Shown: piece after piece, positions 1 to 64,000 of the stretch | Position numbering within the stretch: position 1 is the first letter of the stretch | How the letters are laid out: each line of letters begins with the position of its first letter | Source: Deltaproteobacteria bacterium | GTDB lineage: Bacteria; Desulfobacterota; Syntrophia; Syntrophales; JACQWR01 | Direction of reading: 5' to 3' | DNA: 64,000 nucleotides | NCBI GenBank assembly: GCA_016209105.1 | Contig: JACQWR010000024.1 | Location: 124,001-188,000, forward strand | Program-made: the position numbers and the translations under genes | The notes under the pieces: generated by a model | What the model saw: the letters and a program-made list of their open reading frames with translations, nothing else | Told to the model about the DNA's origin: nothing | The model's database searches: none

Positions 1-591
1 AAATGACGCCTTGGCCACATTGGCCCGCAGAAGGACATCCTCATGAACGTAGTTGCCTCGGAGAAACCTGAGCTTGTATTTACTATATTTCAATTTGAGC
101 GAATCAATCTCGTCAATGGACAGTTCGTTGATCAGGACTATGGGCGTTTCTTTCTGAGAGCCGTAAACGGTAAGGCCGGAGATAACCTCCTCGGTATTAT
201 TATTCCAGCCGCAGATAATGATGTGCCCCTTTTCATTGACCGTTTCCAAACCCCTTCCCTCCCTTATCTTTTTCTCCACAAATACGGAAGCAATGGTCGC
301 GGTAAACAGCGACATCAGACCAACACCGGAAAAAATCAGCACCATTCCCACAACTCTTCCGCCCGGCGACAGGGGATACTTGTCCCCGTAACCGACCGTG
401 CCCATCGTCACAATCGCCCACCAGATGCCGTCCCAAAGGGAACCTATGTTGGCATCGCCGTGCGCGTGCTCGAAATAATGAACACCGACGGCGCTCAAAA
501 CAATTAATGCCACCGTAGCGGCAGTAATCTGGAAGAAACGTACGGTTGTCAAATCCCGGAGCGCTTTCAATACTTTCAAAAAAGGCGACAT
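1..591 (-). CDS. Potassium channel (two-TM, ion_trans_2) with TrkA-N domain, C-terminal part runs off the window
   Basis: Own translation from ATG at 591 on the minus strand: MSPFLKVLKALRDLTTVRFFQ...VTMGTVGYGDKYPLSPGGRVVG...GHIIICGWNNNTEEVI; TVGYGD selectivity filter and Rossmann-like start. Not in the ORF track because it is truncated by the window edge. Confidence 0.85.
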   Translation of the reverse strand, partial: MSPFLKVLKALRDLTTVRFFQITAATVALIVLSAVGVHYFEHAHGDANIGSLWDGIWWAIVTMGTVGYGDKYPLSPGGRVVGMVLIFSGVGLMSLFTATIASVFVEKKIREGRGLETVNEKGHIIICGWNNNTEEVISGLTVYGSQKETPIVLINELSIDEIDSLKLKYSKYKLRFLRGNYVHEDVLLRANVAKASF

Positions 592-651
592 GGGAAGCCT
601 CTCATCCGGGAAATTTGCCCCCGGCAGACGTGGCCGCATCCGGCAACAAGC

Positions 652-756
652 GCGCATTCCCCGCAGCTCATAACGACGGATTTCGCGAGCGAATGCTTAC
701 TGATCCTATTTCTCAAGAATAGAGATTCTCCTCCGTTTGCTCAAGGAGAGCTTCAA
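652..756 (-). repeat. Dispersed palindromic repeat, long form
   Basis: GCGCATTCCCC...GCGAGCGAATG...GATTCTCCTCCGTTTGCTCAAGGAGAGCTTCAA; reverse complement matches 47386-47506. Confidence 0.8.
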
Positions 757-760
757 CATA

Positions 761-2791
761 TCAGTTCCTGTCGTAGGCAAGGAACTGCATGGAAAATACA
801 GCCCTGCCCTGGGTAGCGGAACGAAGATCGGTAGAATATCCGAACAGAGCCCGCAAGGGGACTTTGGCCCTGATCTCACTGACCGGCCCTTTGGCCATTA
901 CCGCCTGTATTTCCCCTTTCCTGGCATTGATGTCGCCAATGACTTCGCCGATAAATTCGCCGGGAGTGATAATATCCACCATCATGATCGGCTCCAGGAG
1001 AATAGGATCAGCCGCCTGGCAACCGTTCCGAAAGGCGGTTGCCGCCGCGATCCGGTACCCCAGCACCGTGGAATCTCCATCCCGGAAGGATCCGCCTGTC
1101 ATCCAGACCTTGATGTCCACCACGGGATATCCACCCACGACACCGCTCAGCGTCGCTTCCCGGATGCCGTCTTCAACCGCTGCAAGGAATTCTTCGGAAA
1201 GCAGCGGTTCTTCCATCTGCCGGAAGATAGTGATGCCGCTCCCCCTCTCTGACGGCTCCAGCGTAAGCTTCACGTGGCCGAAATGCGTCTTCTCCCCCAG
1301 TTCCTTCTCGAAACGCCCTTCCGTCTCAACCGTTTTCTGAATCGTTTCCCGGTAAACCACCCTCGGCCTGCCTACGTTCACATGGGCATTGAACTCCCGG
1401 GTAAGTCGGTCAATGAGAATCTCCAGGTGGAGTTCCCCCATGCCGGAGAGAACGGTCTGGGCGGTCTCATCCTCGTACTTCACCCTGATCGTGGGATCCT
1501 CTTCCATCAGCTTTACCAAGGCCGTGGTCAACTTCTCCTGATCCGACGGTGTCTTCGCTTCGATTGCCTGACTGATCACCGGCTCATAAAAATCAATGGG
1601 CTCCAGGAGAATCGGGTGCGCCTCGTCGCAGATGGTATCACCCGTCGTGGTATCCTTGAGTCCGATGACGGCGATGATCTCGCCCGCGCCGACCCGCTCC
1701 ACCCGTTCTCGCTTGTTTGCATGCATTTTCAGAAGCCTGGCCACTTTTTCCTTCTTGCGCCTACTGGCATTATAAATCTCCACCCCGGTTTTCATGCTTC
1801 CCGAATAGATTCGCACGTACGTCATCTTCCGGCCCTCGTCCTGCATAACCTTGAAAGCGAGAGCGGCCAGCGGTTCCTTTTCACTGCTTGCGCGCGTCTC
1901 CTCGGCGCCGGTCACGGGATTCACGCCCTTTAGGGGCGGCACCTCTTCCGGGGATGGGAGGTACTGTACGACGGCATCTAAAACCGGCTGAACCCCCTTG
2001 TTTCGCAGCGCCGTGCCGCACATCACGGGCACAACCTTCAGGGAAAGGGTTGCTTTTCGTATGGCATTGTTTATTTCATCAATAGAAATCGCCGCTCCCG
2101 CCAGGTATTTGTCCGCCAACGCGTCATCCACCTCGGCAAGCGTCTCAATCAGTTTGTCCCTCTGTTCATTTACCTCCGCCAAAATAGAATCGGGAATATC
2201 CGAATATGCATAGGACAACCCCTGAGACGCCTCGTTCCAGGTAATGACCCGCCTTCCGATCAGATCCACGACACCTTCAAAATGCTCTTCCGAGCCCAGC
2301 GGTATTTGTATTGCCAGGGGAGTGGAATTGAATCTGTCCGCCATCATCTTGATGGCGCCAAAAAAATCCGCTCCTACCCGGTCCATCTTATTGATGAAGG
2401 CGATCTTGGGAACGCCATACTTGTCTGCCTGGTACCACACGGTCTCCGATTGGGGTTCGACGCCCCCTACCGCGCAAAAGACGACCACCGCCCCGTCAAG
2501 TACCCGCAGGGACCGCTCCACTTCTATGGTAAAATCCACATGGCCGGGGGTATCAATAATATGTATCTCATGATTATTCCAATTGCAGTTGGTGACGGCT
2601 GAGGTGATCGTTATGCCCCGTTCCTGTTCCTGAGGCATCCAGTCCATCACGGCCTCGCCGTCGTGGACCTCTCCCATCTTGTGGGACTTCCCCGTGTAGA
2701 AAATGATCCTCTCCGTAACGGTGGTCTTCCCCGCATCAATGTGGGCCACAATTCCGATATTTCTCATTCTGGAAATTTTTGTCTTCGCCAT
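761..2791 (-). CDS. fusA: Translation elongation factor G
   Basis: [50 protein letters not shown] GTPase motifs and full EF-G length; start taken at [13 protein letters not shown]. Confidence 0.93.
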
Positions 2792-2817
2792 ACCTCTCTT
2801 TCGCAACTACTGGCCCA

Positions 2818-2866
2818 TTGAAGCTCTCCGCAGCAAGTTGCGGAGAATCTTCGCTTCTTAAGGAAC
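2818..2866 (+). repeat. Dispersed repeat, stem-loop A only
   Basis: TTGAAGCTCTCCGCAGCAAGTTGCGGAGAATCTTCGCTTCTTAAGGAAC. Confidence 0.8.
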
Positions 2867-2886
2867 GGTATCGTTCAGCGACGATT

Positions 2887-3510
2887 TCATCCCTCTTTTC
2901 CCGCCGGCGCAAAAAGTCCCTTATTCAGAACAAAGGGATATCGCATGTCAACATGCCCCTTAAGCGATTCCCGTTCCTTACCGTCAATCAGGACCTTTAC
3001 CCGTTTGATGTCCGGGATATTGGAAACGAGGGTATTCGTCAGGGAATAAATGGTCGCCACCTCGCTGGCACTTCCGCCGGGATGCAGCTTGATCAAATTC
3101 TTGCCGAAATTTACAATAGCGGTTTGGTCCTTTTCAACCGTAATGCTCTCAATATCCGTCTTCTTCGGGAATGTATCAACATGGCCCATTTTGGAACCTT
3201 CCAGCAGGGCCTTTACCAGTTCCTTCGCCTGCCCGGTGGCGTTCTTTTCCTTGACTATATACCTCTTCTCAGGAACCAGAAAACGTTCATTTGCATCGGA
3301 AAAGTAAAGAGTCGCCTCCATCTTTTCTTTGCGGGCAAGGGTTTCCCGTTCAGAAACGGGCGGGTATACAAAATCAAAAAGGCTTACGAAGAAAAAAATC
3401 AAGAATCCGCTGACCGCGCCAACGAGAAGAAAAAGTACCAGGAACTTTGAACTCTTCTTTTTCTTCCTATTTTTTGCTCCCTCATTCTTTTTCTGTTTTT
3501 TAGCGGTCAT
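2887..3510 (-). CDS. GerMN-domain protein with N-terminal TM segment
   Basis: Lys-rich N-terminus, TM helix, then LYFSDANERFLVPEKRYI...LLEGSKMG...FGKNLIKLHPGGSASEVATIYSLTNTL...RVKVLIDG pattern of GerM/GerMN. Confidence 0.8.
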   Translation of the reverse strand: MTAKKQKKNEGAKNRKKKKSSKFLVLFLLVGAVSGFLIFFFVSLFDFVYPPVSERETLARKEKMEATLYFSDANERFLVPEKRYIVKEKNATGQAKELVKALLEGSKMGHVDTFPKKTDIESITVEKDQTAIVNFGKNLIKLHPGGSASEVATIYSLTNTLVSNIPDIKRVKVLIDGKERESLKGHVDMRYPFVLNKGLFAPAGKEG

Positions 3511-3540
3511 CTTCCCACTCCTTTAAATAAACTTGACCGG

Positions 3541-3650
3541 GGCGCTCCTGCAAGCCCCGCCTTGTAGGCGGGGTTAAGGGGCGCCGCCGCAATGAACAAT
3601 AACATTTCTTACCGAGAAGCCGCGCCCTCAAGGGCGGGGAGCTTCACAAA
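3541..3650. repeat. Two adjacent GC-rich hairpins, possible remnant ends of an IS200/IS605-like element
   Basis: CCCCGCC(3555-3561)-TTGTA-GGCGGGG(3567-3573), and GAAGC..CGCCCT-CA-AGGGCG..GCTTC (3616-3645). Confidence 0.5.
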
Positions 3651-3703
3651 AACAGGCCTCCCTCCTTAAGCCTAAAATGACCGAGCCGCAAGAAAAACAG
3701 CAG

Positions 3704-4279
3704 TTATCGGTTATTGCCATTTATCCACCAGTCGCTTTTATCCTTGAACCACCAAGCGGAGGAATCTGTTTTCAGGATATTATCCGCCAGCTTTTTTGCC
3801 GTATCCGTATGGAGACGCTGCAGGGCAAACTCAATCCATTCCTTACTGTACTTGTTTCCCAGGTCTCCGTATTCCTTCAACTGCAGAATCAAGGCAAGCT
3901 GATCAGCGTCCCGGGCCAAAAGAGACTCTCTCGTTTTTTTACCATTAAATTCATCAATGGCGCCCTTGATATCTTCACCAAAAAAGAGGGTGTCGGTAAG
4001 TTCCCGGACAGCCTTTTCCTCATCAACGGTCACATACTTTTTGCTCACATAGTTCATGTCTCCCGTTCTCGCCTCGGGAAGATCATGCACCAGACATATT
4101 TTGAGAACCCTGAGTTCATCAACATCCCGCTCCAGCTTACAGAGGGCATAGCCGATGAAGATCGTTCTCAGTATATGCTCGGCCACGGATTCTTTGCCGG
4201 AACCGAGAAACTGAAAGCCGGTCCGCGGGGTTTTATTCAACATGCCCACTTCAAAAAGAAAATTGGTGATATCCTCCAT
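3704..4279 (-). CDS. HD domain hydrolase (YfbR/HDDC2-like)
   Basis: SVAEHILRTIFIGYAL...KICLVHDLPEARTGD...ARDADQLALILQLKEY: HD motif pattern of the 5'-nucleotidase-like HD family. Confidence 0.85.
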   Translation of the reverse strand: MEDITNFLFEVGMLNKTPRTGFQFLGSGKESVAEHILRTIFIGYALCKLERDVDELRVLKICLVHDLPEARTGDMNYVSKKYVTVDEEKAVRELTDTLFFGEDIKGAIDEFNGKKTRESLLARDADQLALILQLKEYGDLGNKYSKEWIEFALQRLHTDTAKKLADNILKTDSSAWWFKDKSDWWINGNNR

Positions 4280-4280
4280 G

Positions 4281-4496
4281 CTACTCTCTTTTCATGATCT
4301 TTATTCTGTTTCCCATCATCTCGGAAACTTTTTTCACGTGCATCTGCAGGGCGGCAACTCCTTCAGGTTTCAGGGCCAGTACTTTGTCAAGCTGCCCTTT
4401 CCAGTATTCCAAAACGGATATCTCCGTTTCCTTAATTTTACTGTCCAACTTTGCCTGGAACCCCTTTACAAACTCCGCCTGACTATCACCCATCAA
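4281..4496 (-). CDS. Small hypothetical protein
   Basis: 71-aa ORF immediately upstream of (and co-directional with) the HD gene; no family recognised. Confidence 0.5.
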   Translation of the reverse strand: MMGDSQAEFVKGFQAKLDSKIKETEISVLEYWKGQLDKVLALKPEGVAALQMHVKKVSEMMGNRIKIMKRE

Positions 4497-4701
4497 TACA
4501 TACCTCCTCTGGGGCTTCTCGCCCGCAACGCGGGGTTCCCCGGTACGCGTGATTTACCTTACTCCCCTGGCACGCACCATTTCCCTTTCCCCTCGCCTCA
4601 CCACCTTTTTCCCGCAGCACACGGAACATAGCCAACAGGCGATATCTGCATAAGAAAAAGATTATATCACGTAAGCCCGATCTTGCAACATGAATTCGAT
4701 A

Positions 4702-4742
4702 GCGAGCGCATTCCCCGTAGCGTGCTCAAGGAACGCTTCAAT
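4702..4742 (-). repeat. Dispersed repeat, short form
   Basis: GCGAGCGCATTCCCCGTAGCGTGCTCAAGGAACGCTTCAAT. Confidence 0.75.
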
Positions 4743-4939
4743 CGGATAACCCCGCCTTTTGAGCGGAAGAGCATCACGGTTTGACTTTTCAAGTCAACTA
4801 AGATATGAAAAACGCACGGTAACTGCGGGCTCGGTGTCCGCTCTGCCCGGAACAAAGGGCATTTGGTCGCGTCATAATTTTCACGGGAATAGGTATGCTC
4901 TCATTTTAAAAAGCCGGTCTGTTCCCAAGGGGGGTAACC

Positions 4940-6619
4940 ATGCACAGGAGACACGTAGGCGGCTGTCTGTTTACCATCGCCATGCTGATTGTGCCCTCGC
5001 TGGCTCTATCCGCCGTGAAGGAGCCTGCCAAGGAGGATACGGCTCATATTTCACTGCAGAAGACCGCGGCAACAAAAAACAAAACAAAGGTCTACCGTGT
5101 TAAAAAAGGCGACTCGATCACAAAAATCATGCAGGGAATGCCCGGGCCGACTGAGCACCGCTACACCAGGGTAAAGGAGCTGAATCCCCGCCTTAAAGAC
5201 ATCAATATGATATATCCTGGGCAGCTGATTATTCTGCCCGCAGAAGATTCGTCCGAGAAAACGAAGGAAGCAGGCTCTCCCTACCTTACCAGGAAAGGTG
5301 ACTCCATCACCCGCATTATCATCCGCACGTTAAGTGTAAAAAACTCCGTGGACGTTTTGAAAATAACCAAACAGATAACGACGCTCAATCCCCAAATTAA
5401 GAATCCCGACAGGATATATCCGGGACAGATCATCATGCTGCCCGAAAAGGAGATTGCAGAACGTGGCGAGGACGCCGTGATCCCGGCTCAAGAAGAAGCG
5501 GTTGTGGCAGAAACCGAGCCTCTTGCCGAAAACAAGACTGCGGAAGAAGAACAACCCGCTGCCATTCAGGAAAAACGTCTTGCCGTAATCGGCCATGTGA
5601 TAAAACAGATGAATGGAAGCTTCATCTCCACGGGGAGCTACTATCTTCCTCTTCCGGAGACGGGAAACGTTGCCATAGACTGCACAGCAATACCCGTTGC
5701 TGAATTAAACGACGGCAGCACAATACTGATAGATTTCGCGAGGCGCTTGCCCGAATCAATGTGGAAAATAATCCAAATGAACTGGAAAAATTACTCCCTG
5801 GTCAGGCCCTCTCCGCGGGAGGATACCGCCGCCACCCTACAGAAAATCATCAATTGCTCTCGAGAATATACTATCGCCAAATTGGGGAAACCGTTATTGA
5901 TCGGCAACAACAGCCGCATTCAGATATCGCCGGATTGGATGATCACCAGAAAAACCCCGACCGGCGACAGTCCTTACCGTCAGGGGCTTTTCTTCCTCAG
6001 CGACCTGTCGCAGCAGCTTCCACGACCGCTTATACGCTACGCCGGGAAGAACGGCCTCATCATTACGGAGATCGTGGAAGGAACGGGAATCGCAAACAGA
6101 CAAGATGGCGACAGCGCGTTTTCCGAGATACCGGGCATCAGCGGGGCATCCCCCCTGGATATAACCTACAATCTCCTTTCGTTTCTCGGCTATCAGCCCA
6201 CCAGAGACGCCGATGTCAATATCTTCGACACGGCCAAGGATGGATTCAACCTTACCATAAAAGCCGGGCTCCTGTTGAAAAGCGGCGACCGGAGAATAGT
6301 GTTTCACTCCAAAAAGCTGCCCCAGCAGTTCCTCGATATCCTGAAAGAGGGGAAAACGGAAGTTACCGTCCTCGCGGACAACGAGGCCCGAAGATCGGTT
6401 ATTGAAAAGACGCTCCGGGCAATGAACATTCCCTTTTCCTCGGATAATTTTTCCTTCTCCATTCCCGGAAAAGCGGATAAAGCTCCCGCCACCGTCAGCT
6501 TCCCCGCCCTTAAAGCGGAGAGAGAACAGGGTTCCCTCTACCTGATAAATTTTGCATTGGACCGTGATATCCAGGAATTATTGCGTACACGGTGGGGAAT
6601 GGAAATCGTCACGTACTGA
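4940..6619 (+). CDS. LysM-repeat secreted protein
   Basis: Signal-like N-terminus; two LysM modules (YRVKKGDSITKIM...NPRLKDINMIYPGQLIILP and YLTRKGDSITRII...NPQIKNPDRIYPGQIIMLP). Confidence 0.85.
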   Translation: MHRRHVGGCLFTIAMLIVPSLALSAVKEPAKEDTAHISLQKTAATKNKTKVYRVKKGDSITKIMQGMPGPTEHRYTRVKELNPRLKDINMIYPGQLIILPAEDSSEKTKEAGSPYLTRKGDSITRIIIRTLSVKNSVDVLKITKQITTLNPQIKNPDRIYPGQIIMLPEKEIAERGEDAVIPAQEEAVVAETEPLAENKTAEEEQPAAIQEKRLAVIGHVIKQMNGSFISTGSYYLPLPETGNVAIDCTAIPVAELNDGSTILIDFARRLPESMWKIIQMNWKNYSLVRPSPREDTAATLQKIINCSREYTIAKLGKPLLIGNNSRIQISPDWMITRKTPTGDSPYRQGLFFLSDLSQQLPRPLIRYAGKNGLIITEIVEGTGIANRQDGDSAFSEIPGISGASPLDITYNLLSFLGYQPTRDADVNIFDTAKDGFNLTIKAGLLLKSGDRRIVFHSKKLPQQFLDILKEGKTEVTVLADNEARRSVIEKTLRAMNIPFSSDNFSFSIPGKADKAPATVSFPALKAEREQGSLYLINFALDRDIQELLRTRWGMEIVTY

Positions 6620-6640
6620 TGGAGTACGTCTGTATCGCGA

Positions 6641-8197
6641 TTACTCCCCTGCGGGAAGGTGTTGCGGCCTCAGCAGATCATCTATGGTTTTTACGGGATT
6701 AAAAGTCTCCAGAGGCACCTCGACAAAAACGCTGTTCCAGAAGGCCATGGAACCGTTCCACAGGCCGGGGAGTTCCAGCGCCTTTACCTCCCGGCCCCGT
6801 TCGTTTTTCAGTGAAATCGACGCCGCCTCCCGATCGGCAAACCGGCCCAGATCGAACGTGCGGTCCCGATAATCCCGTATGGCGCATACGAGGTCCACGG
6901 GATTGAAATGGGTTGACGATGACCAGAGGTTTTTCTGCGGTTCCGAATCCCCGTCCACTTGAAAAGCCTCAATAATTTGAATAGACCGAACGTCGTCTCT
7001 ATCCACCCAGAAGGGCGCCCCTCCCGGTTCCCCCTCATTTTTGACCATGCCGCAAACACGCAGGGGACGGTTCAACCTATCAAAAAGAACCGTTCGCTTG
7101 TCCGCGGGAGCATAACTCTTAAATCCCTGCGGAAATGCCACGTTGAGTTTTTCCTCGCAAAAAGCCGTCATCTCCGCCAGAGCATGTTCGGAAACCGGCG
7201 CTCCCCCGTCCAGCAGTGATAAATTACGGAATACCTCCTCCTGAAGCACGAGCAAATAGCCAGCCAGCGCCTTTTTATAAAGTACGGTAAGAGGTTTGAG
7301 GCGGTCCGGCACAACATTGTCTATGTTTTTCACAAATATGATGTCTCCGTCGGAGTCGTTCAGATTTGCAAGCAGGGCGCCGTGGCCGCCGGGCCGGAAA
7401 ATGAGAGCCCCTTCCCTGTCCCGCACGGGGCGGTTCGACCGGTCAACCGCGATGGTATTGGTTGATCCCTGTTGCGTGGAAAAGCGAACATCCAGCGTAA
7501 CACGGTGGTTTTTTTCGTAAACCCTTTTGACACGGGAGACAAAGTCCCTTATCCTTTTTTCATGGTTCGGGGAAACGGTGAAGTGAACGCGACAGACATT
7601 GTGCCCGTCACGTCCATACAGAACGGCCTCGACAAGATGCTCCTCCAAGGCCGTGCGGCTGCCGCCGGGATACGCATGGAATTTAATCAGCGCCTTGGGA
7701 AGGTTGGCGTAGTTCAGACCTTTCGGAGTCAGTATATAGGCCAAAATCTCGGCAAATTGTCTTTTTTCCAGCAAGACATCCAGATATTCTCCATGACCGG
7801 CAAGCACCTCCCGGAGGTCTCTTAGAAAAGGCATTTTCCCCAGATCCGCGGCAAACCGAGCGCCACGTTCTTTTGAATCAAAATCTCCGTGTTCAATTCT
7901 CCCCTGCCAGTCTGCAAACATGCGGCTGGCCGCCCCGGATGCAGGAACAAATTTTGATACCGCGCCTTTTTGCACCCACCGGTCATACGTTGCCGCAAGC
8001 CCTTCCCGTTCACCCTCCGAGAGGGTAATGATACCGTCGCCCACGGTAGCGGGCCTTATGAGCGTGACGGGTAAAGACCCTTTCTTAAAGAAATCAATCT
8101 GGGTCAGCACCTGTTCCGGGGTAAGCCCCTCTTGCGCGATCTGCCTGATATCCGCTTCCAAGAACAACTCTCGCGACACCGGATCATCCCCCATCAT
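6641..8197 (-). CDS. DUF4301 family protein
   Basis: FVPASGAASRMFADWQ, PKALIKFHAYPGGSRTALEEHLVEA, RPGGHGALLANLND; start taken at MMGDDPVSRELF. Confidence 0.8.
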   Translation of the reverse strand: MMGDDPVSRELFLEADIRQIAQEGLTPEQVLTQIDFFKKGSLPVTLIRPATVGDGIITLSEGEREGLAATYDRWVQKGAVSKFVPASGAASRMFADWQGRIEHGDFDSKERGARFAADLGKMPFLRDLREVLAGHGEYLDVLLEKRQFAEILAYILTPKGLNYANLPKALIKFHAYPGGSRTALEEHLVEAVLYGRDGHNVCRVHFTVSPNHEKRIRDFVSRVKRVYEKNHRVTLDVRFSTQQGSTNTIAVDRSNRPVRDREGALIFRPGGHGALLANLNDSDGDIIFVKNIDNVVPDRLKPLTVLYKKALAGYLLVLQEEVFRNLSLLDGGAPVSEHALAEMTAFCEEKLNVAFPQGFKSYAPADKRTVLFDRLNRPLRVCGMVKNEGEPGGAPFWVDRDDVRSIQIIEAFQVDGDSEPQKNLWSSSTHFNPVDLVCAIRDYRDRTFDLGRFADREAASISLKNERGREVKALELPGLWNGSMAFWNSVFVEVPLETFNPVKTIDDLLRPQHLPAGE

Positions 8198-8259
8198 CCC
8201 TGCCCACACATTCGTCAATACCCATAACCCCCTCGTATCCACACGGGATGCACCGAGGG

Positions 8260-8364
8260 TTATTTTCTGGGAATTTTCTTAATCCTCTCCTTCTGAACCT
8301 GTTTCTTTTCCCGCAATAATCGTGAAATGTCCTTTTGTCTTCTCGTAACCGTTCCCTTGGCCAT
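8260..8364 (-). CDS. Very small basic protein (34 aa)
   Basis: Own translation: MAKGTVTRRQKDISRLLREKKQVQKERIKKIPRK*; preceded by GAGG-type SD (TTGAGGTATTGACTATG). Below the length cut-off of the ORF track. Confidence 0.5.
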   Translation of the reverse strand: MAKGTVTRRQKDISRLLREKKQVQKERIKKIPRK

Positions 8365-8505
8365 AGTCAATACCTCAAACAAGAATGGCGCCCATTGCAA
8401 CCCTGGCAAGGCAATACGCTCCCCCAGGGAAGGGGGATGTCCTACAATGCCGACAATCTTGGCTGCCGTTCACGAGGGGGATCGCCGGTTTTCCAATCGG
8501 ATACA

Positions 8506-11500
8506 TCACCCTCGGAAAGGCACATTGCCACGGTCTGAAACCTGAGCGCCAACGTCCTTTGCCACAACGCGGCGCGACAGCAATTCGTCAAAGAGATCAT
8601 ACGCCGCCGGGACCACGACGAGCGTGAGGAAGAGCGACGTAATAAGGCCTCCTATCACGGCGATTCCCATGGGAGCACGGGTTTCTGCCCCCTCTCCCAC
8701 GCCAAGGGCAACCGGCATCATGCCGAAAATCATGGCCACGGTGGTCATGAGGATGGGGCGGAGCCTCCGGGGACCGGCATGGAGAATCGCCTCATGGCGG
8801 GACATTCCGCGTTCCCGCAGGATGTTTGTGTAGTCCACCAGCAAGATGGAGTTCTTCTTCACCAATCCCATAAGCAGGATCAGGCCGATGAGGCTGTAGA
8901 CGTTAAGTGTTTTCCCCGTGACGAGCAGCGCGCCAAAAGCACCTATGAAGGAAAGGGGCAGTGCAAGAAGCACCGTAAAGGGATGGATGAAGCTCTCAAA
9001 TTGCGCGGCAAGAATCATGTACGCCATAACGATGCCGAGCAAAAGTGCAAAAAGCAGAAACCTGAATGACTCACCCATGGTATCGGCCATACCTTTGTAC
9101 TTAGGGAGATAATCGGGCGGAAGAACTTTCGATGAAATGGCATTCAGTTCTTCCATCGCCTGCCCGAGGGGTTTCTTTTCCAGGTTTGCAAAGACGGTAA
9201 CCGCCCGTTGCCGGTCCACACGGTTAATGACGCTCGGACCTCCTCCTTCCTGGATATTGATAATATTGGCCAGTTCCACGGCTCTCCCATCCTGCGCCCG
9301 CACATAGATACTTCCCAGATCGCGGGGGTTTTGACGATCATCGGGATTAAGGCGCACCCGGACTTCGTATCGCTTCCCCTTGCTCTCATCCCTGAATTGG
9401 GTGATATCCATCTCGCCGCTGATGAGAAGATTGACGGCATCGGCAACATTCGCCACATCAATGCCGAGATCAGCAGCCTTGTCCCGGTCAATGGCAACCT
9501 GCAGCTCCGGTTTTCCCATTTCCAGGGAGGTATCTATGTCCACAATACCGGGGAGTTTGGAAAATTCAGAAACGATGGTTTTTGTGTAATCCTGGATACT
9601 GCGCAGATCACCCCCCCGTATGCTATACTGGATCGGCACCTGTCTCTGTCCACCCCCGATCATGGAGGCATCTTCGGCTGAAGCTTTAAGCCCCGGTATC
9701 GCCCTCAGCTTCTTCCTGAGTTCTGCCTTGATCATTTCCTGACTCTTGGCCCTCCGGTTTTTCGCAGTAAGGGTAACCATGGCGGTTGCCTTGTTAATGG
9801 GTGCGGTCTCTCCCCCGCCTACTCTATAAAAGACGGCCTTTATTTCCGGGGTATTCCTTAATATCGTTTCCACGTTCCGGAAGAGTTCGTCCGACTGATC
9901 GAGGGAATAATCTATCGGCGCTTCCAGACGCATGATAAATCTTCCCTGATCTTCCGGAGGGATAAACTCCTTCCCCAGGAATTTCGTCAGGTAAAGACTG
10001 AAACAAAAGATGAGAAACGCCATAATCAGCACGGCCGCCCTGTGGCGCAGGGCAAGACCGAGGACAACACGGTAGGCATCCTCCGTCGCCGTGTAACCCC
10101 GCTCAAAACAGCCGGCAAAATAGCACAGGATGGCCGACTTTCCTCCTGCCTTACCCGGCTGTCCCCCTGTTCCGGGTATTTTCTTGAGAAAGAGAGAAGC
10201 CATCATGGGCGTCAGCGTAAAGGAAACCAGAAGTGATACCAGAACGGCAAAGACCACGGTCAGCGCAAACTGGAGAAAGAACCGGCCGATGATCCCTTTC
10301 ATGAAAGCAACGGGGAGAAAGATCGCCACAATGGCAAAGGTTGTGGCCATGACGGCAAGGCCGATCTCGGAAGTTGCAAACGTGGCCGCTTCCCGCGGCG
10401 CCATCCCCTCTTCCACATGACGGTAGATGTTTTCGATAACGATAATGGCGTCATCAATGAGGATGCCGACGGAAAGAGAAAGCGCCAGCATCGTCATGTT
10501 GTTGAAGGTGAAATTGAAAACACGGATCAGGGCAAAGGTGGAAATGACGGATATGGGCAGCGCCACCGCACTGATGATTGTCGTCTTGATATTCCTTAAA
10601 AAAATGAGCACGGCAATAACCGCAAAAAAGCTGCCGATGAGAAGGTGAAACTGGACCTCATGGACGGAACGGAGGATGAATTCGGCCTGATCGAAAACCA
10701 CGGTCAGTTCCATGCCCGGCGGCAGGGTCTTCCTGATGTTCACCAGTTCCTTCTTGACGCGGTCCACCACCTCCACCGTGTTTGTTCCCGATTGTTTCTG
10801 AATGCCCATCCCCACCGCCGGCACGCCATTGAAACGGGTGATGGATCTCTTGGACTCCATACCGTCTTCAACCCGGCCGATGTCTCTGATTCGCACCGGG
10901 GCGCCTTTGTCATAGGCAACAACCATATCGCCGAAATCCGCTACCTTGTCCAATTCTCCCTTGATCTGCACCATATATTCCTTGGTCTGGCTCTCGATGC
11001 GGCCACCGGGCAGTTCCACATTGTTTTTCTGCAATGTCCTGAGGACATCATCCGGCGTTATCCGGTAAGCCTGCATCTTGCGGACATCAAGCCAAACCCG
11101 TATTTCTCTCAGCCTCAATCCATACGGGTTTACAGCGCCCACACCGTTTATCCTCTCAAGCTGTTCCTTCAACACCTCATCGGTATAGCTGGAAAGGTCG
11201 CGGATGGACCGCTGACCGGTCAGCGTAAGCCAGATGACCGGAGTTGCATCGGGATCAACTTTCCGAATAACAGGATCATCAATACCATCCGGAAGTCGCG
11301 ATCTGATGGCAGAGATTTTTTCCCGGACGTCCTGGGCGGCAAGATCAATATCCCGTTCCAGGACAAATTCCACAGTCACGCGGGAATCTCCCTGCGTACT
11401 GGAGGAGTTGATGCTCTTTACCCCGTTGATGGTGTTTACGGCCGCTTCAATTTTATCGGTTACGTTCACATCCACCAGCTCCGGACTGGCACCCTTGAGA

Positions 11501-11649
11501 TGGGTGGAAATATTTACAATAGGAAAATCAACCTTGGGAAAAAGGTCCACGCCGATATCCGGGTAGCTGACAATACCGAGAATAACCAGCGCCATGACAG
11601 CCATCGTGGCAAATACAGGGCGTTTAACAGATGTATCAGCGAGCCACAT
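8506..11649 (-). CDS. RND efflux permease (HAE1/AcrB-MdtBC type)
   Basis: VKRPVFATMAVMALVILG..., NMTMLALSLSVGILIDDAIIVIENIYRH, LSFIGAFGALLVTG, FGMMPVALG; about 1050 aa. Start taken at MWLADTSVKRPVF. Confidence 0.93.
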   Translation of the reverse strand: MWLADTSVKRPVFATMAVMALVILGIVSYPDIGVDLFPKVDFPIVNISTHLKGASPELVDVNVTDKIEAAVNTINGVKSINSSSTQGDSRVTVEFVLERDIDLAAQDVREKISAIRSRLPDGIDDPVIRKVDPDATPVIWLTLTGQRSIRDLSSYTDEVLKEQLERINGVGAVNPYGLRLREIRVWLDVRKMQAYRITPDDVLRTLQKNNVELPGGRIESQTKEYMVQIKGELDKVADFGDMVVAYDKGAPVRIRDIGRVEDGMESKRSITRFNGVPAVGMGIQKQSGTNTVEVVDRVKKELVNIRKTLPPGMELTVVFDQAEFILRSVHEVQFHLLIGSFFAVIAVLIFLRNIKTTIISAVALPISVISTFALIRVFNFTFNNMTMLALSLSVGILIDDAIIVIENIYRHVEEGMAPREAATFATSEIGLAVMATTFAIVAIFLPVAFMKGIIGRFFLQFALTVVFAVLVSLLVSFTLTPMMASLFLKKIPGTGGQPGKAGGKSAILCYFAGCFERGYTATEDAYRVVLGLALRHRAAVLIMAFLIFCFSLYLTKFLGKEFIPPEDQGRFIMRLEAPIDYSLDQSDELFRNVETILRNTPEIKAVFYRVGGGETAPINKATAMVTLTAKNRRAKSQEMIKAELRKKLRAIPGLKASAEDASMIGGGQRQVPIQYSIRGGDLRSIQDYTKTIVSEFSKLPGIVDIDTSLEMGKPELQVAIDRDKAADLGIDVANVADAVNLLISGEMDITQFRDESKGKRYEVRVRLNPDDRQNPRDLGSIYVRAQDGRAVELANIINIQEGGGPSVINRVDRQRAVTVFANLEKKPLGQAMEELNAISSKVLPPDYLPKYKGMADTMGESFRFLLFALLLGIVMAYMILAAQFESFIHPFTVLLALPLSFIGAFGALLVTGKTLNVYSLIGLILLMGLVKKNSILLVDYTNILRERGMSRHEAILHAGPRRLRPILMTTVAMIFGMMPVALGVGEGAETRAPMGIAVIGGLITSLFLTLVVVPAAYDLFDELLSRRVVAKDVGAQVSDRGNVPFRG

Positions 11650-12721
11650 TGACTTTAACTCCCTCCGCAAGATTATTCTGCCCGACCGTCACGACCGTCT
11701 CATTGTCCTTAAGACCTTCAGTAATTTCCAGCATCTCTCCGTATTTCAATCCTATTTTTACCTCCCGCTCGCGGGCACGCCCCGCCTCAACAACGAATAT
11801 CTTCGTTGTACTCTCTTCATAGAGAATAGAATTCAGGGGAACAACAACGGCGGCACGCGGAGGGCCCAGATAAAGCGTGACCCGCGCAAAGAAGCCCGGC
11901 TTCAGGAAGCGGTCGTGATTGGGAACAACAGCCTCCACTTTAAGAGTTCTCGTTTTTTCCTCCAGGTTGGGATAGATGAGCGACACCCGGCCGCCGAACT
12001 CCCTGTCCGGAGCAGCATCCACGATAAAGCGGACCTCTTGGCCCGTTTTAATCCTGCCCGCATCCTTTTCCGCAACGGTAAAATCAAGCTTGAGAGGGGC
12101 GATCCGTATGATCGTAAAAAGAGGCGTGGCGCTTTTCACATAGTCGCCGGGAGAGACGTTCTTCTCCTTAACGACGCCGCCCAGGGGCGAATAAATTTTT
12201 GTTTTTGCGAGTTTCTCCTTGGCCAGGGAAAGAGTAGCCCTCGCCCGCTCCAGGTCAGCCGTGACCAGGGAGCGTCGTGTGGATACGTCGTCGAACTGCT
12301 GCTTCGTCACCAATTCTTCCTTGTAGAGTGCCTCTTTCCTTTTATATTCCAGGAGGGTATTCTCCACGGTCGCCGTCGCCTGTTTCAGCGCCGCATCGGC
12401 CCTCTGCACCTCCAGACGGTAATCGGTGTCGTCAACGGCAGCGAGAAGCTGTCCCTTGGAAACAACGGTTCCTTCGTCGGCAGCAACGCTCCGCATGATT
12501 CCGTCCACCTCGCTGCTCGCTGTTACCTGCTCATCGGGCATCAGCGTCCCCACGGCTGTCACGTAGGGGCGTACAGACATTGTTCCCGCCGCCTGAACCC
12601 GCACGTTCGTAACCTTCTCCACTGCCGCCTTTGTCTCTTTATTCCCGCATCCGGCAAGCAGAGTCAGGCAGGAAACAATCAGCAGACTCAATACATTCAT
12701 CCATAAGGGTTTTTTCATCAT
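11636..12721 (-). CDS. RND efflux periplasmic adaptor (MFP)
   Basis: Lipobox LTLLAGCG, GTLMPDEQVTASSEVDG, EGTVVSKGQLLAAVDDTDY biotinyl-lipoyl-like hairpin domain; overlaps the RND start. Confidence 0.93.
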   Translation of the reverse strand: MMKKPLWMNVLSLLIVSCLTLLAGCGNKETKAAVEKVTNVRVQAAGTMSVRPYVTAVGTLMPDEQVTASSEVDGIMRSVAADEGTVVSKGQLLAAVDDTDYRLEVQRADAALKQATATVENTLLEYKRKEALYKEELVTKQQFDDVSTRRSLVTADLERARATLSLAKEKLAKTKIYSPLGGVVKEKNVSPGDYVKSATPLFTIIRIAPLKLDFTVAEKDAGRIKTGQEVRFIVDAAPDREFGGRVSLIYPNLEEKTRTLKVEAVVPNHDRFLKPGFFARVTLYLGPPRAAVVVPLNSILYEESTTKIFVVEAGRAREREVKIGLKYGEMLEITEGLKDNETVVTVGQNNLAEGVKVNVAR

Positions 12722-12756
12722 TCCGTCACGACCTCTTCAGCATAATTTATAAACCG

Positions 12757-14109
12757 CTATTTGCCGAACGGGGAAACCGCTCCTTCACCATTCGCACGCC
12801 CCGTATCACCTTCGGCAACCTTCTCGAGCAGGGTGCCTGAAGCCCTCTTCAGCTTCAGCAGGGAAAGTTCGGCGCTGTACGTGGCATCCGCAAGTTGCCG
12901 CTGCGCCGACAGGAGCAGGTTGTTCGCATCGATAACGTCTATGCTGTTGGCAAGCCCGAATTCGTACTGCTTGGCCACGGCATTGTAGTTGTCGCCCGCA
13001 TAGGCTAACTGGTCCCGGAGAAACGTGATAATTCCCTGCTGGGTTGCAAAATCCAGATAGGCGTTTTCGACCTCCACGCGGATACTCTTAACCGCATCCG
13101 CGTAAGACAGCTCTGCCTGACGCTGTTTGGCCTCCGATTCGCGCACCTCAGCCTTCCTCAACCCCCCTTCGTAAAAAGGAAAGTTCAGGTTCAGCGTTCC
13201 GTATATGCTTTCCCGGTTTAGGTTCGACGGAGGCGGATCCTGATCGGCTCTCGCGTAGACGGCCGCAAGAGAAAGATTGGGCCAATAGGAGCCTTTCGCG
13301 TAGCGCACCTGCTTGTCGGCAATCTTTTTCAGCGTCTCCAGGCCCCTGAGCTCCGGTCGGCGTGTCATAGCGGCTTCCTGTAACCGCTCCAGGGAAGGCA
13401 CGTAGGTCTCATGGCGCTCTTCCTTCAAGCTGAATGCCCTGTCTATGCCCACAATTCTTGCCAACGCCGATCTGGCGGATTCCAGCGCATTGACCGCCTT
13501 GATGCGATCTGAACGGGCGCCGGACAGTTCCCCTTCCGCCCGCAAGAGGGCGGTCTTGGTCGCTTCTCCCACCCTGAGCCGCGTTTGCGCCGCCTCACGG
13601 TATTTCGTAAGCCTGGCCAGATTCGCCTCGGCGATTTCCAGCGCCTTTTGCGCCTTCAGCATGTCATAGAAAGCGCCGGAGAGACTGAGCAGGTAATCCT
13701 CCCGCACCTGCAGCAAATCGGAGCGGCTCTTCTCGATCGTTTCTCCCGCAATATCAAGAGCGGTAAACTCCCTGCCGCTTAGGGAAAGCGACTGATCCAT
13801 TCTTAATCCCCAGGAGGAGGAACCGTCCGGCTGGATGCTTGATCCCGAATCGCTTGTCTTATTCTCCGTGTATCTCGTATAACCGCTATAGGCGGAGAAC
13901 GTGGGGATCAACACCGAGAGGGCCTTGTTCTTGCCCAGCCGGGCAATAGTGAGGTTCTCCTCCGACAGTTTGATCTTCTCGGAGCTCGCCAACCCGATCC
14001 GGAACAGATCATCGAGCGTGTACTCCTCCGCACACGCAACTGACGGATGAGTTGCAAAAACCAAGAACACGATGCCGGCAAAAACAAAAAGTAATTTTTT
14101 CATCTTCAT
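12757..14109 (-). CDS. TolC-family outer membrane efflux protein
   Basis: Signal peptide, YTLDDLFRIGLASSEKIKLSEENLTIARL, two OEP repeats, 450 aa. Confidence 0.9.
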   Translation of the reverse strand: MKMKKLLFVFAGIVFLVFATHPSVACAEEYTLDDLFRIGLASSEKIKLSEENLTIARLGKNKALSVLIPTFSAYSGYTRYTENKTSDSGSSIQPDGSSSWGLRMDQSLSLSGREFTALDIAGETIEKSRSDLLQVREDYLLSLSGAFYDMLKAQKALEIAEANLARLTKYREAAQTRLRVGEATKTALLRAEGELSGARSDRIKAVNALESARSALARIVGIDRAFSLKEERHETYVPSLERLQEAAMTRRPELRGLETLKKIADKQVRYAKGSYWPNLSLAAVYARADQDPPPSNLNRESIYGTLNLNFPFYEGGLRKAEVRESEAKQRQAELSYADAVKSIRVEVENAYLDFATQQGIITFLRDQLAYAGDNYNAVAKQYEFGLANSIDVIDANNLLLSAQRQLADATYSAELSLLKLKRASGTLLEKVAEGDTGRANGEGAVSPFGK

Positions 14110-14255
14110 ACTTCTTCTCCATGCCTTACAAAACCAGACAAGGTTACGGTTGGCGACTCCATTCCCCGTTTACCATCTTCCGACTTATTGCAAGATCATC
14201 ATGGTTCACGTTCTCCTTCGCGCTCCCCCCACCGCCAAAATCCGCAAGTCTAAAG

Positions 14256-14876
14256 TCACAGTTCATGAATTCCCGCTCCCTTCAGAAAAATATCGAGGAG
14301 CGAGTCCGCTTTCGAACTCAACGGCTCGTCTCCCGGCGTATACATCCAGGAAACGATAAACGAGTTGATCATGCCCGCCAGGGCAAACGCCGTGGAACGG
14401 GGCGGTATCTGCCTCAGGAATCCGCCGCTAACACCCTCGCTCAAAACACTTTCAAGATAACTGATGTGATCCATATAATCCACGATTATCTTTTTTTTCA
14501 AGGCGTCGTTGCCTTCCGAAAACACCGTGCGCTCCCTGCGGATGAAAATGGCGCAAAACTCCCTGTTTTTTTCCACAAAACGGAATTGGGCACTCACGAG
14601 AGCCCGGATTTTTCCTGTTGTGCTTTTCTCACGCTCCGCCGCCCTCCTGATTTCGCTGTACATCGCTTCCATTTTTTCGGTGATCATGGCGGTAAAGAGG
14701 TCTTCCTTCCCCTCAAAAAAATGGTAGATGGTACCCACGGCATACCCGGAAGCCCCGGCTATTTCCGCAACCGTCGTCCCGTAAAATCCCTTTGCCGCAA
14801 ATACCTTTTCCGCTTGTCCCAGGATATCAGTCCGCCGACGATGAAATTCCTTTTCCTTTCTCTCTGCTCGTTCCAT
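14256..14876 (-). CDS. TetR/AcrR family transcriptional regulator
   Basis: ILGQAEKVFAAKGFYGTTVAEIAGASGYAVGTIYHFFEGKEDLF: canonical TetR HTH. Confidence 0.93.
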   Translation of the reverse strand: MERAERKEKEFHRRRTDILGQAEKVFAAKGFYGTTVAEIAGASGYAVGTIYHFFEGKEDLFTAMITEKMEAMYSEIRRAAEREKSTTGKIRALVSAQFRFVEKNREFCAIFIRRERTVFSEGNDALKKKIIVDYMDHISYLESVLSEGVSGGFLRQIPPRSTAFALAGMINSFIVSWMYTPGDEPLSSKADSLLDIFLKGAGIHEL

Positions 14877-14950
14877 GTCTTACCTCATGAAGCCTTAACC
14901 GGCCGGACCATCAGGTCACGACCATCATGAAATTTATTCCTGCCGCACTC

Positions 14951-16180
14951 TCACTCATACCTCAACGCTTCGATGGGATTGAGGAGGGAAGCCTTGTACG
15001 CCGGGTAGAAACCGAAAAATATGCCGATGAACGCGGAAAACCCGAAGGCAAAAAAAATGGAGAGCGGCGAAACAACGGTCGGCCAGTCCGCCGCGACTGA
15101 GAGTATTTTCGAGCCGGCGATTCCGATGGCAATCCCGACCATTCCCCCGATCAGGGAAAGGGTCAGCGCCTCAATAATGAACTGGAGCCGTATATCCCAA
15201 CTCCTGGCACCCACGGCCATCCTGATCCCTATTTCTCTCGTGCGCTCCGTCACGGAAACCAGCATGATGTTCATGATGCCGATTCCGCCAACCAGCATAG
15301 ATACCGAAGCAATCGCCCCCAGGAGCAGCGTCATGATCATCGTGGATTGCTCCGCCACCTGCATCATCTGGGTAAGGTTACGGACAGTAAAGTCATCTTC
15401 CTGGTTCGGCCCGACACGGTGTCTCTGGCGGAGCAGCTCGGTAATTTGTCTTTCGGCTGCATCGAGATCCTCCTTGCTTCTCGCCTTCACCATGATCGAG
15501 CGCACCATCCCGGGAATGCTCCTGCCGAAAATTTTATTCTGTGCCGTCGTCACCGGTATGTAGATCGTATCATCCTGATCCTGGCCTACCAGGGACTGGC
15601 CTTTTCGCGCAAGCACGCCGACAACGGTGAAGGGGACCTTTTTTATCCGGACGATCTGGCCCAGGGGGTCCATGCCGCCGAAGAGATTATCCACAACCGT
15701 CTGCCCCAGCAGGCAGACCTTGGTGGCACTCCTCACATCCTGGTCCGTAAAGGGCCTCCCTGAGGCCAGCGGCCAGTCTCTTACCTCGAGAATCCCCGGT
15801 GTTGTGCCATAGATCCCCGTAGACCAGTTCTGGTTGCCGTACACAACCTGGGCCGCACCGTTCAGGATGGGCGCCACTTCGGCCACGGCCGGGCACTCGT
15901 TCTTGATGGCTTCCGCATCGTCTCTCGATAGGGTGGACTGGGAACCGCCGCCCAGGCGTGCGCCGCCCGATGTGGTGCTGCCGGGAACAATGATAATCAG
16001 GTTGCTCCCCATGGTGGAAATTTGCTCCGTGATTTTAGCGCTTGCGCCGGTGCCCACGGCAAGCATCGTGATCACCGCGCTGACCCCGATGATGATTCCC
16101 AGCATGGTCAGCGAGGAGCGCATCTTGTTTACGCGGAGCGCGCGCAGCGATATTTTCAGTGTGGAGGGAATGCTGATCAT
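14951..16180 (-). CDS. MacB-type ABC transporter permease (MacB_PCD + FtsX)
   Basis: KMRSSLTMLGIIIGVSAVITMLAVGTGA..., GGIGIMNIMLVSVTERTREIGIRMAVGAR. Confidence 0.93.
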   Translation of the reverse strand: MISIPSTLKISLRALRVNKMRSSLTMLGIIIGVSAVITMLAVGTGASAKITEQISTMGSNLIIIVPGSTTSGGARLGGGSQSTLSRDDAEAIKNECPAVAEVAPILNGAAQVVYGNQNWSTGIYGTTPGILEVRDWPLASGRPFTDQDVRSATKVCLLGQTVVDNLFGGMDPLGQIVRIKKVPFTVVGVLARKGQSLVGQDQDDTIYIPVTTAQNKIFGRSIPGMVRSIMVKARSKEDLDAAERQITELLRQRHRVGPNQEDDFTVRNLTQMMQVAEQSTMIMTLLLGAIASVSMLVGGIGIMNIMLVSVTERTREIGIRMAVGARSWDIRLQFIIEALTLSLIGGMVGIAIGIAGSKILSVAADWPTVVSPLSIFFAFGFSAFIGIFFGFYPAYKASLLNPIEALRYE

Positions 16181-16866
16181 GGCTGCCTCACCGGCTCATC
16201 GCTCACGATGCGCCCGTCGAGAAACTTGATAATGCGCCTGCTCATGGCTGCAATATCCGATTCATGCGTCACGAGAACAATAGTCAATCCCTTCTCCCTG
16301 TTGAGCCGGACAAAAAGCGCCATGATCTCGCTCCCCGTTTTCGTATCCAGATTGCCCGTCGGCTCATCGGCAAGAATCAGGGAGGGATTATTCACCAGCG
16401 CCCGGGCAATGGCGACCCGCTGCTGCTGACCGCCGGACAGCTGATTCGGGTGGTGCCGCTCCCATCCCTCCAGCCCCATGGCCTTCAGCCCCGCCAGTGC
16501 CCGGTGTTTTCTTTCCGTGGCGGGCACATTGCTGTACAGCATGGGAAGCTCCACATTTTCCAGCGCCGACGTGCGGGAAAGCAGATTGAATCCCTGAAAG
16601 ACAAAGCCGATTTTCTCGTTTCGTATTCCCGCAAGTTCATCGCGGCTTAAGTCTCCCACATCAACCGACTCCAAGAGGTAACGGCCGGTCGAGGGACTGT
16701 CAAGGCAGCCGACCAGATTCATGAAGGTGGACTTGCCGGAGCCGGACGGGCCCATGATGGCCACAAACTCCCCCTGCTCTATCTTCAGGGACACCCCGTC
16801 CAGCGCGGCCAGACCGCCGCCCAGTGTATAGACCTTACTGATCTTCTCTGTTTCGATCAGCGCCAT
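16177..16866 (-). CDS. MacB/LolD-type ABC transporter ATP-binding protein
   Basis: GPSGSGKSTFMNLVGCLD Walker [16 protein letters not shown] signature, LILADEPTGNLD Walker B. Confidence 0.95.
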   Translation of the reverse strand: MALIETEKISKVYTLGGGLAALDGVSLKIEQGEFVAIMGPSGSGKSTFMNLVGCLDSPSTGRYLLESVDVGDLSRDELAGIRNEKIGFVFQGFNLLSRTSALENVELPMLYSNVPATERKHRALAGLKAMGLEGWERHHPNQLSGGQQQRVAIARALVNNPSLILADEPTGNLDTKTGSEIMALFVRLNREKGLTIVLVTHESDIAAMSRRIIKFLDGRIVSDEPVRQP

Positions 16867-16868
16867 GG

Positions 16869-18035
16869 TTAACGGAAAAATCCTCTCCCCCGGGAACTAC
16901 CGCCTTTTTTTTCATTGTCGGTCGAGGTTACGATGACTGCATCGCCTTCCCTCAGAGGCCCGGAAATAATCTCGGTGTAATTGCCGTCGCTGATGCCGGT
17001 TTTGATCTGCAGACGCTTCGGCTTTTTGTTCTCGATGATCCAGGCGCCCTGCCCCTGCGCTCTCTTCCCGGGACCCGCCGATCCCTTGCCGGAGGGGGTA
17101 TACCTGAGCGCCACATTCGGTATCCGGAGTATCCCGTCTTTTACGGCGATAATGATCGAGACGTTGGCGGTCATGCCCGGCTTGAGCTTGAGGCCGGAGT
17201 TGTCAACCCGGATTACCACATCATAAGAGACGACGTTCTGGACGGTGATCGGGGCATTCCTGATCACGGATACCCTGCCCTTGAAAATCATATCGGGATA
17301 GGCATCCACGTAAAACTCCACCGGGTGGTTGGCGTTGACCCTGCCGATATCCGCCTCGTCCACGTTCGTGTCAATCTGCATCTTGGTAAGGTCCTGGGCG
17401 ATATTGAAGAGTGTCGGGGTTTGGAAACTTGCCGCCACCGTTTGGCCCACATCCACATTTCTCGAGATAACCATGCCGTCAACGGGGGAAAGTATCCTGG
17501 TGTACATCAGGTTTGTCTCGGCCACCTTGAGCGCCGCCTTCGTCTGTTCCACCTGGGCATTCGCCACCTTTACCTGCGCCGCGGCCGAAATGTCGTTCGT
17601 TTCCGAGGTATCGAGATCACTTTTGGCAATCAGATTTCGGGAATAGAGGGTTTTGTTCCTTTCCAGGATTCTCGCCGTATCAAGTCGGGCGGCCTGGGCC
17701 TTTTCCACATTCGCCGCCGCTGCGGCGAGATTCGCCTTTGCCTGCCCCACCTGCGCCTCGAACGTGGCCGGATCTATCTGTGCCAGTATCTGTCCTTTTT
17801 TGACGAAGGAATTGAAGTCCACATACAGATGCTTTATCGTTCCGGAAACCTGCGTCCCCACAAGAACCGTGGTGACGGCATTCATCGTGCCCGTCGCCGT
17901 CACCGTTGACCTGATGCTGCCCACCGTCACCTTTTCGGTTTTAAACTGCTGGTTATTTTTGTCTTTCCGGAAGGCAAAATAAGCTCCTGTCCCCGCAATA
18001 ATGATAACGACAAATCCGATGATTATTCTTTTCAC
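16869..18035 (-). CDS. MacA-type periplasmic adaptor
   Basis: TVTATGTMNAVTTVLVGTQVSGTIKHLYVDFNSFVKKGQILAQIDP; HlyD hairpin. Confidence 0.92.
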   Translation of the reverse strand: MKRIIIGFVVIIIAGTGAYFAFRKDKNNQQFKTEKVTVGSIRSTVTATGTMNAVTTVLVGTQVSGTIKHLYVDFNSFVKKGQILAQIDPATFEAQVGQAKANLAAAAANVEKAQAARLDTARILERNKTLYSRNLIAKSDLDTSETNDISAAAQVKVANAQVEQTKAALKVAETNLMYTRILSPVDGMVISRNVDVGQTVAASFQTPTLFNIAQDLTKMQIDTNVDEADIGRVNANHPVEFYVDAYPDMIFKGRVSVIRNAPITVQNVVSYDVVIRVDNSGLKLKPGMTANVSIIIAVKDGILRIPNVALRYTPSGKGSAGPGKRAQGQGAWIIENKKPKRLQIKTGISDGNYTEIISGPLREGDAVIVTSTDNEKKGGSSRGRGFFR

Positions 18036-19333
18036 TTTACCCCCATTGCCTTTTCCAGGCTCGCCTCGGCAATCCGGTAATCATACAGAGCCGCAACATA
18101 AGCCGTCTTCGCGTTGTTCACCGCAACCAGGGCGTCCGTGACTTCGATGGGATTGCCCACGCCGGCAGTGTACCGCCCGTTCGCAAGTTCCAGGTTCTCC
18201 TCCGCCTGCTTCTCGGTGATTTCCGCTACGGTGATCCGCTCGGCCGACTCCTTCAAGTTGAGGATGGCCTGTTCCACTTCCAGCCGTATTGACTGCCGCA
18301 ATGCGTCTTCGTTGGCATTCAGAATGTCCAGGTTTGCCCGTGCTTCATCAACCTGATATTTCGTGGAAAAACCGCTGAACAGAGGCACGCTCAGCGTGGC
18401 GCCTACGTTCCAGCCTCGCTCCAGAGGGAAATTTTCCCCTGCCCAGTTGTAACCGGCATTTCCCGACAGCACCGGATAGTAATCCTTCTTCGCCAACTGG
18501 ACGGACTGTTCGGCTGATTTTTTCTTCGCAAGGAGGGACAGAAGATCGGGCCGTGTTGCATAAGCCCTGCGGAGCGCCTCATCAAGGTTCCATTCCTGCT
18601 TTCCTATGGCAAAGTTGTCTTCTATGGTGTAAGGGGGAGCATTGGGGACCCCCATGGCGTTGTTCAATGTCCTCCCGGCCAGTTGCAGCGCATTCTCCGC
18701 TTTCAGGAAGTTAAGTCTGGCATTACCCAGGTCTACTTGCCCTTTCGTTACATCAAACTTGGGTTTTAGGCCCGTCTCGAAAAATCCCTTTGCCTGCGCC
18801 AAATGCTGCTCGAACTGGCGGAGCGTTTCGGCCGCTACGTCTCTGTCTCTCTGTGCTCGCAGGACCCCGTAATAGGCCTGCTTCACACCCAGGATGATCT
18901 GAGTGGAAACATTTTCCCTGTCTGCGCGGACCGCGTCCAGGTTAAGCTCCTGTATCTCAACCTTTTTTGCCGTTTTTTCGAAGTCGTAAATATTCTGGGA
19001 GAGCGTCACGCCGCTGGCATAGTCATCACGGGGACCGGTTTTGGAGGTGGTGGCGGGATCGCTTCGGGTATAACTCGATGAGAGGTTCAACTGGGGATAA
19101 TAGCCGGCCTTTGCCTGGCCGACCCGGCTCTGGTTTACCTGCAGCGTGTTGAGCGCCGCGGTGACCGTGGGATGCTTTTTGAGCGCGATGGCGACGCAGC
19201 CCTGCAGGTCAAGCGTTTCTCCCGCCCGAATCAGTTCCTCCGCGCCGGCCGGCAAACCAAGCAAGAGCGTGCAGACCGCAATCAGGCAGACCGTGAAACC
19301 CTGGTATAGTTTCCTGCGTACCGATCTTGGCAT
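18032..19333 (-). CDS. TolC-family outer membrane efflux protein
   Basis: Two OEP repeats; ATG (MPRSVRRKLYQG) at 19333 preferred over the upstream TTG. Confidence 0.9.
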   Translation of the reverse strand: MPRSVRRKLYQGFTVCLIAVCTLLLGLPAGAEELIRAGETLDLQGCVAIALKKHPTVTAALNTLQVNQSRVGQAKAGYYPQLNLSSSYTRSDPATTSKTGPRDDYASGVTLSQNIYDFEKTAKKVEIQELNLDAVRADRENVSTQIILGVKQAYYGVLRAQRDRDVAAETLRQFEQHLAQAKGFFETGLKPKFDVTKGQVDLGNARLNFLKAENALQLAGRTLNNAMGVPNAPPYTIEDNFAIGKQEWNLDEALRRAYATRPDLLSLLAKKKSAEQSVQLAKKDYYPVLSGNAGYNWAGENFPLERGWNVGATLSVPLFSGFSTKYQVDEARANLDILNANEDALRQSIRLEVEQAILNLKESAERITVAEITEKQAEENLELANGRYTAGVGNPIEVTDALVAVNNAKTAYVAALYDYRIAEASLEKAMGVK

Positions 19334-19360
19334 TTTCTTACCCCGGACGATGATGAGCCG

Positions 19361-19417
19361 CCGTTTCAATTTATGAGCGAATATTCATAAATTGAAACGG
19401 CCGTTCAATTTATATGA
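19361..19417. promoter_or_regulatory. Candidate operator: perfect 16-bp inverted repeat plus a third half-site
   Basis: CCGTTTCAATTTATGA (19361-19376) -8 nt- TCATAAATTGAAACGG (19385-19400), immediately followed by CCGTTCAATTTATATGA (19401-19417); lies 28-84 bp upstream of the TolC/MacA run start codon. Confidence 0.75.
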
Positions 19418-19792
19418 AAAAAAGGATATGTCAAGTTAAATAAGGATATAGTGAAGCGCTTCATCCTTATTACACCAGCGAATGTCTCCATCGCTTTTTT
19501 CCTTTATCGAGAGCAATGACTGTACCACGATCTTCAGTAATACCTAAAGGCTGTAAATAATTATATGTTTGTGAAACAACCCCTCTGCCCCGCTTTCTCT
19601 TGCACCAAAGCAGACAGGGAACTGGATACTCTGTATGCAAAGCATGTATCCATATGGTTAAAAAGTATCCGAGAAAATAGTCCGGTCACCTATTTATTCC
19701 CTAACTCCCTCACTCATGAAAATGATTCGCCCCTCCATAAATAGGGGATCAAACAACATATGAGACGTTTGAAGAAGTGCCCCCTTTCGTCT

Positions 19793-20125
19793 TCATGCCT
19801 TCTCCTTATTATTTTCAACTGCCAGCAACCGATATGAAATTTTTGTTTCATTTCTGAAGAACTGTTGCTCGTTCTCCACGATGCCGATTTCCTCCTCCGT
19901 CAGTTGATAGAGATCATAACTGAGACGGTCAATCTGAGAGTCGGTGGCATCGATCTGGCGCTTGAGGCTGGTTTCTTCATGATCTGCTTTGGCCTCCGCA
20001 AGTTTCTGGTGCAGGGAAAGCATCTGCTCGACCAGCTCCACCATCCGGTCGTGGCGGGCTTTTTCGGAAGGATCGGAAAAGTTGATGATATGGATGGGAA
20101 GGTTGGAAACACTAGTGTAGTGCAT
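19793..20125 (-). pseudogene. Orphan C-terminal tail of an Eco57I/type IIG-like restriction-modification protein
   Basis: INFSDPSEKARHDRMVELVEQMLSLHQKLAEAKADHEETSLKRQIDATDSQIDRLSYDLYQLTEEEIGIVE: the recognisable C-terminal tail of these enzymes; no methylase motifs present upstream. Confidence 0.7.
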
Positions 20126-20154
20126 TATCTGTATATCTATTAATACTATTTATT

Positions 20155-21534
20155 TCACCGCACCTTGCCCCGTGCCATGGAGGCAAAGGTGCCCCCAAAA
20201 CAGAAAACAGCGAAGATACTGAAAAGTATTTTCAAGCTTTTCAGGAAAAACGGATAGGATGCGGGGGTGATCTGGACCCTGCCGATAACGAGCGCAAATA
20301 CGAGCATCGTGATACCCATTCCGAGCATCTGGCCGGTGAGGCGCATCGTGCCGAGCGTACCGGAAGCAACGCCCAGGTACTTCTTCTCCACAGAGCTCAT
20401 AACGGCATTGGTATTGGGCGATGAAAAAAGGGCAAAGGCAAAACCCTGGAGCATCAGAACAACCACAATGTACATGGTTGAGGAATGGGCGTCCAGGAAC
20501 GATAACAGGACGAGTCCGACGACGGTTAGGGACATGCCGATGGACGTTGTTATGCGCGGTTCGATAATGTCGGAAAGACGTCCGGCATAGGGTGAAAAGA
20601 GGGCCTGGATGATGGGCTGCGATATGAGAATCAAACCCGCCCCCTCAGGGGTAAGCCCCTTGATGTACTGAAGATAAAGACTCATAATGAAGGAGACGGC
20701 GAAGTTAGCACTGTAGTTGATGAGGGCCGCCAGATTAGAGAAGGCGAATACCGAGTTGTTCCGGAAGAGATTAATGTTCAGAACGGGATAGGGAACGGCG
20801 CTTTCCCATGCGATAAAGCAGATGCATCCTCCGATACCGAGGAGTATCAGCCACCCGCCGGCAACCAACGGCAGGATGGAAAACCCGTACACGATCGCGG
20901 TAAGGGTGATACTGTACATGATCGCGCCGGCAAGATCGAATTTCTCTCCCCGTGCTTCCGCCCATTCACCTTTCAGTTTCCGGATGGAATAGTATGCCGT
21001 GATCACGCCCGGAATAACCGCCGCCACAAAAACACTCCTCCAGCCAAAATGTTGGGTTAAAAATCCGCCCAGAAAGGGACCGACCGAAAGCCCCAGGTAA
21101 ACGGCGGCGACGTTAATCCCCAGGGCCTTCCCCCTCTCCCCCAGAGGGAAAACGGAAATCAGCATCGCCACACCCGTGCCGAAGATCATGGCGCCGCCCA
21201 CCCCCTGAACGGCCCGCAGGGCAATAAGCATGTGCATAGAACCGGAAAGGGCCATAAGAAGAGACGTTGCGGTAAACAGGAGAATGCCGTAGCTGAACAT
21301 GCGCTTCCTGCCGAAGATATCCGCCAGCTTCCCCAGCGGAACGAGAAATATCGTCGCTGCCAGGATATAGGAAGTGGCGACCCAGCCGAGCTGTACCGCA
21401 TTCATCGCAAATTCATGCCCGATCGAAGGCAGGGCAATGTTTACGGACGAGGTCATGAAGGGGGTAAGAAAAGAACTCAGCGTAGCAACGATTAAAACAG
21501 GAACCTTGTTTTTCGCATCATCAGGCGCGCTCAT
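20155..21534 (-). CDS. MFS transporter, DHA2 (EmrB/QacA) type
   Basis: LVATLSSFLTPFMTSSVNIALPSIGHEF, GWVATSYILAATIFLVPLGKLADIFGRKRMF motif. Confidence 0.9.
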   Translation of the reverse strand: MSAPDDAKNKVPVLIVATLSSFLTPFMTSSVNIALPSIGHEFAMNAVQLGWVATSYILAATIFLVPLGKLADIFGRKRMFSYGILLFTATSLLMALSGSMHMLIALRAVQGVGGAMIFGTGVAMLISVFPLGERGKALGINVAAVYLGLSVGPFLGGFLTQHFGWRSVFVAAVIPGVITAYYSIRKLKGEWAEARGEKFDLAGAIMYSITLTAIVYGFSILPLVAGGWLILLGIGGCICFIAWESAVPYPVLNINLFRNNSVFAFSNLAALINYSANFAVSFIMSLYLQYIKGLTPEGAGLILISQPIIQALFSPYAGRLSDIIEPRITTSIGMSLTVVGLVLLSFLDAHSSTMYIVVVLMLQGFAFALFSSPNTNAVMSSVEKKYLGVASGTLGTMRLTGQMLGMGITMLVFALVIGRVQITPASYPFFLKSLKILFSIFAVFCFGGTFASMARGKVR

Positions 21535-21637
21535 GAGAATTTATTCCTTTTGCCGCTTTTCAGTAGGTGGGAGGGCTGCGGGCCGGACCACCAGTCTATA
21601 ATTCAGAGTGCAGGTGCCCTGTCTTTTTCAGGGTTAT

Positions 21638-22636
21638 TTACAGGCTACAGGCATTGGAAAAACGGCCGATACTGTCCTCTTCACCCAGGGCAATCAACTT
21701 GTCCCCCTTTTCGATGACGTAATTAGCCAAGGGGTTGAAAATCATTTTGCCCGACTCTTTCTTTACCGCGACAATGATCAGACCGTAATTCTGTCTGATC
21801 TCCGATTCTGCGAGGGATTTGCCGACCAGGGCCGATCCCTCGCAGACGGCGTATTCCTCCATCCGGAGATCGAGACTCTGCCCACTGGTTGTAATCTCAA
21901 TAAAATCGAGCATGGCCGGCCGCAGGATCGCCATGGCCATCCTCATCCCGCCGAGGGTATAGGGAGACATCACCCGGTCGGCGCCCGCTCTCAGCAGCCG
22001 GTGCTCCGATTCTTCTTCCTCGGAGCGCGACAAGATATAGATATTCGGATTCAGTTCCTTCGCGGTCAGGATCACATAGAGATTTTCCGCATCCGTGGGC
22101 AGAACACAGACAAGTCCTTTCGCCTTTTTTATGCCGGCAGCAAGGAGTGTTTTATCTTCCGTGGCGTCCCCCTGGCAATAGACGAGTCCCTCTTCCTGTA
22201 TCAGCTGATTTATCTCGGGATTTTTTTCTATCACGACAAAATCCACCTTCTCCGCCGCCAGTTCCTTGCATATCAGGGAGCCGATCCTGCCGCAGCCGCA
22301 GATAATATAATGGTTATTCATTTTATTTATCATTTTTACCATCCTGCCCCTTCCCATGAGTATTCTCAAACGGCCTTCCACCATGGTCTCCGTGATGAGA
22401 CCGACGGTATAGAGCATCGTCCCAACGCCGAAAATAATCAGGACGACGGTGAATAGCCTCCCCTCCCTGCTGTGGGGATAAAAATCTCCGTATCCCACGG
22501 TGGAGAGTGTGATGATGGTTGTGTAGAGGGATTCTTCAAAATCCCATCCCTCGATAAAGCAGTAACCAACGGTCCCGATGACAAACATCGAAAAGAGGAT
22601 GAAAAAGGCAATTTTCAGCTTATTGGTCAGTATCAA
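21638..22636 (-). CDS. Potassium channel protein with TrkA-N/TrkA-C domains
   Basis: TLSTVGYGDFYP filter, YIICGCGRIGSLICKELAAEKVDFVVIEKNP RCK domain, C-terminal TrkA-C. Confidence 0.92.
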   Translation of the reverse strand: MILTNKLKIAFFILFSMFVIGTVGYCFIEGWDFEESLYTTIITLSTVGYGDFYPHSREGRLFTVVLIIFGVGTMLYTVGLITETMVEGRLRILMGRGRMVKMINKMNNHYIICGCGRIGSLICKELAAEKVDFVVIEKNPEINQLIQEEGLVYCQGDATEDKTLLAAGIKKAKGLVCVLPTDAENLYVILTAKELNPNIYILSRSEEEESEHRLLRAGADRVMSPYTLGGMRMAMAILRPAMLDFIEITTSGQSLDLRMEEYAVCEGSALVGKSLAESEIRQNYGLIIVAVKKESGKMIFNPLANYVIEKGDKLIALGEEDSIGRFSNACSL

Positions 22637-22785
22637 AAGGACCTCCGGACGTGAAGACGCCCGCCGACAGGACGGGAAGGTTCATAAGCGGCTAAAATGA
22701 GCGGGAAGTATAATAGCACTCCGGCCTCATATCAAGGATAAAATGATATTGCCTCCGACAAGATGGCGGCAACCGGAAAAAATAA

Positions 22786-22802
22786 TTGCAAATAAGTTGC
22801 AT
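22786..22802. promoter_or_regulatory. Candidate Zur box (autoregulatory)
   Basis: TTGCAAATAAGTTGCAT; TGCAA-N5-TTGCA inverted repeat 19 bp upstream of the Fur-family ATG (22821). Confidence 0.6.
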
Positions 22803-22820
22803 TTGAAATATAGAATCACC

Positions 22821-23282
22821 ATGACGACGGGAACGGGACACTGCAATGCGGCACAGACGCTCAAAAAAGCCGGACTGGCGAAAACGGCGCAGCGCATGGC
22901 CGTGCTCGAGATCATGATCAACACCGCCGCCCCTCTGAGCGCGGCGGAGATCCTCGCGCGATTGAAGGACAGGCAAAAAATCAACCGGGTGACGGTCTAT
23001 CGCATTATTGCGTCTCTCCGGGAAGGGGGCGTGATCAGGGAAATAGAAACTGACCGGGGAGGCAACTGCTATGAAATGGCCTGCCAGCACAACCCCGTTC
23101 ATCCTCATTTCAAATGCAAAAAATGCGGAAGTATGATTTGCATGCAGCCTTTGACGTTTTCCCAGGCTTGGGAATGGTTCGCCAAGCCTTACGATTTTTC
23201 CATCGACAGCATCAATATAACCATAGCCGGCACCTGTAATGCCTGTGGGGCTTCCCCGCCGCGGGGCGGCGCCTCCCGGTAG
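22821..23282 (+). CDS. zur: Fur family regulator, probably Zur
   Basis: TAQRMAVLEIMINTAAPLSAAEILARL...RVTVYRIIASLREGGVI; HFKCKKCGSM and CNACG zinc ligands; next to znuACB. Confidence 0.85.
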   Translation: MTTGTGHCNAAQTLKKAGLAKTAQRMAVLEIMINTAAPLSAAEILARLKDRQKINRVTVYRIIASLREGGVIREIETDRGGNCYEMACQHNPVHPHFKCKKCGSMICMQPLTFSQAWEWFAKPYDFSIDSINITIAGTCNACGASPPRGGASR

Positions 23283-23288
23283 GGAAAA

Positions 23289-23305
23289 TTGCAACCGGGT
23301 TGCTT
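23289..23305. promoter_or_regulatory. Candidate second Zur box upstream of znuA
   Basis: TTGCAACCGGGTTGCTT: same TTGCAA-nnnnG-TTGCnT pattern as 22786-22802. Confidence 0.5.
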
Positions 23306-23398
23306 CCCGTGCATAAGGCGCCCCGCCCCCAGGATGGGACTTGCCGGATGTGTTCCCGGCAAAAGGAGGAAACCATACTAAAGAGACAGGGAATCATT

Positions 23399-24223
23399 AT
23401 GATTGCTTTCTGCTGTATCGCGGCGCTGCCCGTGAACACGGTGTCTGCTACCATTGCAGACAGGATAACCGTAGCGGTAAGCGTGGCGCCGCAGGCCTAC
23501 TTTATGGAACGGGTGGGAGGCAAATACGTGAACGTGGAAGTTATCGTTCCCCCGGGCGCCAACCATGAGACCTATGAGCCCACAGCCCGGCAGCTCATAG
23601 GTCTCTCCCATGCGAAGATTTTTTTTCTCGTGGGGACGGACGCCTTTCCCTTTGAAAACCGGGTCTCCGAAATCATCAGGAAAGACAAAAAGGGAGGCGA
23701 CGTAATCAAGCTGTCGGAAGGCGCCGCACTGCGCGGACAGGATCCCCATCTCTGGGTTTCCCCTGCCGTGGTACGGATCGCGGCCCGCACTATCTTTCGC
23801 GTCCTCTCGGGTCACGATGCCCGGCACAACGATTATTACCGTGCTAACCTGGACTCTTTTCTTTCCGAAATAGACTCCCTTGATCGGGAGATAAAAAAAC
23901 TGCTTACCGGCAAGAAGGGGGCCGTCTTCATGGTCTATCATCCCGCATGGGGATATTTTGCCGACGAATACGGCCTCAAGCAACTGGCCATCGAAGAGGA
24001 AGGAAAGGCGGCAGGGGCGGCGCACATCAGGAAAATGATCAATCTGGCGAGAGAAAAAGGCATCAGGGTCATATTCGCTCAGAAAGGATACGACACGAAG
24101 AGCGCCGCATCAATCGCCGCGGAAATCGGCGGAACCGTTGTGGTAACGGACCCGCTGGCGAGAGACTGGCCGACAAGTCTCAGATCCTTTGCAGAGGCGC
24201 TGGCTCGTGCAGCGAGACAATGA
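23399..24223 (+). CDS. znuA: Zinc ABC transporter substrate-binding protein
   Basis: VAPQAYFMERVGGKYVNVEVIVPPGANHETYEPTARQL, DPHLWVSP, FMVYHPAWGYFADEYGL. Confidence 0.92.
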   Translation: MIAFCCIAALPVNTVSATIADRITVAVSVAPQAYFMERVGGKYVNVEVIVPPGANHETYEPTARQLIGLSHAKIFFLVGTDAFPFENRVSEIIRKDKKGGDVIKLSEGAALRGQDPHLWVSPAVVRIAARTIFRVLSGHDARHNDYYRANLDSFLSEIDSLDREIKKLLTGKKGAVFMVYHPAWGYFADEYGLKQLAIEEEGKAAGAAHIRKMINLAREKGIRVIFAQKGYDTKSAASIAAEIGGTVVVTDPLARDWPTSLRSFAEALARAARQ

Positions 24224-24224
24224 T

Positions 24225-24962
24225 ATGGAACATCTCATCGAAATCCGCGACCTTACCTTCGGGTATGGACGCACCGCCGTCGTCGAAGATATTTCGCTCG
24301 ATATCGCGGATAAAGACTACATTCTGCTTATCGGTCCCAACGGCGGAGGGAAAACAACGCTGCTCAAGCTTATCCTGGGCATCCTCAAGCCCTGGAACGG
24401 CACAATTGCCTTCCAGAAAGACATTGCCGGACAGATCGGTTACGTGCCGCAGTTTTCCAGTTTCAACAGAAATTTCCCCATTACCGTTTCTGAAATGGCG
24501 CTTTCGGGATGCATCAGCGGGCGCAATTACCTGAAGCGGTATAGCCGCGAGGAGCGGAGGAGAACGGATATGATGCTGGAAAAAGTTAATCTCTCCGATA
24601 AGCGGAATGAAAGCATCATTGATTTGTCGGGCGGCCAGTTGCAACGGGTTCTCATTGCCCGGTCCCTGGTTTCCGAACCGGCCATTCTCCTTTTGGATGA
24701 ACCGACGGCCTCCATAGACATTACCTCCCAGAGCACGCTTCTCAACCTGCTGGACGAATTGAACCAGGAGATAGCCATCGTCGTGGTAACCCACGACCCC
24801 ACAGCCTTTTCTCTCTCCTACCGACATCTTGCCTGTCTCAACAAAAATCTTTACTTCCACGGACGGGGCAAGCTTGACGCCGCCGTGTTGGAGAATATCT
24901 ACGGCTGCCCCGTCGAACTGATCGGGCATGGGGTGCCGCATACGATTGTGCAGAAACACTGA
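24225..24962 (+). CDS. znuC: Zinc ABC transporter ATP-binding protein
   Basis: GPNGGGKTTLLKLILGILKP, LSGGQLQRVLIARSL, ILLLDEPTASID. Confidence 0.92.
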   Translation: MEHLIEIRDLTFGYGRTAVVEDISLDIADKDYILLIGPNGGGKTTLLKLILGILKPWNGTIAFQKDIAGQIGYVPQFSSFNRNFPITVSEMALSGCISGRNYLKRYSREERRRTDMMLEKVNLSDKRNESIIDLSGGQLQRVLIARSLVSEPAILLLDEPTASIDITSQSTLLNLLDELNQEIAIVVVTHDPTAFSLSYRHLACLNKNLYFHGRGKLDAAVLENIYGCPVELIGHGVPHTIVQKH

Positions 24963-24974
24963 CGGAGATTCCGC

Positions 24975-25811
24975 ATGCAAAGCATCCTTTCCTATGAATT
25001 CATGCAAAACGCCCTTATGGCAGGGATCATGGCCAGCATCGTCTGCGGCGTCATCGGCCCGTTCATCGTCACCAAACGAATGGTTTTTATCAGCGGCGGG
25101 CTGACTCATGCCGCCTTCGGCGGTCTCGGCATCGCCTACTGGCTGGGGATACGCCCCCTTTACGGAGCAACGGTTTTTGTCCTCTGCATTGCGGCGATAC
25201 TCTCACGCCTGGAGGGTCGAACCGACAAGAACGATCTGTTTGTCGGCATACTCTGGGCCGTCGGCGTGGCAATTGGAATCATCTTCATCCATATGACCCC
25301 GGGTTACGCCCCCGATCTCATGACCTTTCTCTTTGGAAACATCCTTACCGTACCCCGTTCGGATATCGTGATCATGCTGATTCTGACCCTGGCTGTGGTC
25401 GTCCCCATAGTTACGTGCTATAAAGGATTCGTATCCATCGCCCTCGATGAAGAGTATGCCCGGGCGCGGCAGTTGCCGGTAAATGCCCTGAATACGGGTC
25501 TTATGATGCTGGTCGCCTTAGCGGTCGTAACGCTGATCCAGGTCGTCGGCATCATCCTCGTTATTGCCCTGCTGACCATTCCCGTGGCTATTGCCGGCGA
25601 GTTGTCGTTGATCTTCAGGCGAATTATGCTGCTCTCCATCCTGTGCGGCATCATGATCTGCCTCACCGGACTTTCTCTCTCCTATTCCCTCGAAGTACCG
25701 TCCGGCGCTTCCATCATCATCACCGGAGCCGTCTTTTTGGGTTCCGTCAAAAGCATTAAATATTTTTTCTTCCGCCGGAGAAGCACTGCCACAGGAGAGA
25801 TGCACCCATAG
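24975..25811 (+). CDS. znuB: Zinc ABC transporter permease
   Basis: FMQNALMAGIMASIVCGVIGPFIVTKRMVFISGGLTHAAFGGLGIAYWLG: ABC-3 family. Confidence 0.92.
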   Translation: MQSILSYEFMQNALMAGIMASIVCGVIGPFIVTKRMVFISGGLTHAAFGGLGIAYWLGIRPLYGATVFVLCIAAILSRLEGRTDKNDLFVGILWAVGVAIGIIFIHMTPGYAPDLMTFLFGNILTVPRSDIVIMLILTLAVVVPIVTCYKGFVSIALDEEYARARQLPVNALNTGLMMLVALAVVTLIQVVGIILVIALLTIPVAIAGELSLIFRRIMLLSILCGIMICLTGLSLSYSLEVPSGASIIITGAVFLGSVKSIKYFFFRRRSTATGEMHP

Positions 25812-25933
25812 AGGTCCGCCACCGTTAAATTATCCGGGCAAATAATCTTGACAAGAAACGAGATTTTTGGTGAGATAACACCCGCCTCATTTTTTAGTTC
25901 AGCAAGCCTCCTTGCGCGCAACCGCTCTCAACG

Positions 25934-25985
25934 TCGAGTCTCTCCGCCATGAACTGCGGAGAATCTCCGAATTTCTAATGAACGG
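25934..25985 (+). repeat. Dispersed repeat, stem-loop A only (divergent)
   Basis: CGAGTCTCTCCGCCATGAACTGCGGAGAATCTCCGAATTTCTAATGAACGG. Confidence 0.65.
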
Positions 25986-26053
25986 GACCATAATGAGGGA
26001 TATCCGCGCCGGAACTTTTAGCCGGATAGAACAAGGAGAGGAAGGCAGCACCG

Positions 26054-26953
26054 ATGGTTGAAATCAAAAAACTGCTGCACAGTCGGCATCTCCTGTTTCT
26101 CCTGGGGCTGCTTGCCGGCATGATTGCCGACAAGGGCACCTTCTGGACCTTGCCCTTCGTGCTCCCGGCGCTGGCGCTGGTGATGACCCTGTCAACGCTG
26201 GGCATTCCCAACAATGTCTTCCGCACACCGCGCGCGTTGCTGCCGCAGGCTCTACTGGGAACCTCTATGAATTATGTGGTTCTCGGCAACTTTATCATCG
26301 GGGTAAGCGCCGTGCTGATTCGTGAAGAAGCGCTCTGGACGGGGTTCGTCATCATGGCCGCCGTTCCGCCCGCAATCGCCGTGGCTCCCTTCACCAACCA
26401 CTTGGAGGGAAACGTTTCCCACGCTCTCACCGGCACCGCCGGCGCCTACATCGGCTCCCTGATTATCATGCCGCTGATCGCCTTCGGTCTCCTCGGATCC
26501 GGTTCCGTGGAACCGTTCCGACTGGCGGTTGTCATGCTGGAACTCATCGTTCTTCCTCTCCTGGTTTCCCGCCTCATTCTTGCGAAGGGCTGGAACGAAA
26601 AAATAGAGCCGTTAAAAAGCCGACTGACGGATTGGTGTTTTTTTCTCGTCATTTATACGATCGTGGGGATGAACCGCAATCTTCTCCTGCAACGGCCCTC
26701 CATACTCCTGCCCGTGATTATCGTCGTCGTTGCCAGCACGTTCCTTCTGGGATTCATCATTGAATGGGTCGGAGGGCTTTTTCGCATCAACCGGGAATCC
26801 CTCACCCTGCTTGTCCTGTTCGGGACCCTGAAGAATTACGGGCTTGCCGGCGGCATTGCGCTGTACCTGTTCGGTCCGGTAACGGCGCTGCCCACCGTCG
26901 TTGCCACGGTATTCATGCTGATCTACATCATCTGGCTGGGATACAGAAAGTGA
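26054..26953 (+). CDS. Bile acid:sodium symporter (BASS) superfamily membrane protein
   Basis: Multi-TM, AVPPAIAVAPFTNHLEGNVSHALTGTAGAYIGSLIIMPL, GTLKNYGLAGGIALYLF. Confidence 0.75.
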   Translation: MVEIKKLLHSRHLLFLLGLLAGMIADKGTFWTLPFVLPALALVMTLSTLGIPNNVFRTPRALLPQALLGTSMNYVVLGNFIIGVSAVLIREEALWTGFVIMAAVPPAIAVAPFTNHLEGNVSHALTGTAGAYIGSLIIMPLIAFGLLGSGSVEPFRLAVVMLELIVLPLLVSRLILAKGWNEKIEPLKSRLTDWCFFLVIYTIVGMNRNLLLQRPSILLPVIIVVVASTFLLGFIIEWVGGLFRINRESLTLLVLFGTLKNYGLAGGIALYLFGPVTALPTVVATVFMLIYIIWLGYRK

Positions 26954-27005
26954 TCCGCCCTGTCCAGTCGGAACATCACCGGCGAAAACGAAGGAGGAAT
27001 GAAAT

Positions 27006-27449
27006 TTGCCGAAGAAAACAACGCATTCTGAATTTGCGGGACTGACGATCCTGGGCCGTGGGAAAACCGTGCCCACGAGAAAGCTGGAAACATTTTCCAA
27101 TCATCACCCGAACCGCGACTATACCGTGACGTTGCGAACGGAAGAGTTTACTTGCGTCTGCCCCGCCACGGGACAGCCGGATTTTGCCCGTCTGACAATC
27201 GAGTACATCCCCGATAGACGCATCGTGGAATCGAAATCGCTGAAACGGTACCTGTGGTCGTTCCGCGACGAGGGGACCTTTCATGAACACGTAACCAACA
27301 TCATTCTCGACGATCTCATCAAGGCGTTGTCCCCCCGCTGGTGCAAAGTGACCGCCGATTTCGCCGTGCGGGGCGGAATCGCCATTACCGTGGATGCGGA
27401 ATATAGAAAGCCACGGATGGGCGCAAGAAAAAATATCTCGCGAACGTAA
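27006..27449 (+). CDS. queF: preQ1 synthase (NADPH-dependent 7-cyano-7-deazaguanine reductase)
   Basis: [48 protein letters not shown]. Confidence 0.95.
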
Positions 27450-27457
27450 TTTTTTTG

Positions 27458-27511
27458 TTGACAGGCTTGGGGACACTTGATAGGGTAACACGAAATTAAA
27501 GGAAGTAGCAC
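27458..27511 (+). promoter_or_regulatory. Candidate nikR promoter/operator
   Basis: TTGACA (27458-27463), 17 nt, TAGGGT (27481-27486); GTAACAC (27485-27491) -13 nt- GTAGCAC (27505-27511) just before the ATG at 27514. Confidence 0.45.
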
Positions 27512-27513
27512 TT

Positions 27514-27930
27514 ATGTCCGTCATACGATTCGGCATATCGTTGGAAACCGGCCTCCTGGAGAGGTTTGATCGCCTCATCAGGCAAAAAGGATATTCCAAC
27601 CGGAGCGAAGCCATCAGGGATCTCATCCGCGGCAGCCTGGTCAAAGAGGACTGGGAATCGGCGATCGGGGAAACGGTCGGGACCATCACCATCGTTTATT
27701 CCCATGATACGCGTGAGCTGCCGGATACCCTTGCAGACTTGCAGCATCATTACCATCATTCCATAATATCCTCCATGCACATACACATTGACGGGCACAA
27801 CTGCCTTGAGGTTATCGTGGTAAAAGGCAAGGCAAAAGACATAAAGACCATAGCCGACCGACTGATAGGAACCAAGGGAGTAAAGTATGGAAAACTGACT
27901 GTAACGACAACCGGCAAGGATCTGAAGTAA
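27514..27930 (+). CDS. nikR: Nickel-responsive regulator NikR
   Basis: RHH N-terminus [22 protein letters not shown]...[14 protein letters not shown] nickel-site motifs in [27 protein letters not shown]. Confidence 0.93.
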
Positions 27931-27992
27931 ATTTTTTTCATTCTTAGTAGCACGAATTTTTATTTCATAACACCATTTTACACAAGGAGGAT

Positions 27993-28805
27993 ATGATGTT
28001 GAAATTTCTAAAAATCTTTACCATGAAGGAATCTTTATTCCTCGTGCTCGCTCTATTATGCGGCATCTTTTATACGGTCACACCGGCAGGGGCGGCCCAT
28101 CCACTGATTACGGACGACACAGGAACGCAGGGGAAAGGCAGGTTCCAGTTCGAGGTCAATGGGCAGTATGACTCCGACAAGGAAACAGAAGACGGAGTGG
28201 AGACGAAGTCAACGGGCGGCGAGGTGGCATTGTCCTTATCTTACGGTATTGTCGAGAGCGCCGACATCGTCCTGAACCTGCCTTACCAGTGGAGCAAGGT
28301 CAAAGAAGACGAAGTCACGACCTCCGACGAAAACGGAGTCTCGGACGCGACCGTTGAGGTCAAGTGGCGATTTTTTGAGAAAGACGGGCTGAGTCTTGCA
28401 ATCAAACCCGGCGTGCGCATCCCCACCGGTGACGACGAAAAGGGACTCGGCGCCGGGAGGACCGGATACCACGCTTTTTTTATCGGATCGAAGGAAGCCG
28501 GGCCATGGGCGTTCCATCTGAATCTCGGCTACATCGGGAACGAGAACAAAGTGGATGAAAGGAGAGAGATCTGGCATGCATCCCTCGCCGCGACGTACGA
28601 GGTCATCAAAGACCTGACACTTGTGGGAAACCTGGGCGTCGAGCGGAATCCGGACAAAACAGCGAGTGACAATCCCGCATTTCTTGTGGGCGGGGTCATC
28701 TACTCCCTTTCCGAGAACTTCGATATTGACGCCGGCGTGAAGTATGGATTGACTTCGTCGGAAACCGATTGGTCGGTTATGGCGGGAACAGCAATCAGAT
28801 TCTAA
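27993..28805 (+). CDS. Outer-membrane beta-barrel-like protein (phenol_MetA_deg/transporter type), likely linked to nickel uptake
   Basis: Signal peptide, HPLITDDTGTQGKGRFQFEVNGQY..., terminal ...GTAIRF ending; sits between nikR and nikMN. Confidence 0.7.
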   Translation: MMLKFLKIFTMKESLFLVLALLCGIFYTVTPAGAAHPLITDDTGTQGKGRFQFEVNGQYDSDKETEDGVETKSTGGEVALSLSYGIVESADIVLNLPYQWSKVKEDEVTTSDENGVSDATVEVKWRFFEKDGLSLAIKPGVRIPTGDDEKGLGAGRTGYHAFFIGSKEAGPWAFHLNLGYIGNENKVDERREIWHASLAATYEVIKDLTLVGNLGVERNPDKTASDNPAFLVGGVIYSLSENFDIDAGVKYGLTSSETDWSVMAGTAIRF

Positions 28806-28850
28806 TATGCAGGATATATGGATCATCAATTGTAAGAAGGAGGAGCAACC

Positions 28851-29897
28851 ATGCACATGGCAGATGCGCTACTTTCCCCCGCCGTGGGGGCAACCTTCTG
28901 GGCCGGGACGATAGCGGTAAGCGGATATGCATCGAAGAAATTGAAGGAACAGATTGATGACAAGCTGATCCCCCTGATGGGCGTCCTCGGCGCCTTCATC
29001 TTCGCGGCACAGATGATCAATTTCACGATCCCCGGGACAGGGTCGAGCGGACACTTGGGCGGCGGGATGATCCTTGCCATCATCCTCGGTCCCTATGCGG
29101 CCTTTCTCGTCATGGCCTCGGTCTTGACGGTCCAGGCGCTCTTCTTTGCCGACGGCGGTCTGCTCGCCCTCGGCTGCAATATTTGGAACCTGGGGTTCTA
29201 TCCCTGTTTTCTTGTCTATCCCCTCATCTACAAACCATTGGTTGGAGGGGGTAAAAATCCCGGCCGCATTCTGGTCGTCTCACTGCTGAGCGCCGTTGTG
29301 GCATTGCAGCTTGGCGCTTTTTCCGTCGTCATCGCAACCCTCCTGTCCGGCAAGAGTGAGCTGCCCTTCGGCGCCTTTGTCCTTTTGATGCAGCCTATAC
29401 ACCTGGCTATCGGGATCGTGGAAGGGTTTGTGACCGCCGGCGTCATCAATTATGTGCGCAGCACCAGATCGGAGATCCTCGAAAGCAGCGCCGCAACCAT
29501 TTCTCTCGGTCCGGCGGTTTCATTGAAGAAGGTACTGATTACGTTCGCAGTATTGGCAGCCATCACGGGTGGTGCTCTTTCCTGGTTCGCTTCCACGCAT
29601 CCTGATGGCCTGGAGTGGTCCATTGAACGGGTCACCGGGAAGGACGAGCTGCCGGGACAGGAGCAGGGGATTGCCCCGCTTCTGAAGGGTATCCAGGAAA
29701 AGACGGCATTTCTTCCCGATTACGGCTTCAAACAGGCGGGAAAAGCATCTAAAAAGGGAGAACCACCGCCCGCCTGGCCGGGGATCGAGGGCGGCACTTC
29801 CGCTTCCGGCATCATCGGCGCCGTCATCGTCCTCGGAATGATCGTGCTGATCGGCATGGGAATCAGAGCTGTCCGGCGAAGACAGAACGAACAGTGA
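28851..29897 (+). CDS. nikMN: Nickel/cobalt ECF transporter, fused CbiM/NikM + NikN (PDGLE)
   Basis: MHMADALLSPAVGATFW N-terminus; ASTHPDGLEWSIERVTG PDGLE motif. Confidence 0.92.
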   Translation: MHMADALLSPAVGATFWAGTIAVSGYASKKLKEQIDDKLIPLMGVLGAFIFAAQMINFTIPGTGSSGHLGGGMILAIILGPYAAFLVMASVLTVQALFFADGGLLALGCNIWNLGFYPCFLVYPLIYKPLVGGGKNPGRILVVSLLSAVVALQLGAFSVVIATLLSGKSELPFGAFVLLMQPIHLAIGIVEGFVTAGVINYVRSTRSEILESSAATISLGPAVSLKKVLITFAVLAAITGGALSWFASTHPDGLEWSIERVTGKDELPGQEQGIAPLLKGIQEKTAFLPDYGFKQAGKASKKGEPPPAWPGIEGGTSASGIIGAVIVLGMIVLIGMGIRAVRRRQNEQ

Positions 29898-29902
29898 CGC
29901 AC

Positions 29903-29942
29903 AAACCCCGGCAGAAGCTTCACTCGCTTCCTATCGGGGTTT
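29903..29942. terminator. Intercistronic hairpin between nikMN and nikQ
   Basis: AAACCCCG(29903-29910)...CGGGGTTT(29935-29942), 8-bp stem, no T-run. Confidence 0.35.
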
Positions 29943-29972
29943 ATGATATAGGGTGCGCCGTTATGCGGCCAT

Positions 29973-30800
29973 ATGCTCCGGGATGAACCAATGACCTTTG
30001 ATGAGAAATATTTCGATGTCGGCCGACTTGATCGGCTCTCCTATCAGAGTACCTGCGTGCACCAGCTTGACCCGCGCGCCAAAGTAGTCGCTACGGTGTT
30101 GTTCCTGTTTACCGTTATTTCTTTTCCCAAGTATGAAGTTGGCGGGCTGATCCCGTTCTTTCTCTTCCCGGTGTTGCTCATGACCATGGGTGAAATACCA
30201 TTCCTGTTCGTCGTCAAGAAGGTGCTGTTCGTTTCGCCCTTTGCAATCTTCATCGGGATCTTCAACCCGCTCCTGGATACCGGAACGGTTGCCGTCATCG
30301 CGGGGATGCCCATTTCAGCCGGGTGGATCTCCTTTGTTTCGATCATCCTGAAATTTTCTCTCACGATCAGCGCGGCAATTCTGCTCGTCGCAACAACGTC
30401 ATTCCCCGGTGTCTGCCATGCCCTTCGACAACTTGGATTTCCGTCGCTCTTCACATCGCAGCTTCTCTTCCTGTACCGTTATCTCTTCGTGCTCATGGAA
30501 GAAGCAATGCGCATCATTCGCGCACGGGACATGCGGGCATTCGGTACGCGCGGCACCGGCATCAAGGTCTTTGTCCGTCTCATCGGGATCCTCTTTCTCA
30601 GAACGGTGGATCGCGCCGAACGGGTATACTACGCCATGCTCTCCCGCGGGTTCCAGGGAGACATGCCCAGTCTCAGGAAGTCCCGTATCGCAATGACCGA
30701 TATGGCCTTCATGGCGACGATGATCACCTTCCTCGTCGTCTTCCGTTTTTTCCCGGTGACCGAAGAGGTCGGTCGCTTTACGCAGGAGTTGTTTCGATGA
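29973..30800 (+). CDS. nikQ: ECF transporter transmembrane protein CbiQ/NikQ
   Basis: LDPRAKVVATVLFLFTVISFPKYEV; ARDMRAFGTRG...; DRAERVYYAMLSRGFQG. Confidence 0.92.
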   Translation: MLRDEPMTFDEKYFDVGRLDRLSYQSTCVHQLDPRAKVVATVLFLFTVISFPKYEVGGLIPFFLFPVLLMTMGEIPFLFVVKKVLFVSPFAIFIGIFNPLLDTGTVAVIAGMPISAGWISFVSIILKFSLTISAAILLVATTSFPGVCHALRQLGFPSLFTSQLLFLYRYLFVLMEEAMRIIRARDMRAFGTRGTGIKVFVRLIGILFLRTVDRAERVYYAMLSRGFQGDMPSLRKSRIAMTDMAFMATMITFLVVFRFFPVTEEVGRFTQELFR

Positions 30801-31537
30801 GCCATCATATTGTTGAATTCCAAGACGTTCATTTCAGCTATCCTGACGGCACCATTGCGCTGAACGGCCTTTCGTTCAAGATTTTCCACGGTGAATCGGT
30901 GGGGATTGTGGGGGCAAACGGAGCGGGCAAATCAACGCTCCTCATGCACATGAACGGCTATCTTCATCCCGCAAGCGGCAGGATCCACGTGGGTGATTTC
31001 CAGCTCGACAGCCGAACCTGCCAGGAGATCAGAAAGAAAGTGGGGCTGGTCTTCCAGAATCCCGATGACCAGCTTTTCATGCCGACCGTCTACGAGGATG
31101 TCGCCTTCGGCCCGCTGAACCTCGGCGTCAGTCCTGAACTGGTTAAGGAAAGCGTTGATCAGGCTCTCGCAACCGTCGGCTGCACCGCTCTGAAGGACAA
31201 ACCGCCGCACCATCTGTCAAGCGGACAGAAGAGCGCCGTGGCGATTGCCGCCGTCATCGCTATGCACCCGGACATCCTCGTTATGGACGAGCCCGCCTCG
31301 AATCTCGATCCAAAGTCCCGGCGGAAGCTCATTAACCTGTTAAAGTGCTTTGAACACACGAAGATCATTGCCTCACACGATCTTGACCTGATTCTGGATG
31401 TTTGCCGAAGATGCATTCTTATACGGGAAGGACGAGTAGCGGCCGACGGGCCGACGAAAGAATTACTCTCGGACAAGGCGTTACTGGAAGAAAATAACCT
31501 TGAGCTGCCTTTGTCTATGCAGAAATGCGGGGCATAA
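30797..31537 (+). CDS. nikO: ECF transporter ATPase CbiO/NikO
   Basis: MSHHIVEFQDVHFSYPDGTIALNGLSF, GANGAGKSTLLMHMNG, FQNPDDQLFMPTVYEDVAFGPLNLG; ATGA overlap with nikQ. The ORF-track start at 30323 is over-extended. Confidence 0.94.
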   Translation: MSHHIVEFQDVHFSYPDGTIALNGLSFKIFHGESVGIVGANGAGKSTLLMHMNGYLHPASGRIHVGDFQLDSRTCQEIRKKVGLVFQNPDDQLFMPTVYEDVAFGPLNLGVSPELVKESVDQALATVGCTALKDKPPHHLSSGQKSAVAIAAVIAMHPDILVMDEPASNLDPKSRRKLINLLKCFEHTKIIASHDLDLILDVCRRCILIREGRVAADGPTKELLSDKALLEENNLELPLSMQKCGA

Positions 31538-31607
31538 GCAAATCATAAACGCCGAACGGTACGGGCGCCATCTCGATTATCCATCCGGCATATTCCCGGT
31601 TTATCCG

Positions 31608-32186
31608 TTACAATGGCTCGACGATTAACTCCTCCAGAGGCCTTTTCGGCACGTAGTGGACGGCACCCGTGTCCCGCCAGTACTTTATATCGCCATCGGC
31701 TCCCACCGTTTCGATGACAACCTCTTCCTTCGGTTTGCCGAGAGCGACTGCAAGCAGTATCTCGTAACGTCCGGGGATGCGCAAGACGCCGCGAAGCTCG
31801 TCCCGCTTAATGGAAGCGATAATGCAGCCGGCCAATTCCTTCTCCCGTGCGCCGAGAACGATCGTCTGCGCCGTAATGCCGTGATCGCAGCCGAAGGATC
31901 GCGCAATATCCGTGTCGCCCAAGATGATGATGTACGCGGAGGGCCTCTCACCCGGCGGGGGGCCGGGCCAATCCGTGAGATATCCCGCCCAAGCCAGGTT
32001 CGGGAAAATCAACTCATTTTTTCTTCGGTCGCTGGACAGCAGATATTTCAGCGGCTGCAGGTTGCCCGCCGAAGCCGTGTAACGCGCCAGATCCACCAGT
32101 TCTTCCAGCGTACCGCGCTCTACGGCGTGATCTTCATAAAAGCGCCGGCAGCTCCTGTTTTTCAATACCAGTTCTCTCAGCATCAT
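31608..32186 (-). CDS. Nitroreductase family protein
   Basis: MMLRELVLKNRSCRRFYEDHAVERGTLEELVDLARYTASAGNLQPLKYLL; start moved downstream of repeat-derived sequence at 32221-32269. Confidence 0.85.
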   Translation of the reverse strand: MMLRELVLKNRSCRRFYEDHAVERGTLEELVDLARYTASAGNLQPLKYLLSSDRRKNELIFPNLAWAGYLTDWPGPPPGERPSAYIIILGDTDIARSFGCDHGITAQTIVLGAREKELAGCIIASIKRDELRGVLRIPGRYEILLAVALGKPKEEVVIETVGADGDIKYWRDTGAVHYVPKRPLEELIVEPL

Positions 32187-32220
32187 GTCCCTGCCCTCCT
32201 GCATATCGTCTATCAGGCTG

Positions 32221-32269
32221 TTGAAGCTCTCATTGAGCAAGCTACAAGGAATGCGCTCGCTACCGAAAT
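32221..32269 (+). repeat. Dispersed repeat, short form, overlapping the 5' extension of the nitroreductase ORF
   Basis: TTGAAGCTCTCATTGAGCAAGCTACAAGGAATGCGCTCGCTACCGAAA; reverse complement matches 4702-4742. Confidence 0.75.
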
Positions 32270-32275
32270 AAATTT

Positions 32276-32707
32276 TCATGCCTGATCAAGAAAAGGCAGG
32301 GCCTTGTCCATGCGGTAAACAAGGGCATGGCAGGAGGCTATCAGCCTGCTTTTTGTTTCCATCACCTTGATTTCATAAAGGGCGGTCCTGTTGGTTTTGT
32401 TAATTTCCTTTGCCTCGGCCGTCAACGTTGTTCCCGGGGAAGGCGATGCCACATAACTGATATTCATGTTCAGGGCAACGGCCATCGTTCCGTGGGAATT
32501 GGCGGCCGTTTCAAATGCCTCGTCAATCAAGGCAAACAGCGCCCCGCCGTGAGCCTTGCCGAAGAGATTTTCCATGTCCGGAGTGAAGAGCATTTCGACC
32601 TTTGAAGATCCTTCCTCAAGATCAACCAATTTCATACGAAACTTCACGGCAAATGGCTCTCGCTCTACCTGCCTGAAGATTGCTTCTCTGACCCTATCGT
32701 TCATCAT
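32276..32707 (-). CDS. PaaI-type hotdog thioesterase
   Basis: NLFGKAHGGALFALIDEAFETAANSHG..., NMNISYVASPSPGTTLTAEAKEINKT. Confidence 0.88.
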   Translation of the reverse strand: MMNDRVREAIFRQVEREPFAVKFRMKLVDLEEGSSKVEMLFTPDMENLFGKAHGGALFALIDEAFETAANSHGTMAVALNMNISYVASPSPGTTLTAEAKEINKTNRTALYEIKVMETKSRLIASCHALVYRMDKALPFLDQA

Positions 32708-32972
32708 GTCCTCCCCGTTCCCTGAAATCTGTTTATCGAATTCGTTTAAGAATGCCGCAAGCGGAAAGTCCGGCTATAATCGCCGTAGACACCGCTGTTT
32801 TTATCCTAAAGCGCCGTCATGAGCAAGCGCATTCCCACAGCCCCCGGGGCAATCGCCAGCCCTCGGATAATTCATGTCCCATACGCCTTGCTGGAAAACC
32901 GGCCGCCAAGTTGCACAGCCACAGCACGAGGTTAATTTGATGGAATCACGGAAAGGAAACACGTACCGCAGA

Positions 32973-34004
32973 CTAAGCAGGCACGTGCGGTTCGATAATA
33001 ACCTTCATGGACTCACCGCCCGCGGCCACAAGCCGGAAACCGGCGCCCGTCTCCTCCAGCGACAGCCGATGGGTAATCAGCCCGTTCACCTTGACGCGAC
33101 CGGCGCGGATGAGTTCTATGGCCACGGTCGCATCCAGTGGGCTGTTGCCGTAGGAGGGTATCAGCCGTATTTCGTTGCGCCAGAATTCGTTGATGGGCAC
33201 GGGGATATCCACGCCCGGTTCCGTGGTGGCGAAACAGAGAACCGTTCCCCCACGGTCAACAGATTGAAGGGCCTGGCTGAAAGCCGCGGCAGCGCCGGTA
33301 CAGACGATCACGCAATCGGCAAGCCTGCCTCCATTGATCTCCCGCAGGCGCCCGGGGACGTCCTCGCGGGCATCGAGCGTCGCGTCGGCGCCGAATTCCC
33401 TCGCCAGCGCGAGGCGGTATTTGCTTACGTCCGTCATGACGATCCGCCCCGCCCCCAGAGCACGGGCAAGAAGGAGATGGAGCATGCCGGAAATGCCGCT
33501 GCCCAGGATGAGCACCGACTGGCCGGGCTGCAAGCCCGCATTCCTCTGGCCGCGCACCACGCAGGCGAGCGGCTCAATGAAAACCGCATCCCCAAAGGAG
33601 AGCATCTCGGGCAGGACAAATACGCCGCGGTCCACGTTCAGTCGCGGCACCCGGATGTATTCGGCGAATCCGCCGGGATCGTAATTGGTGGCATGCAGGG
33701 TCTCGCAGGCGGTATGGTGTCCATTCAGGCAGTAGTGACAGACATTGCAGGGAATGTGGTGGGAAACGAACACCCGCATGCCGCTTTGGTACTGCTCCAC
33801 GCCCGCTCCCGTTTCCACGACGACTCCCGCGATTTCATGTCCCAGGACGAGCGGCGCCTTGCGCAGGCGGTACCACTCGAGCACATCGCTGCCGCAGATG
33901 CCGCTCGCCATGACCTTGACCATGATCTCGCCGGAACCGATGCGCGGCGCCGGCATCTCCTCGATCCGGACATCACTGTTATTGTAGTACATGGCAACGC
34001 GCAT
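32973..34004 (-). CDS. Zinc-dependent medium-chain dehydrogenase
   Basis: SGICGSDVLEWYR, LGHEIAGVVVETGAGV, HHIPCNVCHYCLNGHHTAC, GSGISGMLHLLLAR. Confidence 0.92.
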   Translation of the reverse strand: MRVAMYYNNSDVRIEEMPAPRIGSGEIMVKVMASGICGSDVLEWYRLRKAPLVLGHEIAGVVVETGAGVEQYQSGMRVFVSHHIPCNVCHYCLNGHHTACETLHATNYDPGGFAEYIRVPRLNVDRGVFVLPEMLSFGDAVFIEPLACVVRGQRNAGLQPGQSVLILGSGISGMLHLLLARALGAGRIVMTDVSKYRLALAREFGADATLDAREDVPGRLREINGGRLADCVIVCTGAAAAFSQALQSVDRGGTVLCFATTEPGVDIPVPINEFWRNEIRLIPSYGNSPLDATVAIELIRAGRVKVNGLITHRLSLEETGAGFRLVAAGGESMKVIIEPHVPA

Positions 34005-34067
34005 CGTTTACTCTCCTCCGGCGACATCCCCTTTACGTCTGCAGGTCGGCAAGAACAACCGCCCACC

Positions 34068-34859
34068 TTATTTTTCCCGACTCACACGGCGGTAAATATC
34101 ATCGGCTTCGTCCACACCGACATTCTCATGGATTATCGCCCTGAGCGCCTGCATCATGGCGACAGGATGCCGGTTCTGCCAGACGTTGCGTCCCAGATTG
34201 AGACCGACGGCCCCCCTCGCTATGCCGTCATGAACGAATTCGAAGACTTCCCGCTCTGTTTCACACCGGGGACCGCCGGCCATGACCACGGGGACAGGGC
34301 AACCGTTTACGACCTTTTCAAAGTTTTCACACCAGTAGGTCTTTACGACCCGTGCGCCCAGTTCGGCGGCAATGCGGCAGCTCAGGGCAAGGTAGCGGGC
34401 GTCCCGTTTCTCCAGCTCCTTCCCCACGGCGGTGACCGCCATGACGGGAATCCCGTACCGCTCGCACTCGTTGACGATTGACGTAAGGTTCAGGAGCGTT
34501 TCCCGTTCGTAATCACTGCCCACGAAGATAGACACACCCACCGCCGTTGCATTGAGGCGCAGTATTTCCTCCATGGACGTGGTAATGCGCTCATCGCCCA
34601 GATCCTTGCCGACTATGCTGGTCCCGCCCGATACCCTGAGGATGACCGGTTTGCTGCACGCGGGAGGCACGGCCGATCGCAGCACGCCCCGCGTCACGAA
34701 GATCGCGTCACAGTAAGGCAGAAGCGGTTTGATCGTTTCACCTGGCTTCTCCAGGCAGGTTGTAGGCCCCTGAAAGTAGCCGTGATCAATGGGCAGAAAA
34801 AAACAGCGCCCGTCGGATTGTAACAACTGCGACATCCGGTTTTCCATTCCCCAATCCAT
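34068..34859 (-). CDS. Class I aldolase of the DhnA/LsrF type
   Basis: CFFLPIDHGYFQGPTTCLE, AELGARVVKTYWCENFEKVVNGCPVPVVMAGGP, GLNLGRNVWQ. Confidence 0.85.
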   Translation of the reverse strand: MDWGMENRMSQLLQSDGRCFFLPIDHGYFQGPTTCLEKPGETIKPLLPYCDAIFVTRGVLRSAVPPACSKPVILRVSGGTSIVGKDLGDERITTSMEEILRLNATAVGVSIFVGSDYERETLLNLTSIVNECERYGIPVMAVTAVGKELEKRDARYLALSCRIAAELGARVVKTYWCENFEKVVNGCPVPVVMAGGPRCETEREVFEFVHDGIARGAVGLNLGRNVWQNRHPVAMMQALRAIIHENVGVDEADDIYRRVSREK

Positions 34860-35035
34860 TTTTCTTCCTCCCTCACGGTAATGACTTTTTTTGTACGACG
34901 CTTTTTTAGCATATTCCCGCCCCAAGTGGAAGCCCAAAGGATTTCCGGTAGTGGGTCAGTTTGAAATCTGAGAGCTTGAAGTGAGTGCGGGGCTATGATA
35001 AACTGCAAGCATGAAAAAGGTAAAACTCAAACATA

Positions 35036-35230
35036 ATGAGTATGAGAAGATTTACCCGTTTAACAAATGGGTTCTCAAAGAAGGTGGAAAACCTTGAAGC
35101 AGCGATAGCACTTTATTTCATGTATTATAACTTCGGTCGTGTTCATCAAACCCTAAGAGTGACACCGGCAATGGAAGCAGGGGTTACAGATCATGTGTGG
35201 ACGGTGGAGGAAATTGTAAATTTAATCTAA
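35036..35230 (+). pseudogene. C-terminal fragment of an IS1-like/DDE transposase
   Basis: MSMRRFTRLTNGFSKKVENLEAAIALYFMYYNFGRVHQTLRVTPAMEAGVTDHVWTVEEIVNLI resembles the C-terminus of IS1-annotated transposases (...MRMSMRRFTRLTNAFSKK...YYNF.RIHKTLRVTPAM.AGV); N-terminal catalytic part missing. Confidence 0.8.
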
Positions 35231-35237
35231 CAATATC

Positions 35238-35975
35238 CTACTTATATTTTTGATTGAGTTGTTCTAATCGAATTATTTTTCTACCGACAAATATCCATGT
35301 ATGCCGATTTTCTTGAGATAATCCACTCGGTATTGTTTCGTTTGATATTACTAAATTATAAACATCCATTAAGTCCGCTTTTTCTGAATCGGTCAGTTTA
35401 TCTCTGAAAAATACTTCAATTTCCGCATCCCACTGTACATAAGATTGCTGAGGTGTCTTCCCTATATAGAGCGGGGAACCACCCCAACATTGATTTTGTA
35501 TCGTTAAGCCCCTAATCCTAAACCATGCCAGCTTATCTGCTATTGCCTTTCTCTGTTCTGTTAATTTAAGATCGTCTGATTTGATTGCTATATTTTTATT
35601 GGTCTTGATATTAGGCGAAACATTTTTAGGTGCCGTTTTGTAGGCTGAAATTTCTTTTTGAAGATCGTCAATTTTTTTATGTGCCAATGTATGATCTCTA
35701 TACACCTCATCAACTATGAACCAACCAAAAAGTAAAACAAAAATTCCTGAAGTTAGATAAATCTTATATTTATTTGACGATAGATATTCTTTAATGCGAA
35801 TTACGAGGAGGTTCATTTGAAACCTCCCCTTTGGTAATCCGAGAAGAATATTTCCGAGCCATACGCTAACCATGAGAATAATAGCGGGAACTGTCTTGGT
35901 GAGTCCAAGTTCCGAGAACATATTACCAAAAACACGACAGAAAAAATTATATGCGTGAGTAATCCATTCTGGCAT
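35238..35975 (-). CDS. Membrane protein of unknown function, passenger of the IR-bounded element
   Basis: 245-aa ORF with two hydrophobic segments and a C-terminal soluble domain, wholly inside the inverted repeats; visibly AT-richer than flanks. Confidence 0.7.
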   Translation of the reverse strand: MPEWITHAYNFFCRVFGNMFSELGLTKTVPAIILMVSVWLGNILLGLPKGRFQMNLLVIRIKEYLSSNKYKIYLTSGIFVLLFGWFIVDEVYRDHTLAHKKIDDLQKEISAYKTAPKNVSPNIKTNKNIAIKSDDLKLTEQRKAIADKLAWFRIRGLTIQNQCWGGSPLYIGKTPQQSYVQWDAEIEVFFRDKLTDSEKADLMDVYNLVISNETIPSGLSQENRHTWIFVGRKIIRLEQLNQKYK

Positions 35976-36191
35976 GAATCATCTATATCACGATCTTGAT
36001 AAGTGGGTAAATTATTTTTCTTCATTTCAAACTGACCCCCTACCGGATTTCCCGGGGGTGCTTTTATATTGACAAATAACAGGGCCGGTCATAGGATGAG
36101 GCGCAGTGAACGACAGGGAAAAGGCGCCGCCCGGAGAAGTGGAAAGACCGCCGTCTCCGGGATAATGGTTATTGATGACTGACCGGGAGGT

Positions 36192-37310
36192 ATGGCGATG
36201 AAAATAAGGGCATTGCTACTGTTCATCATTCGCTCGCTTGTCCCGCGGTTCGTTGCGGGGAATGCGCTCGCTGTCGGATTCATGGCTGCACTCATCCTCT
36301 CCTTTGGAACACCTTCCCCGGCGGCCGAACCGACGGTGGTTACCGCCGAAGGCAAATACGTGATGGGCGATTTGGATTCCAAGAAAGACGCCCGGATGCT
36401 CGCCCTCATGGAGGCAAAACGGATAGCCCTGGAAAAGGCGGGAACCTACGTTGAAAGCTCCTCGGAGGTAAAAAACTTCAGCCTGACAAAGGACCAGATA
36501 AACACGCTGGCTACCGGAATCATGTCCGTGGACATCCTCAAGGAAGACTGGAAGATGTCCGGCGAAAACATGGTCGCCACGATCCTCATTCGCGCCCAAA
36601 TAGACGCGTCGAACCTCAAAGGCCGCATTGCCGCAATGCACGATGAAGAAAAAAACGTGGACGACTCGGGAGAAATCAGGAAACAACTGGCGGCGCTCCA
36701 GAAGGAGCTCGCTGAACTGAAGGCGGCACAGACTGCACAGAGCGGGAGGAAAACGGCGGCGCCGGAAATAAAAGAAAAACATGATGAAATCATCAAAACA
36801 ATGTCGGCGCTGGACCACCTGGAAGAAGGAAACAGGGCTCTTGACGCCGGGCAATGGGATCAGGCGCTCAACGCCTTCGGTGCAGCGCTTGCCCTGAATT
36901 CGTCCCTTTCCGGGGCTTATGCCGGACAGGCTATGATCCTTCAACAAACGGGCAAGGATGCGGCGGCAATGGAAAAAATTGATATGGCCCTGACGCTGGA
37001 ACCCGGCACGGCAAAAAACCACACCATCAAGGCGCTGATCCTGAAAAAACAGGGGAAACCCGAACAGGCCCTCCGATCGCTGAACAGGGCCATCGAACTG
37101 CGACCCCGGGTGCAGAAGCTCTATATGCTGAGGAGCAACCTTTTTGCCCAATTGAAAAGACCCAAGGCTGCGGTTGAAGACCTGAGCCGAGCCTGTAATT
37201 TAGGCAATGCGAAAGCCTGTGAGCGGATAAGAAAATTAAAACACGATAAGACTCCCGAACGTTTTCAGGGGGAAAAACCATCCCCCCGCAACCGGCAGTC
37301 GGGCCGATAA
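36192..37310 (+). CDS. TPR protein with FlgT/LPP20-like N-terminal domain
   Basis: Signal-like N-terminus, VTAEGKYVMGDLDSKKDARMLALMEAKRIALEKAGTYVES, then TPRs (GNRALDAGQWDQALNAFGAALALNSSLSGAYAG...). Confidence 0.8.
   Translation: MAMKIRALLLFIIRSLVPRFVAGNALAVGFMAALILSFGTPSPAAEPTVVTAEGKYVMGDLDSKKDARMLALMEAKRIALEKAGTYVESSSEVKNFSLTKDQINTLATGIMSVDILKEDWKMSGENMVATILIRAQIDASNLKGRIAAMHDEEKNVDDSGEIRKQLAALQKELAELKAAQTAQSGRKTAAPEIKEKHDEIIKTMSALDHLEEGNRALDAGQWDQALNAFGAALALNSSLSGAYAGQAMILQQTGKDAAAMEKIDMALTLEPGTAKNHTIKALILKKQGKPEQALRSLNRAIELRPRVQKLYMLRSNLFAQLKRPKAAVEDLSRACNLGNAKACERIRKLKHDKTPERFQGEKPSPRNRQSGR
36222..36282 (+). repeat. Dispersed repeat, box B, inside the signal-peptide coding region of the TPR gene
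   Basis: TTCATCATTCGCTCGCTT...CGCGG...CGGGGAATGCGCTCGCTG...ATTCA, aligns without gaps to 47444 onward. Confidence 0.85.
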
Positions 37311-37355
37311 ATGCATCCCTCTGTCGGTGTTTTGCTGGAATGAAACAGGGGGGAG

Positions 37356-38018
37356 ATGACGATGAAAATTAGTAAAACGCGCAGCGGAAAATCTTTGTTC
37401 ATGACCGTTCTGCGGACGCTTCTGCTGTTTATTCTGCTCATCATCGCTGTGTACCTATTCCGTGTTCAGCTGCTTACCGGCCTGGCATCCTTTCTTGTTG
37501 TTGATGATAATCCTCAAAAAGGCGATGTAATCTTCGTGCTGAACGGCGACGTTGACACGCGACCGTTCTTTGCCGCCAAGATTTTCCGGGAGGGACGGAC
37601 ACCCCGGATCGTGATCGCCAGATGCGAGGACACGCCCGCCGTAAAGGCCGGGATATTTCCTAACGACACGGACGCCGCCGTCGGGATCATGAAGAAGTTA
37701 GGCGTACCGGAGAACAAGATTTCCGTCCTGTCTATCCCCGGCGGGGTAACCAGCACCCGGGATGAAGCGGCGGTCCTCAGGCGTTACGTTGATGCGCACG
37801 GCATCCGGCGCGTCATCCTCGTCACGTCCGCCTTCCATACCCGCCGCGCCATGTGGATCATGCGGAAAGAGCTTGCCGGCTCTCCCGCAACGGTCCTGTC
37901 GGCCCCCGCACCGCACAATAAATTCGACACGGCCAGCTGGTGGAAGGTGGAAAGCGGCCTGATCCACTTTGCCGACGAATATATTAAATTGCTCTACTAC
38001 CGCGTAAAATACCGCTGA
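37356..38018 (+). CDS. YdcF/SanA-like DUF218 membrane protein
   Basis: GDVIFVLNGDVDTRPFFAAKIFREGRTPRIVIAR..., STRDEAAVLRRYVDAHGIRRVILVTSAFHTRRA. Confidence 0.88.
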   Translation: MTMKISKTRSGKSLFMTVLRTLLLFILLIIAVYLFRVQLLTGLASFLVVDDNPQKGDVIFVLNGDVDTRPFFAAKIFREGRTPRIVIARCEDTPAVKAGIFPNDTDAAVGIMKKLGVPENKISVLSIPGGVTSTRDEAAVLRRYVDAHGIRRVILVTSAFHTRRAMWIMRKELAGSPATVLSAPAPHNKFDTASWWKVESGLIHFADEYIKLLYYRVKYR

Positions 38019-38707
38019 TGACGGCCGCCCAACGGGCAGGGGAAGGCCGGGACATCCGTGAAATGAGAACGCTAAAAAAGCCAAGGGGGCAAAGAAGAGA
38101 ACGCATCATGCAGGCAGGCGAGAAAGATGCATGGGAAACACTGGCGGGATTCGATCCCCCTGACGTGTGCGCCAGGACGTCTGCCGTCTTTGATTGCGAA
38201 AGGGGTTTCTATCGGCTGAACGTCTTTTCCCGAACCGTGCTGGTCTCGCCGGAAGAAAAAACCATCGGCGGTGACACGCTTCAGAGTGATCTGCTGTTAA
38301 ACCGGATGCACGACTATGCCCCCCTTTCCATCCTGGGCTACCTGATCCATGCAAAAGACATCCCCCCCTCCGGAAGGCTCATAAAGCCCTCGGAAATGAA
38401 GGGCGGTCAGATATATCTGACCGGTTCACACGTCCTCCCGCTGCACAAAATCGCCGAAGCATACGGCAGCAACAGGGATGGTTTCCTCCAGAGAGGCCGC
38501 GAACTGGGGGGAGAGGAAATCGCCCTTGCAGACGCCTCGGTGCGTCTCTCCCCCTTCCCCCGGATTTCCGTTGCCCTCCTCTTGTGGACGGGAGACGAAG
38601 AATTCGCCGCGCGTGCCGACCTTCTTGCGGATTCCACCTGCGAATTGCAATTGCCGCCGGATATCATGTGGCTAACGGCCATGATATGCGTGTTGGCGAT
38701 GCACTGA
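38018..38707 (+). CDS. DUF3786 domain protein
   Basis: YAPLSILGYLIHAKDIPPSGRLIKPSEMKGGQIYLTGSHVLPLHKIAEAYG; translationally coupled to the DUF218 gene. Confidence 0.75.
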   Translation: MTAAQRAGEGRDIREMRTLKKPRGQRRERIMQAGEKDAWETLAGFDPPDVCARTSAVFDCERGFYRLNVFSRTVLVSPEEKTIGGDTLQSDLLLNRMHDYAPLSILGYLIHAKDIPPSGRLIKPSEMKGGQIYLTGSHVLPLHKIAEAYGSNRDGFLQRGRELGGEEIALADASVRLSPFPRISVALLLWTGDEEFAARADLLADSTCELQLPPDIMWLTAMICVLAMH

Positions 38708-38821
38708 CCGGCTTCGCTGCCGGAACCTCCGAAGATGCCTATTTGCTTGACACCGAAAACCGTATTTTCTATACTCCCGCGCGACGTGGATAGATCAGTT
38801 GCGGCAAGACGTTGGGAAGCG

Positions 38822-38862
38822 GTTGAAGCTCCCCGTGAACACGCTGAGGAGAATCTTCAATA
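38822..38862 (+). repeat. Dispersed repeat, stem-loop A only (divergent)
   Basis: GTTGAAGCTCCCCGTGAACACGCTGAGGAGAATCTTCAAT. Confidence 0.6.
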
Positions 38863-38891
38863 ACCGCGTGAAAAAGGCAGGTAAGTAAATC

Positions 38892-40670
38892 ATGACGATA
38901 TCAGGCACATTGCCCCTCATGGGCGTCAGCGAGGCCAAGGAACTAATGAACGTGGCGTTGGGCGCGGCGAAGGCCGATCTTGCCGTTGTCAACGCCCGAC
39001 TGATGAACGTTTATACCGGCGAACTGCTGGAAAAACAGACGGTAACGGTTAAAGGCAAGTGGATCGCCTCTGTGGGAGGTGATTCCAATGGCGCCATCGG
39101 CGCAGGGACCACCGTTATTGACGCCGGGGGGAAAACACTCATTCCCGGCTTGATTGACGGCCACATCCATCTTTCCCCTCTTTTCAATGTATCAGAATTC
39201 CTGAAATATGCCATCAAGGGCGGCACGACCGCGATGGTAAGTGAAACGCTGGAATATTTTCCCATGGGCGGATACGAAGGCGTGCTCGATTTCCTGGCAT
39301 CATACCACAACCAGCCCGTCAAGATTTTTGCCACTGCCCCCTCCATGGTCTCCATCAGCAACGCGTGTCGCGGCATTTCGCTGGAAACCCTCAGGAAACT
39401 GCTGGAAAGAGACGATATCATCGGTCTGGGAGAATCATACTGGCAGGCGCTGATTCAAAACCCCGATTCACTGCTCCCCCTCTATGAAGAAACGCTCCGC
39501 TCAGGGAAAACGGTGGAGGGACATTCCGCCGGAGCAAGCGGGAAAAAGCTGATGGCGTACGTGGCCGCAGGCGTATCATCCTGCCATGAACCCATTGCCG
39601 CCGGAGAAGTCCTGGAAAGGCTGCGGCTGGGAATCAACGTCATGATCAGAGAGGGAAGCATACGGAGAGACCTGGAGGCGATTGCGACAATCAAGGATTC
39701 CGGCGCACAACTGCGGCGTTTGACCGTCGTCTCCGATGGGATAGACCCGGAAGACTTGCTGAAAAAGGGTTATATGGAATTCGTGGTGCAGAAGGCCATT
39801 GATTGTGGCTTCGATCCCGTCACGGCCGTGCAGATGGCAACGATCAACGTGGCGGAACATTTTTCCTTAAGCGGCCTTATCGGGGGGATTGCCCCCGGCA
39901 GATACGCCGACATGCTGATCATCCCCGACGAGAGGACGATAAGGCCAAATTATGTCATCAGCAACGGCTGCATTGTGGCAAAGGATGGGGAAATTCTCGT
40001 GCCGCCGCGGCAGCACACGTTCGCGCAGCGGAGCCTGAACAGTGTACACCTGCCCTCTCCGATGACGGATGCCGATTTTCGCATCACCGCGTCGGGCGGC
40101 ACTTCCTCTGTCCGTGTAAGGATCATAGACCAGGTGACGGAACTGGTGACCGCGGAACTGCTGACGGACGTTCCCGCCTCCGGCGGAGAGATCAAAGCAG
40201 ACTCAGAAAAAGACCTTATCAAGGTAGCCGCCATAGACAGGACGCATAATCCCGGAAAGAGGTTCGTCGGCCTCATCCGGGGATTCCGCATGCGCTCCGG
40301 CGCTATCGCCTCAAGTGCGGCCTGGGATACTTCCGATATCATCGTGGTGGGGGCAAACGACGCCGACATGGCGGCCGCCGTGAACAGGATTCGCGAACTG
40401 CAGGGAGGAACGGTGGTCTGTGAGGGCGGAAAAATCCTCGTGGAAATCCCCATGCCCGTCCTGGGGCTCATTTCCGACCTTCCCATGGAAACGCTGGCCG
40501 AGAAGATGAAGGAAGTACGAACGGCGGCAGCCCGTCTCGGCGTTCCCTTTGCCAATCCGTTCCTTACCCTGATCACCCTTACGGGATCGGCGATCCCCTA
40601 TCTCAGGATCTGCGAAGAGGGACTGGTCAATCTTAAAGACGGTAAAACCGTGGGATTGTTTGTAGACTGA
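38892..40670 (+). CDS. Adenine deaminase-family amidohydrolase
   Basis: GKTLIPGLIDGHIHLSPLF, C-terminal adenine-deaminase domain (GVPFANPFLTLITLTGSAIPYLRICEEGLV). Confidence 0.82.
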   Translation: MTISGTLPLMGVSEAKELMNVALGAAKADLAVVNARLMNVYTGELLEKQTVTVKGKWIASVGGDSNGAIGAGTTVIDAGGKTLIPGLIDGHIHLSPLFNVSEFLKYAIKGGTTAMVSETLEYFPMGGYEGVLDFLASYHNQPVKIFATAPSMVSISNACRGISLETLRKLLERDDIIGLGESYWQALIQNPDSLLPLYEETLRSGKTVEGHSAGASGKKLMAYVAAGVSSCHEPIAAGEVLERLRLGINVMIREGSIRRDLEAIATIKDSGAQLRRLTVVSDGIDPEDLLKKGYMEFVVQKAIDCGFDPVTAVQMATINVAEHFSLSGLIGGIAPGRYADMLIIPDERTIRPNYVISNGCIVAKDGEILVPPRQHTFAQRSLNSVHLPSPMTDADFRITASGGTSSVRVRIIDQVTELVTAELLTDVPASGGEIKADSEKDLIKVAAIDRTHNPGKRFVGLIRGFRMRSGAIASSAAWDTSDIIVVGANDADMAAAVNRIRELQGGTVVCEGGKILVEIPMPVLGLISDLPMETLAEKMKEVRTAAARLGVPFANPFLTLITLTGSAIPYLRICEEGLVNLKDGKTVGLFVD

Positions 40671-40687
40671 AAAGGCGGACACGCTTC

Positions 40688-41152
40688 ATGAAGAAATTGA
40701 GGACACCGTATAGAATAGTGCTCCCGGTTGCCGTTTCTCTTCTGCTTGCTTCTTGCCTGAGTTGGATCCTGGAAAAGCCCTCCTTTGTCCTTCGCGAGAT
40801 CACCCTCAGCCCGCGCTCCTTTACCGAGATGAATCTTTTCCTCGGTCTCGATGTGCAGAATCCGAATCGTTTTGACCTTGCACTCAAGTCTTTTGAATAC
40901 ACCGTTTACCTGAATAATGAGGAAATCGGGAACGGCCGTTTGGAAAAGGAACTCCTGATTCCCTCGTCGTCAACAACGCGGGTGCGGGCGCCTGTCGTTG
41001 CAAAGTTCAAAGACTTGGGGGGAAGCCTGAAGACCATTATGAGCGGCGATGACGTGCATTACAAGATAGAGGGAAAGGCAGATATCAAAACGACCGTCGG
41101 AAGTCTCCGTTTCCCTTTTTCAAAAGAGGGGCGTATTAATTTGAAAAATTAA
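40688..41152 (+). CDS. LEA type 2 (WHy) family lipoprotein
   Basis: Lipobox LLLASC; ITLSPRSFTEMNLFLGLDVQNPNRFDLALKSFEYTVYLNNEEIGNG. Confidence 0.85.
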   Translation: MKKLRTPYRIVLPVAVSLLLASCLSWILEKPSFVLREITLSPRSFTEMNLFLGLDVQNPNRFDLALKSFEYTVYLNNEEIGNGRLEKELLIPSSSTTRVRAPVVAKFKDLGGSLKTIMSGDDVHYKIEGKADIKTTVGSLRFPFSKEGRINLKN

Positions 41153-41203
41153 CGGGACGACGGTGGCAACCGCATCCGGCAAATATGGCGGCCGTTCTTT
41201 CTC

Positions 41204-41232
41204 TTGACACGCAATTCATGCGTCCCTATAAT
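41204..41232 (+). promoter_or_regulatory. Consensus sigma70-type promoter
   Basis: TTGACA (41204-41209), 17-nt spacer, TATAAT (41227-41232); both hexamers match consensus, upstream of the ATG at 41292. Confidence 0.8.
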
Positions 41233-41291
41233 TCTTGCGCGTAAAAGCGCGTTATTATCAAACAAAAATTCCCGGTGGGGGGCGGGAGATT

Positions 41292-42827
41292 ATGAGAAGA
41301 GTCATTCATGGTAAAGTCCCACTGAGTGTCATCTTCATCCTGGTTGTGAGCACGGCAATGACCGGCTGCGTCAGCATGATGGGCCCATCCGGTCATATGA
41401 CCGACTCGCTGAATTACGTCCGCCGGCACAAGGGCGAAGGTTTGCGGCGTCCCATGGCGGGCAGCGAAGCGGAACTTATGAACATGGCGGTGAAGAGCAT
41501 GCAGAAAGCAAACTACACCGTCATTCGGGAGCCTCATGCGGTGTTGGCCAAAGCGACGGACGTTGATCTCTCGTACGCCTTCTACTTCTACCCGTCCCAG
41601 ACGAACAATCAGACAGACGTAGAAGTTCTCGTCGTCAGCCCCTGGTTCACAGCCGAACAGATGCGGAAATTTCAGGAGCAGGCATTTACAACCAGCTTAG
41701 TTGATGTAAACAAAAAAATCCTGGAAAAAGAATATGATCCTAATGTGAGGGTCGAGGGGGCATGGCTTTCCTTGAGTGCGGCGGCATTTGAGGGTGAAAT
41801 AGAGACCGCAAGAAAATTAATCAGTAAAGGCGCGGATGTGGATTTAGCGATCTATGAGCTGAAAGACGCTGCGTCGAAACAATCGCCGTACCTGGACTAT
41901 CCGAATAACAGGAAAATATACGACAAGGCTAATCTGGGTGTGGAAATGCTCAGCAGACTTGCGACCAGGAAGGCAGAACCAAAGACGGTTACTGCGAGCG
42001 GCATTGCATCGGCTACTGTCCAGGGAAAACCCCTTATCAAATCCGATATTGACGAACTTCCAACGAGAAGAGCAAGGCTGAACAAAAACTCCTATGCAAT
42101 ACTCATTGGCATCGAGAACTACCGTCAAAAGCTGCCGGCTGCCGATTTCGCGGCCCAGGATGCGAAGCTGGTGGCTGATTACCTCACAAAAGTCGTGGGG
42201 TATCCCGAAGAAAATGTGGTGATGCTGACGAACGAACACGCGGCTTTGGGAGATTTTGTAAAGTACTTTGAGAAGTGGCTGCCGAACAATGTGGAGCAGG
42301 GCAGCACCGTCTTCATCTATTATTCCGGCCATGGCGCGCCGAATCCAAAAACATCCGATGCTTTTTTGGTGCCTTACGACGGAGACCCCTCTTTCATTGA
42401 TGAGACCGGGTACTCCTTGAAGAGAATGTACGGTGCGCTCGGGAAACTGCCCGCCAAAGAAGTTCTTGTCGCGCTCGATTCCTGTTTCTCCGGCGCCGGC
42501 GGCAGATCGGTAATCGCCAAGGGGGCGCGGCCTCTGGTCATGAACCTCCAGAATAACGCGGTTCTGTCGAAAAACATGCTGGTCATGTCCGCCTCATCCG
42601 GAGATCAAATGAGTTCAACCTATGATGAAAAAGGACATGGGTTGTTCACGTACTTCATGCTCAAGGGAATCAAGAACGAGGATGTAATGAGGCCCGATGG
42701 CTCAATCAAAATGGACGACTTGTTTGGCTACATCAAACCACAAGTGGAGCGCATCGCAAGGAAACAGTACAACAACGAGCAAACGCCACAGTTGATTGGT
42801 CACAAGACATCCCCGAAGGGAAGATGA
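41292..42827 (+). CDS. Caspase-fold (peptidase C14) lipoprotein
   Basis: Lipobox TAMTGC; YAILIGIENYRQKL, VFIYYSGHGAPNPK (His), LVALDSCFSGAGGRS (Cys). Confidence 0.9.
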   Translation: MRRVIHGKVPLSVIFILVVSTAMTGCVSMMGPSGHMTDSLNYVRRHKGEGLRRPMAGSEAELMNMAVKSMQKANYTVIREPHAVLAKATDVDLSYAFYFYPSQTNNQTDVEVLVVSPWFTAEQMRKFQEQAFTTSLVDVNKKILEKEYDPNVRVEGAWLSLSAAAFEGEIETARKLISKGADVDLAIYELKDAASKQSPYLDYPNNRKIYDKANLGVEMLSRLATRKAEPKTVTASGIASATVQGKPLIKSDIDELPTRRARLNKNSYAILIGIENYRQKLPAADFAAQDAKLVADYLTKVVGYPEENVVMLTNEHAALGDFVKYFEKWLPNNVEQGSTVFIYYSGHGAPNPKTSDAFLVPYDGDPSFIDETGYSLKRMYGALGKLPAKEVLVALDSCFSGAGGRSVIAKGARPLVMNLQNNAVLSKNMLVMSASSGDQMSSTYDEKGHGLFTYFMLKGIKNEDVMRPDGSIKMDDLFGYIKPQVERIARKQYNNEQTPQLIGHKTSPKGR

Positions 42828-42847
42828 ATACTCTCAGGCACGTTATT

Positions 42848-42970
42848 CGAAGACTCTCCGCAGCTTGCGGCGGAGAGTCTTCGATTTTCGGGGAACAAGA
42901 GAGTTTAAGCCTTCGCCCGCTTACCCCTTGAGACAGGCTACGGGGAATGCGCTCGCTGATGAATTCAGGA
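42848..42970 (+). repeat. Dispersed repeat, long form, between the convergent caspase genes
   Basis: Perfect 14-bp stem CGAAGACTCTCCGC/GCGGAGAGTCTTCG (42848-42861/42870-42883) followed by ...CTACGGGGAATGCGCTCGCTGATGAATTCAGG. Confidence 0.85.
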
Positions 42971-43000
42971 CTGCCCGTAATCAGTAATGTTGTTTCCTCA

Positions 43001-45292
43001 TTAACGAGTCCTTGCCACAGGCATTTTCGTTCTCTCTTCGGCCAGCGCCGCCGACTGAAGCAGAACGGGAGTCTGATCACGGTTAAACTCCAGAGAGGCC
43101 TTCTCCGATACCCTCGCACTGACATACTGGTAGAGCGATCCCAGATTGACGACGCCTTGTTTTTCAATATCCGCATCCCCTCTGATCCCCCGCAGAAGAT
43201 AATACGTAAATAACCCGTGATGAACTTTGTCGTAATCGGAACTGATCTGGCTGCCCGTTGAAGCAGCGACAACGGTCACTTTTCCCACCGCCAGAGATTG
43301 ACTCTCAAGCGACATCACGAGCGGCCGTGCCCCTTCGCTGGTTACACTCCTGCCTTTCGCCCCTGAAAAACAGCTATCGAGCATGACAACCGTGTCCCTG
43401 TTCGGGAGCTTGTTGAGTGCCGCATACATGCGGCTCAATGGATAGAGCTTGGTCGGAAAATCCGGATTCCCGTCAAAGGGGACAATGTAGGCATCCTTGC
43501 CCTGTGGATCGGGCGCGCCATGACCGGCATAATACACAAACACCTGGGAATTCTTCGTGACCCTTCGCGGCAGCCAATCCTCCAGGTATGCCTCCAGATC
43601 ACTCTTGGTGACCTTGTCATTCGTCAACACCATGATATTGGATCGGGGAATTCCGGATAAATGCTCCAGATATTTCGCCATGACTTCCGCATCCCGGGAC
43701 GCGTATTTCACTTCGGGAATGATTTTTTCCCGATAGGTGCTGATGCCGAACAGCAGGGCAAAATCCTCCTTTTTCTCAAAACCTTTTATTCTTGCGGGAA
43801 TATCATCCACATCAACCTCGGAAACCACTTCAATGACTTCCTTTACCTCGACCGATCTCATAGCCACCTGAAAGACCCTGCGCTCCGGGGGTGAAAAACC
43901 TTTGCCTTCCTTGATTTCAATACGAAGCGTGGCCGACTCCGATGCAATCCGTTCCGGCAGGATGCCTTTAAAAACCGCCACCTTTTTTTCTCCCGGTTGC
44001 AGGTCGCCGATTGACTTGGAAGCGCCAAGGGCATGGATAAGGGTAGGATGTCCCGACAAAACAACCTGTACATTTTGGGCGAGTCCTTCGCCTTTGTTTT
44101 CAATTTCTGTTTGAAGCGATATTTCCTCGCCGCCATCCAAGACGCGATTGTTATTCTGATCCTTCAGCGAGGTGGAAAAAGTCAGTTTCGGGACGGCGGA
44201 TACTACCTCTACTTTTTCCCTGACGATCCCGGGTTTGACGGCGATTTTTAAAACCTTTGCCTCGGCGGGAGAGAATCCCCGCTTTTCCTGAACATTTATT
44301 CGGAGGTTCCCGGCATCCGCCGCAATCAGCAAGGGCAGCGTGGCTTTAAATTCGGCTGTTTTCTTTTCTCCCGCCTTGATATCTCCGAGGGTGCGCCTCT
44401 CTCCCAGATGGCTGATGATGTCATCATGACCGGAAAGGAGAACCTGGACATCCTTTGCCGGCCCTTCCCCGCGATTTTCCACCTCCACCCGCAGAGAGAT
44501 TTCCTTGCCGCCCTCAAGGACGCCCCCGCCCGAGCTGTCGTGAAAAACTGCATTGAACGCCAAGGATGGCGGAAGGGCGGCAATCGCCTTCTCCTCCTTT
44601 TTCTCCGGGACAGGAGCCGCGGCGACCGCCGTAGTTTCAATATCATCAATCACTGGACGGCCCATGGTAACTTGGATGTACCCGCTGCCACCGCCGATAG
44701 ATAGGGGACCAGCCCCACGCATTGCAAAAGATCCGGCAACGATCATCCGATCAAAATCAATATAGTCTATAAGCCATTCACTCTGCCAAATACCCGTCCC
44801 GACCACCATCCATGAGGCCAAATGGGTACTCTCAAACCTGATCTCCCTGGCTGACTTTATCGCCAATATCCCCTCCGCCGGAACGACTAAGACGGGAGTG
44901 AGATTCCAGGTAAAGCGCATGGAGACATTAAACTTGATTTCCATATTTTCGCGGTCTATGTAAACGATATCGTTAAATTTTATGGATTTAATCGTTGAAA
45001 CTCCGGGCATAGGTCCGCCCTGGGTGTAAAACGAAAACCCCTGGTCCGAGGAATCTTTTCCGGTGATATCCAATACCTTGCCCTGCGGGGTCTCATATAT
45101 CGGGAAGCTCTTACCCAGATTCCTCTTGATGAGGTTGTACATCTTTACCAGAATTTCCTGTTTCGGACTTTCCTCTTTGATGGTATCGCACGTGTTATTT
45201 TCGCAATACTTGACGACGTTAGGCATGACCGCCGAGCATCCCGCCAGCGACCATAGGGAGAAGAACGCTATAATTAAAAATCCCTTTTTCAT
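43001..45292 (-). CDS. Caspase-fold (peptidase C14) lipoprotein with two CARDB-like repeats
   Basis: Lipobox SLAGC; two LDGGEEISLQTEIENKGEGLAQNVQV-type repeats; VFVYYAGHGAPDPQ and VMLDSCFSGAKGRS catalytic motifs. Confidence 0.9.
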   Translation of the reverse strand: MKKGFLIIAFFSLWSLAGCSAVMPNVVKYCENNTCDTIKEESPKQEILVKMYNLIKRNLGKSFPIYETPQGKVLDITGKDSSDQGFSFYTQGGPMPGVSTIKSIKFNDIVYIDRENMEIKFNVSMRFTWNLTPVLVVPAEGILAIKSAREIRFESTHLASWMVVGTGIWQSEWLIDYIDFDRMIVAGSFAMRGAGPLSIGGGSGYIQVTMGRPVIDDIETTAVAAAPVPEKKEEKAIAALPPSLAFNAVFHDSSGGGVLEGGKEISLRVEVENRGEGPAKDVQVLLSGHDDIISHLGERRTLGDIKAGEKKTAEFKATLPLLIAADAGNLRINVQEKRGFSPAEAKVLKIAVKPGIVREKVEVVSAVPKLTFSTSLKDQNNNRVLDGGEEISLQTEIENKGEGLAQNVQVVLSGHPTLIHALGASKSIGDLQPGEKKVAVFKGILPERIASESATLRIEIKEGKGFSPPERRVFQVAMRSVEVKEVIEVVSEVDVDDIPARIKGFEKKEDFALLFGISTYREKIIPEVKYASRDAEVMAKYLEHLSGIPRSNIMVLTNDKVTKSDLEAYLEDWLPRRVTKNSQVFVYYAGHGAPDPQGKDAYIVPFDGNPDFPTKLYPLSRMYAALNKLPNRDTVVMLDSCFSGAKGRSVTSEGARPLVMSLESQSLAVGKVTVVAASTGSQISSDYDKVHHGLFTYYLLRGIRGDADIEKQGVVNLGSLYQYVSARVSEKASLEFNRDQTPVLLQSAALAEERTKMPVARTR

Positions 45293-45334
45293 ATTTTCTC
45301 CGGTAGAAGATTCCTCATGAGCCAAGGGTGATGT

Positions 45335-45386
45335 GAATTCAACAGCGAGCGCATTCCCCTTGAGCTTGGCTTAAAGAGAGTTTCAC
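45335..45386 (-). repeat. Dispersed repeat, short form
   Basis: GAATTCAACAGCGAGCGCATTCCCCTTGAGCTTGGCTTAAAGAGAGTTTCAC. Confidence 0.65.
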
Positions 45387-45616
45387 TATATCAGAAACAC
45401 TTTTTTTTACCAACCCGTTCTCGGCAGATAAAAATGGACACGTCCCTGCAACAAAGTGTCTTGTCATGTTGATAAATGTCCATCCTTCCGATCGGAAATG
45501 ATTTATTTTATTAGCTCAAGGAATGTGATAGTATTTCATTTAGTTCAATTCATTCGATATGACACAGAATTTACGAAATGAAGTACCAAGTCCGCAACAA
45601 GCCCGGGTGACGTCCC

Positions 45617-46213
45617 ATGATTGATCAGCTCCTGGAAGGCAACCGTCTTTTTGTGGAAAACGAGTTCAACCGCAACCTGGACTACTACCGTAATATCGCC
45701 CAGGCCCAGCACCCCCAGGTGCTCTGGATCGGGTGCTCGGATTCGCGCGTACCTGAGGATGTAATTACCGGCAGCCGGCCGGGCACTATCTTTGTGCATC
45801 GCAACGTGGCCAACATCGTGGCATTCAACGATGTGAACATAGCCGCCATCGTGGAGTATGCAATTGCGCATCTGAACATTCCCGACATCGTCGTGTGCGG
45901 GCATTACAATTGCGGCGGCATCAAGGCCCTGGACGAAGGGGTGGAGGAAAACTACATAGCCGACTGGCTGCTGATCTCCGGAGGGGCAAAAGAGCAGGTT
46001 GACCGGCTCGCCCATGAACGGTCGCTGACCCGTGCGCAACGTCTCGACCTGTTGTCTGAGGAAAACGTCAAGCTGCAAATCAAACATCTCAACAATCTTT
46101 CCCTTATCAAGAACATGCACCGCACAGGTGATCTCCCGCGCATCCATGGTTGGGTCTACGCTGTGGAAAGCGGCCGACTCAAGGTTCTCGTGGATGGAAG
46201 AAAGCAAACGTAA
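45617..46213 (+). CDS. can: Beta-carbonic anhydrase
   Basis: HPQVLWIGCSDSRVPEDVITGSRPGTIFVHRNVANIV..., VCGHYNCGGIKAL: Cys-Asp-His-Cys zinc-site motifs. Confidence 0.95.
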   Translation: MIDQLLEGNRLFVENEFNRNLDYYRNIAQAQHPQVLWIGCSDSRVPEDVITGSRPGTIFVHRNVANIVAFNDVNIAAIVEYAIAHLNIPDIVVCGHYNCGGIKALDEGVEENYIADWLLISGGAKEQVDRLAHERSLTRAQRLDLLSEENVKLQIKHLNNLSLIKNMHRTGDLPRIHGWVYAVESGRLKVLVDGRKQT

Positions 46214-46266
46214 CGCCATCCTCATAAACAATGTTCGGAACAACAGCGAACCCATCGGAGGAACAT

Positions 46267-46476
46267 ATGAGCGTCTGGGAGAATCTGAAAACAGTGACGA
46301 AGTCTTCCAAGGATAAATGGATTGGAGGCGTGTGTGGAGGATTAGGCGCAGCGACACCGGTTCCGTCTTGGATGTGGAGAGCTGCATTTCTCTTCTCGTT
46401 GCTGGCCTTCGGGGCGGGGTTGTTTCTGTATCTGGTGCTGTGGATTTGTATGCCAAGCGACCAAAAGGAATCCTAA
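46267..46476 (+). CDS. PspC domain protein
   Basis: KWIGGVCGGLG...WMWRAAFLFSLLAFGAGLFLYLVLWICMP. Confidence 0.85.
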   Translation: MSVWENLKTVTKSSKDKWIGGVCGGLGAATPVPSWMWRAAFLFSLLAFGAGLFLYLVLWICMPSDQKES

Positions 46477-47205
46477 TCAGGCGTTCCGCCGACCTCAGCG
46501 ATACGAACCTCAACGGGGCAAACCTCACCGGGGCGAATCTCAGCAAGGTGGTTTTGATACAATCTAATTTAAAGAATGCAAAACTGAGCAATTGTCGAAT
46601 TTACGGGATCTCCGCATGAAACTTAAAGGTCAATAAAAATACGAAGCGGCAGGATTTAATCATTACTCCCCACAATCAACCAACGATCACAGTAGATAAT
46701 CTTGAGGTAGCCCAATTTATCTACCTTCTATTGGAGAACGAAAAAATCCGCCACATCATCGGACGCTATAACATCGAGGGTTGTCTTGATTCTGGGGCGG
46801 TTTACTAAGGACAGGAAGGCTGTTCTTGACGCACTTCGAAATGAACTTCGCCGGAAAGATCTTACGCCAGTGCTGTTTGATTTCGGCAAGCCTGCCAGCA
46901 AAGACGTAACGGGCACCATTGAGACCTTAGCTCGGATGTCTCGGTTTATTATTGCCGATCTCACAGATCAAAGCAACATCCTGCATGAACTCGCTATGAT
47001 CGTGCCGCTCCTTAGGACAACTCCAGTACTCCCGCTGAGACTCGCTGGTTCACGCGGCTATAGTATGTTTGACGATCTTAAGCGTTCCTACCCTTGGGTT
47101 TTGGAAACATGCGAATACGATGATACAGGCTCTCTACTTTCCAACTTGTCGAAGGTAATTGCTCCGGCAAATGAGATGGCGGAAAGATTTCGCAAGCAGA
47201 CTTAG
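46477..47205 (+). pseudogene. Degraded pentapeptide-repeat protein with C-terminal nucleotide-binding-like domain
   Basis: ADLSDTNLNGANLTGANLSKVVLIQSNLKNAKLSNCRIYGISA* then in-frame ...LIITPHNQPTITVDNLEVAQFIYLLLENEKIRHII, then frameshift into DAITSRVVLILGRFTKDRKAVLDALRNELRRKDLTPVLFDFGKP... Confidence 0.8.
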
Positions 47206-47328
47206 CATCCCAGGCATTCCCCTTATAGACTGACTACCGCAGGTTCCCAAGCTGTTATTTTTTTCAATGAGTAATCATCAACTTTCCGATCTTTATAGAA
47301 CAAGCATTCGTAAGTAAAGTGAAACCCT

Positions 47329-47350
47329 CCGCCCACAGGGCGGGGCTTGC
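47329..47350. repeat. GC-rich hairpin related to the one at 3541-3573
   Basis: CCGCCC-ACA-GGGCGG followed by GGCTTGCAGG.GCGCC, reverse complement of GGCGCTCCTGCAAGCCCCGCC at 3541-3561. Confidence 0.5.
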
Positions 47351-47385
47351 AGGTGCGCCACCGGTCGGGCATCCGGCAACGGTAA

Positions 47386-47506
47386 ATTGAAGCTCTCCTT
47401 GAGCAAGCGGCGGAGAATCTTCGATTCCCAAGGAACATCATCTTTCATCATTCGCTCGCTTACTTCGCGGCAAGCCACGGGGAATGCGCTCGCTGCCGAA
47501 TTCAGC
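47386..47506 (+). repeat. Dispersed repeat, long form (best reference copy)
   Basis: TTGAAGCTCTCCTTGAGCAAGCGGCGGAGAATCTTCGATTCCCAAGGAACATCATCTTTCATCATTCGCTCGCTTACTTCGCGGCAAGCCACGGGGAATGCGCTCGCTGCCGAATTCAGCG. Confidence 0.85.
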
Positions 47507-47636
47507 GTAATTTCGATTTTTCAATTACTTCTATTGACAGAATGATCTTTTCAGTGTATTCGCGTGTCCGGCTTTGTCTATATGCCTGCCCGATTTGGGC
47601 ATGGCATGGCAAATAAATGGCAGGCGAAGGGGAAAA

Positions 47637-48326
47637 ATGAGACTAACGCTCAAGGAATTAACAGAACTTATCAATGTTTCTGAAAAGACGGTCCGGCGGT
47701 GGATTAAACAGGGAACCATCCCGGCATACCGAATCCAGGGACAATACCGCTTCAACAAGGCAGAGATTCTGGAATGGGCGACATCGCGCCGAATCAATGT
47801 GGCGGCGAACATATTTACCGAGCCAGAAGGTGTTATGGTTACCGGCCTTGCGGATGCTCTTTCCGCCGGCGGGATTTTCTATCGTGTCCACGGATCGGAT
47901 AAGGAATCGGCGTTAAAGGCTGTCGTTGAAAACATCCGGCTTCCCGACGATGCGGATCGCACGATGCTCTTACAATTTATTCTGGCACGCGAAGCCGTCG
48001 CTTCCACGGCAATCGGTGACGGAATTGCCATCCCGCACGTGCGCAATCCTCTGGTGCTCAATGTGGATCAGCCTATCGTAACGCTCTGTTTTCTGGAAAA
48101 GCCTATTGAATTTCTTTCGCTGGACGGCCAGCCGGTATTTTGTCTTTTTACCATTGTCGCCCCCACCGTCAGGACGCATCTCTATCTACTCTCGCGACTG
48201 GCTTTTGCCTTACGCAACCCTGATTTTAAAAACGCCATCAAGAATCAGAATTCCCGCGATGAAATTATCGAATTATGCCGGAAAGTCGAATCCGATTTCC
48301 CCAGTGAAAAAGGCGGAGGCGCTTAG
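47637..48326 (+). CDS. Regulator with N-terminal helix-turn-helix (HTH_17) and C-terminal PTS EIIA (PtsN-like) domain
   Basis: MRLTLKELTELINVSEKTVRRWIKQGTIPAYRIQGQYRFNKAEILEW; REAVASTAIGDGIAIPHVRNPL phospho-His motif. Confidence 0.88.
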   Translation: MRLTLKELTELINVSEKTVRRWIKQGTIPAYRIQGQYRFNKAEILEWATSRRINVAANIFTEPEGVMVTGLADALSAGGIFYRVHGSDKESALKAVVENIRLPDDADRTMLLQFILAREAVASTAIGDGIAIPHVRNPLVLNVDQPIVTLCFLEKPIEFLSLDGQPVFCLFTIVAPTVRTHLYLLSRLAFALRNPDFKNAIKNQNSRDEIIELCRKVESDFPSEKGGGA

Positions 48327-50300
48327 ATGTCTCTGGTACTGATTGCCCTGGCAATAATTATTATTGGCGGATTGCTGGCGCTTGCCGTCTGTAAGAACGG
48401 TTCCCTCAGTACCCTATTGGGCGCAGCCTCAACGGTTGTCGGGTGCATTATCGCTCTGATTCCGGTTCTACAAACAATTTATTATGGAGACACGACGATA
48501 ATTCGTTTGGCTTGGAACATGCCTTACGGGTCTTTTTTTCTCAAGTTGGATCCTCTTTCCGCATTTTTTCTTTTACCTATTTTTGTCCTTTCCGGACTGG
48601 CTGCGATCTATGGCCGGGAATACATGATGGCGTATCGCGACAAGAAATGGTTGGGGTTATCATGGTTTTTTTTCAATCTGCTCCTCGTGAGCATGGCCTT
48701 TGTTTGTCTCGCGCATAATACCGTTCTGTTCCTTATATCCTGGGAAGTAATGGCGCTTTCTTCGTTTTTCCTGGTTGCTTTCGAGTATGAAAAGGAAGCG
48801 GTTCGCAAAGCTTCGTGGATTTATATGGTTGCTTCCTACCTGGGTACGGCCTTTCTGTTGCCCATGTTTTTGATTTTCGGTTCTGAGGCCGGCTCTCTTG
48901 ATTTTGACGGGTTTGTCCAAGGCCTTTCATCCGGAGAAGCAAATATCTGTTTTATCCTTGCCCTGGTCGGCTTCGGCACAAAAGCCGGCATCATGCCTTT
49001 TCATGTCTGGCTGCCTGTTGCGCATCCGGCAGCGCCGAGTCCCGTCTCGGCAATTATGTCGGGCGTTATGATTAAAACCGGGATTTATGGACTGGTCCGG
49101 ACATTGACATTTCTGGGAATGCCGCCGCTTTGGTGGGGATATCTTTTGCTCGCCATAGGAATTATATCCGGAGTGTTGGGTGTTCTTTTTGCGCTGGCAC
49201 AGCATGATCTCAAGCGGCTTCTGGCCTATCATAGCGTGGAAAATATCGGAATTATCCTGATTGGTCTTGGCGTCGGCATGATTGGCTGGAGTTCAGGCAT
49301 GCCGATTGTGGCGGCTCTGGGATTTGCAGGTGCCCTTCTGCATGTGATCAATCACGCTCTTTTTAAGGGCTTGCTTTTTCTCGGCGCCGGGTCTGTCTTC
49401 CACGGCGCCCATAACCTGGAGCTTGATCATCTCGGCGGGTTGATCAAGAAGATGCCCTCTACGGGATTGTTTTTCCTCATCGGATCTGTCGCTATTTCCG
49501 GCTTGCCTCCCCTGAATGGCTTTGTCAGCGAATTCGTCATCTACATTGCCTCTTTCAGCGGAGCCATGTCGCTGAACCCGTCTTCATCGCTGTCCATGAT
49601 CGGAGCCATTGCGGGTCTCGCCCTGATCGGAGGACTTGCCGCCGCCTGTTTCACCAAAGCCTTTGGTATTGTCTTTCTGGGGGAACCCCGTTCTAAAGAC
49701 GCTGAAAACGCTCGTGAATCAAGTCCCTGGATGACACTTCCCATGATGATTCTGGCAGTAGCCTGTATTTTTATTGGTTTGCTGGGAGCGGCGGTCATTC
49801 AGGTTATCCCACCGGTCATCGGCGTTGTTTTGGGTAATCCGTACACTGGCGAAATCAGGATAGCGTCAAATTATCTTTTCTCTGTAACCGCAGGATCGGC
49901 TGTTTTTATTATTTTTCTGATGGCAATTTCCGGTTTGCGTTCCTTTCTCCTTTCCCGGCGCTCGGTGGGCAGTTCTGGTACCTGGGATTGCGGCTATGCC
50001 GCCCCTGATGCGAGAATGCAGTATACGGCATCATCTTTTGCCCAGCCTATCATTGATCTCTTTCAGTTCTTCTTAAGAACGAAAAAGAACATTACAATGC
50101 CCGATTCATATTTCCTTGGGGCAGCACGTTTTGAAACCCACACAACGGACATCGGCCGGAAAGGCATTTATAATCCAATTTTTAAGGCAATCGGAAGCTT
50201 CTTTGGGCGGATGAAGGTGGTGCAGGAAGGCCGCATTCATATCTATGTGCTCTATGTAGTGGTTACGCTGCTTATTTTGCTTTTCTGGAATATGAGGTAA
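48327..50300 (+). CDS. hyfB-like: Hydrogenase-4-like component B (NuoL/MrpD-type antiporter subunit)
   Basis: VGFGTKAGIMPFHVWLPVAHPAAPSPVSAIMSGVMIKTGIYG; DLKRLLAYHSVENIGII. Confidence 0.9.
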   Translation: MSLVLIALAIIIIGGLLALAVCKNGSLSTLLGAASTVVGCIIALIPVLQTIYYGDTTIIRLAWNMPYGSFFLKLDPLSAFFLLPIFVLSGLAAIYGREYMMAYRDKKWLGLSWFFFNLLLVSMAFVCLAHNTVLFLISWEVMALSSFFLVAFEYEKEAVRKASWIYMVASYLGTAFLLPMFLIFGSEAGSLDFDGFVQGLSSGEANICFILALVGFGTKAGIMPFHVWLPVAHPAAPSPVSAIMSGVMIKTGIYGLVRTLTFLGMPPLWWGYLLLAIGIISGVLGVLFALAQHDLKRLLAYHSVENIGIILIGLGVGMIGWSSGMPIVAALGFAGALLHVINHALFKGLLFLGAGSVFHGAHNLELDHLGGLIKKMPSTGLFFLIGSVAISGLPPLNGFVSEFVIYIASFSGAMSLNPSSSLSMIGAIAGLALIGGLAAACFTKAFGIVFLGEPRSKDAENARESSPWMTLPMMILAVACIFIGLLGAAVIQVIPPVIGVVLGNPYTGEIRIASNYLFSVTAGSAVFIIFLMAISGLRSFLLSRRSVGSSGTWDCGYAAPDARMQYTASSFAQPIIDLFQFFLRTKKNITMPDSYFLGAARFETHTTDIGRKGIYNPIFKAIGSFFGRMKVVQEGRIHIYVLYVVVTLLILLFWNMR

Positions 50301-50305
50301 CGGGC

Positions 50306-51205
50306 ATGCAAATAACTTCTTTCATCAACATCATTTTGGGACTTCTCCTTGCTCCGTTACTTTTGGGCATTATTAATAAGACCAAAGCGTCCTTTGCGGG
50401 CAGAACCGGCCAACCCCTGCTGCAGGCTTATTACGATATCATCAAACAACTGCAAAAGGGGGCTGTTTACAGCAAAACAACTTCCTGGATTTTCAGAGCC
50501 GGGCCTGTGGTGGGCTTGTCGGCCGTCTTGGTTGCGCTGGCCATAGTGCCCGTGGGCGGCATTGCAGCGCCGCTGGCTTTTTCCGGCGATCTGTTGCTGC
50601 TGGCTTACCTTTTAGGCGTTATGCGTTTCTTTACCGTTCTCGCTGCCTTGGATACAGGATCAAGTTTCGAAGGCATGGGCGCCAGCAGAGAGGTATTGTT
50701 TTCGGCGATAGCGGAACCTGCCTTTCTTATCGGCCTTGCCGCCATCGCCCGTGAAACCGGCATCATGTCTCTATCGCACATGTTGCCTGCGGCTCATTTT
50801 TTCTCCCCGGAGGTCGTGCTTGTTGTCGCATCGCTACTGGTCGTTTTTCTGTGTGAAAATGCCCGCATCCCCTTTGATGATCCCAATACTCATCTGGAGT
50901 TAACCATGATTCACGAAGTCATGGTGCTGGATCACAGCGGCCCGGACTTCGCCTTTATCCTCTATAGTTCGGCATTGAAATTATGGGTGTTGGGTTTGGT
51001 TATTGTGGGGTTGATTTTCCCGTCGCCTGCCGGTTCTTTCTGGCCGGCGCCCGTTTCCACGGCTATTTGCGGTCTGATCCTTCTGGCTATCATTGTGGGA
51101 ATTATTGAATCTTTGATGGCACGGTTGCGTCTGCTTCGTATCCCGCAATTGCTGGTGGCCGCCGGATCATTATCGGCATTCGCCTTTATTCTGATCTTGA
51201 GGTAG
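50306..51205 (+). CDS. hyfC-like: Hydrogenase-4-like component C (NuoH type)
   Basis: GRTGQPLLQAYYDIIKQLQKGAVYSKTTSWIFRAGP; CENARIPFDDPNTHLELTMIHEVMVLDHSGPD. Confidence 0.92.
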   Translation: MQITSFINIILGLLLAPLLLGIINKTKASFAGRTGQPLLQAYYDIIKQLQKGAVYSKTTSWIFRAGPVVGLSAVLVALAIVPVGGIAAPLAFSGDLLLLAYLLGVMRFFTVLAALDTGSSFEGMGASREVLFSAIAEPAFLIGLAAIARETGIMSLSHMLPAAHFFSPEVVLVVASLLVVFLCENARIPFDDPNTHLELTMIHEVMVLDHSGPDFAFILYSSALKLWVLGLVIVGLIFPSPAGSFWPAPVSTAICGLILLAIIVGIIESLMARLRLLRIPQLLVAAGSLSAFAFILILR

Positions 51206-51209
51206 ATAA

Positions 51210-51857
51210 ATGGACTCCACAATAGAAATAATGATGATTCTGCTTCTACTTTCCGATATGGCTCTTTTGGGCTTGAGCCGTCTGCGCACGTGTATCAGTA
51301 TCGTGTCGTTTCAGGGAATGCTTTTGGGGTTGCTGGCACTGGTTACGCAACTTGGATCGCTGACCCCTCGTCTGATTATGATTGCCGCAGCAAGTTTTAT
51401 CATCAAAGGGTTTGTTTTCCCAATCCTGCTCAGGCGCGGTATTAGAGAAGCGGGAACGCAGCATGAAATAGAGCCTTTTGTCGGCTATATCACTTCGGTC
51501 ATCGCGGGATTGGCTATGCTGGGTGTTTCTTTATGGCTGGGCACAAAACTTCCGCTATTTGCCGCAGGCAGCGGAACTTCTCTTATTGTTCCCGCCGCGC
51601 TGACGACGTTATTTACCGGCTTATTTCTGATCATTGCGCGGAAGAATGCGCTCAATCAGTGTCTGGGCTATATTATTATGGAAAATGGAATTTATACGTT
51701 CGGCATTGTCTCTGTTGTGGAAATACCCCTGCTGGTAGAGTTGGGCATCCTGCTGGATGTCTTTGTCGCGGTGTTCGTCATGGGCATTGCGATTTATCAT
51801 ATTAACAGAGAATTTGATCACCTTGATTCTGATCGTTTGAATGTTTTGAAAGGATAA
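51210..51857 (+). CDS. hyfE-like: Hydrogenase-4-like component E (NuoK-like)
   Basis: Multi-TM, QCLGYIIMENGIYTFGIV...LLVELGILLDVFVAVFVMGI. Confidence 0.9.
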   Translation: MDSTIEIMMILLLLSDMALLGLSRLRTCISIVSFQGMLLGLLALVTQLGSLTPRLIMIAAASFIIKGFVFPILLRRGIREAGTQHEIEPFVGYITSVIAGLAMLGVSLWLGTKLPLFAAGSGTSLIVPAALTTLFTGLFLIIARKNALNQCLGYIIMENGIYTFGIVSVVEIPLLVELGILLDVFVAVFVMGIAIYHINREFDHLDSDRLNVLKG

Positions 51858-51869
51858 ACCGGAACGGAA

Positions 51870-53381
51870 ATGAATTATGAAATAGTTCTTTGGTCGCTGA
51901 TATCAATCCCCGCAATTTCCGGATTAATTTGCATTTTTGCACCTTCGCCGAAGTTCGCCCTGGGCATAATGTGCGCCGGTGTTTTCAGCGCGGCCTTGCT
52001 TGGATTATTGGCTATCGAAGCTGTTTTGCTGCAAGGGAAAATCTTGTTTGCCGCAGCAGACTGGCTGTTTATGGATGCGCTTTCGGCATATAATCTTTTT
52101 GTCATGATTATCGTTTTTTGTTTGAGTTCCCTATACGCCTGCATATATTTTCACGAGGAACTTCTGCATAATAACCTGACGCTTAAACAACTAAGACAGT
52201 TCACCTCTCTTTGGTGCGGAGCGCTGGCGGCAATGACGCTTGTCCTCTTGTCGAATAATCTGGGTATTATGTGGGTGGGAATTGAAGCAACAACCCTGAT
52301 TACCGCTTTTCTTATTTGTATACACGTATCACGCAAATCATTAGAAGCGATGTGGAAATATATTCTCATTTGTTCTGTAGGCGTTGCTTTTGCATTTATG
52401 GGCACTCTTTTAGCCGCCGCCTCCGCCAAAGGAGTAGGATGGGGTAGTTATAATGCGCTACTCTGGACAACACTGCGCACCAATGCCATATCCCTTAATC
52501 CCATGTTGATTAAAGCTGCTTTTATCTTTTTACTTGTTGGATATGGAACTAAAGCCGGCCTCGCTCCCCTGCATAGCTGGCTCCCTGATGCACACAGTCA
52601 AGCGCCTGCGCCGGTTTCCGCGATATTTTCAGGGTTCATGCTGAATGCCGCCCTGTATTGCATCATGCGTTATGTACCCATTGTTGAGACAGCGACAGGC
52701 AATACCGGTTGGGGGCTACAATTTCTTGTCGGCTTTGGTATCTTCTCCATTGTTATTGCTGCTGCATTTATTATTTTTCAAAAAGACGTGAAAAGGCTGT
52801 TGGCCTATCACAGTATTGAACATCTGGGAATTATTGCCTTGGGCTTTGGGCTCGGTGGATTAGGAACATTTGCAGCGCTTTTCCATACATTTAACCATTC
52901 TCTCTGCAAAACACTTTCCTTCTTTGCCGCGGGGCGTCTCGGGCAGATATTCGGGGGGCATGACATGGAAAACATGTCGGGATCGCTGCCTGTTTCACCG
53001 GTTTGGGGGATCGGAATTTTCTGTAGCCTTCTTGCCCTCATTGGCATTGCGCCATTCTCATTGTTTATGAGTGAATTTCAGCTTATAAAGGCTGCTGTTG
53101 ATAGTCAAGCCTGGATAGTACTTTCTCTCTTCCTTCTTGGTGCCGGTATTGTCTTTGTGGGGGCACTCGGGCATGCTATTCCGCTCGCATGGGGTACAAA
53201 TCAAAAATCATATACGCCGGTAACGGCTACGTATTTTGAAGCATTTCTTGTCTTCGCTCCGCTTGCCGTCCTCCTTGTCCTTGGACTCTGGATGCCGAAA
53301 ACTTTTTTTACCGCATTAAATTCAGCTGCCAATATTATTGGAATTGTCGGCAGTGTAGCGCCATCAGGAGTGGGGCGATGA
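51870..53381 (+). CDS. hyfF-like: Hydrogenase-4-like component F (antiporter subunit)
   Basis: VGYGTKAGLAPLHSWLPDAHSQAPAPVSAIFSGFMLNAALY; DVKRLLAYHSIEHLGII. Confidence 0.92.
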   Translation: MNYEIVLWSLISIPAISGLICIFAPSPKFALGIMCAGVFSAALLGLLAIEAVLLQGKILFAAADWLFMDALSAYNLFVMIIVFCLSSLYACIYFHEELLHNNLTLKQLRQFTSLWCGALAAMTLVLLSNNLGIMWVGIEATTLITAFLICIHVSRKSLEAMWKYILICSVGVAFAFMGTLLAAASAKGVGWGSYNALLWTTLRTNAISLNPMLIKAAFIFLLVGYGTKAGLAPLHSWLPDAHSQAPAPVSAIFSGFMLNAALYCIMRYVPIVETATGNTGWGLQFLVGFGIFSIVIAAAFIIFQKDVKRLLAYHSIEHLGIIALGFGLGGLGTFAALFHTFNHSLCKTLSFFAAGRLGQIFGGHDMENMSGSLPVSPVWGIGIFCSLLALIGIAPFSLFMSEFQLIKAAVDSQAWIVLSLFLLGAGIVFVGALGHAIPLAWGTNQKSYTPVTATYFEAFLVFAPLAVLLVLGLWMPKTFFTALNSAANIIGIVGSVAPSGVGR

Positions 53382-54928
53382 GTCTTCCGGCATTCAAAAC
53401 ACTGCGCAATTGTCAAACGATAGCTATTGATGATGTTCCTCTGGTTGATACAACCGTCTTCAGGAATTCTATTATCACTGCCGTAGAAGGCGGCTCACGC
53501 ATTTGCGCCCTTTTCGGCGTTCCTCGGGATCGTCTTGATCCACAGGTTTTCAGTAAACAATTATCCCGGGCGGTCATCCGCGTGTTTGCCGTTCTCGCCC
53601 ATGACAGAGAAGGAACCCTATTCATTATCTCGACGGATATTCGCGGCTCCTATGCTGCGCTGACCCCTGATTGCCCGCAGGCGCACTGGTTTGAACGTGA
53701 GCTCTTCGAGCAATGGGGCGTCGTACCGGAAGGCCACCCCTGGCTTAAACCGATTCGCTTCCATAAAACCTATAACAAAACTGAAGACCAGACTAACGCC
53801 CGGGAATCAATGATTGGCATCACTGATTTTTTCCGTCTGGAAGGTTCGGAAATTCATGATGTCGCTGTCGGGCCTGTCCATGCCGGCATTATCGAACCGG
53901 GGCATTTCCGTTTTCAATGTCATGGGGAATATGTCTATCATCTGGAAATATCACTGGGCTATCAACACCGCGGAATCGAACCGGCCTTAATCGGCGGGCC
54001 AACTAAACGGACGTTGCATTATATGGAAACGCTCGCCGGTGATACCACCATCGGCCATGCCATGGCCTTCTCTCATCTGATGGAAACAATAATGGGCGTC
54101 TCCGTAACGCCGCGCGCTAAAACCATCCGCGGTATAGCGCTGGAGTTGGAACGTCTGGCGAACCACATTGGGGATTTGGGTGCGCTGGCGGGCGATGTCG
54201 GGTTTCTCCCCACGGCTTCTTATTGCGGGCGCATTCGCGGTGATGTTCTGAACCTGACAGCCCTGCTTTGCGGCAACAGATTTGGCCGCAGTCTTGTGCT
54301 GCCCGGCGGCGTTGCGTTTGATCTGGACAACACTTTGGTTCAACAGCTAAAAGATCGTCTGCGCGCTGCATTTAGTGAGGTATCTGCCGCCGTCAATCTG
54401 CTCTGGGATACGCCATCGGTAATGGCACGATTTGAAAACGCAGGCAGGATTTCTAAGGAAACTGCAAAAAGTCTGGGGCTGGTCGGTCCGGCCGCCAGAG
54501 CATGTGATATCGTGCGCGATGCCCGCTATGATTTCCCCGCCGGAATTTTTCGGTTTTCGCAAATACCGGTTTCAACCTGGGATACCGGTGATGTTTTTGC
54601 CCGCGCCTACGTGCGCTGGCTGGAAATCCAGCGTTCAGTGACATTTATTCAAAATCAACTGGAGATGTGGCCGGAAGGAAAAACGGAAACCGAGATTAAG
54701 AATCTCGCGGCTAATTCTCTGGCGGTTTCCCTCGTTGAAGGTTGGCGCGGGGGAATCTGTCATGTGGCCCTGACGGATTCCCGTGGATTATTCAGCCATT
54801 ATAAAATCATTGACCCTTCATTCCATAATTGGATGGGATTGGCTATGGCATTGAGGAATCAGCAGATTTCAGATTTCCCTCTTTGCAATAAAAGTTTCAA
54901 TCTTTCTTATTGCGGTCATGATCTGTGA
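53378..54928 (+). CDS. hyfG-like: Hydrogenase-like large subunit (NuoCD/HyfG type) lacking canonical NiFe ligands
   Basis: NuoC-like N-terminus (ALTPDCPQAHWFERELFEQWGV), HLEISLGYQHRGIEPALI; expected CGIC is AGDT (54035-54046); C-terminus NLSYCGHDL. Confidence 0.88.
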   Translation: MSLPAFKTLRNCQTIAIDDVPLVDTTVFRNSIITAVEGGSRICALFGVPRDRLDPQVFSKQLSRAVIRVFAVLAHDREGTLFIISTDIRGSYAALTPDCPQAHWFERELFEQWGVVPEGHPWLKPIRFHKTYNKTEDQTNARESMIGITDFFRLEGSEIHDVAVGPVHAGIIEPGHFRFQCHGEYVYHLEISLGYQHRGIEPALIGGPTKRTLHYMETLAGDTTIGHAMAFSHLMETIMGVSVTPRAKTIRGIALELERLANHIGDLGALAGDVGFLPTASYCGRIRGDVLNLTALLCGNRFGRSLVLPGGVAFDLDNTLVQQLKDRLRAAFSEVSAAVNLLWDTPSVMARFENAGRISKETAKSLGLVGPAARACDIVRDARYDFPAGIFRFSQIPVSTWDTGDVFARAYVRWLEIQRSVTFIQNQLEMWPEGKTETEIKNLAANSLAVSLVEGWRGGICHVALTDSRGLFSHYKIIDPSFHNWMGLAMALRNQQISDFPLCNKSFNLSYCGHDL

Positions 54929-54936
54929 GATAAATT

Positions 54937-55692
54937 ATGATAAATGTCTTATTAAAAACGCTAAACCAAAAGAACCGGACAATTGATTATCCAAAGTCCA
55001 CGCCTGTTCTCCCTGAACGTTTCCGGGGCCTGCCGGTTATTGATCGGGCCAAGTGTATTGCCAATTGCAAGCTCTGCATTGAAGCTTGTCCCACGGATGC
55101 TCTCACGGACGGCTTAAAAATTGATTTGGGCCGCTGCCTTTTTTGCAATAAATGCCTGTCCGCCTGTCATACGGGCGCAATCAGCTTCTCACAGGAACAT
55201 CGGCTGGCCGCCAGAACAAGAGAGGATTTGGTATTAAAAGACTCCTCTTTAAACTCTTTAAAATTGATTGAGTCGTTGGATAAGGAATCCCGCCGATTAT
55301 TTGGTCGTTCTTTTAAACTGAGGCAGGTAAGTGCCGGTGGGTGCAATGCCTGTGAAGCGGACACGAACGTCTTGAGCACTGTTGTTTATGATTTGGGGCG
55401 CTTCGGTGTGCAATTTGTCGCCTCCCCTCGCCATGCTGACGGCTTGCTGATCACGGGGCCTGTTTCCCGCAATATGCGTCTGGCCCTGGAGAAAACCTAT
55501 GAAGCCGTACCTGCGCCCAAGCTGGTCATTGTTGTGGGATCTTGCGCAATTTCCGGCGGTCCATACATTGATCATCCGGAAGTTCTCAATGGCGTTGATC
55601 CGGTCCTGCCGGTGGATTTATACATTCCCGGGTGCCCGCCCCATCCCTTAACTATTCTTGATGGCGTTTTGCGGCTGCTGGGTAGACTTTAG
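54937..55692 (+). CDS. hyfI-like: Hydrogenase-like small subunit (NuoB type) fused to a 2x[4Fe-4S] ferredoxin domain
   Basis: CIANCKLCIEACP / CLFCNKCLSACH clusters; GCNACE, GSCAISGG, GCPPHP NuoB ligands. Confidence 0.92.
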   Translation: MINVLLKTLNQKNRTIDYPKSTPVLPERFRGLPVIDRAKCIANCKLCIEACPTDALTDGLKIDLGRCLFCNKCLSACHTGAISFSQEHRLAARTREDLVLKDSSLNSLKLIESLDKESRRLFGRSFKLRQVSAGGCNACEADTNVLSTVVYDLGRFGVQFVASPRHADGLLITGPVSRNMRLALEKTYEAVPAPKLVIVVGSCAISGGPYIDHPEVLNGVDPVLPVDLYIPGCPPHPLTILDGVLRLLGRL

Positions 55693-55704
55693 ATACTATC
55701 AACA

Positions 55705-55731
55705 TTCCCGCGCATTGTTTTGACGCGGGAA
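55705..55731. terminator. Hairpin between convergent genes
   Basis: TTCCCGCG (55705-55712) / CGCGGGAA (55724-55731), between the hyf-like operon end and the convergent SAM-hydrolase gene. Confidence 0.5.
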
Positions 55732-55747
55732 CCAACGTTCGGCAATG

Positions 55748-56524
55748 TTAATCAATTCGTACCCGGTCCCCGACCAGGACTCCTATACGCGGAGCGGCGG
55801 CTGTTCCCCGCAGGGCCACCTCCAGTGTGCCGCTGGAGGACGTAATGATAAAAGGTTCACGCTTCGCGGCATTCGGGACGGCGGCATAGGTCGCCCGGTA
55901 CGCTAATTCCCCTTCAAAATATTCATCCCCTCCCGGATGTGAAAACTGTACGCGATAGCTCTCTCGCTGTGCCAACGGCGGCAGGTTGGTTATCACATTG
56001 CCGAACCGGTCAATGGTGACGACTTCCCCGTCCCTGCCCTTCCGGAAGAATTTGAGACGAACGACCGGAACGACCTGCGTATCTATTTTCCCCAGCGGAA
56101 CCCCGGCGGCAATCCGGGCGGCGGCGGGGGCAAAAACATCGCGGCCGTGAAAGGTGCGGGAGGCATGTTTCGGAACCGGCAGGGCGATGATTTCTTCGAT
56201 GCCTGCATCGGCCACGGCGGGATACAGCAGGCCGTTGTCCGGGCCGATAAAAAAGTAAGAACCGGCCCGTACCGCCAGCGCCTTGCGCGCCGTTCCCACG
56301 CCCGGATCTACAACGGCAAGGAAAATGCTGCACGGGGGGAAATAGGCGTAATTTGCCAGAAGAAGCCAGGCCCCCTCGCGAACGTTGCCGGGGCCCACGT
56401 GATTGGTCAGGTCTACCAACCGCGCCTCCGGGCACCGGGAGAGAATAACGCCCTTCATGACCCCGACATAGGGATCATTCCCGAAATCAGTAAGCAAAAC
56501 TACGGTGGGAGCAGGGAGAGCCAT
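55748..56524 (-). CDS. SAM hydroxide adenosyltransferase (DUF62/chlorinase-fluorinase superfamily)
   Basis: VVLLTDFGNDPYVGVMKGVIL, VVDPGVGTARKALAVRAGSYFFIGPDNGLL, DRFGNVITNLP. Confidence 0.92.
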   Translation of the reverse strand: MALPAPTVVLLTDFGNDPYVGVMKGVILSRCPEARLVDLTNHVGPGNVREGAWLLLANYAYFPPCSIFLAVVDPGVGTARKALAVRAGSYFFIGPDNGLLYPAVADAGIEEIIALPVPKHASRTFHGRDVFAPAAARIAAGVPLGKIDTQVVPVVRLKFFRKGRDGEVVTIDRFGNVITNLPPLAQRESYRVQFSHPGGDEYFEGELAYRATYAAVPNAAKREPFIITSSSGTLEVALRGTAAAPRIGVLVGDRVRID

Positions 56525-56533
56525 TTCCGGTTT

Positions 56534-57301
56534 CTAACCTCCTTTTCGTATCTCTGTGGCGATTCGTTCCATGACCGGCCCGGTTTTGGCGTGGATTACC
56601 ACGTCGGCAAGGTGATCGAGGGGCGTAGGCTCCATATTGATAATGATCAGCTTGGCGCCCGCCTGGTGGGCGAACTGGGGGATATAGGCTGCCGGATAAA
56701 CGACAAGCGATGATCCCAGCGTGAGCATCACGTCGCAGAGCTGCGCGCGCCGCCCCGCCTCGGCCATCTCCTCCTCCGGCATGGGCTGGCCGAACGAGAT
56801 GGTGGCGTCCTTCAGGGGACCGTCGCAGGAGCGGCAACGGGGCGCCTCAAGTTCCTCAGCCTTCTCCAGTTGTTTCTGTATCTCATCCCGGTCGTATGTT
56901 TTTCTGCACTCCAGGCAGACGGCATATGCCACCGTCCCGTGAATCTCGATGACATTCGCGGCGGAATTTCCCGCTTTGTGGTGCAGACGGTCTATGTTCT
57001 GTGTGACAATGCAGTCGAGTTTCCCCATCTTTTCCATGTCCGCGAGCGCCAGGTGCGTGGGATTGGGCGCGGCATCCCTGATCACGGGGTAGGTGACGCG
57101 GCTTCTCAGCCAATATTCCCGGCGGGACCCCTCACTGGAGAGAAAATCGTCGTAATAAACGGGTTTATATTTTTCCCAGATGCCTCCGGGGCTGCGAAAA
57201 TCGGGGATCCCCGATTCCGTGCTTACGCCGGCCCCGGTGAAGGCAACCACCTTTTCCGCCCCCCGTATCAGCGCCGCCGCGCGTTTTATGAGTTCTTCCA
57301 T
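56534..57301 (-). CDS. cobB: Sir2-family NAD-dependent protein deacylase
   Basis: VVAFTGAGVSTESGIPDFRSPGGIWEKY, TQNIDRLHHKAGN, CLEC..C..C zinc ligands, GSSLVVYPAA. Confidence 0.93.
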   Translation of the reverse strand: MEELIKRAAALIRGAEKVVAFTGAGVSTESGIPDFRSPGGIWEKYKPVYYDDFLSSEGSRREYWLRSRVTYPVIRDAAPNPTHLALADMEKMGKLDCIVTQNIDRLHHKAGNSAANVIEIHGTVAYAVCLECRKTYDRDEIQKQLEKAEELEAPRCRSCDGPLKDATISFGQPMPEEEMAEAGRRAQLCDVMLTLGSSLVVYPAAYIPQFAHQAGAKLIIINMEPTPLDHLADVVIHAKTGPVMERIATEIRKGG

Positions 57302-57393
57302 GCCAAACCCCTGCCTGTCCTGATTATTCCTTCGGCAACTAAACACGTAAATTTGTCCTTCCGACCGAAGCCAGAATCCATTGAAAAGACTGG

Positions 57394-57414
57394 ATGCCGG
57401 ATCAAGTCCGGCAT
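57394..57414. repeat. Short palindromic intergenic repeat (GCCGGATCAAGTCCGGC type)
   Basis: ATGCCGGA-TCAAG-TCCGGCAT; accounts for the N-terminal extension of the Sir2 ORF-track entry. Confidence 0.6.
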
Positions 57415-57469
57415 GACAGAGAAAGTAATCGTGAAATTTCCCCTCACCCTTTTCTGCCAACGAGGGGGA

Positions 57470-58294
57470 TTATGCCCCTCCTCTATCAAGGGTAGAGGGG
57501 GAAGACGAGCGATGATCCTTGATAAACGCGCCGATCCTGCCGTAGTAGCTCTCGCCGCCCACCTGCCACAGGTCATTGTGGTCGGCATCGAGAACAATGA
57601 AAATATCCTTGTCCGGCGCGGCAGAGGCATCGTACAGCGCCCTGCCCTCCTGCAGGGGGATAAGCATGTCGTACTCGGCGTGGATGATGAGGGTCGGCGT
57701 GTACACGTGGCGAATCTTTTCCCGGCTGGATGCCTCCACAAGCCGGTACCTGGATTCTGCCGCGACTTCTATGCCGGAAAGCTGTAGAAGCCGGGCAAAG
57801 ATGTCCGCCCCGCCGCTTTCCACGATCAATCCTCTGATCTCGTCCTGGTAATGAAAGGCCAATTCCACCGCCGGGACGCTTCCCAGAGACCGCCCCATGA
57901 GGAAATAGTCCTCACGGCAGTTCCCGTTTTTTACGATCTCCTTGAAACCGCGGAAGATCGGGTGGGCATCGCGGAGCAGGTTCGTTACCGTCGGCCTGTC
58001 GCCGCTCAGACCATACCCGCGATAGTCGGCGACAAAAAGGTTAATCCCCATCCGGTTAAAGAGCGGGGCCACATCTTCATAGTCCCCGGCTGTTTCCCCG
58101 TTGCCGTGAAAGTAGAGCAGTGAAGGATAATCCGTCTCTGCCAGGTAAAATCTGCAGCCGATCCCGACCCCCTTCTCGACCTCGATGATATGGACGGCGC
58201 CCCTCCAGGAGGGAGCAAAATCCTTGCGCGGATAAAAAAAGGATTCTAATACCTCGTGACTATCCAGGAAAGAAAGATCAACCTCGTGAGACAT
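57470..58294 (-). CDS. Alpha/beta hydrolase
   Basis: LLYFHGNGETAGDYEDVAPLF, YRGYGLSG, LMGRSLGSVPAVELA nucleophile elbow, HAEYDMLIPL. Confidence 0.9.
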   Translation of the reverse strand: MSHEVDLSFLDSHEVLESFFYPRKDFAPSWRGAVHIIEVEKGVGIGCRFYLAETDYPSLLYFHGNGETAGDYEDVAPLFNRMGINLFVADYRGYGLSGDRPTVTNLLRDAHPIFRGFKEIVKNGNCREDYFLMGRSLGSVPAVELAFHYQDEIRGLIVESGGADIFARLLQLSGIEVAAESRYRLVEASSREKIRHVYTPTLIIHAEYDMLIPLQEGRALYDASAAPDKDIFIVLDADHNDLWQVGGESYYGRIGAFIKDHRSSSPSTLDRGGA

Positions 58295-58558
58295 TGTCAT
58301 TCTCCTTTGATAGGTGACGGCAACGGATCTTCTGGCGCTGCCGGCCCTGAACCGGACCTGCATGTACTGCGCAACGCCCTATCGGTGAGGTTCCAATCCG
58401 CAATAGCGCTTCCGAGGATACAAAAAAACAAAGAAGATAACAACAGGATATTTAAGGCGGAGAATCTTTGATCCGCACCTTTTTCATTGACTCGCCTCTG
58501 GCTCTTCCCTATACTCGCAACAGCTGCAAATATCCTTTTAAAAAGGAGGGACAAGAGA

Positions 58559-59524
58559 ATGGGCAAAAATTATTCCACGACAGTGATAGTCGCAATTGCG
58601 GTTCTCGCAACCCTGTTGCCGTTTTTCTGCAATGCGGCGGACGGTGCGGGTTTTCCTCAGAAACCGATAAAGCTTATCGTCACGGCGAGCGCCGGCGGAG
58701 GCGAAGACACAGAGGCCCGCGCCATTGCCCCCTTTATCGAGCAATACCTGGGGACCAGAGTAATTATCGAAAATCAGCCGGGCGCGGGCGGCAAGATCGG
58801 TTTTGAAAAATTCCAGAAGGCAAAACCGGACGGATACACGCTCATCACCTACACCTTCCCCAAAAGCATTATCATCGAATACATGGACAAACCCGGATTC
58901 CGAACAAAGGACTTTACGCCGGTCTTTGCCTGGTCCCGTTCCAATCAGCTGTTGGTAGTCCACGTCGACACATGGAAAACCTTCGATGATTTTCTGAAGG
59001 CGGCACGATCAAAGACGCTGCGGGGCGGACTTTCGGGAAGGGGAAGCACCACGCACCTTGCCGGTCTGATCGCCATGGACGAGTTGGGCATCAAGGTCAA
59101 CTGGGTGCCCTATGACGGCTCCAATGATTCACGCACCGCCCTGGCGGGGAAGCATCTTGATTTCACCATCTGCCTTGCCACTTCCGCCATTCCCCTGATA
59201 CAGGCCGGGAAACTGAGGCCCCTCGTGCTCTTCAGCGACAAACGCGATCCTTATCTGCCCGATGTTCCCATTCCGAAAGACCTGGGATTTGACCTGACCT
59301 CGTTCCCCGGCATACGCGGCGTCGAGGCGGCCCCCAACACACCCGCAAGCATCGTGAAGATTCTGGAGAATGCATTCGGCAAAGCCGCACGGGAACCGCT
59401 CTTTCTCGAATGGGCAAAAAAAAGACAAACCGTCATCGATACGCTGAGCTCCCGGGAATTTGCCAGAATAGTCGCGGAAGCATACCCGAAGGTGGAAAAA
59501 TTTCAGACCATGCTGAAGGAGTGA
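58559..59524 (+). CDS. Tripartite tricarboxylate transporter-type substrate-binding protein (TctC/Bug)
   Basis: FPQKPIKLIVTASAGGGEDTEARAIAPFIEQYLGTRVIIENQPGAGGKIGFEKF. Confidence 0.9.
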   Translation: MGKNYSTTVIVAIAVLATLLPFFCNAADGAGFPQKPIKLIVTASAGGGEDTEARAIAPFIEQYLGTRVIIENQPGAGGKIGFEKFQKAKPDGYTLITYTFPKSIIIEYMDKPGFRTKDFTPVFAWSRSNQLLVVHVDTWKTFDDFLKAARSKTLRGGLSGRGSTTHLAGLIAMDELGIKVNWVPYDGSNDSRTALAGKHLDFTICLATSAIPLIQAGKLRPLVLFSDKRDPYLPDVPIPKDLGFDLTSFPGIRGVEAAPNTPASIVKILENAFGKAAREPLFLEWAKKRQTVIDTLSSREFARIVAEAYPKVEKFQTMLKE

Positions 59525-59558
59525 TGAACGGCTGAGAACCTCTGGGATGCGCTCCCGA

Positions 59559-61331
59559 TCATCCAACGGAAACAGGGAAAAAGAGCGAAACCGTCGTCCC
59601 GGCGCCCAACCGGCTCTCGATCTCGATCCGGCCGTCCATCCTTTTCATGAGATGCTTCACGATGGAAAGCCCCAGGCCGGTCCCTCCCAATTCGCGCGAG
59701 CGCGCCTTGTCCACGCGATAGAACCGTTCCCCCAGGCGGGGGATGTCGCTCTGGGGAATGCCCATGCCGTTGTCGGCAATCTTCACAACGACGTAATCGC
59801 CGTTTGCAATGGAAGCTCCTATCGCGATTTTCCCTCCTTGAGCGGTAAATTTAACCGCATTGTCCAGGATATTCAACAGCACCTGAAAAACCCGGTCGCG
59901 GTCTCCCCTGATCGGGTGCAGGCTGTCGTCGGCATTCCAGTGCACAGCAATCGCCTTTTCCTTTGCCCTTCCCCCGATGACGGAGAGGGCATTTTCTATT
60001 GCCTCGGCTACGGGGAATTCATCCCGGTTCAACGGCAGATCGCCCAGTTCGATGCCCGACAGGGTAAGTAGGTCATCCACCAAACGATCGAGGCGGCGCG
60101 CATTTTCGGAAATGGTGCGTAAAAATTTTTGTTCCGTCTCCGTATCGGCCACGGGGCCTTTCTCCAGGGTTTCGGCAAACCCGATAATGGCCGTAAGGGG
60201 TGTTTTGATTTCGTGGGTGACGTTCGCCACAAAGTCGGTGCGAATGGTTTCCAACCGGTGCAGGCGGGTTACATCATGAAACACCAAGATTGTTTTATCT
60301 CTATTGCCGGACGCGTCCGCCACGGCTGATATAGTGACATCCAGAATAAGGGGGGATGTTCCGTCCAGGATAATTTCCTGCAGCACCGGCGCCCGCTCCT
60401 TCTTAAACCGCTCCAGCGCATTATGTAATTGCACGTTGCGGAAGGCCTCCAGAAGGGTTTTATTCAGGATGGGGCCGCAATGATTGCATAAGATCGCATC
60501 CATCCCCCTATTCACCTTCTCTATCCTGTCCTGCCGGTCGAGAATGATAACGCCTTCGACCATGCCGGCAAAAGCGGCTTCCAGCTTCCCCTTCTCTTCT
60601 TTGGACAGACGGATTTTTTCCTGCAACTCCATGACCATGTAGTTGATGTCTTTTGCCAACTGTCCGATTTCACCCCCGGAATCAATAAGAAGCGTGCCGG
60701 ATATTTCGCCCCCGCGCACCCCGCGCGTAAAATTTGCGATTTTCCGGATGGGAGACAGGAGCTTCCAGGAGAAGGTCAGGGCAATAAGCGACGACAATGC
60801 TATGATAATGAAAACGGTGTAAGAAATGGATTCAAGCAGATTTTTTATCGCGGCATCAACCGCGAGCAGAGACCGCGCCAGACGGATGTACCCCTTGCTC
60901 TCAGCGCCGTTTTGCAAGGGAACGGCCACGTAAAGCATATCTACGCTGAGCGTATGGCTGTAGCGTATGTCCATGCCCTGCCCCTTCGCCTGCGCCTGCT
61001 GTATTTCAACCCGGTTCAGGTGATTCTCCATATTTTTTGCGTCTGCCTCGGAATCGGCGATTACGGTACCGGATTTGTCAATCATGGTCACTCTCGTCCG
61101 GGACATCCCGGCAAAAGACGATACCAGCCGGCGGATATCGCTTTCGGACATCCTGGCCATAACCCTTGCAAGGGAAAGGAGTTCTCCGTGGGTTTTTTTT
61201 GTCTCTTCTTTTCTGATGCCGCTGGACAGGAGTAACCCCGTAATACCGAGTGTCAAGGTTATGATCACCAGGTACGTGGCAAATATTTTGAAAAATAAAC
61301 GGGATTTCACATTAGTTCTCCTCGGAAACAC
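59559..61331 (-). CDS. phoR: Phosphate-regulon-type sensor histidine kinase (HAMP-PAS-HisKA-HATPase)
   Basis: FVANVTHEIKTPLTAIIGFAETL H-box, DNAVKFTAQGG N-box, GTGLGLSIVKHLM; adjacent to phoU-pst. Confidence 0.88.
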   Translation of the reverse strand: MFPRRTNVKSRLFFKIFATYLVIITLTLGITGLLLSSGIRKEETKKTHGELLSLARVMARMSESDIRRLVSSFAGMSRTRVTMIDKSGTVIADSEADAKNMENHLNRVEIQQAQAKGQGMDIRYSHTLSVDMLYVAVPLQNGAESKGYIRLARSLLAVDAAIKNLLESISYTVFIIIALSSLIALTFSWKLLSPIRKIANFTRGVRGGEISGTLLIDSGGEIGQLAKDINYMVMELQEKIRLSKEEKGKLEAAFAGMVEGVIILDRQDRIEKVNRGMDAILCNHCGPILNKTLLEAFRNVQLHNALERFKKERAPVLQEIILDGTSPLILDVTISAVADASGNRDKTILVFHDVTRLHRLETIRTDFVANVTHEIKTPLTAIIGFAETLEKGPVADTETEQKFLRTISENARRLDRLVDDLLTLSGIELGDLPLNRDEFPVAEAIENALSVIGGRAKEKAIAVHWNADDSLHPIRGDRDRVFQVLLNILDNAVKFTAQGGKIAIGASIANGDYVVVKIADNGMGIPQSDIPRLGERFYRVDKARSRELGGTGLGLSIVKHLMKRMDGRIEIESRLGAGTTVSLFFPVSVG

Positions 61332-62004
61332 GGGGGAATTTGTGCCTTACGGTCGTTCCCGTTACCATATAAATGACCATGTCTGCAATGCCCTTGGCGT
61401 GATCCGATATCCTCTCCAGACTTTTTGATATCTGGGAAATAATCATGGCCCGCGGGATCGTGTGCGGCTCCTCCATCATGAAGGTAAGCAGCTCCCGGAA
61501 TATCTGCTCGTTCAAGTTATCTATGATCTCATCATCCTTCCTGACCTTCTCCGCCAACGACACATCTTCATTAATAAAGGCATCCAGGCTTTCCTTAATC
61601 ATGCCGCGCGCCACTGCCGCCATCCGGGGCAGATCAATATAGGGTTTCAACTGCGGTTCGTTGTTCAGAATAATCGCCTTTTCGGCAATTTTGACCGCCA
61701 TATCGGCGATCCGCTCAAGATGTCCGTTGATCTTGATCGCCGTGGCAATAAATCTCAGGTCCCTCGCCGCGGGTTGCCGCAAGGCCAAAAGGCGGATGCA
61801 CTTCTCCTCTATCTCGACATCAAGCTTGTCAATCAAATCATCTTCGACCATCGCCTGCCGGGCCAGCTCCGTATTCCTTTCGATAAGGGCATTAATGCCC
61901 TTATCAATGGCCTTTTCCGTCAGCGCGCCCATGTAGATCAAACTTTCTTTTACTTCCCGCAGCTCGCTGTCGTACTGGATGTTGATGTGCCTTTTTTCTT
62001 CCAT
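61312..62004 (-). CDS. phoU: Phosphate signalling protein PhoU
   Basis: LRFIATAIKINGHLERIADMAVKIAEKAI; KSLERISDHAKGIADMVIYMVTG. Confidence 0.94.
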   Translation of the reverse strand: MEEKRHINIQYDSELREVKESLIYMGALTEKAIDKGINALIERNTELARQAMVEDDLIDKLDVEIEEKCIRLLALRQPAARDLRFIATAIKINGHLERIADMAVKIAEKAIILNNEPQLKPYIDLPRMAAVARGMIKESLDAFINEDVSLAEKVRKDDEIIDNLNEQIFRELLTFMMEEPHTIPRAMIISQISKSLERISDHAKGIADMVIYMVTGTTVRHKFPRVSEEN

Positions 62005-62062
62005 TGTCCCCCCTTAAGCATCATCTTTCTCTTTTCTCTCTACCATCCATCGTTCGGGAAAA

Positions 62063-62827
62063 TCAACCGAACCTCCCGGTTACGTAGTCTTCGGTCAGTT
62101 TTTGGGATGGCGTGGTAAATATCTTGTCCGTCCGGTCGAATTCCACCAATTCCCCCAGCATCAAAAAACCGGTCCAATCGGAAATCCTCGCCGCCTGTTG
62201 CATATTATGCGTAACGATGATGATCGTAATCTCCCTTTTCAATATTTCCATAAGTTCTTCGATCTTCGCGGTGGAGAGCGGATCAAGGGCGGACGTCGGC
62301 TCATCGAAGAGCAGTATTTCGGGATTGACGGCCAGGGCCCTGGCAATGACGAGTCGCTGCTGCTGTCCGCCGGAAAGCTCATAGGCGCTCGTCTTGAGCT
62401 TGTCCTTCACCTCGTCCCATAAATGCGCATGCCGGAGGGCCTTCTCAACCCGTTCGGATTGATCGGCAATCTTTTTGATCCCTTTCAGCTTCAGTCCATA
62501 GGCGATATTGTCGAATATGCTCATGGGGAACGGGGTCGGCTTCTGGAAGACCATGCCTATGCGGCTTCTGAGGTGGATAAGGTCCATCGAATTCAGGAGG
62601 ATGTTCTCCTGGCCGAGCAGTATCTCCCCTTCGTATCGGTTGTTGGGATAGAGGTCGTGCATCCTGTTGAAACAGCGCAGCAGGGTTGTCTTGCCGCATC
62701 CCGAAGGACCTATCAAGGCGGTTACCGAATTTTTGTACACCGGAAGGTTTATGTTCTTGAGGACATGAACGGTTCCGGAGTAGTAAAAATTCAGGTCTTT
62801 AACGGTTATCTCAATGGTCTCAGGCAC
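62063..62827 (-). CDS. pstB: Phosphate ABC transporter ATPase
   Basis: [57 protein letters not shown]. Confidence 0.95.
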
Positions 62828-63666
62828 TATCTATACCTCCACCTGATGATGAGCCTTCCCAGTATCGTGAGGATAAGGATAAAAATTGTAATGACAAATG
62901 CTGCCGCCCATGCCTGGGCATGCCAGGTCTTGTAAGGCCCCATCGCATATTGAAAGATCGTCGCCGTCAAGGAAGACATGGGGTGGTTCATATCCATTGA
63001 GAAGAACGAGTTATTGAACGAGGTAAACAACAGCGGCGCGGTCTCCCCGGCGACCCGCGCAATGGAGAGGAGGATGCCGGTAAGGATGCCGGTGGCCGCC
63101 CCCCGGTAAACCACCTGGATGATCACCTTGTAGTAGGGGGCTCCGAGGGCAAAGGCGGCCTCCCGCAGCTCCCACGGCACTAATGACAGCATATCTTCCG
63201 TCGTTCTGAGCACCACGGGAATCATGATGATCGCGAGGGCGACAGCCCCGGCCCATCCGTTGAAATGTCCCACGGGTCTTACGAGGATCGCGTAGACGAA
63301 GGTTCCGATGACGATGGAAGGAACGCTTACCACGATATCGGAGAGGATGCTTATCATCTTGGCGATCTTGTTGCCCCGTGCATACTCAGCCAGGAATGTC
63401 CCCCCGAGCACCCCGATCGGGACGCCGATCAGAGACGCGCAGAGCGTTATCATCAACTGGCCGACGAAAGCATGCCGTAAGCCCCCGCCCTCGATGCCGG
63501 CCGGCGCCGGGTCATTGATGAATAGCGTCAGGTTGAGCGCCTGCAGTCCGTGCACGAGTACATCCCCGAGGATAAATACCAGCCAGAACAGCCCCAGGAA
63601 GGCAGAAAGAGTGCTCAGCGAGAGAGCGACAACCCCTTCCGTTTTTCGTATCTGTTCTTTCGTCAT
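62827..63666 (-). CDS. pstA: Phosphate ABC transporter permease PstA
   Basis: [64 protein letters not shown]. Confidence 0.94.
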
Positions 63667-64000
63667 CGCGCATACCTCCGCTCCGCACGCAGGAGAAAGA
63701 ATTTCGCTATGGCAAGGAAGACGAAACTCATCACAAACAGAACAAGGGCAAGGTAAAAGAGCGATGAAAGGTAAATATCCTTGTCCGCCTCGGTAAACTC
63801 ATTGGCGAGGGTCACGGTTATCGTCGCGGCGCTGTCGAAGAGCGAGGTGAATATCCGGTGGTTGTTTCCCAGGACGAAGGCGACCGCCATGGTTTCACCG
63901 AGGGCGCGTCCCAGGGAAAATAATATTCCCCCGAAAACGCCGAGCTTCGAATAGGGAATAACGATATTTTTCACGACCTCCCACTTTGTCGCTCCAAGGG
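63663..64000 (-). CDS. pstC: Phosphate ABC transporter permease PstC, N-terminal part runs off the window
   Basis: VVKNIVIPYSKLGVFGGILFSLGRALGETMAVAFVLGNNH; ...[14 protein letters not shown]. Confidence 0.9.
   Translation of the reverse strand, partial: LGATKWEVVKNIVIPYSKLGVFGGILFSLGRALGETMAVAFVLGNNHRIFTSLFDSAATITVTLANEFTEADKDIYLSSLFYLALVLFVMSFVFLAIAKFFLLRAERRYAR

Follow-up and report, generated by a model that had tools for sequence, protein, structure and literature searches.

Results

The TPR gene and its leader

The window, by which we mean the whole analysed stretch of 64,000 nucleotides, carries a gene for a predicted exported protein with TPR repeats, followed on its 3' side by a DUF218 gene (Table 1). 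The TPR protein also has an FlgT_N-like N-terminal domain at residues 63–121, a sub-threshold match. Within its leader lies the segment FIIRSLVPRFVAGNALAVGF, 20 residues encoded by a 60-nt unit, and the leader peptide that an earlier sequence-only reading had assigned to this open reading frame (36192–37310) is correct. The same reading had aligned positions 36222–36282 without gaps to a non-coding stretch at 47444–47504, including two identical 18-nt blocks; the alignment was reproduced over 61 nt with 80% identity and with the blocks TTCATCATTCGCTCGCTT and CGGGGAATGCGCTCGCTG. TTCAT occurs at both ends of the copy in the TPR gene, yet TTCA/ATTCA is also part of the family consensus, and these ends are thus indistinguishable from a target-site duplication, which together with terminal inverted repeats would mark a MITE. 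Just 5' of the gene, a separate pair of 29-nt inverted repeats with 90% complementarity (34939–34967 and 36024–36052) surrounds a minus-strand gene (35238–35975).

The TPR gene is preceded by GGAGG at 36186–36190, and the second ATG at 36198, which sits 7 nt downstream and is better spaced than that at 36192, is probably the translation start. Either choice gives the same leader except for the residues 'MA'. Translation is unlikely to begin beyond the repeat, given that the closest orthologue conserves the ribosome-binding site and start region, GGAGGTATGGCGATGAAAA.

Table 1. Features of the TPR locus and copies of the hairpin repeat in the window.
Feature	Position	Strand	Basis or remark
TPR protein gene (372 aa), predicted exported	36192–37310	+	TPR repeats; dN 0.21, dS 0.89–0.98 against L009
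Ribosome-binding site and start GGAGGTATGGCGATGAAAA	36186–36204	+	identical in orthologue L009
60-nt hairpin repeat copy, 20 in-frame codons FIIRSLVPRFVAGNALAVGF	36222–36281	+	family match reaches 36282; 20 codons more than L009
Original second half of signal peptide (MAALILSFGTPSPAAE)	36282–36329	+	aligns with L009 VITLAVLCGTLSPAAE; cleavage region outside repeat
DUF218 gene, next 3' of TPR gene	37356–38018	+	same-gene remnant follows orthologue in L009 (synteny)
Non-coding composite copy	47387–47504	+	5' hairpin half 47387–47442, then 60-nt unit 47445–47504
Second intergenic composite copy	42853–42967	+	family search
Diverged intergenic copy	638–699	-	family search
Partial intergenic copy	4691–4726	-	family search
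Partial copy just 5' of probable true start of minus-strand nitroreductase gene	32237–32267	+	family search
Partial intergenic copy	45334–45367	-	family search

Orthologues without the segment

The closest orthologue, L009 from the Syntrophales MAG E10_metabat.bin.36 (the same sequence was found as L138), is 69% identical over 343 aligned codons. After the shared GGAGGTATGGCGATGAAAA, L009 continues as MAMKTGMILLVITLAVLCGTLSPAAEPTVV, where the TPR gene encodes MAMKIRALLL-[FIIRSLVPRFVAGNALAVGF]-MAALILSFGTPSPAAEPTVV, and L009 is shorter by exactly 20 codons. Its leader, MAMKTGMILLVITLAVLCGTLSPAAEP, is complete without the repeat segment. The other seven distinct orthologues, 42–60% identical, have ordinary short leaders, and the comparison of orthologues that had been proposed as a check thereby found the segment absent from all eight. 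Four of the eight searched genomes that carry a TPR orthologue contain the repeat family, and no orthologue from a family-free genome shares the N-terminal peptide of the TPR protein. Among the relatives searched, no genome was close enough to share the insertion. Between the TPR gene and L009, dN/dS is about 0.21–0.24, indicating that the gene is under purifying selection, and the ribosome-binding site and start of the predicted product are conserved as well.

A family of hairpin repeats

The host genome is a draft of 2.71 Mb in 29 contigs, 92% complete. The segment had been taken for a dispersed repeat, and the genome bears this out: the 14-nt core GGAATGCGCTCGCT with at most one mismatch occurs at no fewer than 113 sites, compared with two for the reversed-pattern control. 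In the window, the core GGAATGCGCTCGCTG with up to two mismatches was found seven times against 0.2 expected, a count reached in none of 100 shuffles. The TPR copy used as a query matched 40 other places in the genome at E<=1e-4, with best E-values to 2e-14. We built a family profile from 82 stretches, one being the window and 81 being taken from around copies, with about a dozen core sites falling outside the stretches read; its consensus is TTCATCATTCGCTCGCTTACCCCGCGGCAAGCCGCGGGGAATGCGCTCGCTGCCGAATTCA. In the central hairpin, inner stem pairs have changed in a compensatory way, at the paired columns 25–34 (four copies), 26–33 (seven copies) and 27–32 (two copies). Forty-six of the 68 full-length copies directly follow a second hairpin half with a consensus near TTGAAGCTCTCCGCAGCAAGCTGCGGAGAATCTTCGATTCTTAAGGAACATTATCGT, forming a composite of about 120 nt. 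The remaining 22, the TPR copy included, have no detectable 5' half; by eye, some of them retain remnants of it, and L115, L137, L074 and the TPR copy appear to be genuinely solo. This 5' half (GAAGCTCTCCGC...GCGGAGAATCTTC), with 75 matches in the fetched stretches, also exists without the 60-nt unit, as at 2818–2873 and 25936–25983 in the window. The composite copy at 42853–42967 separates two convergent caspase-domain (Peptidase_C14) genes at 41235–42827 (plus strand) and 43001–45325 (minus strand).

The family was found in 11 of the 60 genomes searched, the host genome counted, and the others are Syntrophales relatives. An Rfam gathering search of the window gave no match, and a literature search of open-access papers found no earlier description of such a repeat in Syntrophales or Syntrophus. 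A simple gene finder based on hexamers placed 100 of the 109 copies with a length of 35 nt or more between genes and nine over predicted genes, although 83% of the sequence read is coding (binomial probability about 1e-64, an approximation since the stretches were chosen around copies). The family is probably a non-autonomous mobile element.

Copies that touch other genes

The TPR gene holds the sole clean internal in-frame insertion among the 109 copies read. Four gene-overlapping copies (L089, L106, L115 and L129) are placed 5' of the probable true start, and a partial copy lies at a PyrK-like N-terminus (L078). L110 was considered as an in-gene copy and set aside, its host being most likely a spurious, antisense-type open reading frame. 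A reverse copy gives an NrnA-like phosphoesterase its last residues, about 10 (EFGSERISRG), and its stop codon (L135:1802–1860, C25:40639). The signal-peptide region of an MBL-fold (Lactamase_B_2) protein holds a second full copy, which adjoins another hairpin (L103:1791–1849, C12:55104–55160). There, MKIKLLT... is followed by the other hairpin and then by the repeat, and IIFLALATLLPIPAHG continues in a different frame; a reading from MKIKLLT, apparently the original start, ends at a stop, and the arrangement looks frame-breaking.

Of 42 copies in the relatives G016 and G052, 35 fall between genes; the others include no internal insertion with conserved sequence on both flanks. One of these others, in G016, overlaps what is predicted to be the N-terminus (MVPIRSLIPRQAAGNTLAAGFK...) of a CCA-adding/poly(A) polymerase-type protein whose true start is uncertain (L176:1463–1530, C24), and another in this set overlaps the C-terminus of a small protein (L161). 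An ATG (GGGGAATG) is present inside the element, as in L167:1557–1577 of G016 and in the consensus GGGGAATGCGC, and gene finders can call it a start (MRSLPNS...). This internal ATG is a likely source of wrong annotated N-termini.

Hydropathy of the coding copy

Among the copies of 60 nt, 43 of 45 contain no stop in frame 0. The copy in the TPR gene has nine differences from the consensus, and neither a stop nor a frameshift nor a synonymous codon change is among them. Five codons differ, T to V, Q to F, A to V, A to V and E to G, all of them non-synonymous and each raising hydropathy, and the copy takes the top hydropathy rank among the 67 full-length copies translated in that frame. In post hoc tests, its hydropathy was reached in 0.05% of draws from the family column frequencies, with columns treated as independent, and in 0.4% of sets of nine random substitutions; 0.02% of all such sets gave exclusively non-synonymous, more hydrophobic codons. 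With the insert, the leader grows from about 24 residues to 44 and gains two arginines (R14 and R19) in its N-terminal part of about 20 residues. The uncharged run up to the cleavage region comprises 26 residues with the TPR copy, 16 with the consensus unit and 19 with the unit deleted; with the 20 codons removed in silico, the leader reads MAMKIRALLLMAALILSFGTPSPAAEP and looks normal.

The hydrophobicity of the copy suggests either tuning or the insertion of a permissive variant. Some of the hydrophobic variants are shared with non-coding copies, namely GTCGGATTCAT in a partial copy (C10:171582–171611) and TTCGTT in L106:1809, and this occurrence means that the variants need not have arisen in place; the copy could have been permissive from the time it was inserted. 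Loss of the hairpin was considered as a signal of selection and discarded, the folding energy of the TPR copy being unremarkable (rank 24 from the weakest of 67).

Discussion

We consider it very probable that a hairpin unit was inserted in frame into the TPR gene, within a signal peptide that was already functional, and thereby lengthened that peptide. The orthologue comparison has a simple reading, an insertion in the TPR lineage, given that the additional stretch belongs to a dispersed repeat family. A normally intergenic unit of 60 nt would have entered between the N-terminal residues of the leader and the remaining hydrophobic core, and the reading frame would have survived because of the length of the unit and because hardly any copy has a stop in the sense frame. 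Export was probably kept, judging from the predicted leader, since the start site precedes the insert, since the remaining hydrophobic stretch and the cleavage region follow it, and since the TPR copy is devoid of the polar or charged residues (Q, T and E) that the consensus encodes. The mature protein should be unchanged, as the segment would be removed along with the leader. The hydrophobic changes themselves might have arisen after the insertion or have been brought in by the inserted copy.

The sequence-only reading had proposed that a dispersed repeat was captured as signal-peptide coding sequence, which holds, and that it supplied or replaced an export signal, which is not supported. That the protein previously had no such signal is very improbable, even though the segment now contributes roughly half of the leader's residues and some of its hydrophobic core and a Yersinia element partly forms the predicted signal peptide of YPO1552 (PMC2759123), because the segment-free orthologues L009/L138 have complete leaders and the window gene retains both halves of its original one. 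A somewhat less remote, though still unlikely, reading is that the insertion is recent and harmful, with an impaired leader and a gene heading for loss. A leader of 44 residues is indeed long and has arginine and proline mid-way, and the copy at C12:55104 puts the apparent original start of the MBL-fold protein out of frame; the TPR open reading frame, however, is intact, and a damaged leader would sit poorly with nine differences that bring neither stop, frameshift nor synonymous change and with five changed codons that all raise hydropathy. Repeats can produce false joins in draft assemblies, but a false join at this repeat is all but excluded because both flanks of the insert match one orthologous gene and the DUF218 remnant follows in L009. 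Chance similarity is opposed by the E-values against other copies, and we attach next to no weight to either of these two explanations.

The lengthened leader is a well-resolved bacterial case of a non-coding mobile repeat turned into protein sequence, and the orthologues still display the ancestral state. Signal peptides are cleaved off and tolerate sequence change, and the case suggests them as places where insertions of this kind persist. It also brings to light a hairpin repeat family that spans several families of Syntrophales. One might go further and regard signal-peptide codons as a general landing place where the Syntrophales repeat becomes coding and selection then raises hydrophobicity, with the TPR gene and C12:55104 as two instances. 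The repeat could be tolerable there because of its 60-nt length and its hydrophobic, stop-free sense frame, and mobile hairpins would then have a repeatable route to remodel leaders; we regard this wider proposal as speculative and rather improbable.

Comparison with known repeat systems

REP sequences and REPINs, described as short, high-copy and mostly intergenic palindromes mobilised by TnpA-REP/RAYT in the accounts of PMC3116915 and PMC8266576, resemble the Syntrophales family in the first respects, and GTAG/CGTC tags have been described (PMC3733652). The family differs in that the host genome has no Y1 transposase (Y1_Tnp) and none lies beside copies in relatives: the Y1 transposases of G016 and G052 are not flanked by family copies, and none of the seven Y1 loci in relatives has a full or near-full copy. 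RAYT was therefore rejected as the mobiliser.

The TPR case has the hallmarks of an in-frame insertion of the RPE or RU-2 type, namely a dispersed hairpin family and a segment that is absent from orthologues with the frame kept. For YPAL/RU-2 in Yersinia, the element partly forms the predicted signal peptide of YPO1552 (Delihas 2007, PMC2759123; reviewed in PMC2229807), where it accounts for the start and all of residues 1–30 in a putative new exported protein (PMC2759123). Compared by description, the Syntrophales element instead lies within a leader that a conserved protein already had, as the orthologues show. RPEs are mainly intergenic palindromic repeats, some of which lie in frame inside pre-existing open reading frames without destroying them (Ogata et al. 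2000, as summarised in PMC2229807 and PMC3767692), and the TPR insertion shares the palindromic structure, the mainly intergenic distribution and the in-frame insertion with the open reading frame kept. According to these summaries, RPEs measure 105–146 bp and are often found in open reading frames, whereas the Syntrophales unit measures 60 nt (about 120 as a composite) with one clean internal case among 109 copies. Membership in the RPE family proper (RPE-1 to RPE-7, with Rickettsia or Wolbachia as host) was rejected by description, given the unit of 60 nt and a host placed in Syntrophales by its orthologue-bearing relatives. That palindromic elements insert in frame into open reading frames is established for the Rickettsia RPEs, as these summaries present them (PMC2229807, PMC3767692), and the present case adds a Syntrophales family, orthologues that preserve the ancestral state and a coding copy with shifted hydropathy.
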